Below are positions 1 through 64,000 of a stretch of 64,000 bases of DNA, one piece after another (positions within the stretch are counted from its first letter, which is position 1; every line of letters begins with the position of its first letter). This stretch comes from Periplaneta americana (Eukaryota > Arthropoda > Insecta > Blattodea > Blattidae). Position numbers and translations under genes: made by a program. The notes under the pieces are model-generated. The model was not told where the DNA came from and searched no databases. It saw nothing but the letters and a program-made list of their open reading frames with translations. The DNA lies in contig NC_091118.1 of NCBI RefSeq assembly GCF_040183065.1, forward strand, positions 210,101,529-210,165,528, given 5' to 3'.

Positions 1-443
1 CTCTGGTCTCTGATAATGTAATTATTTGTTGTTTTTCGCGACAATTACCACAACTTCGAATATTCGTAACAAATGAAACGAATAGTTTCAGATGCTTTAT
101 CAAAATAGTAAAGTAATCAACAATTTTATGTAATCTCCCTAAGTTCATTGTTGTCTCTCTCTCTTGTGTTGGTATTAGCGTGTGTTGGACGAAATGTAAT
201 TGGCAATGACTTTCACATTTACTCGAACAGTAAACGTTAGACTACTATCAATCCTAAAAACATGATATTTTAGGAATTAAAAACAAACATTGAAGGAAAA
301 ACAAATTTCACTACACATGTTTAGTAAACCGATGTACAGACTGTATACTTTGGCAGTTTATATCCTTTACACCCTATATATATAAACATTTTCTATGAAA
401 TAAGGAGTTATACATCTGTGCACATTACATTATCTTGTTAATG
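1..443. other. AT-rich noncoding stretch
   Basis: I see no gene, tRNA-like head, terminal repeat or tandem array here. It is ordinary AT-rich insect noncoding DNA ending at the 8-bp duplication that flanks the next element. Confidence 0.6.
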
Positions 444-451
444 TTCTACGC

Positions 452-1611
452 CAGTGATGTCAAAGCAAGCGCATTTTTCTGACCTTGACGTCGTGCGCGG
501 GCAGCAAGCGCTAAGTATGGAAAGAGGAAGGGTTGTGTATATGAATAAGCAACCTGTTTGATTAAGAAAACATGGTGCACAAATTTCAAACGGAACGTGA
601 AATTTTATGTCGTTATTTTTATATGGCTTCTTTCTGTTCAATATTATCTATATTGTCTTTAAAACAAAAGCACTAACACTGATTTCTTAATATTGCACTT
701 GTGTTTTAAATCTTAATAACATAATAGAGAGCTAAGAAAGAATATTGACTTAAATTCCATAGTAGTATAATATTATACTGTATTAAGTGGATGAAACACA
801 TCATTCATAAAGAAAGTGATATTCCAAAGAAAGAGATTGAGTATGACATGATAAGCTGAAATTGATATTGATGGTATCTTTAACCTTACAAAAGTAATCA
901 ATAAACTAATCAAATACAGTACAAAGCAAAGTTACCTAGGTACTGTATCTGTTTTAAGTGTAACTAATATTACATAACTAAACGTTATCGCATTTTGCTT
1001 TTAAGGTGATATTTGTGAGCAACTTCCTATCATCAGAATATTAAATTATTTTCTCGAAATCTGCTGAAGCTATAGAGCTGACATTTTTACAACACATGGG
1101 CACGTATCTTTTGCTTATGAAGTAACAGTAGTTGCTTTGTTAATTCATTTCATTACAAACAATTTCCATGCGAATATTTTCAAAATTTTCAATACACCAT
1201 CTTCAGTATTACGTACATACGGTATATTAGAATTACGAAAACATTCTGTAAGGTTACTAAATAAATAGGCCTATATCTGAAAATTTCACTTCTCTATACG
1301 AAAAGTTGGGAAAATATTTCTTTTGAATAAAAAAATGAAACCTGTGAAAAATGAGCATTAAAATTAAAACTTACATTCTTATAATGCACTTATACTTCTG
1401 AGGCAAATCTAAAAATTAACATGGATACAGTTTTAATAAGTTCTCTTCCCTTTATCCATTGAATCAGTGCTGGCCATCCCTGTACATAGCTCGACCAAGC
1501 GGCATATACTACCTCTTTCGTCTGTCTCCTTTCTTTCCGCTGTAAAGCGCTCAGGCTCTCCTGGGCTCTAAAGCGCGCGCTTGCTCCTATGGGCATCTGT
1601 TGACATCACTG
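452..1611. mobile_element. Non-autonomous hAT-type DNA transposon
   Basis: The ends are perfect inverted repeats, CAGTGATGTCAA on the left and its complement on the right. The insert is flanked on both sides by the same 8 bp, TTCTACGC (444-451 and 1612-1619). Termini beginning CAG(T/G)G plus an 8-bp duplication are the hAT superfamily signature. The 1.16-kb interior has no transposase-like frame, so it would need an enzyme supplied in trans. The stretch just inside each end is richer in GCGC words than the middle. The hAT assignment rests on termini and duplication only. Confidence 0.8.
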
Positions 1612-1618
1612 TTCTACG

Positions 1619-1990
1619 CTATTTCTGAGTAGTCAATATTGGGGTTATGGTAACTGGAATGTGTAACGTAATCCACGCACTATAGTTAAAGTATTGTTCG
1701 ACGTATATCACATCCCCATAAAAGTTTGAGTGATGAACGCTATTACATCGATATGAAATTATACCTAATAATTCAAAAGTGTGTTTCTTAAATCCATAAA
1801 TATTTAATTTCTTTCTTTTACAATTGATAATCTTGAAGTCTCCAGACAATATTATAGGTATGTTATTATGTCTTTTACTGTCCATATCTTCATATAACTC
1901 TATAAATTCTTTATTTAGGTTTTTATTGCTTTCCTTTATCCATTTATGTGAAGATACATAACCTGTATTTTCACTGTCTGTGTTTTATTT
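1619..1990 (-). pseudogene. Fragment resembling an endonuclease/exonuclease/phosphatase (EEP) domain
   Basis: On the minus strand an open frame contains NIPIILSGDFKI, which resembles the core of the EEP fold, where the D of GDFN contacts metal and substrate. Weakly similar downstream sequence follows, including a C..VHHSNF...VIYVEQYFN segment. Such domains occur in the 5' half of APE-type LINEs and in some other mobile elements. Only a domain piece is present, with no reverse transcriptase next to it. It directly abuts the right duplication of the hAT-type element. The parent element could not be identified. Confidence 0.4.
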
Positions 1991-2026
1991 TTCTAAGCTC
2001 CTCTTTGAGTGTTGTGTCCGTTAGAA

Positions 2027-2096
<70 letters not shown>
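2027..2096. repeat. (AAT)n microsatellite
   Basis: About 70 bp of uninterrupted AAT units. Tracts of this motif occur about ten times in the window, several of them at LINE 3' ends, but no LINE end is visible here. Confidence 0.95.
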
Positions 2097-2098
<2 letters not shown>

Positions 2099-2126
2099 CA
2101 ATTTATTAAATTTATAAACATATACA

Positions 2127-2470
2127 TCCAGCGCCGTGGCGCCGTGGTCTAAAGCATCTGCCTAGGACTCGCGTTACGGAATGCGCGCTGGTTCGAGTCC
2201 TCACGGTGGAAGAAATTTTCTCATGAAATTTCGGCTAGTGTATGGGACCGGTGCCCATCCAGCATCGTGATGCACTTGGGGAGTTACGATAGGTATCGAA
2301 ATCCGGTTGCGAGTGCCAGCTATAACGGCTGGGGGGATCATCGTGCTAACCACACGATACCCCCAATCTGGTTGGATGATCGTCCACCTCTGCTTCGGTA
2401 TGTGGGCGTGAGAACACCAGCCGGCTGGTCGGTCTAGACCCTTCACGGGTTGTAGTGCCACGGATTACTA
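2127..2470 (+). mobile_element. tRNA-derived SINE (family S4), full copy with 15-bp target duplication
   Basis: The left end carries a tRNA-like Pol III promoter: an A-box-like TGGTCTAAAGC near 2145 and a B box GGTTCGAGTCC near 2191. A unique body of about 270 bp follows and ends at CCACGGATTAC. The element is bracketed by a perfect 15-bp duplication, TTATAAACATATACA (2112-2126 and 2471-2485), as expected for LINE-mediated retrotransposition. No coding capacity is seen. It shares no obvious tail with the other SINE families here. The word GCGCCGTG is doubled at the 5' edge, which may blur the exact start. Confidence 0.85.
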
Positions 2471-2485
2471 TTATAAACATATACA

Positions 2486-2957
2486 ATGATATAAAATGAA
2501 AGTTTGTGCAACGGAAAATATTTATTTTTAGTTAACCCTTGCACAAAAATAGTTGCAGACACTTTCATTTTCAGTTGATTCAGCTCTATTACATGGACTC
2601 ATCCAGTGACGCCATAATTTACAGGATCCTGTTATATGAAGATTAACACTACTAGTTTATTAGATAACTATCGTCGCTTATTCTCATGCAATTAGTTCAC
2701 TCAGCACTCGACAGATGGCAGCACGCGTAGGCTTGACTTGTGTAGCATCTAGCGGAGACTTTTTTAAATTCGTGTTACGCTAAAAATGTTAGAATTTTTT
2801 ATCAATTATAGCTGTAACAAGGACGTATTCAGACTAAAAATAAACATCTTTATCTCAAGAGACCTAATGGAAAATTTATAGATCAAGAAATTGGTAAAAC
2901 ACGCTTAAAAATTCATTGAAAATCTGAATGACGAAGAAACATTGAATGTGCAACAGA
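2486..2957. other. No recognisable feature
   Basis: AT-rich sequence without a supported gene, repeat structure or tRNA-like motif. Confidence 0.5.
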
Positions 2958-3104
2958 TATATATATATATTTTTATTTTAGTAGGTTATTTTACGACGCT
3001 TTATCAACAGCTTAGGTTATTTAGGGTCTGAATGAGATGAAGGTGATAATGCCGGTGAAATGAGTCCGGGGTCCAACACCGGAAGTTACCCAGCCTGTAA
3101 TAGA
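2958..3104 (-). mobile_element. SINE family S1 fragment lacking the tRNA head
   Basis: It matches the 3' two thirds of the S1 SINE seen complete at 6975-7223, from TTATTTTACGACGCTTT to AGTTACCCAGC. The tRNA-like head, which lies at the right end of S1 on the minus strand, is missing, so this is a 5'-truncated copy. Confidence 0.8.
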
Positions 3105-3850
3105 TATTAGACGAACAAATGTTATTAACTGTCACTATAATGGCGTGCACAACTGAATCGTAAATGCCACACTGAATCTAGAAGACCGTGGCATACAAAA
3201 CATGAATGTGGCATATTTATGAATGAATGTAAGTAATACCTATCACAAAACCATGGCACACTTTTCATAACATGAGAGAAGCTTTCGCATTCAGTCATTC
3301 GGTTCGAAATTTGAAGCATCATCGGTGGCGTCAAGTAGATGCGAGCTCCACACCATTTCCCCTCCCCCCTTCCTCCTGTCTATATAGTCGCCGGGGGGGG
3401 AGGATCCTCTCAAATGTCAGAAATATGGAAATAATTTATAAGGAGGATTTCATATTTTTAATGGAAGTAATCACAGTTAATTTGACGGACGTGCTTGTTT
3501 TGAGAGCGCTTCAGCTGGGAGTGATGGATGGTAATTTAAGTCTGCAGCTAATTCAATATCCCAGCAATCACAGTGCCTCCGAGCGTCCGTCAGCTATTAT
3601 GAGATAACAATGAAATTTTCGTCATCAAGAGAGACATACATACGTTAGAGCATGCATATTAAAACTACTGTTCGAACAAAGACGGAATTGTCGTGCGCGA
3701 TGATGCAACGTCCAGCATACTTCTCATTGCGTCAGGAGTTTGAGAGTTCAGAGCCAGCTGGCGACAATAGATGTCTGAAGACACGACGTTTTTTGAAAGG
3801 GAAATGAGTGAGGGACTGTTGTTAATACTATGTAATACAATAAAATATTA
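3105..3850. other. Unassigned stretch with a C/G-homopolymer region
   Basis: No gene is supported. A 111-codon plus-strand frame (3272-3607) crosses C8- and G8-like runs at 3360-3405 and resembles no family I know, so I treat it as chance. The stretch ends at the A that precedes a Helitron. Confidence 0.5.
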
Positions 3851-5034
3851 TCTATACTAATAATAAATCTGTAGCCGAAATGTTTCTGGTAATTTTCGAT
3901 TTTCCAAAAATAATTGGTCCTAACATATATAATTAACCACCCTGAAACCGAAAATAGCTTTTTTGAAATTTTTGTTTGTATGTGTCTGTCTGTCTGTCTG
4001 TATGTTACCTTTTCACGCGATAATGGCTGAACGGATTTCCATGAAAATTGGAATATAAATCAAGTTCGTTGTAACTTAGATTTTAGGCTATATGACATTC
4101 AAAATACATTATTTAAGAGGGGGGTTTATAAGAGGGCCTGAATTAAATAAGTCGAAATATCTCGCTTATTATTGATTTTTGTGAAAAATGTTACATAACA
4201 AAGGTTTCTTTAGAAATAATTTGCGATAAGGTTTATTCCTTTAAAAATTTCGATAGGACTGATATTTAATGAGATAAATGAGTTTTAAAATTAAAATAAC
4301 CGCCATCTAAGACCGTGTAATGAATTAAAAAACAAATGACTTCGTCTATAAGGGGCCTTGGACAGCAACAATCGAAAACTATTAAAGATAGTCTACACAG
4401 ATTGTTTCTGTATTTGTATGAAGTAATATCCGAAGCTAAATTAACCGATTTGTATAATTAATTATTATTTCACCATTGGAAAGTGTAGTTTCTCTAGATG
4501 GACATAATGCTATAATGTTATTACAGTAACTTCTGATATAATATAATATAATATAATATAATATAATATAATATAATATAATATAATATAATATAATATA
4601 ATATAATATAATATAATATAATTTAAGTTATTTGAAGGGTTCAGAACCATAGTGGGCCAAACGCCATTTACTGAATACGTAGAAAACAAGGGTTAAAATT
4701 AAGTTATTACCATAATTCAATGGAAACATATAGCAAGTAAAATAAAGTATACACATTAAATCTAAATGATATGTCAGTCTTCATTAAACTATGGTTGCAT
4801 GTAATACTAATTAATAAACATGTTAAAGGAATTGTCATTGCACCAAATGAGTGGTCTCTGGACCAAAATGATCGCATTTTAATTATTTGGATGGAATTTA
4901 AATTAAGTAACATAATAAACGATTTATCCTTCTATCAAACACGAATGTTCCCTGGATCAAACGTCCTATTTTAATTATGTAATTACTTTATATTTATTTC
5001 TAACGGGTGCAGCGGAGCACACGGGTACGGCTAG
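3851..5034 (+). mobile_element. Non-autonomous Helitron, copy 1
   Basis: Starts TCTATACTAATAATAAATC and ends ...GGGTACGGCTAG. It sits between A and T, without target duplication or inverted ends. About 10 nt before the CTAG end lies a GC-rich short hairpin region (GTGCAGCGGAGC...), degraded here by a G-to-A change. TC start, CTRR end, 3' hairpin and A|T insertion are the Helitron hallmarks. Two more copies lie at 36048-37170 and 49251-50253 with the same termini. The copy carries no Rep/helicase frame. An (ATAAT)n tract expanded inside it. Confidence 0.85.
4537..4621. repeat. (ATAAT)n microsatellite inside Helitron copy 1
   Basis: About 17 perfect pentanucleotide units. Copies 2 and 3 lack the tract at the corresponding place, so the expansion is specific to this copy. 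Confidence 0.95.
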
Positions 5035-5486
5035 TATAAATACAATTATTCGGGGCATTATTGGCATTCAATTGTTCCTATTTTTCCAACAATTTTATAT
5101 TAATTTTGATGTTTGTTTCAACTTTTATTTTATCATTTATGAAAATTATAAAAAGGCCTTACTATGCCTTAGGACAGGCCTGCACAAACAGCGCTCAACG
5201 AGCGCTCGCGCTCCTTCGGAGCGGGAGAGTCGTGTCTACCGCTCGCCGAAACGGAGAGGAAGATACGTCAGAATGTCATAGACTTGATATAGGTAGAGGA
5301 GAGGGAAACGACCACTCAGTTATCTAGTGGAGTGCAAGTGTGTAGGCCTATTCTCAGTAACTGTTTCACGTTGCTTACCTACTGCTACAGTACAGTATGG
5401 AGGAATCTAAAAGACGGAACATAACATTTAACATTTAACGATTTACAGCTCGAACTTATTGATCTTCAATGTGACCTAAGGGCTAA

Positions 5487-5707
5487 TGTTTAAATGTTAT
5501 GTTTTATTTAACGACGCTCGCAACTGCAGAGGTTATATCAGCGTCGCCGGATGTGCCGGAATTTTGTCCCGCAGGAATTCTTTTACATGCCAGTAAATGT
5601 ACTGACATGAGTCTATCGCATTCGAGCACACTTAAATGCCATCGACCTGGCCCGGGATCGAACCCGCAACCTTGGGCATAGAAGACCAGCTCGCCAATCA
5701 GGTCGAC
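5487..5707 (-). mobile_element. tRNA-derived SINE (family S3), nested in a hAT-type element
   Basis: On the minus strand the right end reads as a tRNA-like head with B box GGTTCGATCCC. The body runs left to TTTTATTTAACGACGCTC. A 12-bp duplication, CCTAAGGGCTAA, brackets it (5475-5486 and 5708-5719). Its distal TTATTTAACGACGCT segment resembles the tails of families S1 and S2. Confidence 0.85.
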
Positions 5708-6018
5708 CCTAAGGGCTAAAGATCGTTTGAATAATACTATTAGCCTTGTTGGGTTTTACAAGACTAAACATTAGCAATAATAATCCACGACTACACAGGC
5801 TGGCTGTGAAAATGATTGCTATGTTTGGCTCAACAATTATATTTGTGAGCAGCTGTTTTCTATAACGAACTTTAATAAAGGTAGACATCGAACATCTGTA
5901 ACTGACGTTTCATTACGATCAGTAGGCTACTGTTCCTTTCAGCTGCAAACAGCATAAAACCTCGTTTTGATGTATTAATAAATAAAAATATAAAAAAATG
6001 ATATTGTACATTTAAGTA

Positions 6019-6644
6019 GCAAGTAGTAACAAATATAAATGACGCTCGGGAGGAAATTAAACGCAGCATAAATATGGGAAATGCGTGTTATTATTCGGTT
6101 GAGAAGCTCTTATCATCCAGTCTGCTGTCCAAAAATCTGAAAGTTAGAATTTATAAAACAGTTATATTACCGGTTCTTCTGTATGGTTGTGAAACTTGGA
6201 CTCTCACTCCGAGAGACCAACATAGGTTAAGTGTGTTTGAGAATAAGGTGCTTAGGAAAATATTTGGGGCTAAGCGGGATGAAGTCACAGGAGAATGGAG
6301 AAAGTTACACAACACAGAACTGCAAGCATTGTATTCTTCACCTAACATAATTAGGAACTTAAAATCCAGACGTTTGAGATGGGCAGGGCATGTAGCACGT
6401 ATGTGCGAATCCAGAAATGCATATAGAGTGTTAGTTTGGAGACCGGAGGGAAAAATACCTTTAGGGAGGCCGAGACGTAGATGGGAGGGTAATATTAAAA
6501 TGGATTTGAGGGAGGTGGGGTGTGATGATAGAGACTGGTTTAATCTTGCACAGTATAGGGACCGATGGCGGGCTTATGTGAGGGCGGCAATGAACCTTCG
6601 GGTTCCTTAAAAGCCATTTGTAAGTAAGTGAGTAAGTTGTAAGT
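6019..6644 (+). pseudogene. RTE-like LINE (family A), 3' end of the reverse-transcriptase ORF
   Basis: An intact 178-codon frame (6074-6610) encodes the region downstream of the reverse-transcriptase palm. KTVILPVLLYGCETWTLT is the usual thumb-side motif. A basic C-terminal module follows with [15 protein letters not shown] and [13 protein letters not shown]. The catalytic palm and the endonuclease are absent, so the copy is 5'-truncated, as LINE copies usually are. The 3' end carries GTAAGTAAG-type repeats, the simple-repeat tail typical of this family in the window. Another copy of family A (58874-59606) preserves an APE-type endonuclease piece, which together with the tail suggests the RTE clade. 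Confidence 0.8.
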
Positions 6645-6974
6645 ATGTAACTATAGAATTTCTATTACTTCTGTAAAATAAATATTTCTTTATTAATTAA
6701 TAATAGTGCAAGATAATTTTGCAAACACTGAACGGGAATTCATTTCATAAACACTCGTAATAGTAATTCTATTTGTGTATATTTTGTACGAGATCTTCCA
6801 GTCCACCCTTATACAGAGCGCAGCTAATATCTGCATTCCGCTCATGAGCTGTGAGCCGGCTCGGAGAGCGCAAACCTTGTGCAGGCCTGCCTTAGGACAT
6901 ACTTCTTGTATCCCGGACGACCGCAATGTTTCTATAAATCGTGGCATATAAGAGGTGACTTTTTCCGATTCAAT

Positions 6975-7223
6975 TTTTAGTAGGTTATTTTACGACGCTT
7001 TATCAACATCTTAGATTATTTAGCGTCTGAATGAGATGAAGGTGATGATGCCGGTGAAATGAGTCCGGGGTCCAGCACCCAAAGTTACCCAGCATTTGCT
7101 CATATTGGGTTGAGAGAAAACCCCGGAAAAAACCTCAACCAGGTAACTTGCCCCGACCGGGAATCGAACCCGGGCCACCTAATTTCGCAGCCATACGCGC
7201 TAACCGTTACTCCACAGGTGTGG
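6975..7223 (-). mobile_element. tRNA-derived SINE (family S1), full-length copy
   Basis: On the minus strand it begins with a tRNA-like head: A box in GTAACGGTTAGCGCG, B box GGTTCGATTCCC. The body contains GACCCCGGACTC and ends in the AGCGTCGTAAAATAACC tail. A 16-17 bp duplication (ACTTTTTCCGATTCAAT, one base shorter on the right) flanks it at 6958-6974 and 7224-7239. This is the best complete S1 copy and serves as reference for the copies at 2958, 14818 and 54388. Confidence 0.9.
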
Positions 7224-7440
7224 ACTTTTTCGATTCAATGATATAATCTTATGATTACGGTGAATTTTAAGTAGAGTGCGTTTCCCCTTAGACGCTCCTC
7301 GGAGTGATATCATCTGTACACCACTCATAATACTACATCACACCGATGCAGTTTTGGTTAATCCGATTGTAATAAAAATGATGTAGGCTATACATTGAAT
7401 TGGAGAGTGAGGGTGGATTGACGGAGAGAAATGGGCAACC

Positions 7441-7762
7441 CGAGCTAAAATAGGAGGAGAATACAAGGAGAACAAGGGGAGAATAACGACAAGAGTATAT
7501 AAGGTGAACAGGGGGAATACATGGAGGACAAGGAAAATAAGGAGAAGATGGGGAATACAAGCAGAAAAAGAGGAATACAAGAACAAGGGTAAAACACGGA
7601 GAACAAGGCTAATACAAGGAGAACAAGGGGAATACAAGGAACATAAGGCGGATAGAAAAGAATACTAAGAGAACAGGGGATACAACGAAGACAGAGAGAG
7701 TACATGGAGAACAAGGAGAATACATGTAGAACAAGGAGAATACATGGAGAACGAGGGCATAG
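7441..7762. repeat. AG-rich minisatellite, about 20-bp unit
   Basis: Degenerate repeats of the type GGAATACAAGGAGAACAAGG, strongly purine-biased on the plus strand. The minus strand therefore shows long pseudo-open frames rich in Ser, Pro, Cys, Leu and Phe. A second array of the same unit lies at 9603-10135. Confidence 0.85.
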
Positions 7763-8403
7763 AAGCTACAGCGTGTGCACAATATGTGTGTCAGATTCAT
7801 CAGCAATGCTAGAAAATTTGACCACATTACACCCTCGTTCAAATCTTTATCCTGGCTGCAACTTAGTAACCGTAGAACACTTCATTCGCTCTCTCTTCTG
7901 TTTCGAGTTCTCCACACTTCTACTCCAAATTATCTTCGTTCCCGGTTTAACTACTTATCCTCCAATCACAATCTAAACACCAGGTCACAGGAGAGCCAAA
8001 TCCTAGCAATTCCTGCCCATAGAACATCCCACTATTCATCCTCTTTTACTGTCTCAGTTCCCCGTGAATGGAATTCTCTACCTCAGAAGATTAGGGGCTG
8101 CCAGGCAATAACCACTTTTAAGTCAAAGCTAAACGATTTGTTACTGACGCAGACAAATTGAAGTTGTAATTATAATCATAATCGAGTGTAATGATTTAAT
8201 TATATTTAGGTATGATTATTATTATTAATGTTATTATTAGTACATAATTATTTCATTGAAGTGTTGGGAAGGTAAAAGAATTGTTATGTATTGTATTGTA
8301 TTAATTATGTTTTGCTCCTTAGCAATATAGTAATTTTGTATTTTCGGACTGGTTGAGTGAAAGAGAAGGTCGAATGGCCTTAATTCTGCCAGTTAAAATA
8401 AAC

Positions 8404-8442
<39 letters not shown>
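7763..8442 (+). pseudogene. LINE with (ATT)n tail (family ATT), 3' end
   Basis: A plus-strand frame to the stop at 8161 encodes the C-terminal part of a non-LTR reverse transcriptase polyprotein: CVRFISNARKFDHITPSF, SWLQL..RRTLHSLSLLFR, then SFTVSVPREWNSLP. These motifs are typical of the C-terminus of Jockey/CR1-superclade LINEs. The 3' UTR includes a GGTTGAGTG..AGAGAAGG..GGCCTTAA..CTGCCAG block and ends in (ATT)n at 8404-8442. The same block precedes (ATT)n at 11380 and, inverted, at 31857. The palm and endonuclease are missing. Clade assignment is tentative. Confidence 0.75.
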
Positions 8443-9548
8443 GGTAACAGAAGTGAATAGTAATGAGTTCAGGAACCCTCATACTGACGTACGAGGAAGT
8501 GTAAACACGATGGCACAGCAAGGAGAAGAAAACAGTAACGTGATCATGCAGCGTAAGCGGATTCCTAGTCTCCATACGATGGCGGTAAGATTAGCGCACT
8601 CCAGAAGGAATGCTGACAACAACGGAACAAACAACACGGGCGCTAGAAAAAAGGCGAGGGGTGATAAAAAGAGAAACCAAGAGTCAGGAAGTGACAGGGA
8701 AGAAAGTAGTGTGAAGAATAAGGGCGCAAGTGTAAGTGGAAATCTAGTATGTGAAAGTGAAAGCGTGGGGAGAAAAATAAAAGAGGAATAGAAGAAGAAA
8801 TAAATAAAAAGAAAGACAAAGTCAGAAATAAGGCAGAGACGAACAGTAAAGAAAGGTTAGAATTTGCGACAGCTGAGGATTTAGCAGAGATATTTGATAT
8901 GTGTAGAAAAAAAGTGGGGTTGTGATCAAAAAGTGCAAGTAAAGTGAAACTGGAAAAGATCGAGAAGTATAGGGGAGAGAGGAAGTGTATAAGCAGATGT
9001 GTAAAATAAAATATAAGTATTTATAGGAAGTGAGAATAGTGACAATGGATTAGGTGTAAGCAGAATAGTGAGAAAGTGAAAGTGAGCGCAAATAGAAATG
9101 AGTGAAAATAGTGAGAAAGGGTTTAGAGAAATGAACAAGTGTCAGCACAAAATTAGTACTAACATTTGAACGTTGGAACAGTAATTGAATAAAAGGTCAA
9201 AGAACAAATAGGCAAATAATTCAATATGATAATTTATAGAGAAAAAGTGAAATTGAGAATTTAGTGAATAGTAGTTAGAGGAAAAGGGGTGTGTGAAAGG
9301 AGTATATAATATTAGATATATTAGGATTAATGAACAAATAGAGAATAGCAAATGAAATGTAGGGAAATACTGAAGGGGAGATTGACCAAGTAATAAAAAA
9401 GGTACATAGTGTAATTGGGAGTATTTGTATAGACGTGTACTGCAAATAATGTGTTATTGTAATAATATGTTAATGGTGGCACCGGATACAGAATGTGAGG
9501 TTCAACATTACATGTAAAGAAGTGCTGTGACGAAATATATATCATATC
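8443..9548. other. Unassigned A/G-rich segment between two (ATT)n tracts
   Basis: A 116-codon plus-strand frame (8441-8791) is rich in Asn, Ser, Lys and Arg and contains GARKKARGDKKRNQESGS. It has no recognisable domain. It could be a LINE ORF1-like or chance product of purine-rich DNA. The flanking (ATT)n tracts suggest a mobile unit, but I cannot define its ends. Confidence 0.4.
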
Positions 9549-9549
9549 A

Positions 9550-9592
<43 letters not shown>

Positions 9593-9602
9593 GTTATTAT
9601 TA
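9549..9602. repeat. (ATT)n microsatellite
   Basis: About 54 bp of ATT units with one GTT interruption, directly joined to the following AG-rich minisatellite. Confidence 0.95.
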
Positions 9603-10135
9603 TATGGACAACAAAGAGAATACAAGGAGAACAATGGGATACCAGGAGAACAAGGCGAATAAATGAAGAAAAAGGGGAATACAGAGAGAACGGAAAGGAG
9701 ACGAAGAGAAATACAATCAGTAAAAGAAGAATACAAGAACAAGAGGAATAACGGAGAACAAGGGTAATGCAATGAGAACAAGGGGAATACAAGGAGAGCA
9801 AAGTGTATACAAGGAGAAGTGGGAAATACAAGGAGAACAAGGGGAATACAAGAAGAACATGGGAATACAATGAGAACAATGGCAATATGAGAAGAACAAG
9901 GGAAAACAAGAAGAACAAAGGAATAAAAGGAGAACAAGAGAAATACAAGGAGAACAAAGCGATACAGAGAGAGAGAGAGAGTAATTGGAAGAAGGAGAAC
10001 AAGGAAAATACAAGGAGAAAACAATGATACAGAGAGAAAAACGGGGAATACAAAGAGACAAAGGGGAATATAAGGATACAAAAAAATGCAAGACGAACAA
10101 GGTGAATACAAGACGAATAAGGGAAATACATCCAT
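9603..10135. repeat. AG-rich minisatellite, about 20-bp unit, second array
   Basis: More than 20 degenerate units of the GGAATACAAGGAGAACAAGG type, with a GA-dinucleotide run near 9966. Same family as 7441-7762. Both lie next to (ATT)n tracts, which suggests that array and tract were duplicated together. The large minus-strand open frame here, about 200 codons, is an artefact of base composition. Confidence 0.85.
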
Positions 10136-10685
10136 CACAAATTCTATCACGACAGAACGGGGATTGATTTCTGGTCACCAGGATAGAAGAACAGCTCTGA
10201 GCAATGGAAGAGGCCTTGAGCACATACAGAAGAGACTACAGTCAGATGGTTAGTTGGCTGGTTGCCTAGTAACATAACTTCACGAAAACCAACCTAGAAT
10301 ATAGGTTCCCAAAGCCGCGGATTCCAGAGGTTTTTGAAATAAGCTGTACTTGGAGCCCTGCTAATGGATAGTGAAGCTGTGATTACAGGTTTCAGCCGTT
10401 TAGCGTTTTCCAGTTAATCGATTAGTCTCAGTTCATCGACTCCACAATTTGCACCGTTTATAGACTCCGGGAGAAGAACAAAGAAAATTAATTCAGCTGC
10501 GTGTCTAGTGCAGGAAGGAGGGAGACATTTTAAATTCAAGTGAGCCGAACAAACGAACAATCTTGCAGTTAGTTCTAAGTAATAGCTTTTAAAGGTAAAT
10601 AAACTAGCTATAAATTGCTTTTAAAGTTATCCCACTGGCATTCTACATTAGCCTCAAAGGTATAGGTCTAGTTCTAAATATTCAT
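10136..10685. other. No recognisable feature
   Basis: Nothing supported. The base composition is more balanced than in the surroundings, but no open frame, splice-bounded exon or repeat is evident. Confidence 0.45.
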
Positions 10686-11331
10686 TCATTGTTTCTGTTC
10701 AAGGGCAGGTCTTTCGCTGCAAACCCAGCATTCTCCAATATTTTTCGTATTTTCAACCTTCCTCCTAGTCTCCGCATATGACCCACATACTTTAATGTCG
10801 CCTATCATCTGATATCTTATACTACCCCAAAATTTTCTCCCGTTCAACATTCTTTCCAGTGCATCCTTCAGTAAGCAATTTCTTCCCGGCCAGTGACCCA
10901 ACCAATTCCATTTTCTCTTTCTGATTAGTTTCAGCATCATTCTCATTGACAATTACATTAATATTCTCATTATAGAAATATATTTTAGATTTATATACAC
11001 AGTATATATTTTTTTCTCCCTGTAACATAGTTCTAGTAAGCTTCTATTAAATTAATTTTCATCATTTTACTCGCTATCTCAAATCTCAAATTAATTATAA
11101 TTGATTGAATTAAATTAGGTCATAAATTAAGTTACTACTTTACCTTATAGGTTTATCTAAATATAGAAAATATGTAGTCTACTAGTCGTTAAAACTTATC
11201 TGAAGAATATTGCTGGAAAACCTTTTAAGTGTAGTGTAAATATTCGTAATTTAAATATGTATTGTATTGATTAAGGCTGGTTGAGTGGAAGAGAAGGCCT
11301 TATGGCCTTAACTCTGCCAGCGAAAATAAAA

Positions 11332-11379
<48 letters not shown>

Positions 11380-12112
11380 CTCTCTTTACCCACTCTTTTC
11401 AACACAACTTCATTTCTTATTCTGTCTGTCCAATTCACACGCTCCATTCTTCTCCATATCCACATTTCAAATGCTTCTAGTCGCTTCTCTTCACTTCGTC
11501 GTAATGTCCATGTTTCTGTCTCCATAAAATGCTACACTCCACACAAAGCACTTCTTTAGGGTCTTCCTTAGCCCTTTTCCAGAGGTCCGCAGAAAATGCT
11601 CCTTTTTCTCTTAAAAGCTTCCTTTTCCATTGCTATCCTCCTTTTGACTTCCTGGCAGCAGCTCATGTCACTGCTTATAGTACACCCCAAGTATTTGAAG
11701 TTGTCCACTTGCTCTACTGCCTCATTTAGAATTCGCACGTTTACCTTCTTTACTTTTCTTCCTATGACCATGGTCTTCGTCTTGTTTGCATTTATCTTCA
11801 TCCCATACTGCTCACAGCTGTCATTCAGCTCCAGTAGCATATCTCTCAGTATCATCTCCTCTTCTGCTAACAACGCCATATCATCAGCAAATCTTATGTA
11901 CTTTATTCTTCTTCCTCCTACTTTTACCCCTCCCATGTTCTGAAAACAGTTCTTCACCAAATCCTTCAAGTAGATGTTGAACAGGGTAGATGATAAAGTG
12001 TATTCTTGTCGTACTCCTCTCCCTATTTCACTTCCTTCAGATATTTCTTCTCCTATCGTAACTTTGACTCGTTGTTTCATATATAAGTTACTGAACATCC
12101 TCCTGTCTGATG
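10686..12112 (-). pseudogene. LINE family B, 3' half with intact FADD motif, split by another LINE
   Basis: Minus strand. The segment 11568-12112 encodes reverse-transcriptase palm motifs: GVRQEYTLSSTLFNIYL (motif B region) and FADDMALLAEE (catalytic FADD). GMKINANKTKTMVIG and FKYLGCTISSD follow. The C-terminus continues at 11382-11567. After an insertion it resumes at 10686-10947 with NWLGHWPGRN and GECWVCSERP. The gap (10948-11381) is a plus-strand fragment of the (ATT)n-tailed LINE, so that family was active after this copy landed. Motif B is altered, with E in place of the usual Q-G/C step. Other copies lie at 28396 and 33045. Confidence 0.8.
10948..11381 (+). mobile_element. LINE family ATT, 3' UTR fragment inserted in LINE B
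   Basis: It contains the diagnostic GGCTGGTTGAGTGGAAGAGAAGG...GGCCTTAACTCTGCCAG block followed by (ATT)n at 11334-11380. The LINE B sequence interrupted at ATTCTC resumes immediately after the tail. A near-identical 3' UTR lies at 61916-62189. Confidence 0.75.
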
Positions 12113-12240
12113 ATAGCGAAATGAGGCCGTGAGGATTTGCCATATATTACCCGACATTTGGCTTACGGTTAAGAAAAACCTCGGGAAAAGATCCCATCCA
12201 ATAATCAGACCAAACGGGAATCGAACCTGCACCCTAGCGG
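12113..12240 (-). mobile_element. SINE family S2 fragment
   Basis: It matches the middle of the S2 SINE at 41629-41877 (GATAGCGAAATGAGGCCG..., CTTACGGTTA..AAACCTCGG, ACGGGAATCGAACC). It stops inside the tRNA-like head just after the B box. Confidence 0.65.
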
Positions 12241-12247
12241 AAAGGTA

Positions 12248-13353
12248 GGGTAAAAGTGCCTAATTCCGTGATACCTCTAATCCCGTGATAAAATTTCTAT
12301 TGACTGCCATGGAGTTGTGGTCTCTGACTTTTAAGTTTTTGAAATACCTACAGATGCCAGGAGATGTCTTCTTTTCAATTCTATTGACTACCCGCCTTTT
12401 GTTTAGACGCACTCGACTGCGGAAGCTTTTGTTCAGTGAAAGGTGGTTGACCAGTAAGTTTTTCTTTCTCTTCTGACCACTCTTCAAGAAACATTTTATA
12501 TTTGAGGTAGAATTAATATAGCATTATAAAAATGATATATTACTGTAGATTACAGTCAGCTGAATCAATGTGTATGATTATTTAAACATTGTGAGACAAT
12601 AACAATGCTACAGGAGCTTTCCAATTTTCGGATTTATTTTCATATTTCTCCTTCCTGGCTCACTTGACCAGTGATGCCAACGCTAAATTGTGAAAATTAA
12701 TGTCTATGAAAGAAAATAGTTCGTGGTAATAATAACAGAAATAAGTTATAGAGAAACATCAATTATAATTATAATAAAATAATAGGGCATATATTTGAAT
12801 AATTACTGATGTTGTTAGGAATATAAATAATGAGAAATAATTGTGTTATAATTCAATTTATTCAAATTTAATTTTGTATTGAATTTAACTTTCAGTTTAT
12901 TTTGTTTACAATATATTAATATGTAATATATATTCCTATAGTTACACAAATGTTGTCTATGAAATTTGTCACTTATGCCCTTTTTTTTGTTGTAATTTGT
13001 TTAATCCATATTAAAACAATATACCATTACTTTAAAGTGTTTTTTTCAAATACACGTTTGTTTTCTTAGCAGTTAATAAGGATTATTTTAGTATCACGGA
13101 ATTGGGATATCACTCACGGAATTAGGAAACCACTATCACGGAGTTTGGATCCCTGTCACGGATTTAGGAGCCTCTGTATAGCAATGAAGAATCATATATT
13201 ATATATCGAACTTGTGACACTGTTGACACTGAATGTTGTAAAAACTGTAGCTTAAGGTTCAAATAACGTCATTTAGGTGTTATTTGAATTAGTACAATTT
13301 TAGTCTAAATATAGACTTTATTAAATATGTCACGGAATTAGGCAACCTTACCC
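12248..13353. mobile_element. TA-flanked DNA transposon with multiplied end motif
   Basis: The left end GGGTAAAAGTGCCTAATTCCGTGA is mirrored by TCACGGAATTAGGCAACCTTACCC on the right. TA lies on each side (12246-12247, 13354-13355). The motif TCACGGAATTAGG recurs near the right end at 13094, 13114, 13136 and 13156. Two inverted copies lie at 12259 and 12275 near the left end. The interior has only a short minus-strand frame (12260-12487) rich in basic residues that I cannot assign. A TA duplication is compatible with Tc1/mariner/pogo relatives. Repeated subterminal motifs may be transposase binding sites, by analogy with other families. Confidence 0.7.
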
Positions 13354-13355
13354 TA

Positions 13356-13909
13356 TATAATAAGAATGTATGTGTCATATTTGTGACAGTCATTTTTCTG
13401 AGAGAATATCCAGAATCATAAATTCTGTGACTCATGCGTCAATCCTGCGATGTATAATAAGAAACGTCTATACATAAAGTATGCAGGTAAGGAAACTTCC
13501 ATTTTTACAAATCAACTGATCACGTCAATGCATATGGCTGTTGAAATGTATTCTGTCGTAGGGAGGGGGAGGTGGCGTCTGTGTCTTGCACACGACAGAG
13601 TAAATTCTAAAATATTGAACACCTTTCCTGGACTTATTTGTTCTACACCCCTTTTCAAGGCGGGTGGGAGATGCTTTCCCTTTGAGCCCCGGATAAATTA
13701 TGACCAATGTAAACACGACGTAACGTTTGACGTCTACTTGAAGTAAAATAAATAGAACACAAGAACAATAGTGTGCTGGAAGTATTGCTTCATTTGTTTC
13801 ATACCGGGAATCCTAATGTCACGACATTATACACAGAAGCTGATCGATATCCTTGTACTCAGGTCTTGCTGTTACCCCCAGTGATAGAAAGAATATGGAA
13901 GAGCAGTTA
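13356..13909. other. No recognisable feature
   Basis: A 98-codon frame at 13450-13746 has no recognisable domain and no codon or splice support. I see nothing else. Confidence 0.45.
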
Positions 13910-13911
13910 TA

Positions 13912-14778
13912 CAGCGTGTTTAAAAAATATGGGGCATAATTTCAGGTATGTATTTCCCACATGTAGACAATCAAAATAGTTCATTACAACATGTGTTCGG
14001 AAATGCTTTATTTCCGAGTTATGTCCTTCACAACATTGAAATTCACCGGAACGTTTTTCTTTCCGTAGGTCGTTGCCGTTAAAGGAGACATTAAGAGGGC
14101 ACTATGACAGTTCATTCCGAGGCGAAGGTTACATTCAGTGTTGTGTAGGCGTTAGACTGTGCGACATGTATTCAAATCAAGAGCTGGCAGAGACACACTT
14201 CATGTACGGCAAGGCGGACGGCAATGCTGCGCTGGCTCGTCGTTTGTACCAGAAGAGGTACCCACAGCGACAATGTCCAGATCGGAAGACATTTGTACGT
14301 CTCCATTACCGTCTGTGCGAGTATGGAAAATTTAACTCTCCTGGTTTGGGAAGGGGACCAAGATCTACAACTCCAGAAGTACAGGAGGAGATTCTGGAGG
14401 CTGTGAACATGACTCCTTCTATCAGCACACGAAGGGTAGCGTTGCAAGTCAATGTTCCTCATACGGCTGTCTGGAGACTGTTGAAAGAGTATCAATTGTA
14501 TCCTTATCATTTGCAACGTGTACAGGCCCTGGGATCGTGTTCGCAGGTCAATGAGACATCGATGTGAGGTCTGTATTCAAGCAGGAGGTGGACATTTTAA
14601 ACATCTTCTGTAATGACAACGACCTGCGGAAAGAAAACCTTTCCGGTGAATTTCAGTGTTGTGAAGGCCATAACTCGGAAATAAAGCATTTCCGGACACA
14701 TGTTGTAATGAACTATTTTGATTGTCTACATGTGGAAAATACATACCTGAAATTATGCCTCGTATTTTAAACACCCTG
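13912..14778 (+). mobile_element. Tc1/mariner-superfamily element with about 168-bp inverted ends, internally deleted
   Basis: The ends CAG(C/G)GTGTTTAAAA... form inverted repeats of about 168 bp (13912-14080 and 14612-14778). They are flanked by TA (13910-13911, 14779-14780). The long imperfect arms share GGCATAATTTCAGGTATG and GTTCGGAAATG. Only the 5' part of a transposase gene lies between the arms, so the copy is non-autonomous. A single arm of a related element adjoins the satellite at 45425. Confidence 0.85.
14166..14567 (+). pseudogene. Truncated Tc1/mariner-like transposase: N-terminal DNA-binding region only
   Basis: From the ATG at 14166 the frame gives about 133 residues. The order is an N-terminal helix-turn-helix (YSNQELAETHFMYGKADGN, then RRLYQKRYPQ), a linker (GLGRGPRSTTPEVQEEILEAV), and a second helix-turn-helix (STRRVALQVNVPHTAVWRLL). 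A YPYHLQRVQAL motif follows. This layout matches a family of insect Tc1/mariner-related transposases whose paired N-terminal domains bind the inverted ends. The catalytic DDE/D domain is entirely missing; the frame ends before the right inverted arm. A related C-terminal piece lies at 44260-44502. Confidence 0.75.
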
Positions 14779-15211
14779 TATATGGGTCAATCTAGTGTTA
14801 CAGATGTGACTAATAATATTTTTTTATTTTAGTTGGTTATTTTACGACGCTTTATCAACATGTTAGATTATTTAGCGTCTGAATGAGATGAAGGTGATAA
14901 TGCCGGTGAAATGAGTCCGGGGTCCAACATCGAAAGTTACCCAGCATTTGCTCATATTGGGTTGAGGGAAAACCCCGGAAAAAACTTCAACCAGACAGGG
15001 CATCGTTGCGCCACACGGTCAGATAAAGTGCAGCATATAAAAAGGGTCCCTGTTTTGTGGGCATAGTTGAGCCCCGTTCCCTTCAGGTAGAGAAAAGGTC
15101 ATGGCATAGTTGCGCCCCGATGAAATAGGTAGAGAAAAAGACACTACGGGAACTCGAGTCTCGTAATCAACCAGCCTTATTGATTTCTTATGCGATTTAT
15201 ATTCATTATCG

Positions 15212-15340
15212 ATACCGTTAAAATGAACACCATGAAGTTGGCAGTATTTTATTAACTGTTTTTCTACTGTTTATGCAGTGATTATCAATCGCCTACCGTT
15301 AAAATGAACACCATGAAGTTGGCAGTACTTTATTAACTGA
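15212..15340 (+). repeat. Two-copy direct repeat inside the foldback-like element
   Basis: A segment of about 47 bp beginning TACCGTTAAAATGAACACC and ending TTTATTAACTG occurs at 15213-15259 and again at 15295-15340. The period is about 82 bp and only a few bases differ. Confidence 0.9.
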
Positions 15341-15443
15341 CATATTCAAATGAGTGAGCCGTTGGAATATGGGGCCTTAGCAGTCTTGACCTTTTATTAG
15401 TGATTTTCACACCGTCTGTGGCGTATAGTGAGGTTAATTTAAA

Positions 15444-15690
15444 ATGAATGTTAAGTTTAGTGAAAAGGGTGAAGAGTTAATAATTGATAATGGCTCTAAT
15501 TTTCAATTTTCGAAACCCTGTACCGTAGGGTTAAGATATCGATGTAGAAACAAAAAATGCAGTTCATTTATTGTGTGTGATCAATAAAAAAGTGTTATTG
15601 TAAATAGCAAAATTGATCATATGCTAGGCCTACCCGATTTCAATGCAGCTATCACTGTAATATTTTTAAGTAATTTATTTATTTTATGAC
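15444..15690 (+). pseudogene. FLYWCH-like zinc-finger relic in the foldback-like element
   Basis: From ATG at 15444 the frame runs 47 codons to TAA (15585-15587). It continues in the same frame without another stop for about 30 codons. The first part shows an aromatic strand (GSNFQFSKP), then GLRYRCRNKKCSSF with two cysteines four residues apart. After the stop, VNSKIDHM supplies a histidine. Aromatic-...-YRC-x4-C-...-H is the FLYWCH/WRKY-GCM1 zinc-finger pattern, found (from memory) in Mutator-like and Phantom transposases. No DDE domain follows. It is the only coding trace in the element. The length is too short for certainty. Confidence 0.5.
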
Positions 15691-15718
15691 AATCACTTTC
15701 GTGTGTACTATGCTCATC

Positions 15719-17097
15719 GGGGCGCAACTATGCCATGTCAATTCTGCTACCTGATTTCTTCGGGGCGCAACTATGCCATGTCCCATCTGCTACCTGATTT
15801 CTTCGGGGCGCAACTATGCCATGTCCCATCTGCTACCTGATTTCTTCGGGGCGCAACTATGCCATGTCCCATCTGCTTCCTAATTTCTTCGGGGCGCAAC
15901 TATGCCATGTCCCATCTGCTACCTGATTTCTTCGGGGCGCAACTATGCCATGTCCCATCTGCTACCTGATTTCTTACGGGCGCAACTATGCCATGTCCAT
16001 CCTGCTACCTGATTTCTTCGGGGCGCAACTATGCCATGTCCCATCTGCTACCTGATTTCTTCTGGACGCAACTATGCCATGTCCATCCTGCTACCTGATT
16101 TCTTCGGGGCGCAACTATGCCATGTCCATCCTGCTACCTGATTTCTTCGGGGCGCAACTATGCCATGTCCATTCTGCTACCTGATTTCTTCGGGGCGCAA
16201 CTATGCCATGTCCATCCTGCTTCCTAATTTCTTCGGGGCGCAACTATGCCATGTCCATCCTGCTACCTGATTTCTTCGGGGCGCAACTATGCCATGTCCC
16301 ATCTGCTACCTGATTTCTTCGGGGCGCAACTATGCCATGTCCCATCTGCTACCTGATTTCTTCGGGGCGCAACTATGCCATGTCCCATCTGCTTCCTAAT
16401 TTCTTCGGGGCGCAACTATGCCATGTCCCATCTGCTACCTGATTTCTTCGGGGCGCAACTATGCCATGTCCCATCTGCTACCTGATTTCTTCCGGGCGCA
16501 ACTATGCCATGTCCATCCTGCTACCTGATTTCTTCGGGGCGCAACTATGCCATGTCCCATCTGCTACCTGATTTCTTCGGGGCGCAACTATGCCATGTCC
16601 ATCCTGCTACCTGATTTCTTCGGGGCGCAACTATGCCATGTCCATTCTGCTACCTGATTTCTTCGGGGCGCAACTATGCCATGTCCATCCTGCTTCCTAA
16701 TTTCTTCAGGGCGCAACTATGCCATGTCCATCCTGCTACCTGATTTCTTCGGGGCGCAACTATGCCATGTCCCATCTGCTACCTGATTTCTTCGGGGCGC
16801 AACTATGCCATGTCCCATCTGCTACCTGATTTCTTCCGGGCGCAACTATGCCATGTCCATCCTGCTACCTGATTTCTTCGGGGCGCAACTATGCCATGTC
16901 CCATCTGCTACCTGATTTCTTCGGGACGCAACTATGCCATGTCCATCCTGCTACCTGATTTCTTCTGGGCGCAACTATGCCATGTCCCGTCTGCTACCTG
17001 ATTTCTTCGGGACGCAACTATGCCATGTCCCATCTGCTACCTGATTTCTTCGGGGCGCAATTATGCCATGCCTAGGCCTCCTAATTGACCGCGGGGC
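15719..17097 (+). repeat. 43-bp tandem array, about 32 monomers, right arm of the foldback-like element
   Basis: The monomer is GGGGCGCAACTATGCCATGT, then CCCATCTGCTACCTG, then ATTTCTTC. It has discrete variants (CCCATCTGCT, CCATCCTGCT, CCATTCTGCT, TGCTTCCTAA). The TGCTTCC variants at 15874 and 16390 are 516 bp apart (12 monomers). Those at 16219 and 16691 are about 473 bp apart (11 monomers). The order of variants in the first and second thirds matches, so the array grew partly by duplicating blocks of 11-12 monomers. This is not a CRISPR: there are no unique spacers. Confidence 0.95.
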
Positions 17098-17211
17098 GCA
17101 ACTATGCCATACCGAACCAGGTAACTTGTCCCGACCGGGAATCGAACCCGGGCCACCTGGTTTCGCGGCTAGACGCGCTAACCGTTACTCCACAGGTGTG
17201 GACCTAATAAT

Positions 17212-18215
17212 TAGTTATATTGACTAAAAGACTTAAGATTATGTCAATGTTTTATCTTGTAGGCAGTTGAAAAAGTCTAGTTATCTAGTTGTTGATTAGT
17301 AATTATGAAGTCCATATCTTTTGTCTAAGAAAAAAGGGGGAGAGAAGACGAATGGCCAGTTTGTACAAGTAATGTTTAATTTTGCTTAACGAATGTTAAA
17401 TTATAAGTCTGTTCATTTTTAACGCTTTGTTAATGTATTTTCCATTTGTTCAAGATAATTTTGTTTAAGATAACCAACACTTAACTATAACGTCTGTTAG
17501 CACTATTTTAACTACTCAACAGCAGTTGGTAATGATTCTACAGATGTAAGACAATTTTTGATTGGCTAAAATTAATCTTTAAATTCCCTATTATAGAGTG
17601 AGTCATGGAACTTGCATAAAATTACAACCTGTTATAGTAGGCCATAAACAAACAGTTGACAAATGAAAGTTGTAGGTGACGTACTGAATAATAATTACAA
17701 AGTAAGGTTATATTTCCTCATTGCTATTATGGATACGAAATACGAAAGAAATAAAATAACACTGATGTATTGAAACAGTCCAAAGTATTTTTTGAATGTT
17801 ATATTACCAGTCATATGCTAAACATTCCCTACAGAGAGACACAAAATATTAATTTCGCAACTTCTGTTCGAACAGCTGTGGAGACATCGGCCACATTTAA
17901 CTAACTGTTAAACGAATTAATTGCCCGAAATCCTACATTTAAAATTAACAAATTGTTAACAATCTGTTAAACCAAACTGGTGTTGAAAACATACAATTTT
18001 ATTAATTAACAAGCTCTTTAGAGTTTAACAGTCGTTAAATTTTCTAACAATACTTGGAAAAACCGGCCATAAATGTTACCAATGTGACAAAATTTTCTAT
18101 AGGCATTGCGTGTTCAGGTAGTTCATTCAGTAACTCTGCTAATTGATAAGTTCTATGTCTGTAAGATTTTAGAACAAGATTATCTTTTTTTAACTTGAAT
18201 TTGCGTTTGACCAAG
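17212..18215. other. AT-rich stretch, no supported feature
   Basis: The word GTTAA/TTAAC is common, especially at 17880-18040, but I could not resolve terminal repeats or a coding frame. Confidence 0.45.
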
Positions 18216-18395
18216 GACACACAGAACATTTATAACCATGTGGGACCCCTACGTCGGCAAGAAAGGACAGGTAAGACCACTACTCAGGTGGTCTGACATG
18301 TTTACAAAAGAGGCGAGCAAACTATAGTCAAGGCCCGCAAAGGACAGAGTTTTATGGAGAAAACTAACAAAGGGCAATGTAAACAGCGAACATGA
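18216..18395 (+). pseudogene. LINE C-terminal scrap
   Basis: The frame starting MWDPYVGKKGQVRPLLRWSD (18239 onward), followed after a stop by RPAKDRVLWRKL, resembles the C-terminal RGRP-x-RW-x-D ... DR-x-x-W module of many insect LINE ORF2 proteins. One in-frame stop separates the two motifs. The 45-bp minisatellite begins directly downstream, so the array may have expanded from the 3' end of this LINE. Family not assigned. Confidence 0.45.
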
Positions 18396-18934
18396 TCAGT
18401 GTTAAAATACTGTAAATAGTAAAGTCAGTGTTTATGAACGTGCTAATTAAAATATTGTTAATAGTAAAGTCAGTGTTCGTGAAAGTGCTAGTTAAAATAT
18501 TGTAAATAGTGAAGTCAGTGTTTGTGAGAGTGTTAGTTAAAATATTGTAAATAGTGAAGTCAGTGTTTGTGAAATTGCCATTAAAATATTTTAAATAGTG
18601 AGGTCAGTGTTTGTGAGAGTGTTAGTTGAAATATTGTAAATAGTAAAGTCAGTGTTTGTGAAAGTGTTAGTTAAATTATTGTAAATAGTAAAGTCAGTGT
18701 TTGTGAGTGTGTTAGTTAAAATATTGTAAATAGTAAAGTCAGTGTTTGTTAAAGTGTTAGTTAAAATATTGTAAATAGTAAAGTTAGTGTTTGTGAAATG
18801 TTAGTTAAAATAATGTAAATAGTAAAGTCAGTGTTTATTAATGTATTAGTTAAATATTATAAATATTAATGCCAGTGTTTATGAAAGTGCTAGTTAAAAT
18901 ATTGTAAATGGTAAAGTCAGTGTTTGTGAAAGTC
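18396..18934 (+). repeat. 45-bp minisatellite, left segment
   Basis: About 12 units of TGTAAATAGTAAAGTCAGTG followed by TTTGTGAAAGTGTTAGTTAA and AATAT. They carry scattered substitutions (GTGAAGTC against GTAAAGTC, GAGAGTG against GAAAGTG). The array is interrupted by a LINE and continues at 19480. Confidence 0.95.
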
Positions 18935-19479
18935 ATCATCATCATAATAAACTTCAAGGTTTGGGAATAATGACCCGTTCCGTCTCCAGGACTTATCTGA
19001 TCTCTCCAGTGTTTTCTCGGTCTTCCAGGTGATCTTCGTCCTACTGGTTTGTATGTCCACATTCTTATTGGTAGTCGTCCGTCGTCCATTCCTTCAACGT
19101 GTCTTAGCCAATTCAACCTATAATTCTCGATTTTGTCTGTTATGCGCTCAACGTTTAATTGTTTACGGATATCTTCGTTTCAAATATGATCTAATAGTGT
19201 GTGTCCCGTTAAAGGTCTAAGGATACGCATCTCAGCGGCTTCTAGTTTTCTTTCCTGTCTTTTAATGAGGGTCCACGTTTCCGCACCATACACCAAAATT
19301 GGTACAGCTAATGTTTTATAAAATTTTAATATCGTGTCCACTCTAGCCTTTTTAAGTAATGTGCGTTTAATTGTTCCTACCATCTTTTGGAACTTCAGAA
19401 TTTTATTCTCTGCATCACATGATTCTATAAATGAAAGGTTGCAACCCAGGTAATTGAAGGTGTTAGTTTGTTCCAAAGT
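18935..19479 (-). pseudogene. LINE family C, 3' end, inserted in the 45-bp minisatellite
   Basis: Minus-strand motifs in order are NYLGCNLSFIE, KARVDTILKFYKTLAVPILV, YGAETWTLIKRQERKLEAAEMRILR in part, GHTLLDH, then after a frameshift HVEGMDDGRLPIRMW and GRRSPGRPRKHWRDQI. These are thumb-side and C-terminal signatures of a non-LTR reverse transcriptase ORF. The palm and endonuclease are absent. Flanking array sequence GTGTTTGT(G)AAAGT is repeated on both sides and is the likely target duplication. The 3' end is a short (CAT)n-like tail. A related copy lies at 50881-51327. Confidence 0.8.
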
Positions 19480-19727
19480 GTTTGTAAAGTGTTAGTTAAA
19501 ATATTATAAATAGTAAAGTCAGTGTTTGTGAAAGTGTTAGTTAAAATATTGTAAAAGTAAAGTCAGTGTTTGTGAAAAAGTGTTAGCTAAATATTGTAAA
19601 TAGTAAAGTCAGTGTTTGTGAAAGTGTTAGTTAAATATTATAAATAGTAAAATCAGTGTTTGTGAAAGTTTTAGATTACTATTTACAATATTTAACTAAC
19701 ACTTTCACAAACATCTGACTTGTAAAT
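19480..19727 (+). repeat. 45-bp minisatellite, right segment ending in an inverted unit
   Basis: Four to five direct units, then at about 19676 the array switches strand: the last unit (TTACTATTTACAATATTTAA ... CACTTTCACAAACATCTGAC) is the reverse complement of the monomer. The terminal pair therefore forms a hairpin of about 45 bp per arm with almost no loop. Confidence 0.9.
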
Positions 19728-21710
19728 GAATGTTTTAAATGGGTTGAAATCATTAATTTCTTCTCTTTTTGTAAGTTCATAGATTTTTTAAAGCAGAAGG
19801 TGTAATTTTTGGCAGGAAATATAACGTTTACTCCAAAACGTAGTTCAGAACGCATTACAAATTAATACCGAACATCTTTCGACGCATTCGCCAGTTGTGT
19901 ACGTTCTCAGAACTAGTTCTTTCACGGCCTTCTGAGTTTCTTGTCATATAAAATTATATTCTGAACTTAATTCTTCATAAAATATATCACTATCACCTCA
20001 CTCGTGATCAACTATATTTTTTTTTATTTTAACCTGTCTAGTCTCGAAGCGTTTTAACCTCAACCTCAGATTAAACCATCTGCCCATGCGTTAGCAATTC
20101 AGAATTTCAGTTCCTGCTCTTAATCGAGAACCAATTTCACTCGTTCTGAACGAGTTCCAGAAAACGTTGGAACAGCGAACTGGGAGTTCAGAATCGATTC
20201 TGATTCAGTTCAAGACTTGTTGGAATACACATTGAGTTACTGTGTATTAGCAGACAATTCTTATCCTTTTCAGTGTAAAATATAGATTTATCTAGTTCTT
20301 ACATTCAGATAAGAAATACTGAAAAACTCTGTAATTTTGCAGATTTATTTGTTTGATTTTTTATCAACAGTAATCTCACTAGAGGTCTTGATTTATCTAC
20401 AGAAAATCAAAACTCGAGTGGAATTTAACTGACTATTACACGATTAGAAGAAAGTATATAAAGATTAGAAGTAACGAAGTACTCTAATACAATAAAATAT
20501 TGACTTACGAAAATACAAAACTGTCTTCAAATTTGTATCATCTCAACATTATAAATATTACGGTAGTAGATGGCAGTAGTGTGTCAATATTAGCTCTTGT
20601 CTTGATATCAGTTGTGCCAACTATGGAATCTTTATTGAACTCTGTGGAAGGTTACTGGTCAAGAAGGCTTTGTTTATTCAGTTTCATTTTTATTAAAACA
20701 GTTGCATTCCTCTTCAATTATCCCGAGCCCAGTAATCAACGTCACTTGACAGATGATTTTCACTAAATCTTAGTATTAAACAATCTCTGATACGTGACTA
20801 TCCATAATATCATATAGCAGAAACTATAACAAACATAACCTAAATAATATAAACGAGTGTTAGAAAGGTTTTAATTAGGGATGATGAAATAAACAAGAAA
20901 CATTTTAATTAACGATGATGAAATAAAAAATAAACATGAATAATTTTAAAAGAAACAATTATTGAAATTACAATTTTCAAATTTGAATGTTTTAATGGTT
21001 GGTGGTTCAGTTGATGTTATATTAGACGTGTGCCTAAAAGAAGTGAACTCGTTGATGTACATGGTGTATCCCTCAACTTATTCAGGATTTCCGAATGGTG
21101 CTCTTCATTTATTTGTAAATAGGGTTTCAGGGAAGATGCATAGGTATGATAAGTGATCTTTATTAATTCTTGTTCTTGAATGCCAATGAGAGTCACATTT
21201 GAAAGTGCTGTGCATCGACTGGAGTGGTTTGTAATTTTCTGTTTTTTACATCCAGACCAGTGCAGTTTGAAATGTTGGCAAACAAAGAAACAAATGCTAG
21301 GGTAGTGATAAAAATAAACAAATACTAGGGACGCGATAAAATTGTGCGATAAGCAGCCATGATTGGTTGAAAGAAGTCCTTACGCACCGTTTTATTGGTC
21401 AAAGTAGTGTGACGTAGTAAAAGTGTAATAGTCATTTTAAACACACGCTAAACTATATTAATGTCTGAAAAATGAGTTTGTAAAAAATGATGTAAACCTG
21501 CTAGAAATGGCCTAGGAACGAATATAAATTTAACATTGAAATACATGTCTCACATTTTTCCAAAATGTCATATTCTGATAAAATATTATTCATATCATAT
21601 CTCTACCTATAAACCTAAACAAATTCATTATATTCTGATTTCAACCATTTAATCATTGAGTTTCCTTAGAACTAAGATATTTTCAGTAAATAAAGAAGAT
21701 AGTGGGTGGA
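19728..21710. other. Unassigned noncoding stretch
   Basis: Two short plus-strand frames (20500-20766, 20962-21156) lack any recognisable domain. Words such as GTTCTGAAC/GTTCAGAAC recur on both strands at 19850-20210 and could belong to an old element, but no clear ends are visible. Confidence 0.45.
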
Positions 21711-22712
21711 CGTACAGCAGAGTTCGTATAGGTCAGTTTCTGTCAGATGCGTTTCCAATTCACTGTGGGCTAAAGCAAGGAGATGCACTATCACCTTTAC
21801 TTTTTAACTTTGCTCTAGCGTAAGCCATTAGGAAAGTCCAGGATAACAGAGAGGGTTTGCAATTGAACGGGTTACATCAGCTGCTTGTCTATGCGGATGG
21901 CGTAAATGTGTTAGGAGAAAATCCACAAACGATTAGGGAAAACACGGGAATTTTACTGGAAGCAAGTAAAGAGATAGGTTTGGAAGTAAATCCCGAAAAG
22001 ACAAAGTATATGATTATGTCTCGTGACCAGAATATTGTGCGAAATGGAAATATAACAATTGGAAATTTATCCTTCGAAGAGGTGGAAAAATTCAAATATC
22101 TGGGAGCAACAGTAACAAATATAAATGATACTCGGGAGGAAATTAAACACAGAATAAATATGGGAAATGCCTGTTATTATTCGGTTTAGAAGCTTTTATC
22201 ATCCAGTCCGCTGTCGAAAAATCTGAAAGTTAGAATTTATAAAACAGTTATATTACCGGTTGTTCTGTATGGTTGTCAAACTTGGACTCTCACTTTGAGA
22301 GAGGAACATAGGTTAAGGGTGTTTGAGAATAAGGTACTTAGGAAAATATTTGGGGCTAAGAGGGATGAAGTTACAGGAGAATGGAGAAAGTTACACAACA
22401 CAGAACTGCACGCATTGTATTCTTCACCTGACATAATTAGGAACATTAAATCCAGACGTTTGAGATGAGCAGAGCATGTAGCACGTATGGGCGAATCCAG
22501 AAATGCATATAGAATGTTAGTTGGGAGGCCGGAAGGAAAAAGACCTTTAGAGAGGCCGAGACGTAGATGGGAAGATAATATTGAAATGGATTTGAGGGAG
22601 GTGGGATATGATGATAGAGAATGGATTAATCTTTCTCAGGATAGGGACCAATGGCGGGCTTATGTGAGGGCGGCAATGAACCTCCGGATTTCTTAAAAGT
22701 CAGTAAGTAAGT
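21711..22712 (+). pseudogene. RTE-like LINE family A, palm-to-C-terminus copy with three nonsense mutations
   Basis: The longest family-A reverse-transcriptase copy here. Motifs in order: HCGLKQGDALSPLLFN (motif B), LLVYADG (catalytic YADD changed to YADG at 21890-21901), [45 protein letters not shown]-like [31 protein letters not shown]. In-frame stops fall at 21821, 22187 and 22466. The second catalytic aspartate is lost, so even read-through would give an inactive enzyme. It is 5'-truncated before motif A and ends in a short GTAAGTAAG tail. Confidence 0.85.
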
Positions 22713-23399
22713 AACGGGTGGACTATGATGATGATAAATAATAATAGGTTTTTTATTGACTGCGTCGTTGACGAAAAAGAAAGTAAAAAAAAAAAAAATG
22801 AGTATAAAACGCTCTTATTATGTGCAAGACATGAAAGACGCAAATGCCTTGTCACCTCTCGATAACTTGTTTATTCGACACAGGAGGCCTTGGAGAGTAA
22901 TTTGCAAAGCCTGCTACGTCTTTTCATCTGCTGAGGAGATTGTTCACGGACAGTTTGCTTCCTGGCAGTGATGAAGGGAAGGAATTAAGACCTTCTTAAA
23001 AGGTAGGGGCGTTGGCGTGCCTGCAGGGTTGCCAATAGCAGCTTAAGAAGAAGAGTTCCACGCATATTTATTGCTGGGAACTTTATCCCTTGTTTACATA
23101 ACATTTTGTAACTGTAAACTTTTTTTATTGAATGCTCTTTTGAGTCTTAGATTTACAATATGTAAAAAAAAAAATGTATTACCCGGAATGTGCATTCATC
23201 AGTTAAGTCTAGACAGAATATGATACAAAAACGCAAAGAATTGGATAATTGCTAATTGACGATGTAATGGCAGGTGTTATGTGCGTGTCGTGATAAATAA
23301 TAATAAGGCAGATATTTCCATCAGAAATAGACTGAAAACATTTGGACATATAAAAGAGGCCTAGAATGAAACAAAGTAAATTATGTAGCAATAAAAATC
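22713..23399. other. No recognisable feature
   Basis: Contains A-runs (22783-22798, 23163-23174) and a 71-codon frame (22756-22971) without a known domain. Confidence 0.45.
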
Positions 23400-23946
23400 A
23401 AGAGATAAATGATCAACATAAAAAATGAAAGAACTGGAGAGAGCAAGAAAGAATAAATAAGCAAAGAATAAAATATGACAGAGAAATTAAGTAGAAAAGA
23501 ATATGAAAAGTAGAGAGAAATTAATACCGGTAGGAAAGGAAAGACGGACAAAAGAAAAGAGACAATATGCGATACAAAATGAAGAGCGACAGGAAGAAGC
23601 AAATAACTATAGAAAGAACTGAAGTACAGTAAAAAAATGAAATAGAGAATGACCGGAAAAAACAGGATAACACAAAATTAACACTAGGAAAAAGCAATGA
23701 AGACAAAAAATTATAGATCGATACAGAGGGCAATAGAAAAGTGGAAAATTAAGAACAGCAGGAATGAAGAATAGAAATTAGGAACCAGGAACTTGAAATG
23801 CACAACTGTAGGTGAATCAATAAATCAGAAAAAGAAGGAATGCAGTACGATAGGAAAAATACAAAAAAGAGAAGGTACGAATAAGAAAGAAAAAAGAAGA
23901 AACTTAACGAAAGGGTGGGAAAGAAAAAAAAAGACTGGGCAAAAAA
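23400..23946. repeat. Purine-rich tract, left of the Penelope-like element
   Basis: Low-complexity sequence dominated by GAAA, AGAA and GACA words on the plus strand, without a fixed repeat unit. A compositionally similar tract lies on the other side of the Penelope-like element (25580-26110). This suggests the element inserted into one purine-rich region. Confidence 0.6.
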
Positions 23947-24054
23947 CAACAGTGAATACAATATAATATTTTATTACTCAGTCAATGACAAATCAAAGTA
24001 GAATAATGACTTAGTTTATAGTCATTAAATTTATATACATGAATTACAAAATTG

Positions 24055-24095
24055 CGAACGTTTTCGCCTATTCATGCATCCTCAGGCAGAGTTAT
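24055..24095 (-). other. Possible degenerate hammerhead-ribozyme core
   Basis: On the minus strand CTGAGGA (24079-24085) is followed by TGCATGAATAGGC and then GAAAACG (24059-24065). The hammerhead core is CUGANGA, stem II, GAAA. Here one core base differs and stem II would be only two to three pairs. PLE terminal repeats are known to carry hammerheads, so position supports the idea. A cleavage triplet was not confirmed. Confidence 0.25.
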
Positions 24096-24629
24096 ACAAT
24101 ATCTCAATGTCATATTTGTGGTGAGTACTATTTAAAATTAAAGATGTATAGGACATCTCCATTATTAAAATGTAATATTACAGGTAATAAACTTAAATAA
24201 TGTTAAAAAATGTTAAAAACCATGTAGTAATTAAACTTCATAATATGTGGAACACTTGTTCAGTCCAATGAGTGGTGAATGTATCTGAAATATATAAAAA
24301 TACGAATAGAAATGGGAATTATCAAATGTAAATTGTAATCGGATTGGATATTTAAAAGTACTCACGTCGTTTAAAATGTGACAACTGCATAGTTAGCAAC
24401 TGTATGGATCACTATAAACATTCTGTGTTTTATGTGAATTATCTGTAATGAAATAATAATTAATATCAATTTTAGAAGAATTTGAAAAATTAATTGGAGG
24501 GTTAAATTATGGACGTACCTACGTAGACGTGAGGCGACCTGCAGCTATTAGGACTGTAACTAGTATGACGTGGGGGAAGTGTGTATTCGTGTAAACAACC
24601 ACGCGGAAGGATATTGTGTGGTGACGGGG

Positions 24630-25289
24630 TTAGAGGTTGTACAGGGGATTTCGGATTTGGGTTAAATTTTCATTAAGAATGCTGTTCTCTATTTGAATCT
24701 GTTTAGCAATGTAATATTCTTCTGCAGAATTTATCAATTTAGTTTCTATTCCTGATTTTAATATTTTTAAGGTTTTATTTGCTGGGCCTAATTCATGTCC
24801 AGTATCTATTAGATGAGATACATATGTAGATTTCTTACGATTATGTTTGAAATCAGAAATGTGCTCATTGTATCTAATTTTGAAATATTTTTTAGTTTGT
24901 CCTATATATTTCTCTTTACATGTAAAACATTCTAATCTGTAAATACCATTATTATGGATTTTGTTAACTTCTTGAAGTCTATTGTTTAAATTGTTATTGA
25001 GTTTATTAGTTGGTTTGTGCGCTATGGAAATATTTTCTTTTTTAAAAAAGTTAGCTAATTTGCTAGATATATATTTATTATATGTTAAACTGAAGTATTT
25101 TTTGTTGGTCTTGTTTTGTTTTGTTAATGTAGATATATTGCTTAGTTCTTTTTTCCTTTTATTCTTGTTTATTAGTTTTTTAATCAAATTAGTACTATAG
25201 CCATTTTCGTTGGCTATCTGTATTATTTTATTATATTCTTTCTTGTAATTGTTTTTACTTAGTGGAAATTGTATTAATCTATTAATCAT
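24630..25289 (-). CDS. Penelope-like element GIY-YIG endonuclease region
   Basis: This frame of 219 residues is intact to its stop. Residues 1-110 are the basic linker after the reverse transcriptase. Residues 115-195 form a GIY-YIG nuclease: GIY at 115-117, CFTC (two cysteines) at 121-124, KYIGQT at 127-132, catalytic arginine at about R139 in FKIRYNEH, H143, SHLIDTGH at 158-165, and the metal-binding glutamate in NSAEEYYI (E190 or E191). The extra cysteines and histidines before and within the fold are typical of insect PLEs. In an active element it nicks target DNA to prime reverse transcription. The upstream RT is broken, so it is unlikely to be expressed. No ATG context supports an independent gene; the frame simply opens after the frameshifts. 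Confidence 0.85.
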   Translation of the reverse strand: MINRLIQFPLSKNNYKKEYNKIIQIANENGYSTNLIKKLINKNKRKKELSNISTLTKQNKTNKKYFSLTYNKYISSKLANFFKKENISIAHKPTNKLNNNLNNRLQEVNKIHNNGIYRLECFTCKEKYIGQTKKYFKIRYNEHISDFKHNRKKSTYVSHLIDTGHELGPANKTLKILKSGIETKLINSAEEYYIAKQIQIENSILNENLTQIRNPLYNL

Positions 25290-25579
25290 GTAATTGAAGT
25301 TACTTAATTTATGTGCAGTAGGATGTTCTGAATTTATGGGGATACTATGGTTAGTAATTCCAGGTTTTCTGTAAATATTAAATTCTAATTTATTTTTATG
25401 TTTTTTTTATCATAATGTCTAAAAATGAATCATATTATTAACTTCAATTTCTTGTGTGAATTTTAGGTTATTATGCAAATTATTGAAAGATTCTAATATT
25501 TGTTTATTGATTTGTTGGCTTTCATAAATTATTAAAGTATCAGAAGAAATTCCAAGTATTCCATCAGAAGAAATCAACG

Positions 25580-26110
25580 TAAATGGATATTAAAATAGAA
25601 TAGAGTTGAGAAGGCGACAGGAGAAAGAAAATAAATAACGATAAAAATAAGAAAAGAAAGAATTAATTAAGAAAGTGGAGAATTATGTATTAATAGAATA
25701 GAGAATGTGAAAGAAGTTTAAAAGACAAATGAATATAAGTTAAAGAAGATAGGGAATAATACAGAAATAGAATAAAGTATAAATAAATGGAAAAGGAAAT
25801 AATATTGAATGAAGAATGATACAGTAATAAATATCAGAATGAGGAAAGGGAGAAAAACGTAAGAGCATAAAAAATACACATGGAAAGTAGTGGAGATGAA
25901 AGAATAGAAATCACGATTAAAAATACGAAAGAGAAAGAGAAAACTATTAAGGACTGAGTAAATACGAAAAATGTAAGTAAGGGAAAAGACAGAAAAGACT
26001 CCGAAATGATGAAAATTACACAAAAAGACGAGAGGTAACGGATACCTTAATAGAAAAGGAAATGAAAATTAGAATGAAAATCTGTACATTAATGAATACA
26101 GCAAGAGATA
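25580..26110. repeat. Purine-rich tract, right of the Penelope-like element
   Basis: AAAG/GAAA/AATA-rich low-complexity DNA, counterpart of 23400-23946. Apparent minus-strand open frames rich in Phe, Leu and Ser are compositional artefacts. Confidence 0.6.
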
Positions 26111-26345
26111 GTATAATACGCACAACGTGTTAAAGCTGAACTTTATTTGCCATCAGCATTATCGTCCTATGATGGGCTAACTCGTTCCATCTCACGAGTA
26201 GCATCTCGTATCTGTACAACTTCGCTAGCACAGACCACGGCTAATGGGGCAACTCCAACAAGGCAAGCGCGAGGAAAGAATTTGCCTAGACGTGGCGGCA
26301 ACTTCTCCGACATCTCTGCTCAGCGGGTAACAAAACACTAAGGCT
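26111..26345 (-). other. Short minus-strand frame with downstream AATAAA, origin unknown
   Basis: This patch is clearly more GC-rich than its surroundings. On the minus strand MSEKLPPRLGKFFPRACLVG... runs 48 codons from ATG at about 26311 to TAG at about 26167. AATAAA follows about 25 nt downstream (near 26137-26142). A CAG acceptor-like site (CCGCTGAGCAG) precedes the ATG. It could be a terminal exon, a processed transcript fragment or part of a mobile element; similar frames seem familiar from other insect genomes. The function is unknown. On the plus strand the same DNA opens as a 64-codon frame, which I consider a shadow. Confidence 0.3.
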
Positions 26346-26583
26346 TTCGTTACGTTGGAAATTTTTAATGAAGGAACGTTTCGACACGAAGGAAAATTCA
26401 TAAGAAAATATCAAACCTGAGAGAATTGAACTCAGCAATGAGGACACATGATAATAATAAAATTGTATCTAGCAATTAAATTGTAACCATAAATCACACT
26501 TCTAATTTAACTTCAGAAGTTGAATATTTACGTATTATTATTGATTAACATGTAAGAGGGAATCCCCCTAGCTTACTTATAAT

Positions 26584-26586
<3 letters not shown>

Positions 26587-26655
<69 letters not shown>

Positions 26656-26928
26656 TTATTTAACCTGGTATGTCCTTCTCTAACACTCAACCAGGAGTAA
26701 AACTGCGTTACAAAAACACTACAAATTTACAAAGTACACTACAATTTTACATACAAAACTGAATAAGATACTAATAATAAAATGTACATAAGTAAGTAGA
26801 AATCAGACATAATATATAACATACAGAAAGAAAGGAAAAAGCATAATAAAATGTGAACACAGGTCAAAATAAATGACACATACAAGGTATAAAAAAATAA
26901 GACAATTATTGATGATGATGATAATAAC

Positions 26929-26993
<65 letters not shown>

Positions 26994-27256
26994 TTTATTT
27001 AACGTGGTACGGCCTTCTCTAACACTCAACCAGGAGTAAAACTGCGTTACAAAAAACACTACAAATTTACAAAGTACACTACAATTTTACATACAAAACT
27101 GAATAAGATACTAATAATAAAATGTAAACAACAAGTAAGTAGAAATCAGACATAATATATTATAACATACAGAAAGAAAGAAAAAAGCATAATAAAATGT
27201 GAACAGCAGGTCAAAATAAATGACACATACAAAGTATAAAAATAAGAAAATTATTG

Positions 27257-27319
<63 letters not shown>

Positions 27320-27915
27320 GTAGTAGTAGTAGTAGTAGTAATAAAATAGTGCAGTACAAAGCATACAATGAATACAATATTTTTAAGTACACACAGTAAG
27401 GAAAATTATGATTATATATAGCTCAACTTATCACATTATAGATATACCATTATCGGAAAATATGAAAACAAAAATATAAAATAAGTTAAATATCACTAGA
27501 ACATTAAAAAAATGTGAATACGTGGAAACATGCAATACAACACTTGTCATAATAGTAAGTTAGTTTGGCAACTCGTCATAAGATAATTTTCTAACTTGGA
27601 TTTGAAAGATTTCAATGTTCGGCAGCCCTTGACTTCAGGCGGCAGAGAGTTCCAGTGACGAGAGGTAGCAACAGTGAAAGATGAGGAATACAGAGATGAT
27701 GTGTGAAGTGGAATTTCTAGCGTTTTATCGCGTTGTGATCGAGTATTAATATTATGATAGCGAGAGAGAGTATGAAAACGAGTGAATAAATAACAGGGGA
27801 ATGAAGTATGCATAATTCGATATAAGAGAGATAGTGAGTGCAGATTTCTCCTCTCATGTAACCTAAGCCATGATAACTTCTCGAAAGAAGGTGAGATGTT
27901 ATCATAGAAGGTATA
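26587..27915 (-). pseudogene. LINE family ATT, 3' end with duplicated UTR and three (AAT)n tracts
   Basis: Minus strand. The coding part (27547-27915) reads FYDNISPSFEKLSWLRLHE, NLHSLSLLYRIMHTSFP, then SFTVATSRHWNSLP, the same C-terminal block as at 7763-8161. The 3' UTR (26655-27546) contains a tandem duplication of about 335 bp, each unit starting TTTATTTAAC(C/G)TGGTA(T/C)G and ending in an (AAT)n tract. Tracts lie at 26587-26655, 26934-26991 and 27258-27342, the last merging into (AGT)n. The family hallmark ACACTCAACCAGGAG (complement of CTGGTTGAGTG) occurs in both units. The palm is missing. Confidence 0.8.
26655..27320. repeat. Tandem duplication of about 335 bp including a microsatellite
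   Basis: Unit 1 starts near 26658 and unit 2 near 26995. Both contain CCTTCTCTAACACTCAACCA, ACTGCGTTACAAAAA, GAATAAGATACTAATAATA and AAGCATAATAAAATGTGAAC. Unequal exchange between (AAT)n tracts at the unit borders would explain it. Confidence 0.9.
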
Positions 27916-28055
27916 AGATCTGAAATAGTATATTACGATATATGGTTGGGGAAGTGCTATTTACAAAATCTAGGAAAAGTCTGAAATACGAACAGAGAGA
28001 GTGTTTCAATTTTACAGATTTTGTAATGCACATCACAAACGTGTATTACATAACA

Positions 28056-28322
28056 TTTTTTTGCACGATCGTATTTTTAAAATTGCAAATACAATATATT
28101 TTGCATTGAAAATTTGGAGTTATTTTATTTCAAAGCCTTCACAAAAGTGTACTGTAATGGTAACTAAGTAACAATAAGTACACAGTAATGGGTCTATTTC
28201 AATATGGTTTTATGTTATGAATAATGGTTTCCCTGGCAACAGGTTTCTGTGTGGGAATTCTAATTTTCAAGGCTTAACACCAATAGCTATAAATACAATA
28301 AAAAACACAATCGTGCAAAAAA
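28056..28322. mobile_element. Short MITE-like element with TTTTTTGCACGAT ends
   Basis: Left end TTTTTTGCACGATCGTATTTTT and right end complement TTTTTTGCACGATTGTGTTTTT form inverted repeats of about 22 bp. The interior is noncoding. No clear target duplication, so the superfamily is undetermined. Confidence 0.6.
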
Positions 28323-28395
28323 GTATTTATAAATTTCTCATTTTACGAAATTATTTACTCATTCATATTTTAAGATCAATATCTGCAGCGTACCT

Positions 28396-28855
28396 ATTGA
28401 AAAAGAACTAAAGAAGAGTCTAATTACGTGCTTTGAGTGGAGTGTTGCATTTTATGGGGCAGAAACAAGGACATTACGATGAAGTCAAGAGAAACAACTA
28501 GAGCCATATGAAATACGGATATGGACAAGAATGGAGTGTGTGAAGTGGACAGACAGAATAAGAAATGAAGCTGTACTAGAAAGAGTGGATGAAGAAAGAA
28601 TAATGCTCAAACTGATCAGGAAGACGAAAAGAAATTGGTTGGCTCACTGACTGAGAAGAAACTGTATAATGAAGGATGCACTGGAAGGAATGGTGAACGG
28701 GAGAAAAGTTCGTGACAGAAGAAATCAGAAGACACACAACGTTAAGATATATGGATCGCATGCGGAGAATAAGAGTAAGGTGGAAAATAGGAAAGAATGG
28801 AGAATGCTGGGTTTGCAGTGAAAGACCTCTTGGGCACAAAACAGTGAATGAATGT
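28396..28855 (+). pseudogene. LINE family B, 3' end, several stops
   Basis: Nucleotide match to the end of the LINE B copy at 10686-12112 and to 33045-33735. It includes ATGGGGCAGAAACA.GGACATTACGA, GATGCACTGGAAGGAATGGTGAACG and GAGAATGCTGGGTTTGCAGTGAA. The reading frame is broken several times; the last open part encodes GECWVCSERP, the family-B C-terminus. Confidence 0.75.
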
Positions 28856-30573
28856 CTAGCAATATTTGAGTCAATATTTTGGTATGTTAAAATTGGCTGT
28901 GGAGGAAGTGGTAAACCACATCTTATTCAGTTGTCTTTGTTCAAAAATGAATAACTGAAGTGTTTTTCTCTGAAACTGTTGATTAGCCAACTCATTTTTT
29001 TATATTTGTGTGTCCATAATACTGAACAAATTTACAATTTTATTTTGTTGAACTTCTATAATAAAAATCGTTGTAAGTATAAAGTTGACATAGAAAATTT
29101 CAGAATACTAGCGAAAAATTTTACCTCTTTACAGTACTTCAACTAAAATATAATACAAAATCGGGATAATTTCATTTATAATATGAACTAATGTTATCCA
29201 ATCAATTTATTAAAATAAATCCAAAATTAAACAATAACCTTCCCAGTAAGAGAAATAAATATTATGCTTCTTAAAATTAAAACAGTCCGTTATTTAACTT
29301 TCTTCTAGACATGTTTTTTTACTAAATTTTTACCAATTTCTACTTACAATTTTTATTGTGTCACACAACTTCTATAGTTATATTACGTAATGACCCGCTT
29401 CAAACTGAAAAAATGGCTATTTTTCATAAAACAATATATTTTAAATATTTATATGCAATTTGTAACTTTCACAAACTCAAATTAAAAATTTTAATCTTGG
29501 ATAGCCATTTGGAGCACTTGGGAGCACCATTACTTGTTTGAAATTATTTATTTTCGTTCTAAGAGAAAACAAAAATGTCTACATGAAACGTTTTTAGAAT
29601 TGTGAATTTTTTTAAACATTCGTTTTCCGATTTGCACAAAACTGCGAATAAAAATTACTCTCAAAATGTGTAATATGTCTTAGCAATTATTTTTTTTTCT
29701 TTAAAGATAGCATTCCTATTAAAAAACGAAGCTGGATGGCTAAAATATATGCACTGCAAGAAGGAGAAAATATTTTTCTCTTCATATATTTAATTTTTTT
29801 TTAAATGTTCATTGACATTATTTGTTTGTTTTCAATTTCTTTGAAAGACTTCAAGATTGAACTACAGTTTGTTAATATTACGAAAAAAAAATCTATATAA
29901 TATAATCTGAACTGGTAATGGAAATTACGGTAAAACGGCTTAACGGATTTTAATAAATGACCTTTCATTTTGAAGCTTGGAACCCAAAGATTTTCAGAAA
30001 AATAGTAGTTTTCAGTGAAATGTCAATTTTCCTACATAATTTTCCTATTTTCCAAAATCCATCTGTCGTCAGTTTTTGAGAACTAATTGCATTTTAGCAT
30101 ATTTTAGAATAAAACAAAACAAACACTACAATAAACAATAGGCTATTACACGAAGGCCATGACCTGCAGGATTGCTGACATATTTAGAGTTCAAATTCAA
30201 TTGGTTATTAAATCTTCAAGACCTGCTAAATTAATTTACAGGTCTGATTCTGCAGTGTGTAATTTTATGAGTACAGCTGAGTATTGGATATTAAAAACTA
30301 CAAAACTTGAGGTGGTTTGATGACATTATTACCATTAGAAAAGAGATATTATAGTTAATGTCATGATGTGACTGTTTTTCATTAATTATACATATTAATG
30401 CTATATTGATGATATGAAAGTGAAACGTTTTGTGGTTATATAAGTAGATGTATAGAATATGTTAAATTAGATCTTCATTTCTATAATTTACTGAGTGGCG
30501 GCTGTACAACTCCAAAACTTACGTAAGATGATAATATTATTATTATTAAAATCAAATATTTTTATAGTTATTA
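28856..30573. other. Very AT-rich stretch, no supported feature
   Basis: Long A/T runs; only short chance frames such as 29356-29541. No terminal repeats or promoters recognised. Confidence 0.5.
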
Positions 30574-31010
30574 ATGAAGTGGGGGTGGGTCTTTTTCATA
30601 TACTTAATGGCGGTGTGGTGTAGATATTTATATGCGTCATTCTCTTCAGTATTGACTCGAGAGAGCGCAAAAATTACAGTTAATAAGGAAAGATCAAAAG
30701 GTATTACTGATAAAATCAGAGGCCTACAAAATGTTGTAGTCTGTCGATCATTTCACCAAGATCTCTTAGCAGGGTACATTTCAAGGTAGTTCACGAAACA
30801 TGCAGCAGCTATACCAAGGTGCTATGTCTATTGTTCGAAAGCATAGCAAACCTGATTTTTTTTTAATTTTCACCTACAATCCACAATGACCTGAAACAGC
30901 TATTGCTTTACTCCCACATGAAAAACCCACTGATCGTCCTGACATTGTTACTTGCGTTTTCGCGTTGAAACTCAAAAACTGAAAGTGAATAGGTTCAAGA
31001 AAAAATATTA
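30574..31010 (+). pseudogene. Helitron Rep/helicase (Helitron-like N domain) relic
   Basis: An open frame (30574-30789) ends in KIRGLQNVVVCRSFHQDLLA. After a frame change near 30786 the next frame reads GSSRNMQQLYQGAMSIVRKH, then SKPDFFLIFTYNPQ, a stop replacing the expected tryptophan, PETAIALLPHE, and DRPDIVTCVFALKLK. The G(S/P)R-x-M...Q-x-AM-x-IV and KPD-x(F)-x-TFTxNPxW...DRPD-x-V-x-RVF-x-LKL pattern is the conserved Helitron replication-initiator segment. HUH and helicase motifs are not visible, so only this piece survives. It may belong to the autonomous partner of the non-autonomous Helitrons here, but nothing physically links them. Confidence 0.75.
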
Positions 31011-31854
31011 GGCTTAAAAACCATTCAGAGGGAGTATGTTTCATTATTATGGAAGCAAATAACTTTCAAAATGTCTGGTATTCATTGAAAATAAATCTGA
31101 AAAATTTTTATTTGAACGTCTAATGAACTTAGTTTGCAGCATTTGCTGTACAAGCCACTAGTACCATCAAAATTGCATACAATTATCTAAAAAAAAATGT
31201 AAAAGATACGACGAACAATTCTGAAATTTGCAGATTATAGAAAAGGGGTGAAATATTTACTACAACTGGCACACTGCGACAACGGGATATTTTGTCCATG
31301 CTGTAATAACAACTTAATATCAGAAAAAATGAAAAATAAAATTTTTTGACCATCTAAATCTGGCTGTTCTTCTCGGGCTTCAATCCCGGTATAACTGAAA
31401 GCATTCCGATGTGTGAAGATCTGTGGATAAGGACGCCCGCATGCTGAGTCATGAAGTGTGTTCTCTGACATCGAATGTGTACCTCTAAATTATCAAGACC
31501 GAGCAATGAAATTCGACAGATTCTGCTGATGTCAGATGATTTCTAAAGGGATTTGGGTCATTAGCTGAATATAAGGAAGCGCGTAGGAATTGGACGCTTG
31601 ACAACGAGAAAATCTCTACTTTAACAGAAATTAATGAAGCCAACGTTTCTATAAACGCTATTTATTGACCCATTTCGGAAATAAATTTAATCGCAAATTT
31701 ATAGCTATACTGAAGTATTTCCAGATTTAATAAAATAAAACTAAAGAAATAATAACTTTTCTGTTTATGTAACCGAGGAAAAAGTTCTGAATGAATGAAT
31801 GAAAAAACTACAAATGGGTTTTCATCCGTTATTAGTTACAAAAAATATCGACAT

Positions 31855-31856
<2 letters not shown>
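31011..31856. other. Degraded sequence downstream of the Helitron helicase relic
   Basis: Possible further Helitron ORF debris, for example a plus-strand EYKEARRNWTLDNEKISTLT segment near 31571, but stops and frameshifts prevent assignment. Confidence 0.35.
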
Positions 31857-31885
<29 letters not shown>

Positions 31886-32990
31886 TAATAATAATAATAA
31901 TTTATTTTAGCTGGCAGAGTTAAGGCCGTAAGGCTTTCTCTTCCACTCAACCAGCAAAAAGTATATATACATATGCATGAACTTGCAAAGAATTCAACAA
32001 TTTGATTTAGATGAGAGTTACATGTATACAAGAGTTATTTACGAATTAAACAACAAAATACTATGAACCATTAATTAAACACTGAAATACAAACTATGTA
32101 GCAGAATTAAGCTAAAATACATAGAATGTTAATATATTTCAAATAATATTAGATAATAGAAAGAGATTATTATGAGACAATTTTGAAAATACAGCACTAT
32201 CAGGATGATGTCTAAAGAATGAAGTAACAATGTAGTCAGTGATAGTTTAAATCAGTAAGATTGGAGTGAAATGCTAATAAGGTTATCTTTTAAGCTGTTC
32301 TTAAAGGTGTTTATTGTCTTGCAGCCCCTAATACTTTGTGACAGAGAATTCCATTGTCGCGAGGTGGATACTGTAAAAGATGATGAATAACGAGATGTTC
32401 TATGAAGAGGTATACTTAGCGTGCCACAGATAAGTGATCTGGTATTTACGTCGTGGTTAGAGTATAGATAAGAGAAACGAGACGAAAGGTAATTTGGTGT
32501 TGAAGTGTGCAGAATTCGAAAGAGTAAAGACAAAGAGTGTAAAGTTCTGCGTTCTTTAAGTCGGAGCCACGAAAGACTTGCGAAGGACGGTGATATGTGA
32601 TCATATCGTCGGATGTTGCACACGTATCTGACGCACATATTCTGAGCTCGCTGTAACTTGACTGACAGTTCAGAACTTAGGTCACTTAACAAAACGTCAC
32701 AATAATCGAAGTGCGGCATTACTAGGGTTTGTACTAGGGTAAATTTTAGTTGCTGGGGTAAGAAGTTTCTCAAGGGACTCAAACAGTGAATGGAGGAACA
32801 GATTTTTTTAAAGTTTCTTTAACTTGAAAATTCCAATTTAGATTATTATCGAAAAAGAAGCCAAGATTTTTTACGATAGATGAATAAGGGATTAGCGTGT
32901 TGTTAAGGGTAACAACTGAGAGATTACTGTTACTAAGGGAGTTAACTAAACGCTTATGGCCAATAATTATAGCCTAAAGACAAGGAATAT
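31857..32990 (-). pseudogene. LINE family ATT, longest copy, RT thumb to 3' tail
   Basis: Minus strand. From the right: GHKRLVNSLSNSN, then VKNLGFFFDNNLNW, a stop, and a 176-codon frame (32252-32782) with FLPQQLKFTLVQTLVMPHFD, YCDVLL, QRAQNMCVRYVCNIRRYDHIS, RRTLHSLSLLFRILHTSTP and SFTVSTSRQWNSL. The VLPHFDYC-type motif and the following block mark the end of a non-LTR reverse transcriptase. The 3' UTR runs to the inverted CTGGCAGAGTTAAGGCC...CTCAACCAGC block and an (AAT)n tail at 31857-31902. No palm remains. Confidence 0.8.
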
Positions 32991-33044
32991 TAAGAGAAAA
33001 ATGAAAGAAATGCGTAGAAGGTGTATAAAGAGGTGTTACTGTGA

Positions 33045-33735
33045 AATATACTGGAGCTAAATGATAGTTTTGAACTTTATGGGATGAAGATAAATGCAAA
33101 CAAGACGAAGACCATGGTCATAGGAAGAAAAATAAAGAATATAAATGTGTGAGAAGGTAGACCAAGTGGACAGCTTCAAATACTTGGGGTGTACTATAAG
33201 CAGTAACATGAGCTGCTGCCAGGAAGTCAAAAGGAGGATAGCAATGGCAAAGGAAGCTTTTAATAGTGAAAGGAGCATCTTCTGCAGATCTCTGGAAAAA
33301 GAAATAAGGAAGAGACTAGTGAAGTGCTTTGTGTGGAATGTGGCACTGTATGGGGCATAAACATGGACATTACGACAAAGTGAATATAAACAACTAGAAG
33401 CATTTGAAATCTGGGTATGGAGAGGAATGGAGCGTGTGTAATGAACGGAAAGAAAACGAAATGAAATTGTGCTAGAAAGAGTGGGTGAGGAGAGAATAAT
33501 CTGAAAGTGAACAGGAAGAGGAAAAAGAACTGGTTGGGTCACTGAGTGATAAGAAACTGTCTACTGAAGGATCCACTGGAAGGAATAGTGAACGGAAGGA
33601 AACTTTGTGGCAGAAGAAGTTACCAAATCACGAACGACATTGAGCTGCATGGATCATATGTGAAGACTAAGAGAAAGACAGAACATCGAAAATATTGGAG
33701 AATGCTGGGTTTGCAGTGAAGGACGTGCATGAATG
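33045..33735 (+). pseudogene. LINE family B, 3' end copy
   Basis: It begins in ELNDSFELYGMKINANKTKT and continues through VDSFKYLGCTISSNMSCCQE (33160 onward). Then come EKEIRKRLVKCFVWNVALYG, stops at WTLRQ, and finally GECWVCS at about 33700. It starts just after the FADD catalytic motif, so it is catalytically empty. The neighbouring LINE ATT copy ends about 50 bp upstream on the opposite strand. Confidence 0.8.
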
Positions 33736-34342
33736 ATTTAAATAAGAAACTATCAAGTTAAATAAGAAACTAACAAGTTAATCTGTAATTATTTGACAAA
33801 ATATGAAATTATTTATGTTCTAATTTGTCTGTAACAGGACAAACTTCATTTACAATAGACAATAGAAAATTGTAGTCATTTACGTCATGCAAATCCAGGA
33901 CGTGCAATAAAATGTATGAGAAAAAGAGATATATTCAAAACCCTTCAGTTACATCTGTTGATGTTATTAATCTCTGTTTGGAAATTCTTGAACGTAAACA
34001 AATCCTGTATATAAGCCAAATTGCTAAAAGCAAGCAGTTAATATATTATGCAATAATTGGGATTCGAACTGATCTCAGAGCCTAAGCTCATGTTAAGAAT
34101 TGAGCTTCCTAACCTGAGTTACAGTGTTGGCCCTGGATTAATTCGCGTGGGATAAGATGAACATTTTGGCAATAAACTGTTACTAATGGGACAAGCATAT
34201 GTCCTTCCTGTGTAACAGATTGCGTAAAACAATCCACAAATTTTCCATTCTACGCTGTTATTTACCTGTTTATGTTCTGCGTACTGTGTACTTAGCTCTG
34301 TTTCAATCAATAATTCAGTACGGTATTTTAGGTTAGGGAGGA
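33736..34342. other. Noncoding stretch with a tRNA-like scrap
   Basis: At 34046-34125 the minus strand reads TAACTCAGGTTAGGAAGC ... AGTTCGAATCCCA, an A-box/B-box pair with tRNA spacing, probably an old SINE head. The body could not be delimited. The rest shows nothing supported. Confidence 0.35.
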
Positions 34343-34950
34343 ATGGCAAAATCGACTCTCCATCCTTTAAATTTGCTTCAAAAAAGAATTATCAACATTT
34401 GTCTATATAAACCTTTTGATTACCCAACAAAATTAATTTTTCAGGAATTTGGTGTATCAAATATAGAACAAATTTATAAACAAACATTGCTGATTTACTT
34501 CCATAAAAACCACAATAAATTTAAATTTGATCCTCACGAATTCCATACGAGACAAAACTACAGTTTCTTTCTAAATACTCCCAAATGCCACACAACTGCT
34601 GGATTAAAACACAGCAGAAATTTTGGACCCAAAATATATAATGAATAAATTAGAGCTTACCCTGAGCTAAGTACACTTAACACATACAGATTTAAAAAAC
34701 AAATCAGATTAATTATTTAATTGTTTAAGCAAATTGAGTTAAAAATTTATACTCTAATATTAATGTACTTTTGTATTTTCTATTTGTATATACACCCTAT
34801 TATTACTTGCTGTATTATTTTACCACTTATTAATGTTATTGTGCTCAATGAACTCTCTTAATTTTGTGATATATTTTGTATAACTGATCTGAACTGCGCC
34901 CGAGCACGAGCTTCTACTCTTTCGGGCTGCAATGCCTAATGTAGCTCAAG
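34343..34950 (+). pseudogene. LINE family D, C-terminus and 3' UTR
   Basis: The plus-strand frame (34343-34648) reads LLQKRIINICLYKPFDYPTK, then FGVSNIEQIYKQTLLIYFHK, RQNYSFFLNTP, HSRNFGPKIYNE. After the stop AYPELSTLNTYRFKKQI follows. The order (Q-K-R-I-I...; SR-x-FGPKIYN; F-K-x-I) is the end of a non-LTR RT polyprotein. The 3' UTR contains CGAGCACGAGCTTCTACTC and a long tail of TAAGTAAGTA and later AAATAAAT units. A similar C-terminus lies at 60337-60552. Confidence 0.65.
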
Positions 34951-35163
34951 TATAAATAAATAAGTAAGTACGTAAGTAAGTGAGTAAGTACGTAAGTAAG
35001 TAACTAAGTAAGTAACTAAGTGAGTAACTAAGTAAGTAAATAAATAAATTAATCAATTAATCAATTAATTAATAAAATAAAAAACTAAAATAATAAAAAA
35101 AAATAAATAAATAAAAAATACAAAAGTAAAAAAATAAAAAATAAATAAATAAATAAATGAAAT
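34951..35163. repeat. (TAAG)n/(AAAT)n simple-repeat tail
   Basis: About 210 bp of GTAAGTAAGT passing into AATAAATAAA, the 3' tail of the LINE D copy. Confidence 0.85.
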
Positions 35164-35818
35164 AAATAATATTGATAATTTAAAATCCTGCATCAAGGGT
35201 GATGTACCACTGAAAACATCACATAACTTCAGTAATAAATAGATCGCACGTTCTATGTGCTATCAAAAGAATCCACATTGTTAAGTAGATTCGTTAAGAA
35301 CCTTCTAAATCTACAAGTCACTGCAAGGCAAGAGTGTCTGTCTAAATTCGTTTTTAAGAACTGAGCCATTCTGAAACTCTGGAGCAAATTGTGAACACAC
35401 TTTCTGAGAATTTAACTTTTTTTTTTTTGCCAATGATCAAATTTTCCCACATCTTTCACTGTACTGGAAACCCACTACGTTCAGTTGAAATCAATTTGCT
35501 GTGCAACGTAACACACTATATACTACGCTCTACTGCACCTAGCGAATAGAGAAACGACCCAATCGCCTGGAACATGTTTCCTTTTTTAATATTCGCTTAG
35601 GGCTTATAAAATATAGTCTTCTTGTTGCAGTTGTTCATTGTAGTATGGTAATGAAAACAAAATCATGCACTCTCTCGGCCTGGAACATTGAGGAAATATG
35701 TGCTTATCAAGAGCTAAATCTATCCAGTGAACATCACAGCTTATATACATATTCAAAATTACAGAAAAAACTGCACGATATTCATTATATGATGTGAAAT
35801 TTACTCAACTTGAAGAAA
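35164..35818. other. No recognisable feature
   Basis: AT-rich DNA with a T14 run at 35418-35431; no supported gene or repeat. Confidence 0.45.
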
Positions 35819-35993
35819 AGTATCACTATGGAAACAAGAAATGTACTGAAACGATAAAATTCTTTCAGTCACAAAAATTAAAACAAAAGAAATACGAAAT
35901 GTACAAAGTATCACTATGGAAACAAGAAATGTACTGAAACGATAAAATTCTTTCAGTCACAAAAATTGAAAAGAAATACGAAATGTATAAAGT
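35819..35993. repeat. Tandem duplication, unit about 86 bp
   Basis: GTATCACTATGGAAACAAGA...TTTCAGTCACAAAAATT...ACGAAATGTA occurs at about 35819-35904 and again at 35905-35987, with a third truncated start at 35990. Noncoding. It lies directly before a Helitron. Confidence 0.9.
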
Positions 35994-36047
35994 ATCATAT
36001 GGAAACGCAGAAATACTGCACTGAAACTACATATATACTTCGGTACA

Positions 36048-37170
36048 TCTATACTAATAATAAATCTGTAGCCGAAATTTTTCTGGTAATTTTCGATTTT
36101 CCAAAAATAATTGGTCCTAACATATACAATTAACCACCCTGAAACCGAAAATCGCATTTTTCAAATTTCTGTCTGTATGTCTATATGTATGTTTTATTTT
36201 TTAACTTTTCACGCGATAATGGCTGAACCGATTTATATGAAAATTGGAATATAAATGAAGTTCGTTGTAGCTTAGATTTTAGGCTATATGGCATTCATAA
36301 TACTTTATTTAAAAGGGGGGTTATAAGGGGACCTGAATTAAATAAATCGAAATATCTCGCTTATTATTGATTCTTGTGAAAAATGTTACATAACAAATGT
36401 TTCTTTAAAAATTATTTTCGATAAGTTTTATTCTTTACAAAATTTTGATAGGACTGATATTTAATGAGATAAATGAGTTTTAAAATTAAAATAACGCCAG
36501 CTAAGACGGTGCAATTAATTAAGAACAAATGACTTCGTCTATAAGGGGCCTTGGAAAACAACAATCGAAACAGGGGCCTTGGACATCAACAATCGAAAGC
36601 TATTAAACATAGCCTACAGACAATGTTTCTGTGTTTGTATGAAGTAATATCAGAAACTAAATTAACTGATTTGTATAATTAATTATTATTTCACCATTGG
36701 AAAGTGTAGTTTCTCTAGATGGACATAATGCTATAATGTTATTACAGTAACGTCTGAGTAAATCGAGGACAGGTAAGATTAAAATAGCTTCTTATGGACA
36801 GAAAATTTGATAGGCTATTTTGTACATTCGTTTTCTGTATTTCTTAAAATAATATTTATGTACACTCATTTTAATCTCAGAGAATTAACGAACAACGAGA
36901 GTGTATTGATTTAGTATGCAATAATAGTACGTTAGCTTAGCAATCCATTATTTTATAATTCAGATTTTAACTATGTTCAATTGAATCGTGTTAAAATATA
37001 TAAAATATATATGCAATAAATGCAATGCAAAAAAAAATTGGGTAATGAGCGAAGCAGATTATCTTGCGCTGTTGTAAAAGTTGTTCCCTGGGTCAAACGT
37101 CCTATTTTAATTATGTAATTACTTTATATTTATTTTTAACAGGTGCAGCGGAGCGCACGGGTACGGCTAG
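36048..37170 (+). mobile_element. Non-autonomous Helitron, copy 2
   Basis: Starts TCTATACTAATAATAAATC, ends GTACGGCTAG, between A and T. The 3' hairpin is well preserved: GTGC(A)GC GGA GC GCAC about 9 nt before the CTAG. It matches copy 1 closely for the first 700 bp, then differs internally. A short LINE remnant follows immediately, so the insertion may have split a LINE. Confidence 0.85.
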
Positions 37171-37299
37171 TTTTATTATAAAGTTTTGGGCCGAAAGACA
37201 CATTTTTATTATTCTTCTCTGTAGCAGAGTTATTGGCATGAGGAAGGTACTATAAGCACTACCCCATCCTATAATACCGTATTGTAAATCAGTCATAAA
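37171..37299 (-). pseudogene. LINE reverse-transcriptase scrap next to Helitron copy 2
   Basis: The minus strand encodes LQYGIIGWGSAYSTFLMPIT, then LLQRRIIKMCL, similar to the I-x-YGIxxWG...LQKxI-x-K thumb-side motif of many LINEs and to the LINE D start at 34343. It is cut by the Helitron end. Confidence 0.55.
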
Positions 37300-37449
37300 A
37301 TACGGATATCAAATAATGTCGTAGGATAACAAAATAGTAGATAATTTTTCTTGATCTAATGCAAAGAAAAAGAACATGTTTATCCAAACGTAAGTGCTGG
37401 TCAAGTATTAGCCTATACAACAAGTAGATACTTCGATGCATGTACTCAC

Positions 37450-37591
37450 CTGTCTTCGATGATGAACTTGTCCCCGTCGTTCTCGACACAAACGCCTTTC
37501 GTTTCAATGACACTAACGTTGATAGCTAGCAGATGGGGGACTCCGGATTGAAACCACTTTCCCGACCAACTACTTGGGAATTTGCAGGTCT
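37450..37591 (-). CDS. Internal exon of a host gene with a CKFP...W.G.WFQSG cysteine-rich domain
   Basis: This is the only stretch that looks like a conserved host exon. On the minus strand a pyrimidine-rich TTTTCTTTTTGTTCGCAG acceptor precedes it and CAG|GTGAGTACA, a near-consensus donor, follows. The 142-nt exon holds 46 full codons without a stop, entering after codon position 1 and leaving after position 2. The peptide contains TCKFPSSWSGKWFQSGVP, then INVSVIETKGVC and NDGDKFII. Cysteine, FP, W-x-G-x-WFQSG and GDKF spacing recall an arthropod family of secreted or membrane proteins of unknown function (DUF704x-type domains, from memory). GC content is well above the flanks. I did not find its neighbouring exons; they may lie beyond the transposon-rich introns. 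Confidence 0.75.
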
Positions 37592-37828
37592 CTGCGAACA
37601 AAAAGAAAATACTGTTAATGAAGTAACAACATTCTATATATGAACACGCGAGATATAGGGAAAAAGTCGCAAGACTCCAAGGTCACGTGGTCCTAATGGA
37701 GAAACGTACAGCTTGACGGAAAACTGGGAAGATCCTGGACAAAGAAATCATTACACTCACTCTTTAGCATGATGGCACACTGCAGTATATGGGTTTTTAG
37801 TCCTTGGCGTCAATGTGATCAGTATGTA

Positions 37829-38940
37829 CAAGGACATCATTTTATTTTTACTTAAATTTTTATTGTACCTGAGCTTTTGAATGTACTTCACTCCCACCCC
37901 TTCTACTAATGAATTTCAACCGCACTCCACACAGATCCAAGGCCGCATATACAGTCATAGTAGCCATACGGTCATAGTAAACAGTACGTTCCAAAAATAT
38001 ATTCGCGTTTTCCAGTGACGAAAGGGCTTTCAATATTGAACCATTTTCTCACAGGTACTGTCGCCCATTTGCCTACGTCGCATCCCGGTTTCCCCCACCT
38101 GCTTCTGTTCGCCTCTCTGCAAAGGCTAGTGGCTGGGTTGTCTAGTTCTTTTCTGAGAACATTAATTTTTGTTAGGAATTGGACGTCTACGTAATATTAT
38201 ACTCATACCACTGCTTAAGATAAGTTAAATAAAAGGACCTCGTCAAGTAATTAACTGTCACGTGATTTCCCCCCCCTTTCTACGATCCTGCGACATAACC
38301 ACTTGGACGGGCAATAGATAGCGGTTCTGAGTAATTTTATCTTTTCGGATCGGGCAGAAGTGAAGATTGAATTTACAGTACGTAAGGTACTCTTTTATAG
38401 AGTAGGTACAGAATTATTTCAACATGAGTTACTGATACGAAGTACGAACCTGGTAATTGGAATTACGTACAGTAGTCTATAGTGCGATAATATGCACATT
38501 AGAACTGAAGCCTGTATCGAAATAAACTGCCACCATTTTCAAAATATCCGTATTTTGATTATTTTTCAATTTAAGTTCATTCTCTAAATTGTACGCTAAT
38601 GTACTGTAGACAGTATAATATATACTGCATAATGAATACGTCCGATTGGTTAGCTCAATTCGTGAGTAAAAACACTTACTGTTAATACAGTACTGTATTT
38701 TGATTAAACAAAAACCTAATGAAAATGATCAAACTCAAAAGCGTGATATTTCCTAGTTTACGTAAATGGATGAACTACTTTTCTTCCTCCCTATACCTAG
38801 TAAAGCGATTTGTTTGTATATTACGCCAGTATCATCGAACTCCAGTCGTGGAAGGGGCTAGCAAACGGTGTTTTCGGTTCTCAACAAGGTACAGCCAGGT
38901 TAATATTAGAAATGTTAGTAAAAATAAAATGATGTCCCTG
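37829..38940. mobile_element. TA-flanked DNA element with CA(G/A)GGACATCATTTTATTTT ends, copy 1
   Basis: Left end CAAGGACATCATTTTATTTT and right end AAAATAAAATGATGTCCCTG are inverted, with TA on both sides. A second, inverted copy lies at 55307-57092 and shares interior words such as TTTGCCTACGTCGCATCCCG and AAGTGGTTATGTCGCAGG (in complement). A 104-codon plus-strand frame at 38719-39033 has no known domain. Non-autonomous; superfamily open apart from the TA duplication. Confidence 0.75.
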
Positions 38941-39062
38941 TATATTTTTCTAAATTATAGACATCAGCTCAAAGAATTTGATGACCACAAGGGTCCTGAA
39001 TACAATAAACATGTACAATATAATGCGATGTGATACATTAAAGAAAAAAGAAAGTTAATTGT

Positions 39063-39842
39063 TTAAGGCAAATATAAGTGGATTAATTGAAATAGAGATG
39101 ATGATGTAATATTTGAAGAGAATCCTTGATAATATTTATAAGGAATGTGAAGTTCCTTAAGATAATTCCATGTGAATTTTGTAATAGAACCTCTACTGCC
39201 AAACAGGAAAACAATGACAGACCATTGTTTAAGAGGGACGTTGTACTTTTGAAAAAGATACGGCAGACAAGGTTCATATATGGACTTCTTCTCAATATCA
39301 ACCTCGGTGGCCTGATTTAGGTTTCTTTGGAAACGGATAGTAGGGTCAAGAACAAGAGCCCGTTTTAAGCGTCCGTTGATAGCAATAATGTCTGCCCGTC
39401 TAAAAGAACCATCTGATGATACACAATTTACTTCCTCATGAATCTCCCAATTTAAAGTTTTTAACGATGTCGCCAAAGCATGTCGTACACGATGATGTCT
39501 AGCATTGATCAGCAGCTCGTCTTTAGGGCATTGTTCAAGGACGTGTCCAAGTTTTTCAAGCTCGCTACAGTCTGGATGACGGCAGCGGGTTGTGCTTAGA
39601 GTTCTGCCCGGTATTGCGCGAACCGCCGAAATATTGCTTGATATTTTTAAAGCATTGGTCCATTCTGAGGAAGATAGGCCCTTTCGATTGCTTACCCATG
39701 AGTTAGCCTTGGGGAGATCACTATAAACAATAACCCCTTTACCAAGCAAGGCAGCCGTGGCACTGGAGTGAAACTCCGTTCCATTTGTATTTGTCTCTGA
39801 CCTGCGAGTGGCGTATCGTCGCAATATCTCTCTCGAAACCAT
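39063..39842 (-). pseudogene. R2-like LINE: C-terminal CCHC knuckle and restriction-like endonuclease
   Basis: An uninterrupted minus-strand frame of 259 residues. Residues 87-105 form a CCHC knuckle (C87, C92, H100, C105 in CRHPDC...GHVLEQC). The usual RHHRVR follows at 115-120. The restriction-like endonuclease shows RRADIIAI (D151) and ALVLDPTIRFQ (D166, then T168 and R170), matching the (R/K)PD...D-x-(T/S) catalytic pattern of R2-type LINEs. Residues 189-229 (YEPCLPYL, VIVFLFGSRGSITKFTWNYL) match the family C-terminus. The proline before D151 is replaced by alanine. The reverse transcriptase is missing. R2 normally sits in 28S rDNA; no rDNA is present here. Confidence 0.8.
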
Positions 39843-40001
39843 GTACCTCTACAAAAACGAAAGTTTCAAGTAGGATGGGAGGACGCATTTTTTGCTGCAA
39901 TATTAAATGTATGATTTGTTCACAAGTATTACGAGGAAAACTGTTGTATAACATAAAACAGCATTATACTACATGTTACTGATGAAACATTAAAAGGATA
40001 A

Positions 40002-40040
40002 GTATTATTATTATTATATTATTATTATTATTATTATTAC

Positions 40041-40077
<37 letters not shown>
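40002..40077. repeat. (ATT)n microsatellite
   Basis: About 76 bp of ATT units with ATATT and ACT interruptions, between the R2-like fragment and a hAT transposase relic. Confidence 0.95.
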
Positions 40078-40106
40078 TCGAGCCTTTTTCAGCAGATGTA
40101 CGAATA

Positions 40107-40432
40107 ATGCGGTTAGGTCTTCAATTTAAACTCGCAGATTTACAATGTAATGTTACAATGAAAGCTACATGTAAGGACTTGACAAATGTTGAACTTTTCA
40201 AATCTTTGACAAAAAATAAATATCCGAAGCTTCGTTCTTTCGCTTGCTCTGTTGAAGCCATGTTCGCTACAACTTACGATTGTGAAAAATTATTTTCAAC
40301 AATGAAAATAGTAGAAACCTAATTTAGATTACGACTGACAGACAAATAGCTTCGTGATCAACTACGACTGGCAGTAAGTGATACAATTCCTGATTTTGAA
40401 ACTCTGTCGCAGAGACATTCTGAAGACAGTTA
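40107..40432 (+). pseudogene. hAT transposase C-terminal (dimerisation) relic
   Basis: The plus-strand frame begins MRLGLQFKLADLQCN and contains YPKLRSFACSVEAMFATTYD, then CEKLFSTMKIVET. Stops at 40320 (TAA) and 40347 (TAG) interrupt it before RLRLTDK, LRDQLRLAVSDTIPDF and LSQRHSEDS. YP-x-L-x-x-x-A-x-x...F-x-(T/S)TY-x-CE-x-xFS-x-MK...K-x-R-x-RLTD-x-x-L is the C-terminal hAT dimerisation domain, closest in feel to the Buster/ZBED-type group. The upstream catalytic region is absent. No inverted ends were found. Confidence 0.75.
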
Positions 40433-41618
40433 ATTTTGGGTTGTGATAATGTGTCCTATGTTTTCTTGTTCATTTCTTTCTTCGTTACACGTACTAAACA
40501 TTAGTTTGTAACCTTATACTCTATAAAATTATATTTAAGTGCCTGCCGTAAGGAAAATGAAAATCCGTTAATAAGTCAGACAGTCGCTTCACTTCCCCTT
40601 CGGGTGTCCGCCTCCGTCCATAGGTGCTATGCACGTTGCAGGTTACACAGTGGCTCGGCGCACGAATACATTTTCGCCACTGCTGACGCAAGGTATGGTT
40701 TGTCCAAGTTTGGAATGCGTCATTTCTTAAGTGTTTGCGAATTTTACGACCTGACCAGTTGATAGCATCAATAGTTGTGATATTCAATTTTGACAGAGCA
40801 GAAACTTTTTCGCTTACAAGGTCCCTAACATTGTGGAGATGGGAGTCATCAAACGAAGAAGAGTATTACAGATATTTATGTGTTGCACATAAGCTTCCCA
40901 AGATGCTTTCATTAACGAAAGACCACGATATTTTTAGGGGAGTACAGCATTCCGTCAGGGTATTCCACAATGTCAGGGACTTTATATTGTCAACGTTTCG
41001 GAACTAACATACAGGCTGTATCATCAGATCAAAAATACACGTCAGAAATTCTATGTCAGTTTGTCGTCATAAGAAGTGGTAAGAAAGTGTTAATGCTTAT
41101 TGTGTGATGTACAGAATCAATCGTGCAGGGATGCTTTGCACCAAATTCAACCCCCATTTACCCCATTTTATATTTATAATTTAGGAAATTGTTGTTCACT
41201 GCACCTCAAAACTAATTTGTTTCTAAGGTTGAACTGTGTGCTCGAAGACACTATTTACAATCTGTTTGTGTACCGTGCTTCTATCCAATTATATGTAATT
41301 GTCTTCATGGTTGCTTAGCAACATTTCCCTCTCACTGAAGACCTAATATTCAGCCACACGATATAAAATTACGTTGCATGCTACAAACAGCAGCTTTGTC
41401 TACCGCCTTTAACACAGCAGGCAATTTCAGAATAGTTGATGGCTTATTTCCAGGCATCATAAACCTAGATCCTACGTTCAGATAAACTCTGTGTGAAGCT
41501 GAAGCACAATTTAGTTGTTTTCCATTGTCTACTGAAAATAGTTCAGAAATGAAATTTTCAGAAACTATAAAAATATAATCAGAGTCGAAGAAATAGGTGT
41601 TTAACACAAAAAAATCCA
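40433..41618. other. Unassigned stretch with a possible hammerhead-like motif
   Basis: A minus-strand frame of 88 codons (40521-40787) lacks a known domain. At 40993-41028 the minus strand reads CTGATGA...GAAACG, described separately. Nothing else supported. Confidence 0.4.
40993..41028 (-). other. Hammerhead-like CTGATGA...GAAAC motif
   Basis: The minus strand carries the exact conserved core elements CTGATGA (41021-41027) and GAAAC (40995-40999), separated by 21 nt containing the self-complementary ACAGCCTGT. The pairing that should flank both core elements directly is weak, and no PLE coding region is adjacent. It could be a decayed PLE terminus or chance. Confidence 0.25.
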
Positions 41619-41628
41619 ATGGGATGTT

Positions 41629-41877
41629 ATTTTACTTGGATTTTTAACGATGCTGTATCAACTACTGGGTTATTTTTTAACGTCGATGAAATTGGTGATA
41701 GCGAGATGTTATTTAGCGAATTGAGGCCGAGATTACCTGACATTCGCCTTACTCTTAGGGAAAATCTCAAAAAAAAATTAACTAGTAAATCAGCCCGAAA
41801 GGAAATCGAACGTACACCCGAGTGCAACTCCTTATCAGCAGACAAACGCGCTATCGCCTGAGCTACGACGGCGGAAG
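41629..41877 (-). mobile_element. tRNA-derived SINE (family S2), full copy
   Basis: The minus-strand head has A box TAGCTCAGGCGATAGCG and B box CGTTCGATTTCC. The body runs to TCCAAGTAAAATAA at the left. TGGGATGTT duplicates both sides (41620-41628, 41878-41886). The GATGAAATTGGTGATAGCGA block and the ACGATGCTGTATCAAC tail are related to the S1 and S3 tails. Confidence 0.8.
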
Positions 41878-42013
41878 TGGGATGTTTAATTCGACAAAAA
41901 AATATAACCTAACTGAATTAAAAGAATATTTGGATTGTTCCACCTTAAGTATAATTACAAAACAAACATAAAACAAAAGCCCTCATAGATGAAATCTGTA
42001 GCAGTAACTAATA

Positions 42014-42296
42014 TAGGGTGGGTGAGAAGTCACTCACTCCCTATTTTTAAATACCCATTTTTTTCAAAAGGTTTACACAATAGAATCCCCCTACTCCCGC
42101 CGAGTACCTAAGAAAAGTTGTGGAAGAAGTACCTGTCCGTTGGAGAAAATGTTTCGAAAATGCTGCAGCACACACTGAGTTATGACTTTCACACATGCAA
42201 TAGCAATGTGTGAGCAAAAATGGGGTTTCCATTGTGTAAACCTTTTGAGAAATACTGTAGGATTTAAAAATAATGAATAACTTTTCACCCACCCTG
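42014..42296. mobile_element. Tc1/mariner-type MITE, 283 bp
   Basis: Inverted ends (T/C)AGGGTGGGTGA(G/A)AAGT..., with TA on each side (42012-42013, 42297-42298). The arms share TTCAAAAGGTTTACACAAT-type sequence well inside, so the element is largely a long imperfect hairpin. Noncoding. Its right edge abuts the (GTA)n array. Confidence 0.8.
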
Positions 42297-42297
42297 T

Positions 42298-42350
42298 AGT
42301 AGTAGTAGTAGTGGTAGTGGTAGTGGTAGTGGTAGTGGTAGTAGTAGTAA

Positions 42351-42393
<43 letters not shown>

Positions 42394-42463
42394 TGTGATG
42401 TTGGTAGTGGTGGTGGTGGTAGTAGTGGTAGTAGTGGTAGTGGTAGTAGTAATAGTAGTAGTG

Positions 42464-42501
<38 letters not shown>

Positions 42502-42617
42502 TGTGATGTTGGTAGTGGTGGTGGTGGTAGTGGTAGTGGTAGCAGTAGTAGTAGTAGTAGTAGTAGTGGTTGTGATGTTGTGATGTTGGTAGTGGTGGTG
42601 GTAGTGGTAGTGGTAGC

Positions 42618-42650
<33 letters not shown>

Positions 42651-42701
42651 TGTGATGTTGGTAGTGGTGGTGGTAGTGGTAGTGGTAGCAGTAGTAGTAG
42701 C

Positions 42702-42734
<33 letters not shown>

Positions 42735-42753
42735 TGTGATGTTGGTAGTGGTG

Positions 42754-42812
<59 letters not shown>

Positions 42813-42825
42813 TGTGATGTTGGTA

Positions 42826-42871
<46 letters not shown>

Positions 42872-42888
42872 TAGTAGTAATAGTGATC
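42298..42888 (+). repeat. Compound (GTA)/(GTG) microsatellite with a repeated marker
   Basis: About 590 bp of GTA and GTG trinucleotides. The marker GGTTGTGATGTTGGTAGTGG recurs about every 70-110 bp (near 42390, 42498, 42567, 42648, 42731, 42808), so blocks have been duplicated. Open frames of polyvaline or His/Tyr/Thr in all phases are artefacts. Confidence 0.95.
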
Positions 42889-42925
42889 CAAAAATCTGTA
42901 GCCAGATAATAATAGATAATACTTA

Positions 42926-43095
42926 CTTACTTCTGACTTTTAAGGAACCCGGAGGTTCATTGCAGCCCTCACATAAGCCCGCCATTGGTCCCTATCCTGA
43001 GCAAGATTAATCCAGTGTCTGTCATCATATCCCACCTCCATCAAATCCATTTTAATATTAACCTCCCATCTATATGTCTCGGCCTCCCCAAAGGT
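42926..43095 (-). pseudogene. RTE-like LINE family A, 3' terminal scrap
   Basis: Complement of the family-A C-terminus (DREVGYDD-like, [18 protein letters not shown]) with the TTACTTACTT tail at its left. Truncated after about 60 codons and joined to an (AAT)n tract (43099-43173). Confidence 0.8.
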
Positions 43096-43097
43096 CT

Positions 43098-43098
<1 letters not shown>

Positions 43099-43173
<75 letters not shown>
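43099..43173. repeat. (AAT)n microsatellite
   Basis: About 75 bp of AAT units, one AAC interruption. Confidence 0.95.
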
Positions 43174-43176
<3 letters not shown>

Positions 43177-43875
43177 TAATATCTACTGATCTGCCTTTGA
43201 ACATTATATCGTTAAATAACGCCCTCTAACCCTAGTCTAAGATATAAGTACATTAATATGCGATATTTTGTCTTTCACATTCGGAATACAGTATTGTACT
43301 TTTTCTTAGTACCCCGTTAATAGGAAAAATCGTATGAAACTTAGAGGTTATGATTTCTAGACTAATCTTTATCAGACACGTTTAGTTATTTTTTAATGCT
43401 ACTTACTCTACAAGTTTGTAACATTCCTTTATATGAAAACCCTGTAGACAGAACTTTTTTGATAAAATTATAACTCTTCATAACCAATGACAGGTTTAAA
43501 TTTTACACGGAAACAATATTTATAATTCTTAAAGGGAGATTCAATTATTTACAACCTCTCCAACAATATTCAAACCCTTTCTTAGCAATCAACCCCACAT
43601 TTTATGTCACGGAAAGCTGTCCAGAAAAAGGATGAAGCTATAAAAATTTCGTGGTTGTCATTCTATATACAATAAAACTGGATAAGAAATACGTTTTATA
43701 TTTTACACTTTGAAGTGCGAAGTAAGACGTGTGGAGATGCTAGCCTCTTTATTTATACATACCTTCGTAACAGTCAGTGAATGCATGAATAACTAAGTTG
43801 GGATGTTCATTTTTATTCACTATTTAAGTTCAGGCCTCAAAAATTCCTAGAGATAAAGGAAAGTACTTTGAAATA
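43174..43875. other. No recognisable feature
   Basis: AT-rich, no supported gene, repeat or tRNA-like motif. Confidence 0.5.
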
Positions 43876-43877
43876 TA

Positions 43878-45204
43878 CAGGGTGATCCAGACCACCCGTA
43901 ATGCACACTTATTTCGGAAACTAGTGTATTAAAACCTTCGATACAAAAATATTTATAACTACAGCACATGTGAACTTTCACTTGAGCTTGATTTCATCAA
44001 TCAATCCCAACAGGAAGTAAGGTCAGTGGCGTGTTACTTTAAAATTTAAAATGGGAGTCGGGGTCAAATAAGGTACCATTTGATAGAGCTCTTCAAAACA
44101 AAAAAACTTTCATAGGAAACGTTTTTATCAATTCCTACTCTTTGAGTGAGAAAATGTACAAAAAGACAATGCCATCAACATTGAGAAATGTTACAAGACG
44201 AAAATGTAAACATGACAATTAATGTTGACAGAATGTTACTGAAAGACTGGAAAATTCCATTAATTTTTACAAATGTTGAAATTGTCTGCAGTTCTGAACA
44301 GCACACACACCTGTACTCTTCTTCTAACACTGCCAGTGACTCCTAACACTTCGGCGTGGTCAAGTGACTGGCAGGTCTCTCGGATTCGCTGTTTCATGTC
44401 ATCTCTTGTTGTGGGACGATCTTGATAGACGATGTTTTTTAACCGTCCCCAAAGATACAAATCCAAAGAATTCAAGTCAGGAGATCGTGCTGGCCATGCC
44501 ACGTACTATGTAGGAGGTATTTGTAATCATTCTTAACTTTTAGGTACTTATTTTATTAGTTACAAAAGTAATTGCAAAACTAGAAAAATGTACATGCGTA
44601 GGTACAGAGAAAACAAAACACTTCCTTCTTATTGCATATTGTTGGGCAAGGCCACCTGAGCTTAATGCCTGGCTAAGTGCAGTGTACATGTAGACCTGGC
44701 CGTAGATACTGTATTGCGGTGACTAAAACAAACACTGCTGAGCGAGCAAAGGGGAAGGGGTAGTTTACTTGTATTCATCCCTCGACGGTGCTGCCGCCCA
44801 CCAGGTGTACACTCAGCCAGGTAATTGTGCGTGTGTACTATGTCAACATTAAATGCACTTAGGCCTATCTAGTTTACATTTTCTTCTCGTAACATTTCCC
44901 AGTATTAATGTCATTATATATTTCGTACGTTTTCTCATTGAAAGAGTAGGAATTGATCAAAAACGTTTCCTATGAAAGTTGTTTGTTTTGAAGAGCTATC
45001 AAATGGTACCCCATTTGACCCCGGTTCCAATTTGAAATTTTAAAGTGATAAGCCACTGACCCTACTTCCTGTTAAGGCTGATTGATGAAATCAAGCTCAA
45101 GTTAAAGTTTACATGTGCTTTAGTTATAAATATTTTTGTCTCGAAAATTTTAATGCACTTGTTTCCGAAATAAATTACTGTTGCTGGTGGTCTGAATCAC
45201 CCTG
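43878..45204. mobile_element. Tc1/mariner-superfamily element with long inverted arms, copy with transposase end
   Basis: Left end CAGGGTGATCCAGACCACC and right end complement CAGGGTGATTCAGACCACC, with TA on both sides (43876-43877, 45205-45206). The arms extend about 270 bp; both contain the TAGGAAACGTTTTT...AATTCCTACTC-type block. The interior holds the C-terminal piece of a transposase on the minus strand. Internally deleted. Confidence 0.85.
44260..44502 (-). pseudogene. Tc1/mariner-like transposase C-terminal fragment
   Basis: MAWPARSPDLNSLDLYLWGR, then LKNIVYQDRPTTRDDMKQRI and RETCQSLDHAEVL. WPxRSPDLN-x-LDxYLWG contains the third catalytic acidic residue (the D of SPDLN) of the DDE/D triad. 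The first two aspartates are not present upstream, so the protein is inactive. It belongs to the same type of insect transposase as the N-terminal piece at 14166-14567, though the arms of the two elements differ. Confidence 0.8.
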
Positions 45205-45424
45205 TAGATCTAGTGAAATAATATTCATCACATACACATGAGAAGATAATTTTCACAGCTTCTTTGAAAGTTTCTCTCATTTTAAGCATCAATTTATTTT
45301 AACTGTAATAGATTTTGATTTCGTTTCAAATTTCTCTTATCATATTAACGTTATTATGGTATTTTAAGGTACTGTGCTTTAGAGATATTGACGAATAAAA
45401 TCTTCAAAAATCCCCAAATACAGA

Positions 45425-45574
45425 ATGTTTCAAACATAGAGGGTACAATTTCAGGTTTGTATTCCCCATAAGCAGACAATGCGACAAGCTCATTGCAGCA
45501 TGTGTCCGGAAATGGTGGTTTCCGAGTTATGGCCTTTAAAACAGCGATATTCACCAGAACGTTTTTCTTCCGTA
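45425..45574 (+). mobile_element. Solitary inverted arm of the 13.9-kb mariner-like family
   Basis: ACAATTTCAGGTTTGTATTC..., TGTCCGGAAATGGTGGTTTC and ATTCACCAGAACGTTTTTCT align with the left arm at 13912-14072. The matching right arm is not found. The satellite begins exactly where the arm ends. Confidence 0.75.
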
Positions 45575-48480
45575 CCGTGACACTGACTGGTCTTGTCGAT
45601 TATTGTAACAGATTGGTGTTGCCGATTATGGTAATTGATTGGTGTTGCCGATTAAGACACTGACTGGTCTTGTCAATCATTGTAACATATTGGTGTTGCC
45701 GATTATGGTAAGTGATTGGTGTTGCCGATTAAGACACTGACTGGTCTTGTCGATTATTGTAACATATTGGTGTTGCCGATTATGGTAATTGATTGGTGTT
45801 GCCGATTAAGACACTGACTGGTCTTGTCAATCATTGTAACATATTGCTGTTGCCGATTATGGTAAGTGATTGGTGTTGCCGATTAAGACACTGACTGTTC
45901 TTGTCGATTATTGTAACATATTGGTGTTGCCGATTATGGTAAGTGATTGGTGTTGCCGATTAAGACACTGACTGGTCTTGTCAATCATTGTAACATATTG
46001 GTGTTGCCGATTATGGTAATTGATTGGTGTTGCCGATTAAGACACTGACTGGTCTTGTCGATTATTGTAACAGATTGGTGTTGCTGATTATGGTAACTGA
46101 TTGGTGTTGCCGATTAAGACACTGACTGGTCTTGTCGATTATTGTAACTGACTGATGTTGCCGATTACGGTAACTGATTGATGTAGCCGAATATGAAACT
46201 GACTGGTCTTGTCGATTATTGTAACTGACTGTTGTTGCCGATTACGGTAACTGATTGATGTAGCCGAATATGAAACTGACTGGTCTTGTCGATTATAGTA
46301 ACTGATTGGTGTTGTCGATTATTGTAACTGATTGGTGTTGCCGATTAAGACACTGACTGGTCTTGTCGATTATTGTAACTGACTGATGTTGCCGATTACG
46401 GTAACTGATTGATGTAGCCGAATATGAAACTGACTGGTCTTGTCGATTATAGTAACTGATTGGTGTTGTCGATTATTGTAACTGATTGGTGTTGCCGATT
46501 AAGACACTGACTTGTCTTCTCGATTATTGTAACTGATTGGTGTTGCTGATTGTTGTAACTGACTGGTGTTGCCGATTACGGTAACTGATTGATGTAGCCG
46601 AATATGAAACTGACTGGTCTTGTCGATTATAGTAACTGATTGGTGTTGTCGATTGTTGGAACTGATTGGTGTTGCCGATTAAGACACTGACTTGTCTTCT
46701 AGATTATTGTAACTGGTTGGTGTTGCTGATTGTTGTAATTGATTGGTGTTGCCGATTATTGTAACTGACTGATGTTGCCGATTACGGTAACTGATTGATG
46801 TAGCCGAATATGAAACTGACTGGTCTTGTCGATTATAGTAACTGATTGGTGTTGTCGATTATTGTAACTGATTGGTGTTGCCGATTAAGACACTGACTTG
46901 TCTTCTCGATTATTGTAACTGATTGGTGTTGCTGATTGTTGTAACTGACTGGTGTTGCCGATTACGGTAACTGATTGATGTAGCCGAATATGAAACTGAC
47001 TGGTCTTGTCGATTATAGTAACTGATTGGTGTTGTCGATTGTTGTAACTGATTGGTGTTGCCGATTAAGACACTGACTTGTCTTCTCGATTATTGTAACT
47101 GATTGGTGTTGCTGATTGTTGTAACTGACTGGTGTTGCCGATTACGGTAACTGATTGATGTAGCCGAATATGAAACTGACTGGTCTTGTCGATTATAGTA
47201 ACTGATTGGTGTTGTCGATTGTTGGAACTGATTGGTGTTGCCGATTAAGACACTGACTTGTCTTCTCGATTATTGTAACTGATTGGTGTTGCTGATTGTT
47301 GTAATTGATTGGTGTTGCCGATTATTGTAACTGACTGATGTTGCCGATTACGGTAACTGATTGATGTAGCCGAATATGAAACTGACTGGTCTTGTCGATT
47401 ATAGTAACTGATTGGTGTTGTCGATTATTGTAACTGATTGGTGTTGCCGATTAAGACACTGACTTGTCTTCTCGATTATTGTAACTGATTGGTGTTGCTG
47501 ATTGTTGTAACTGACTGGTGTTGCCGATTACGGTAACTGATTGATGTAGCCGAATATGAAACTGACTGGTCTTGTCGATTATAGTAACTGATTGGTGTTG
47601 TCGATTGTTGTAACTGATTGGTGTTGCCGATTAAGACACTGACTTGTCTTCTCGATTATTGTAACTGATTGGTGTTGCTGATTGTTGTAACTGACTGGTG
47701 TTGCCGATTACGGTAACTGATTGATGTAGCCGAATATGAAACTGACTGGTCTTGTCGATTATAGTAACTGATTGGTGTTGTCGATTGTTGGAACTGATTG
47801 GTGTTGCTGATTAAGACACTGACTTGTCTTCTCGATTATTGTAACTGATTGGTGTTGCTGATTGTTGTAATTGATTGGTGTTGCCGATTATTGTAACTGA
47901 CTGATGTTGCCGATTACGGTAACTGATTGATGTAGCCGAATATGAAACTGACTGGTCTTGTCGATTATAGTAACTGATTGGTGTTGTCGATTGTTGTAAC
48001 TGATTGGTGTTGCCGATTAAGACACTGACTTGTCTTCTCGATTATTGTAACTGATTGGTGTTGCTGATTGTTGTAACTGACTGGTGTTGCCGATTACGGT
48101 AACTGATTGATGTAGCCGAATATGAAACTGACTGGTCTTGTCGATTATAGTAACTGATTGGTGTTGTCGATTGTTGGAACTGATTGGTGTTGCCGATTAA
48201 GACACTGACTTGTCTTCTCGATTATTGTAACTGATTGGTGTTGCTGATTGTTGTAATTGATTGGTCTTGCCGATTATGGTAACTGATTGATGCTGCCGAT
48301 TGTTGTAACTGATTGGTGTTGCCAATTATGATACTGTCTGGTCTTGATAATTATGTTAATATTTTTGGTTCTGTAGATTATAGCAATGTTTGGTAGTGCT
48401 GATTGTGTCAATAATTAGTGTTGCCGATTATGGCAATGTCTGGTGTTGTCGGATACAGAAATATTTGGTGGTGGGAATTA
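45575..48480 (+). repeat. Satellite array, 25-26 bp monomer, multi-tier higher-order repeats
   Basis: About 2.9 kb of monomers of the type GATTATGGTAACTGATTGGT plus GTTGCC. Left part (45575-46140): three-monomer blocks of 77 bp; GATTAAGACAC recurs at 45650, 45727, 45804, 45881, 45958, 46035 and 46112. Alternating TCAATCATTG/TCGATTATTG for most of this part gives a 154-bp period. Right part: TAGCCGAATATG recurs at 46595, 46801, 46981, 47161, 47367, 47547, 47727, 47933 and 48113, that is 206, 180, 180, 206, 180, 180, 206, 180 bp, a 566-bp super-repeat. Monomers decay after 48290. No coding and no spacers, so not CRISPR. Confidence 0.95.
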
Positions 48481-49250
48481 TGTCAAATGCAGGATGGTAA
48501 TTGTAATTAAGATCAATGTAGTTAGTTATAATGAGTGAGACATATTCTCAATGATGGTAGCTCTAACACACTTTCCAATTCAGCTTCATCAATATTTGAA
48601 AATATGGCAAGAGGGGAAGTAAATTTAATTGCTTATAACAGACCGATTCTGTTCGAATAATTACGACTTGCAAGAGAGTTCTGGTCAGCGATCCATGCTA
48701 CATTATAACCCCGGGGTGGATGTAATGCTTGTCACTAGGCCGTGTCGGTTCGCCACAGACCTAAAATTCTAGCCGTGTCAAATTATTGACCACGAAGATA
48801 CCCTGGCCGTGAGCCAATCGATTAGACGCTGAAAGCAGCCTTTTGGTTACCCACATACATAACTACGTGTCAAACAGGGTCCCGCTAAATAGCTCTCCAG
48901 CAACCACCCCACTGGAAGAATAAGTTTATCCACTCTCCATGTAGGAGTTTATCTGCGTTAAAACAAGGAATTTCCTTCTGGACTCGGGTGCAGCCAAGCG
49001 AATAACACGTTCAGTAATTCAGAATCGAGCAATTAGCACATGATACGACTTGAAAACAAAGTGAACAAGCGAAAGAGATGGCTAATTACAACTCCAGAAG
49101 TGAATAATATTCCCGGAAGTTTTCTGAACTTTAATTATCGAGAAATAAATGTTTTGAACTCGTGAAATTAGTATCTTATGGAAGGATAAAGCATCACAGA
49201 AAGAACGAAAAACATATCCGGGTTTCTATAGTTATCATTAATATATCTTA
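48481..49250. other. No recognisable feature
   Basis: More balanced composition at 48690-48990 but no open exon-like frame with splice sites on either strand. Confidence 0.45.
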
Positions 49251-50253
49251 TCTATACTAATAATTAATCTGTAGCAGAAATTTTTCTGGTAATCTTCGAT
49301 TTTCCAAAAATAATTGGTCCTAACATATATAATTAACCACCCTGAAACCGAAAATCGCTTTTTTGAAATTTTTGTTTGTATGTCTGTCTGGATGTTTGTT
49401 ACCTTTTCACACGATAATGGCTGAACGGATTACAATGTAAATTAAAATATAAATTAAGTTCGTTGGAACTTAGATTTTAGGCTATGTGGCATTCAAAATA
49501 CTTTATTTAAAGGGGACTGAATTAAGTAAATCGAAATATCTCGCTTATTATTGCTTTTTGTGAGAAATGTTACATAACGAAAGTTTCTTTTAAAATGATT
49601 TCCGATATGTTCTATTCTATGCAAAATTTTGATAGGACTGATATTTAAGGATAGGATATAAGACAAAACAATACAATACATTTTCACCGCCGCCTCAGAT
49701 TATAGCGTTGTTGTTCCTGCAGTAACTCCTATGTGCAAAATATAAAATTTTTGAGTAGGAAGAAAAAACACATTTATTCATTCCATGGCAATGGTACATA
49801 GGAGTTCGTGAATTCTTACATTTTCGAAAGAAATAAATATACAGTAATTACATATCACTATATATGCTGTATTACTATTTAAGTTATTTGAAGGGTTCAG
49901 AACCATAGTGGGCCAAGCGCCATTTACTGAAGACGTAGAAAACAAGGGTTAAAATTAAGTTATTACCATAATTCAATGGAAATATATAGCAATCAATCTT
50001 CATTAAACTATGGTTGCAAGTAATAAAAATTAAGAAACACGTTAAAGGAATTGTCATTGCACCAAATGATTGCCCTCTGGATCAAAATGATAGCATTTTA
50101 ATTATTTAAATACAATTTAAATTAAGTAACATATTAAACGACTTATCCTTCTATCAAACACGAATGTTCCCTGGATCACATGTCTTATTTTAATTATGTA
50201 ATTACTTTATATTTATTTCTAACGGGTGCAGCGGAGCGCACGGGTACGGCTAG
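49251..50253 (+). mobile_element. Non-autonomous Helitron, copy 3
   Basis: TCTATACTAATAATTAATC start, GTACGGCTAG end, A|T flanks, intact 3' hairpin (GTGCAGCGGAGCGCAC). It shares with copy 1 the block TCAGAACCATAGTGGGCCAA near 49896, which copy 2 lacks. No coding region. Confidence 0.85.
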
Positions 50254-50756
50254 TACATAAATATGTCTCTCACAAAGACTACAAAATAGCATACCTATTA
50301 TGAAACTAGTTTATAATGTCATACTTCTTTGTACGAGTCAATGTTCAGGAAACGAGTGAATAACAATAATACGATTACGAGATTAAAAATGAATACAAGC
50401 CATAGAACAGAAAAGCAATAGAAGTGCACGGCGCATGTTACGAAAAAATGCAGAAAGAAACTGATGCGCTCCTGATGGCCTGGCTGTGAAGCTTAATATT
50501 TGAACATTTCAGCGTGAAATCTGTGGTTTTGTTAAATACAAAATGTTATTACTTTTATGTGTCAATATGATTTAATTAAGATAAGTAAAACCATCATCAG
50601 AACGTGTATCGTGTGGTCATAATTAAACTGACGGTGTTGAGCGTGGCACAGCACGGACTGTAATGATCGTAGGAGTGTGAAACCATATTATTTTCACTTG
50701 GTAGCTAAAGTTGGAAATAATTTTTTCGCATAATTTGCGAGCGCATTGCTTAATTA
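50254..50756. other. No recognisable feature
   Basis: No supported gene or repeat. Confidence 0.45.
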
Positions 50757-51600
50757 GCAAGGTTCTTAGAAAAATATTTGGGGCTAAGAGGGATGAAGTT
50801 AGAGGAGAATGGAGAAAGTTACGTAACACAGAATTGCAAGCATTGTATTCTTCACCTGACATAATTACGAACATTAAGTTTAATCTGATGTCTGGCACTA
50901 TTAAAATAACCCTTAAAAATACGAGGAAAGAAACAAAAATTAAATTTTATAAAGTAATGGCTGTTCCTATATTGATGTATGGATCGGAATGTTGGACGAT
51001 CACCAAGAGACAAGAACAAAGAATGGAAGCAGTAGAGATGAGATTTCTAAGAAATATAGCAGGATATACACTATTACTTAAAAAAACGAAATGAAGATAT
51101 AAGAAAAGAATTCAATATTTTTAAACTCACTGATAGAATAGTTAAATATAGGAACGCCATATTGATATTGATATAATGCCAGTAGAAAGATTTCCAAAGT
51201 TGATGTTAAATTCTAGACCTTGTGGAAAGAGAAATATTGGACACCCATACATAAGATGGTCTGAACAATTTTAACAATTCTAGCTTTCATGAAACCGACT
51301 TAATCCTTGTATGGTGATATGATGATAAATCCAGACGTTTGGGATGGGCAGGGCATGTAGCACGTATGGGCGATTCCAGAAATGCATATAGAGTGTTAGT
51401 TGGGAGGCCGAAGGGAAAAAGACCTTTAGGGAGGCCGAGACGTAGATGGGAGGATAATATTAAAATGGATTTTAGGGAGGTGGGATATGATGATAGAGAC
51501 TGGATTAATCTTGCTCAGGATAGGGACCGATGGCGGGCTTATGTGAGGGCGGCAATGAACCTCCGGGTTCCTTAAAAGTAAGTAAGTAGATCACACATCC
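50757..51600 (+). pseudogene. RTE-like LINE family A, 3' end interrupted by LINE C
   Basis: 50757-50880 encodes SKVLRKIFGAKRDEVRGEWR and NTELQALYSSPDIITN. 51328-51600 resumes with [25 protein letters not shown] and [16 protein letters not shown], then the AAGTAAGTAAG tail. The two parts are contiguous in other copies, so 50881-51327 is a younger insertion. Confidence 0.85.
50881..51327 (+). pseudogene. LINE family C, 3' end nested in LINE A
   Basis: GTIKITLKNTRKETKIKFYK, then VMAVPILMYGSECWTITKRQ, AVEMRFLRNIAGYTLL, and after a frameshift near 51080 a segment akin to FKLTDRIVKYRN and GKRNIGHPYIRWSEQF. This is the same C-terminal module as in the copy at 18935-19479. It ends TATGATGATAAA. Confidence 0.75.
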
Positions 51601-52599
51601 AAATTGAGAAATAATGCGATTCTAGTGACACGATATTAAACTATGCAATCTACGAATTCATTATCTAAGTTTCTGGTCTTATTATAATCTCGTACGTCAA
51701 GGTTGCCATAGTGATCGTTAGGAAAGGTGAAATTCATATACTCCGTCGTATGTACGCAAATAGTTTCCTGCATTCACAGCACCTATAAAACGCATTCTAC
51801 TCCATTCTTCACAGACTTCACAATGCCATATGACGTCAATGATGGACAGAATTCCCAGAATTCAGAGCCAAACAGTGATTTCATTCACCATAAATTCTAA
51901 ATGAACTTATCGGGATTTAAAATCGCGTTTCTGTTACGAATGCTGAACTTTTAACCTTTAGTTTGCAGACTGTATAAAGTTTTGTCCCTATAATTCAGCC
52001 TGGGTAAGATCTGTTGTCAAGTTAAAAGAAGCGTCAGCTTTAATGTAGGTGAAATCAATAGTTGCATAAAAATATGAGAGTAGCGAAATTGTGATTCAAT
52101 TCTAGCTAATCTCCTTTGTTAATGTGGTGTGTTGTTTGTGTAATTTCATATAAAATGCAACAATTGTTGGTGATTTTATTTATGACACTTCATTGTAACA
52201 TAGACGTTAATTATATTAGCATGTCCGCTAAGCTTTAATCCCAACGGGCAACGAATTAGTGATCACGGAGTTGAAAACAATCTATTCATATTCAGATTTA
52301 CATCAAACCATGTCATTTACATAATGACGTGGTATGCGTTTTAAAACATATTTTATGTGGCGTATACTCAACTTTAAATAAATTGTATCATTATACCGGA
52401 GCAAACAGCAAGGAATACAGGATCACACCACTAGAGAGCCCACATGACCTGTTTAATTTGCAACCAGTACAATTAGTTCTAAAGCATTTCGAGTGTCATG
52501 CAAGTTAAAACAGATTGTAACGATATTAAGAGAAACTAGAAAAGTTTCAAAGTCTGTTAGGCATTAATCATTAGACAAAGCTAGATAGTCGGTCTCAAA
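51601..52599. other. No recognisable feature
   Basis: About 1 kb without repeats I can define; the longest such stretch in the right half. No exon-like frame found. Confidence 0.5.
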
Positions 52600-52831
52600 G
52601 GGACACATAATTATGTGAACTGGTCGAGATATACGCAGATGGATTGCGTGACGGACGGATGGATACACAGTCGAAAGGATAGATAGATTATAGATTATGC
52701 AGAGACAGGCAGGCATATGGATATAGTGGTAGAGAGACAGGAACGAGTGAATAGAGAGAGACAGATAAATGGATAAAAAAAGAGTCTGATGGACAAACGG
52801 ACTTATAGACAAATGGATATAGCCTACATAA
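52600..52831. repeat. Degenerate GATA/GACA-rich tract, part 1
   Basis: GGATAGATAGAT, GACGGACGGATGGATA, AGACAGGCAGGCATATGGAT: overlapping GATA, GACA and GGAT words without a strict unit. It continues at 53972-54387 and 54985-55300. Confidence 0.75.
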
Positions 52832-53971
52832 GGGCTATTCCATCTCAAATCGACCGAAATATAGAGGAAATTGACCTTGCAATTTTTAAATACAATAAAA
52901 CTTTTTTTTGTATGTAGACAACTGAGATACAATGCTTTGTGCAAAGTTTGACGATCAGAACTTCATAGTGTTTAAATTTAAAATATTTAAATTTATCGTA
53001 TTTTCATAAAATTCGCAAATTTGAACTGTTGTGGCTCCGAAACCCTTTCACCCAATGATCAAAATCATGGTTTATTTTAATGATGAAAACTCAAAGTTTA
53101 TATTGATATGTAAACACTTTTTCTTACTTTTTATGGAAATGGAGAAATTTAGATTTTTCTTCATTAAGACGCTTTTGCCCAAGAAAAAATATTTTTAAAA
53201 TATATGGTTAGATTCCGCGTTAAAAGTACAAATAAACATATTTTTTACTGATGCAACGTTGATAAGAAAGTATTGAAAATATCAAATAAAGAAAATGAAT
53301 AGTACGCGCGTGAACTAACCAGCTGACTGTGAGACGGGATCTAGCTGAGGGAAGCAAGGCCAGGAGACAAACACGTGATGTTTCGTCTAGTAGCGCATAG
53401 CTGGACTAGCTTTATCACAGGTTTTCATAAACACAGGAGTAAAATGAAGCCCAACGCTCGCTTATCTTCATCTCTCGACCAGTGCGTGCGGTACTGCGCC
53501 GTTCAAGTGTAGGCGTGTGAAAATAATCTATTTAATAACCTCGAAACTTATTGCCGAGCCACTAAGCGAACAATGCCGAATCCCTCTTAATAATGCAAGG
53601 TTTTTTCTCAATATTTTTTTACATTTTTTACAAATGGGCAAAACGCCTAAAATTAGGTAAAACTAGATTATCTCTCTCTCTCTGTACAATAAAAATAAGG
53701 ATTACTTCTTATCATAACCTACCAAATGTCAGCTTCAAAATGAGCTCTCGTTCAATGTTCTGCAGTAAATGGTTCCAGAGTTCTGAGCGCTAAAAGAGGC
53801 TTGTTTTTCTAAAATACGCTAAATTTGTCGCTCAATAATACGAAAACCGTTTGACTTTCGATAGTATATTTTTGAAAATGCACTTTCCTCAGTACCTTGT
53901 ATAAATAGGGAAAAAATTAGGGTATAAAAAATACGAGGTTTTTTACTGATCGATTTCATATGGACTAGCCC
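52832..53971. mobile_element. DNA element with GGGCTATTCCATCTCAAATCG-like ends
   Basis: The left end GGGCTATTCCATCTCAAATC and the complement of the right end GGGCTAGTCCATATGAAATC are inverted repeats of about 26 bp. The element interrupts the GATA-rich tract. A CATA word near both borders may be the duplication, uncertain. The interior is AT-rich without coding sequence. Confidence 0.65.
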
Positions 53972-54387
53972 ATACAGATGGATATGCAAGCAAACGGTTG
54001 GGTAAAGTGATACATGGATAGACAACTAGATAGATATACAAAAAGAAATTGGTCAAGGGGAAATGAACTGGCCACCCTACCCCATTATCTCCTGGCCCAG
54101 TTACCTTATGAGTGATGACTTCTTGGTTTCACTCGTGGGGTCCAGACCTGCCTCAGATATTTGACTAAACAACAACAAAACAACAATAAACAGAGATGTT
54201 CAAACAGATACATGGATATACAGTCATACAGATACAAGAATGGATAGAGAGAGGAAGTGGAGAGGAAAGAGTAGGCATATAAATATGGGTAGATAACAGG
54301 CAGGTAGATGGATATAACATAAAGAGGCATATAGATAAATTTGCAGGGAAACATGGATGAATAGATAGGCATATAGATACACTTATT
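53972..54387. repeat. Degenerate GATA/GACA-rich tract, part 2
   Basis: Continuation with words such as AGATGGATAT, TAGATAGATATA, GATAGAGAGAGG, GGCAGGTAGATGG. Confidence 0.7.
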
Positions 54388-54422
54388 TTAGTGGATTATT
54401 TTACGACGCTTTATAACATTTA

Positions 54423-54771
54423 GGGGAGAGTCGGGTAGTATCGGACATCGGGTAATATCTTCTTTTTAGTAGATTATTTTACGACGCTTTATCAACATCT
54501 AGGTTATTTAGCGTCTGAATGAGGTGAAGGTGATAATGCCGGTGAAATGAGTCCGGGGTCCAGCACCGAAAGTTACCCAGCATCGGGTAATATCGGACAA
54601 TGAGTTTCTTTCATCTACCACACGATGGCAGTACCTGATTGACATGGTTACGTTTCAGTAATGTCGCATAGAGAAACGTAACCATGTCATTCAGGTACTA
54701 CCATATGGTGGTAGATGAAAAAAACGCACTGTCCGATACTACCCGATGTCCGATACTACCCGACTCTCCCC
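54423..54771. mobile_element. Palindromic MITE nested in SINE S1
   Basis: Ends GGGGAGAGTCGGGTAGTATC...and its complement, flanked by TA (54421-54422, 54772-54773). After removal of the inner SINE the element is a near-complete hairpin. TTTCATCTACCA...GGTTACGTTTC on the left matches the complement on the right across a spacer of about 15 bp. Noncoding; TA target suggests a Tc1/mariner-type transposase acted in trans. Confidence 0.9.
54460..54581 (-). mobile_element. SINE family S1, inner 5'-truncated copy inside the MITE
   Basis: S1 tail to AGTTACCCAGC only, without the tRNA head. A perfect 13-bp duplication ATCGGGTAATATC flanks it (54447-54459, 54582-54594). Confidence 0.9.
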
Positions 54772-54984
54772 TAGATTATTTAGCGTCTGAATGAGATGAA
54801 GGTGATAATGCCGGTGAAATGAGTCGGGGGTCCAGCACCGAAAGTTACCCAGCATTTGCTCATATTGGGTTTACGGAAAACCACGGAAAAAACCTCAACC
54901 AGGTAACTTGCCCCGACCGGGAATCGAACCCGGGTCACCTGGTTTCGCGGTCAGACGCGCTAACCGTTACTTCACAGGTGTGGA

Positions 54985-55300
54985 CCAGATAGATATATAT
55001 ATTCAGACAAATGGGCAGACAATTCGACCGGTAGGAATAATCAAATGTAGATATGCAGACAGATGAATGGAACGATAATAGAAAGATGATATAGAGACAG
55101 ATCAATTGACAAGATTAATAGGGGCAGATATGTGGATGGACATATATAGACAAGAGAAGTTGATGGAGAGGTGCAGACAACCAAATAGACTAACAAAGAG
55201 TGTGACACAAATATAGATGAGTAGATAGCCTGAACAGGCCGACACACAGGCACCGAATAGACACACACTCATAGAGGTAGAGGATTAAAGATAATGAACA
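54985..55300. repeat. Degenerate GATA/GACA-rich tract, part 3
   Basis: Right-hand continuation of the tract (CAGATAGATATA, AGACAGATGAATGG, AGATGAGTAGATAG). Confidence 0.7.
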
Positions 55301-56242
55301 CATATACAGGGACATCATTTTATTTTTAGTATCATTTTTAATATTAACCTAGTTATACCTTTGGATTATTGTTTCAGAGCCGGAAACACAGTTTGCTAAC
55401 CCGTTCCACGATTGAAGTTCGATGATTCTGGCGTAAAATACAAACACATCACTTTATTAAGTATAGGAGAGAAGGAAAGTAGTTCATCCATTTACGTAAA
55501 CTAGGAGATATCGTAATTTTGAATTTTATAATTTTCATTAGGTTTTTGTTTAACCAAAATACAGTACAGTATTAACAATAACTGATTTTACTCACGAACT
55601 GAGTAAAGTTATCCATTCGGACGTATTCATTATGCAGTGTATATTATACTGTCTACAGCACATTAGCGTACAATATAGAGAATGAAGTTAAATTTAAAAA
55701 TAATCATAATATGGATATTTAAACACTTTTTTAAAATGGTGGCCTTTCATTTAGATACAGTGTTCAGTTCTTTTGTGCATATTATCGCACTATAGACTAA
55801 TTCCAATTACTAGTAACTCATGTTGAAATAATTCTATACCTATTATATAAAAGAGTACCTTACGTACTGTAAATTCAATCGCACAAATAACATTACTCGG
55901 ACATGCTATCTACTGTCCGTCCAAGTGGTTATGTCGCAGGATCGTAGAAAGGGAGAAAATCACGTGACAGTTAATTATTTTGTTTAAGTTATTTTAAACA
56001 GTTGCGGGTGAGGGAAATCGGGATGCGACGTAGGCAAACGGACGACAGAACCTGTGCTAAAATATGATTCAAAATTGAAAGCACTTTCGTCACTGGAAAA
56101 CGCGGACATATTTCTGGAACATACTATACTAACTATCTCAATATTATATATATTTTGATGTACCGAAGTACATATGATATTTCCATGCAGATATTCTGCG
56201 TCATCATATGATGAAAGAGTGATGGAGCGGAGAAAAATTCTC

Positions 56243-56313
56243 TCCGGCGCCGGGATTTGAACCCGGGTTTTCAGCTCTACATGCTGATGCTTTATCCACT
56301 AAGCCACGCCGGA
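56243..56313 (-). other. tRNA-like sequence (anticodon loop ATGTAGA), repeat-embedded
   Basis: Folds as a 71-nt cloverleaf on the minus strand: acceptor TCCGGCG/CGCCGGA (7 pairs), D stem GCTT/AAGC, anticodon stem TCAGC/GCTGA with GTA in the anticodon position, T stem CCGGG/CCCGG with loop TTCAAAT. It lies inside a repeat and is duplicated in inverted form nearby, so I treat it as a SINE-type promoter head rather than a tyrosine tRNA gene. Confidence 0.7.
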
Positions 56314-56825
56314 TACAACCCCGACGCCGGTTACAATCGTCTCAGATTAAGCTCTATCTCTTGGGTTCCCTCTAGTGGCCGCCATCTCCACTACGTCATA
56401 GATGTCTATGAACGCAGGACAGAAGTCCATACATGTGTTGAGGTGCACTCGAATGAGTGACTGGTTGGCCGGGATCCGACGGTATGGGCGCCGTCTTAAA
56501 TCACAAAGTGATTTATTACGCATATCATATATATTTTGATGTACCGAAGTACATATGATATTTCCATGCAGATATTCTGCGTCATCATACGATGAAAGAG
56601 TGATGGAACGGAGATATGCTTAATAAATCACTTTGTGATTTAAGACGGCGCCCATACCGTCGGATGCCGGCCAACCAGTCACTCATTCGAGTGCACCTCA
56701 ACACATGTATGGACTTCGGTCCTGCGTTCATAGACATCTATGACGTAGTGGAGAGGGCGGCCACTACAGGGAACCCAAGAGATGGAGCTTAATCTGAGAC
56801 GATTCTATCCGGCGTCGGGGTTGTA

Positions 56826-56896
56826 TCCGGCGTGGCTTAGTGGATAAAGCATCAGCACGTAGAGCTGAAAACCCGGGTTCAAATCCCGGCACCGGA
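56826..56896 (+). other. tRNA-like sequence, mirror copy
   Basis: Same cloverleaf on the plus strand with two key changes: the base before the anticodon is C instead of the universal T, and one acceptor pair is broken (TCCGGCG against CACCGGA). Both point to a non-functional repeat head. Confidence 0.7.
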
Positions 56897-57094
56897 GAGA
56901 ATTTTTCTCCGTTCCATCACTCTTTTATCTCAATATTGTTTGCGTTTACTACGACCTTACGACTTGGACTGTATACGCTTGGTTCTGTGTGGCGAACAGT
57001 TGGAAGTTCACTAGTAGAGGGGGTGGGAGTGAAGTACATTAAAAAAACTCAGGTACAATAAAAATTGAAGTAAAAATAAAATGATTTCCCTGTA

Positions 57095-57940
57095 TAAATG
57101 GAAATTATCAAGTGGTGTATATATGAAGATAAAAATAGTTTAAAATATGGTCGGTTACATCGACACATAAGGTTAATGCATTATAGCAGGAAATATAGAT
57201 GGATATTACAAAACTATAATAGAGAAAGTTATAGACACAAACAGAACTTCAATATCAATTTACATTTATCACAAAATTCACTTTAAACCTGCCTGGATTT
57301 CAAGCCCTGCCTCCGGCGTGGACAGCCATTCCGCTAGCGGACATGATGCACGGACTTTCTGACGTACTTGAGTGCGAGCCCCGACTACTTTGTATTGTTA
57401 TTAGTTGCTTGTCAGAGTTGTCAACTAGGATAAAATGAAAATTGCGGGTTGAATAGAAAATATATTTAGGTGGCTTTGAACATCCACACAGCAATTTGAA
57501 TAGGTCGGCACATGCAATGAACCAGATAATGCGATGATCCCAACAGCATTATTACATTCAACATTTTCATGTTGTGACATTCGTCCATTAGGAAGTCCTA
57601 TATGCAAACTTGTTTACTTTCAAATTAATGATCCGTGAATGGACAGTGCCACAATAACAGAGCATCGTATCCAATGAGCGGGCGAAGATGGATGGAGAAC
57701 CTTCAAAATGACACGATCATGAGTTGTCGATACGAGAGCGGAACAATGGAATCGTATTTTGTTGTCGTAATTGAACGAGTTTCAAGAATATCGCCAGGCA
57801 TGTCAAAGGTGGGAAGCATCGAGTTTAATTGTGTAATGTTACGGGTGTTTATTGTTTACCACTCCATTACTGAGTTAACGAGGGAAATCGCGATCGATGA
57901 GATGGTAATGTGCAATTCTGAAATGAGAACGTTGGAGGAT
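57095..57940. other. Unassigned stretch
   Basis: A 117-codon plus-strand frame (57635-57988) partly overlaps the next repeat and shows no domain. Nothing else supported. Confidence 0.45.
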
Positions 57941-58756
57941 ACTAATAGTAATATACGTTACAAGAGCGGTATGTTGACGTTTTCATGATCGAGGAAAAGA
58001 TTGAAAAAGCGAAACGTAGTTGAGCTTTTCTAATTTCCGAGAACATGAAAACAAACATACCGCTCGTGTATCGTACATTATTTTGTGCGAAGATCGTTTA
58101 TTACATATCTGAAAGACGAATTTCTAATTAGTTGCAATGAAATCTCCATGTTGGTTTCTGTTTAATGACGCCAACTTCGGAGAGCCAAAATATCTTTCTT
58201 CAACATTGTTGCTATAAAATGTTTTCTGTGTTTACTATACTCCAGCAGGCAGTGATATACGTCTGTCTTTTTTTTCCCCTGTCTATAAATGCGAACTTAA
58301 AACAAACGGTAAGGTTATGTAATGATTTATTTTTCATTTTAATATTTAACAATATTATTTATATAACATATTGCAGTAATAACATCGGCATCTGGAATCT
58401 CGTTGATTTTTTTCACGGCTTCGTTAATGTTACTTGTATCAGGAATGCAATAAGTTTCGTGGAGTAGTAGAGTTTATTTAATTTTTGCAAATATTTAAAA
58501 ACAATAATTAAAAGCGCAATTTAGGTGAAATTGCAGTGGTAAGTTTCCAATTTATAATTATTACTATGTTAAACGTCTCTAAAAATAATATGTTAAAAGC
58601 CTAAAGCAGTAAAATGAATGTCGCGCTTAAGCGGTAAGAAGAGGGAAATTGTTGTGTGTGTTACGTTGGGAATACTGAATGTGGTATTTCACACTTACCG
58701 CGTATTGGTTCTGTGCGGAAAACAAGAAAATACGCACGATCTCGCACAAACTTAAT
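57941..58756 (+). repeat. Large inverted repeat, left arm
   Basis: About 0.8 kb nearly identical, in reverse complement, to 62190-62996. Shared landmarks include ACATACCGCTCGTGTATCGT, TAACATCGGCATCTGGAATC and TGTCGCGCTTAAGCGGTAAG. The outer end holds its own small inverted motif (GAGCGGTATGTTGACGTTTT and AAACAAACATACCGCTC). Noncoding; element type unknown. Confidence 0.9.
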
Positions 58757-58873
58757 TTCTTTCATTACAACTACTGAGAACAAAAATTTTAGCACGTGTA
58801 AGTTGAGAGCTATTTAAACAGAGAAAAATACTTATACAGCTCTCTCTAAAATAACCCTCGAAATTGATATTAC

Positions 58874-59606
58874 TTACTTACTTACAAATAGCTTTTAAGG
58901 AACCCGAAGGTTCATTGCCGCCCTCACATAAGCCCGCCATCCAGTCAAGATTAATCCAGTCTCTATCATCATATCCATCTCCCTCAAATCCATTTTAATA
59001 TTATCTTCCCATCTACGTCTCGCCCTCCCCAAAGGTCTTTTTCCCTCCGGGCTCCCAACTAACATTCTATATGCATTTCTGGATTCGCCCATAAGTGCTA
59101 CATGCCCTGCCCATCTCAAACGTCTGGATTTAATGCTCCTATGTCAGGTGAAGAATACAATGCGTGCAGTTCTGCGTTGTAACTTTCTCCATTCTCCTGT
59201 AACTTCATCCTGCTTAGCCCCAAATATTTTCCTAAGCACCTTATTCTCAAACACCCTTAACCTATGTTCCTCTCTTAGAGTGAGAGTCCAAGTTTCACAA
59301 CCATACAAAACAACCGGTAATATAACTGTTTTATAAATTCTAACTTTCAGATTTTTTGACAGCAGACTAGATGATAAAAGCCCTTTTATGAACAAAGAAT
59401 CTTGTTCCTAATTGGTGATTATTGTTTCCTTCCCCATAATACAACAAGTAATCTCCTATTTGTGATATGCCATTGCCATCTAACCTAACCTCTTGTACTC
59501 CCACGAAGTCGATTCTATATCTAGCTAGTTCTTTTGCTACTAATGTTACCCCTCCTGTTCTATAAAGACTAGTTACGTTCTAAGTGTCAAATCTCAAAAC
59601 CGAAAT
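58874..59606 (-). pseudogene. RTE-like LINE family A, internally deleted: endonuclease start fused to RT end
   Basis: Minus strand. From 59606 the frame reads NVTSLYRTGGVTLVAKELAR, YRIDFVGVQEVRLDGNG, then IGDYLLYYGEGNNNHQLGTR. This is the N-terminus of an APE-type (EEP) endonuclease; the E of QEVR is the metal ligand. At about 59385 it jumps to LLSSSLLSKNLKVRIYKTVI, the thumb region. The endonuclease remainder and the whole RT palm are missing. The C-terminal module and TTACTTACTT tail follow, with a frameshift and a deletion near 58945. The first residue of VRSLYRTG-type sequence is preceded by a stop. Confidence 0.8.
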
Positions 59607-59856
59607 TGATATATTTATCTATTATTTATTTAAGAATAAATAAGTCAACACAGAACTGCACTCATTGTATTCTTCACCTGGCATACTTCAAATCCAGACT
59701 TGGAGATGGGCAGGGCATGTAGCACGTATGGGCGAATTCAGAATTGTATATAGAGTGTTAGTTGGGAGACCGAAGGGAAAAAAAACCTATGGAGAGACCG
59801 AGACGTAGATGGAAGATAATATTAAAATGGATTTGAGGGAGGTGGGATATGATGAT

Positions 59857-61255
59857 CAAAGCTCGGATCTTGGGGACTTGTGTGTCGCGTGCTTGAGTAA
59901 GGTTACAGGCATAACGTACACAAAGCTCACGCTGCAAGTGCTCAGGGACAGTCGTTTGTACTAAGAAAGTGGTCACATCGAATGACAAGAAGACGAACGA
60001 ATAAACTGTGTCACGTCGAAGCCAATGATATTAAGAGAATGACAGGTAAACGGTCTGTTTGAGGAATTAGAAAATACGTGTTATTCGAATGGGTGTTATG
60101 GAAGTTTGAAAATGCATTTCTTAAATTTTAGGTACAGAATTTCGTGGAGGAATTCTGAGGAGATACATTATTTTCTTCTAATGCAGAGTTTATATCTTGT
60201 AAGTTGTACCACACATAAACTAGAGCTGGAAACGGGCATTCATTGAAAGACATTGCAGTCCTTTAAATTGATGGAGAATTTGTCCATAGCCATGGATCAA
60301 GTCGTAGAGGGACCTTCCCTAGTAGTGATACACTAATTGAAAACTATTTGCGAGAAAAATTTAGGATATACTTATCTTTCTCAGATACGAGATCTGCTGA
60401 AAATCGAACAGGAAACAGTGACAGTGAAATATTCAGTATTTTATTTAGGCCCAAGACTTTATAATAAAATTTCAAACCATTTTCCAAATTTGAAATTTTT
60501 TAAAATTGAAACTTTTAAAAAAGAATTTTGTAAAATTATCCATGATATATAATAGTAACAAATGTACTTTTTACCTTTTATTTCTATCGACTATATTCAT
60601 GTTTTTATTGAATATCACTGGCTTCTGTCGGATTGTCAATTTATATTAAATGTGTATTTTTCTCTCGTTTTCCCTTTCTTCTTTATTCTTGCTCTTGTGT
60701 TGTACTTATTGGTTTGAATTAAGTTAATTACTGTATTTAGTAAACTGTCCTTGTAAATTTTATGTTATATTATTCACTAAGACCACACCGTACACGAGCC
60801 TGACTCTTACGGTAGTGGCTAGAAACATTTTTATTTTATAAATGCAATTTGTACTCACTAGGTAGCTAGTTAAAATAAATAAAATAAAAAAATTAAAGTT
60901 TGCTCCCGTCACTTCATGTGACGTGGAAATAAGTTTCCTTCGTTTCAAATCATGTTTAACTAACAGACGAAGAATTAATGGGTTCGAAAATCTTCGAATG
61001 CATGTAGTCGTACACTGTAATGAAATGTACAAAGCAGAACTGTAAATTTGATGTATTTTGCATGTTTATTTATATATATGCTATAAAATTACGTGTTTCA
61101 ACCTATCATAATATTATCATTATGTTGTTCCAGCCAGGAACCACTTTTATAGCAGACCTGACAGTACCTCCGTGCTGGAAGCGGGAGTTTGTTGACATTG
61201 AAGTCCGGTCGCTTAGCCACGTTCAAAGACACAAGTCCCCAACTTCCGAGCTTTG
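59857..61255. mobile_element. hAT-type DNA element inserted in LINE A
   Basis: Ends CAAAGCTCGGATCTTGGGGA and the complement of the right end CAAAGCTCGGAAGTTGGGGA form inverted repeats of about 27 bp. The LINE sequence ATGATGAT is duplicated on both sides (59849-59856, 61256-61263), 8 bp as for hAT. The interior has no transposase but carries a LINE C-terminal scrap. Confidence 0.85.
60337..60890 (+). pseudogene. LINE family D-like C-terminus inside the hAT-type element
   Basis: A 71-codon frame includes TVKYSVFYLGPRLYNKISNH, then FKIETFKKEFCKIIHD, the closing module of many non-LTR RT proteins and similar to 34343-34690. A 3' UTR with CACGAGCCTGACTCTTACGG and an AAATAAATAAA tail follows. Confidence 0.6.
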
Positions 61256-61587
61256 ATGATGATAGAGACTGGATTAATCTTGCTCAGGATAGGGACCGAT
61301 GGTGGGCTTATGTGAGGGCGGCAATGAACCTCTGGGTTCCTTAAAAGCCAGTAAGTAAGTAAGTAAATAAGTAAGTAAGTAAGTAAGAATAAATAAGTGC
61401 ACTCTTTCTACAAATTTGCTTCCACCCCCATTTTATTGTTATTTTTTTTCCTAAAATTCATACAAATATTCCTAAATATAAAGATCATATCGCCCAATTA
61501 CTAGTAAAACGCAGGCTTATACAGTTCTCTCTAATATAACGCTCGAAATTGATATATTTATCTATTTATTTATTTAAGAATAAATAA

Positions 61588-61915
61588 GTCAACACAGAAC
61601 TGCACGCATTGTATCCTTCACCTGACATAATTAGGAACATTAAATCCAGACGATTGAGATGGGCAGGGCATGTAACACGTATGGGTGAATCCAGAAACAT
61701 ATATAGAGTGTTAGTTGGGAGACCGGAGGGAAAAAGACCTTTGGGGAGGCCGAGACATAGATGGGAGGATAATATTAAAATGGATTTGAGGGAGGTGGGA
61801 TATGATGATAGAGAATGGATTAATCTTGCTCAGGATAGGGACCGATGGCGGGATTATGTGAGGGCGACAATGAACCTCCAGGTTCCTTAAAAGCCATTTG
61901 TAAGTAAGTAAGTAA
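61588..61915 (+). pseudogene. RTE-like LINE family A, 3' end, open copy
   Basis: A 93-codon open frame with SRRLRWAGHVTRMGESRN, GRPRHRWEDN and DRWRDYVRATMNLQVP, then TAAAAGCCATTTG and (TAAG)n. It shares its 5' truncation point with the copy at 59645, including the preceding ATTTAAGAATAAATAAGTC. Confidence 0.85.
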
Positions 61916-62189
61916 GCTAGGTCTATTAGCACTTAATCCTTCCTCATATTACATTAGACTAAATTAAATTAAATTAGCTCATAAATCAATAATTTTTTGT
62001 ATAGGTTTTATCTCAAATTAAATAAACATGTACTAGTTGTTAAAACTTAACTCAAGAATATTGCTAGAAAATCTTTAATGTATTGTAAATATTCATAATT
62101 TGAATGTGTGTGTCGCTATTGTATTGATTAAGGCTGGATGAATGGGAAAGAAGGCTTTATGGCCTTAACTGTCAGTGAAAATAAAACAT
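61916..62189 (+). mobile_element. LINE family ATT, 3' UTR fragment
   Basis: Matches 11080-11335 (AAGAATATTGCT(A/G)GAAAA, GTATTGATTAAGGCTGG, GGCCTTAACT) but has no (ATT)n tail; it stops where the inverted repeat begins. Confidence 0.75.
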
Positions 62190-62996
62190 TTTGTGCGAGA
62201 TCGTGCGTATTTGCTTGGTTTCCGCACAAAACCAATACGCGGTAAGTGTGAAATACCACATTCAGTATTCCCAACGTAACACACATAACAATTTCCCTCT
62301 TCTTACCGCTTAAGCGCGACATTCATTTTACTGCTTTAGGCTTTTAACATATTATTTTTAGAGACGTTCAACATAGTAATAATTATAAATTGGAAACTTA
62401 CCACTGCAATTTCACCTAAATTGCACTTTTAATTATTGTTTTTAAATATTTGCAAAAATTAAGTAAACTCTACTACTCCACGAAACTTATTGCATTCCTG
62501 ATACAAGTAACATTAAGGAAGCCGTGAAAAAATCAACAAGATTCCAGATGCCGATGTTATTACTGCAATATGTTATATAAATAATATTGTTAAAATATTA
62601 AAATGAAAAATAAATCATTACATAATCTTACCGTTTGTTTTAAGTTCGCATTTATAGACTGGGGGGAAAAAAAGACAGACGTATATCACGGCCTGCTGGA
62701 GTATAGTAAACACAGAAAACATTTTATAGCAACAATGTTGAGGAAAGATATTTTGGTTTTCCGAAGTTGCCGTCATTAAACAGAAACCAAGATGGAGATT
62801 TCATTGCAACTAATTAGAAATTCCTCTTTCAGGTATGTAATAAACGATCTTCGCACAAAATAATGTACGATACACGAGCGGTATGTTTGTTTTCATGTTC
62901 TCGGAAATTAAAAAATCTTAACTACGTTTCGTTTTTTCAATCTTTTCCTCGAACATCAAAACATCAACATAGCTCTCTTGCAACGCATATTACTAT
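62190..62996 (-). repeat. Large inverted repeat, right arm
   Basis: Reverse-complement partner of 57941-58756, starting TTTTGTGCGAGATCGTGCG and ending near AACGCATATTACTATTTTT. The spacer between the arms is about 3.4 kb and is filled with LINE A copies and a hAT-type element. Confidence 0.9.
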
Positions 62997-63327
62997 TTTT
63001 TAAGATTTATTTTAGGTCGCATAACTGCTGGGTCTTTTTGCGACCACAATATTCATATACAGAGCAATACAAGGCAAGCACTGATGATTATAAACAAGGT
63101 ACGCAACATTCTATACTATTCTATTGTATATGTATGAATCACTCACTTGTAAATTGATCCGAACTAAGCTAGCCTCTACACAAGGATAACATAAATGGAT
63201 CCACATCAAGGGACTCGTTGCCCATAGAGGTTAGTGCGTCTGGATCTGGACGGGGAGGGCCCAGGTAAAATAAACTGTGGTATAGCACACCTGGCAAATA
63301 GAAATGATCGGGATGGAATTGAAATAT
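62997..63327. other. No recognisable feature
   Basis: Short unassigned stretch before the terminal LINE copy. Confidence 0.45.
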
Positions 63328-64000
63328 AAACTGCTGAGCCATTTATACCCGAACCCACACTTTCTGAACTCGAAATTATGATAGAAAATCTGAAACATTA
63401 TAAGTCTCCAGGTATCGATCAAATTCCAGCAGGATTAATACAAGAGGGTGGAAGCGCATTATCTAACGAAATTTATAAGCTTTTACTTGCTATTTGGGAA
63501 AGGAAAATGGTACCAGAACAATGGAAGGAGTCCATAATCGTACCTATCTTTTAAGAAGGGGGACAAGAATAACTGTAGTAACTTTCGAGGAATATCACTT
63601 TTGTTGACGTCGTACAAAATTTTGTCCAATATTCTTTTGAGAAGATTAACTCTATATGTATATGAAATTATTGGGGATCATCAGTGTGGTTTTAGGCGTA
63701 ATAGATCAACTATTGACCAGATATTTTGTATTCGACAGATAATGGAGAAAAAATGGGAGTATAAGGGTACAGTGAATCAGTTATTCATAGATTTCAAAAA
63801 GGCGTATGACTCGGTTAGGAGAGAAGTTTTATATAATATTCTTATTGAATTTGGTATTCCCAAGAAACTAGTTCGATTAATTAAAATGTGTCTCAGTGAA
63901 ACATACAGCAGAGTCCGTATAGGTCAGTTTCTATCTTATGCTTTTCCAATTCACTGCGGGCTAAAGCAGGGAGATGCACTATCACCTTTACTTTTTAACC
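63328..64000 (+). pseudogene. RTE-like LINE family A, N-terminal half of the reverse transcriptase, cut by the window end
   Basis: Motifs in order: EPTLSELEIMIENLKHYKSP, GIDQIPAGLIQEGG (fingers), WERKMVPEQWKESIIVPIF, then an extra T near 63552 creates a stop. The frame resumes at NFRGISLLLTSYKILSNIL, with RNRSTIDQIFCIRQIMEKKW, LFIDFKKAYDSVRRE (motif A with catalytic D) and GLKQGDALSPLLFN (motif B) at the edge. It is the only copy showing the fingers and motif A. The single frameshift suggests it is younger than its relatives. It may continue past 64000. Confidence 0.85.

Follow-up and report, generated by a model that had tools for sequence, protein, structure and literature searches.

A probable non-autonomous FLYWCH Mutator-like element with foldback arms in the genome of Periplaneta americana

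A mobile element was found at positions 14995-17114 of a 64,000-nucleotide stretch of the genome of the cockroach Periplaneta americana (hereafter the window), where it sits within a SINE. Its sequence and its relatives make it very probable that this element arose by deletion from a FLYWCH (Phantom-type) Mutator-like transposon (MULE) with foldback arms and is non-autonomous and MITE-like. We observed dispersed copies of the element, their ends and target duplications, a right array of variable length, homology to the FLYWCH zinc finger and one relative with similar arms. The original prediction, a foldback-like element of a Mutator-like lineage, is thus supported by the arms, by the duplications and by FLYWCH-MULE homology. 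The features of the element and of its host SINE are as follows (window coordinates).

14821-14994, minus strand: part of the SINE left of the insertion; its start is query-defined and the SINE may extend further; it ends with the target copy AACCAG at 14989-14994
14995-17114, plus strand: whole element, probable non-autonomous MULE/foldback copy; ends compared with 20 other copies
14999-15012, plus strand: left terminal motif GGCATCGTTGCGCC, common to sister copies
15060-15145, plus strand: left arm of two 43-bp monomers, which have their motifs at 15060 and 15103 and run in inverse orientation to the right array, from the motif search
15213-15339, plus strand: internal direct repeat (15213-15258 and 15294-15339, 81-bp spacing), the number of which varies between elements
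15444-15584, plus strand: remnant frame of 47 residues, N-terminal FLYWCH zinc finger of a MULE transposase, with TAA at 15585-15587, from Pfam and relatives
15719-17051, plus strand: right arm, 31 direct 43-bp monomers, from TRF and the motif search
17052-17092, plus strand: last but one unit of the right arm, 41 bp long and with a differing tail; a similar unit occurs in sister copies
17093-17114, plus strand: right terminal motif, ending GCCATACCG, from the end comparison and motif count
17115-17203, minus strand: part of the SINE right of the insertion, beginning with the target copy AACCAG(GT)

The element is bounded by AACCAG on both sides (14989-14994 and 17115-17120), while a third AACCAG at 15169 is internal to the element and is not a junction. 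Alignment to two unbroken SINE copies of the window (6975-7225 and 54772-55003) shows that the halves of the interrupted SINE have precisely AACCAG in common where the insertion took place. In this sequence comparison the unbroken copies serve as a paralogous empty site, and they confirm the predicted insertion into a SINE with AACCAG on either side. The matching copies at 6975-7142 and 54772-54902 (95% identical) run on into the right part, and the SINE copies found in L010, L012, L015, L016 and L017 (85-93%) likewise continue into it; the SINE matches in L013 and L027 were weak. One SINE family thus occupies 6975-7225, 14821-17203 and 54772-55003, with a tRNA-like head recognised by eye on the minus strand; ARAGORN called no tRNA in the head of the right SINE part. 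In the alignment of copies, the family consensus has the left end GGGCAGGGCATAGTTGCGCC and the right end ...GGCGCAACTATGCCATACCG. The consensus begins GGGCAGGGCATAG, relative to which the left junction of the window copy is damaged.

The target duplication had been given as 6 bp, and six bases as a family rule must be rejected, since the sister copies show mainly 8 bp and some 9 bp. Among 21 copies including that of the window, 8 bp with at most one mismatch were found in 10 (6 exact), an exact 9 bp in 3 and an exact 7 bp in 1; wrongly paired flanks, used as a control, reached the 8-bp level in 1 of 420 cases and the 9-bp level in 0 of 420. The limits were missed by L011 (which matches at 6 of 8 positions), L013, L014, L019, L025, L026 and the window copy. 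Five of six further copies had an exact 8 bp, and the sixth, L066, matched at 6 of 8. Altogether, and leaving the window copy aside, a duplication of 7-9 bp, usually 8, was present in 19 of 26 copies, and 7 had none within the limits. In terms of the 8-10 bp duplication of MULEs, 15 of these 26 copies had 8 bp (at most one mismatch) and 3 had an exact 9 bp. In the window, the right flank reads AACCAGGT, and the left junction reads AACCAG-ACAGGG where AACCAGGT-GGGCAGGG is expected. On this sequence comparison, AACCAG most likely stands for an 8-bp duplication, AACCAGGT, the left junction of which has been damaged; if one base was substituted there and about four were lost, the apparent 6 bp, most likely a local accident, would be explained.

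Both arms are built from one motif. With at most 2 mismatches, GGCATmGTTGCGCC occurs on the left side at 14999, 15060 and 15103, and its reverse complement occurs 33 times between 15721 and 17095; of the right-side motifs, 31 belong to 43-bp units, one to a 41-bp unit and one to the end. When the motif was taken in a 19-base form, it gave 35 matches in the window (at most 3 mismatches) vs 0 in 100 shuffles, and TRF reported 31.5 copies of a 43-bp unit with 93% matches. The motif search therefore bears out the inverted end motif and the two inverted 43-bp monomers on the left. The array of about 32 direct monomers described for the right side is also present, except that the last unit before the end is a distinct one of 41 bp, leaving 31 of 43 bp. 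Other tandem arrays lie in the window: about 1.3 kb or more to the right of the element there are two arrays of a 44-45 bp unit (18401-18933 and 19477-19674), seemingly unrelated to it in sequence, and a 2.7-kb minisatellite at 45578-48346 has nested periods of 77, 180 and 386 bp, forming a higher-order array.

We searched the whole genome, 3,231,669,367 bases in 91 contigs; the assembly, PAMFEO1_priV1, is described as 3.23 Gb in 91 scaffolds with an N50 of 188.1 Mb (PMC12774602). First-look candidates numbered 1564 with the left-end query, 1944 with the core query and 2024 with the FLYWCH-fragment query. The scored matches were 92-100% identical for the left end (best 40 of 1564), 96-100% for the core (best 40 of 1944) and 87-100% for the FLYWCH fragment (best 150 of 2024). 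Other copies sharing both ends were recovered, which excludes the case, foreseen in the original prediction, that no such copy exists. With about 2,000 candidates, the family appears to be abundant. Divergence from the consensus was 1.3-4.2% across 21 aligned copies (20 and the window copy), a low estimate because the copies were best matches and the spread is understated; these values suggest a fairly young family. The copies studied comprised 20 chosen via the left end, 6 chosen via the core and the window copy, 27 in total.

Across these 27 elements, the motif was present in 2-4 copies in the left arm (the end motif included) and in 3-45 inverted copies in the right arm, so that inverted tandem-repeat arms of varying number, the hallmark of foldback elements, were found in all 27. 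The left arm had 3 motifs in 22 copies, 4 in 4 copies and 2 only in L026, the end motif of which is degraded. The right arm had only 3-5 motifs in 16 of the 27 copies and at least 9 in 9 of them. Expansion of the right arm far beyond the left, as predicted for the window copy, is thus seen in many other copies. The first 20 copies were chosen by a left-end query, which biases them toward intact left arms. The core-chosen copies are a fairer sample (n=6), with 3-4 motifs on the left and 4, 5, 6, 6, 9 and 20 on the right; one extra left motif was present in 4 of the 6 copies selected by this internal query. At C2:33538202-33538615 the left end was matched three times, about 104 bp apart, and such repeated matches at one place suggest that growth of the left arm probably occurs too. 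For these reasons, namely the selection bias, this locus and the extra motif in 4 of 6 core copies, we dropped as an absolute the statement that the left arm is unable to expand. The internal 81-bp-spaced repeat also varies, with up to about six copies in L011.

Among the 18 monomer variants seen at least twice, 11 were private to a single copy, whereas shuffling gave 1.05 on average and never more than 5, so that growth of the arrays has been local. The mean monomer distance was 2.20 per 43 within and 2.28 per 43 between six long arrays, inside the shuffle range; a lower mean distance within than between arrays was accordingly rejected, and only the private-variant count lies beyond the shuffle range. 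In L023, the 41-bp penultimate unit is repeated along with 43-bp units in the pattern Q B J Q B J Q, which indicates that the end-proximal unit can take part in amplification.

Between the arms, the frame at 15444-15584 shows the pattern YRC-x4-C. The Pfam FLYWCH profile matched it with an E value of 0.019, and masking the stop gave 0.0025 (18.4 bits), still below the cut-off of 23.6; this profile was outscored by Megourin (0.0018 and 0.0012), which was likewise below its own cut-off. PHD was not among the Pfam families listed for this frame, in which only a transposase fragment is present. The FLYWCH assignment derives mainly from homology to the relatives described below, which is stronger than the weak Pfam match. 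The finger proposed in the original prediction was therefore retained for its YRC-x4-C pattern and its homology to MULE N termini, while its own Pfam match stayed below the cut-off with Megourin higher. Judged by these alignments, the short frame represents an N-terminal FLYWCH finger that is cut off by a stop and is homologous to the N termini of MULE transposases. An in-frame stop was present in all 150 scored copies (best 150 of 2024), the longest frame listed having 169 residues; no open-frame copy was found among these 150 FLYWCH-fragment candidates.

Of ten MULE loci examined in the same genome, six (L029 and L031-L035) form one family, and in four of these six a FLYWCH N terminus aligned to the window fragment (tblastn, E 4.5e-5 to 5e-4). 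An alignment of the window fragment with the N-terminal pieces of four relatives gave identities of 28-43%, two of the pieces being short (42 and 29 residues). In L033, FLYWCH (E 1.6e-7) and MULE (E 9.3e-15) occur in one frame, both over the Pfam cut-offs. The N-terminal regions of 19 further relatives included 5 that match the window fragment at E < 1e-3, the best being L059 with 45% over 42 residues. At the DNA level, L059 and L042 share a stretch that lies just within the beginning of the frame, window 15447-15475 (E 0.004 and 0.013; 86-88% over 26-29 bp). In the whole genome, first-look candidates numbered 3380 for FLYWCH domains and 1106 for MULE domains, and the best 150 of each were scored; there are several diverged FLYWCH-MULE families, with about 35-45% identity to L033.

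The MULE domain is present in the relatives sharing the FLYWCH N terminus and was not in the copies of the window family that were read. The search for relatives with a transposase, proposed earlier, thus succeeded in part: FLYWCH-MULE relatives exist, but no copy combining these arms with a complete transposase was found among the copies read or the 150 scored. For this reason the results speak only in part against a different transposase type, another case foreseen in the original prediction. The arm motif did not occur within the 2.4 kb of any of the ten first MULE loci, nor, bar one 3-mismatch match in L053, in the 19 N-terminal pieces, and the ends of the L039/L040 MULE family showed no clear duplication by eye. 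The arm repeat search in relatives covered L060 only, which lies where L042 does (C9:15074000-15078500). L060 is a decayed relative of L033 (E 1.9e-63, 44% over residues 33-330), and its MULE piece alone scores 21.4 bits, below the Pfam cut-off of 27.6. In its inverted arms a 16-bp motif recurs every 45 bp, with two copies on the left and three of opposite orientation on the right, a layout like that of the window element. A likeness of the repeat units themselves between the window element and the relatives (an AGTTGnnnCCC core) was rejected, the best matches being at chance level.

We propose that the derivative lost the catalytic part of the transposase but kept its two ends, the stretch that precedes the gene and the beginning of the gene, which encodes the FLYWCH finger. 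It would be mobilised in trans by a FLYWCH-MULE transposase, which would cut with a stagger of 8 (sometimes 9) bp. Most likely, the repeats of the motif GGCATAGTTGCGCC at the two ends form an array of predicted transposase binding sites, and binding-site repeats in both arms would also bring tandem-repeat instability. The right array may then grow and shrink locally, copy by copy, through slippage, unequal exchange or gap repair.

Several other origins were weighed. Drosophila FB elements have tandem-repeat inverted arms and a Mutator-like partner, NOF, and the same features here could indicate a direct FB relative with a NOF-type partner. Some foldback elements have been grouped with Mutator (PMC3169594); however, the relatives in the cockroach genome are FLYWCH-MULE transposases, the domain plan of Phantom as described in that paper. 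Descent from the FB/NOF lineage is thus improbable. If the element were instead a non-autonomous hAT (or Merlin) element and its FLYWCH stretch an unrelated captured sequence, the commonest duplication length of 8 bp would be explained, and so would the CAGGG within the left end, which is frequent in hAT ends. hAT elements have 8-bp duplications only and CAGG-type ends on both sides. We found an exact 9-bp duplication in 3 copies, a right end that reads CGGTATGG inward and not CAGGG, and a FLYWCH remnant homologous to MULE transposase N termini, and we consider a hAT origin very unlikely. Duplications of 8 or 9 bp are, moreover, found with the Muta MULEs of Aedes (PMC5225508).

A Rehavkus-type element, with a PHD-finger transposase and a minisatellite before the 3' end, has a slighter chance still: the minisatellite before the 3' TIR (PMC6446971) resembles the right arm here, but the finger matches FLYWCH, the Pfam families reported for this fragment do not include PHD, and Table 1 of the same paper also gives Phantom a 'mini-satellite after the transposase ORF (aphids)'. 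Finally, the long homogeneous array that dominates the window copy might be a minisatellite or satellite of separate origin that acquired copies of the ends later, and no transposon arm at all. This is the least credible of the alternatives, contradicted already by copies that share these ends and have target duplications but carry short arrays: the same motif lies in both ends and in the inverted left arm of sister copies, 19 of 26 sister copies have target duplications, and 16 of 27 have only 3-5 right motifs. The matches listed for an array query (best 40 of 124 candidates) fell in stretches of up to about 2.3 kb, and at least 3 places besides the window coincide with known copies of the element.

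For the preferred reading, a FLYWCH MULE derivative, the closest published kin by the descriptions in the cited parts of the literature are Tm1 and the Aedes Muta families (Phantom group), which match better than FB/NOF. Tm1 of Meloidogyne has foldback arms composed of short tandem units, the number of which varies and differs between the two ends, as well as a MITE-like majority, a FLYWCH and MULE partner (here the MULE is in relatives only) and 8-10 bp duplications (PMC3169594). Tm1 also has asymmetric end motifs outside the inverted repeat, CGGTTAA and CCTACCC (PMC3169594), compared with CGGTATG and GGGCAGG in the cockroach; when oriented, 4 of 7 and 6 of 7 positions agree, and over 10 bases at each end 14 of 20 agree, a level reached by 72 of 100,000 composition-keeping shuffles in this post hoc comparison. 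In contrast, its unit is 13-15 bp vs 43 in the cockroach, a same-armed partner is known for Tm1 and none was found here, and 61 elements were analysed vs about 2,000 cockroach candidates (PMC3169594). Muta1-14 of Aedes aegypti have 8-9 bp duplications and variable-repeat derivatives, with subterminal tandem repeats in 10 of 12 long-TIR families and a predicted N-terminal FLYWCH in 13 of 14, and Muta1 is a type 2 foldback element (PMC5225508). They differ in their repeats of 9-15 bp and in the activity of Muta1, which has full-length copies; one-sided arrays of the cockroach kind are not described in the part of that paper cited here (PMC5225508).

Phantom, group 20, has FLYWCH, SWIM or no finger and 8-10 bp duplications where given, and in aphids a minisatellite follows its transposase ORF; unlike here, the minisatellites of Phantom and Rehavkus are in coding elements, and Rehavkus has a PHD finger (PMC6446971). 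Tetris of Drosophila virilis is a non-autonomous foldback element with 8-10 bp duplications and arm units that expand to longer arrays, but its units are about 220 bp and its arrays reach 66 copies outside intact elements (PMC4079207). Tetris is without a conserved ORF, and its authors suggest Mutator from the duplication size and earlier suggestions (PMC4079207). An arthropod MULE survey reports complete elements in two Blattodea species, and Periplaneta is not named in its text as far as available (PMC13359780). According to the P. americana assembly paper, the DNA elements are mainly of the Tc1-Mariner and hAT types, and unclassified species-specific repeats account for 15% of the genome (PMC12774602); on the strength of this passage our family may belong to the unlabelled share. 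Our literature search, in a single source, returned no paper pairing cockroach with foldback and none that brings together P. americana, transposable elements, Mutator and a genome assembly, and among the 12 papers listed of 687 on Mutator, MITE or FLYWCH, with or without Periplaneta, no such family appeared in titles or abstract openings.

Two further features of the window were recorded. A 175-residue open frame at 14040-14567, just upstream of the SINE, presumably resembles the N terminus of a mariner-like transposase, and two predicted tRNA-Tyr(GTA) genes lie in opposite orientation about 500 bp apart (56242-56313, minus strand; 56826-56897, plus strand).

Because the combination of features is known, in the descriptions cited, from Tm1 and Muta, with a minisatellite in aphid Phantom and satellite-like expansion of arm repeats in Tetris, the cockroach family joins an established type. 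What is unusual in it is the 43-bp unit, the high copy number and the largely one-sided growth. A stronger reading, which we hold to be rather doubtful, is that of a foldback MULE with essentially one minisatellite-like arm, in which the right arm expands repeatedly and independently (3-45) while the left stays at 2-4 across about 2,000 recent insertions. If this were true, the one-sided growth would point to a polar, transposition- or repair-coupled array mechanism tied to the orientation of the element, and the genome would be a natural experiment on transposons seeding satellite DNA. Otherwise, the family extends a pattern known in mosquitoes, nematodes and aphids, and, being a large and young collection of insertions, it makes it possible to follow how tandem arrays grow within an arm of a transposon.
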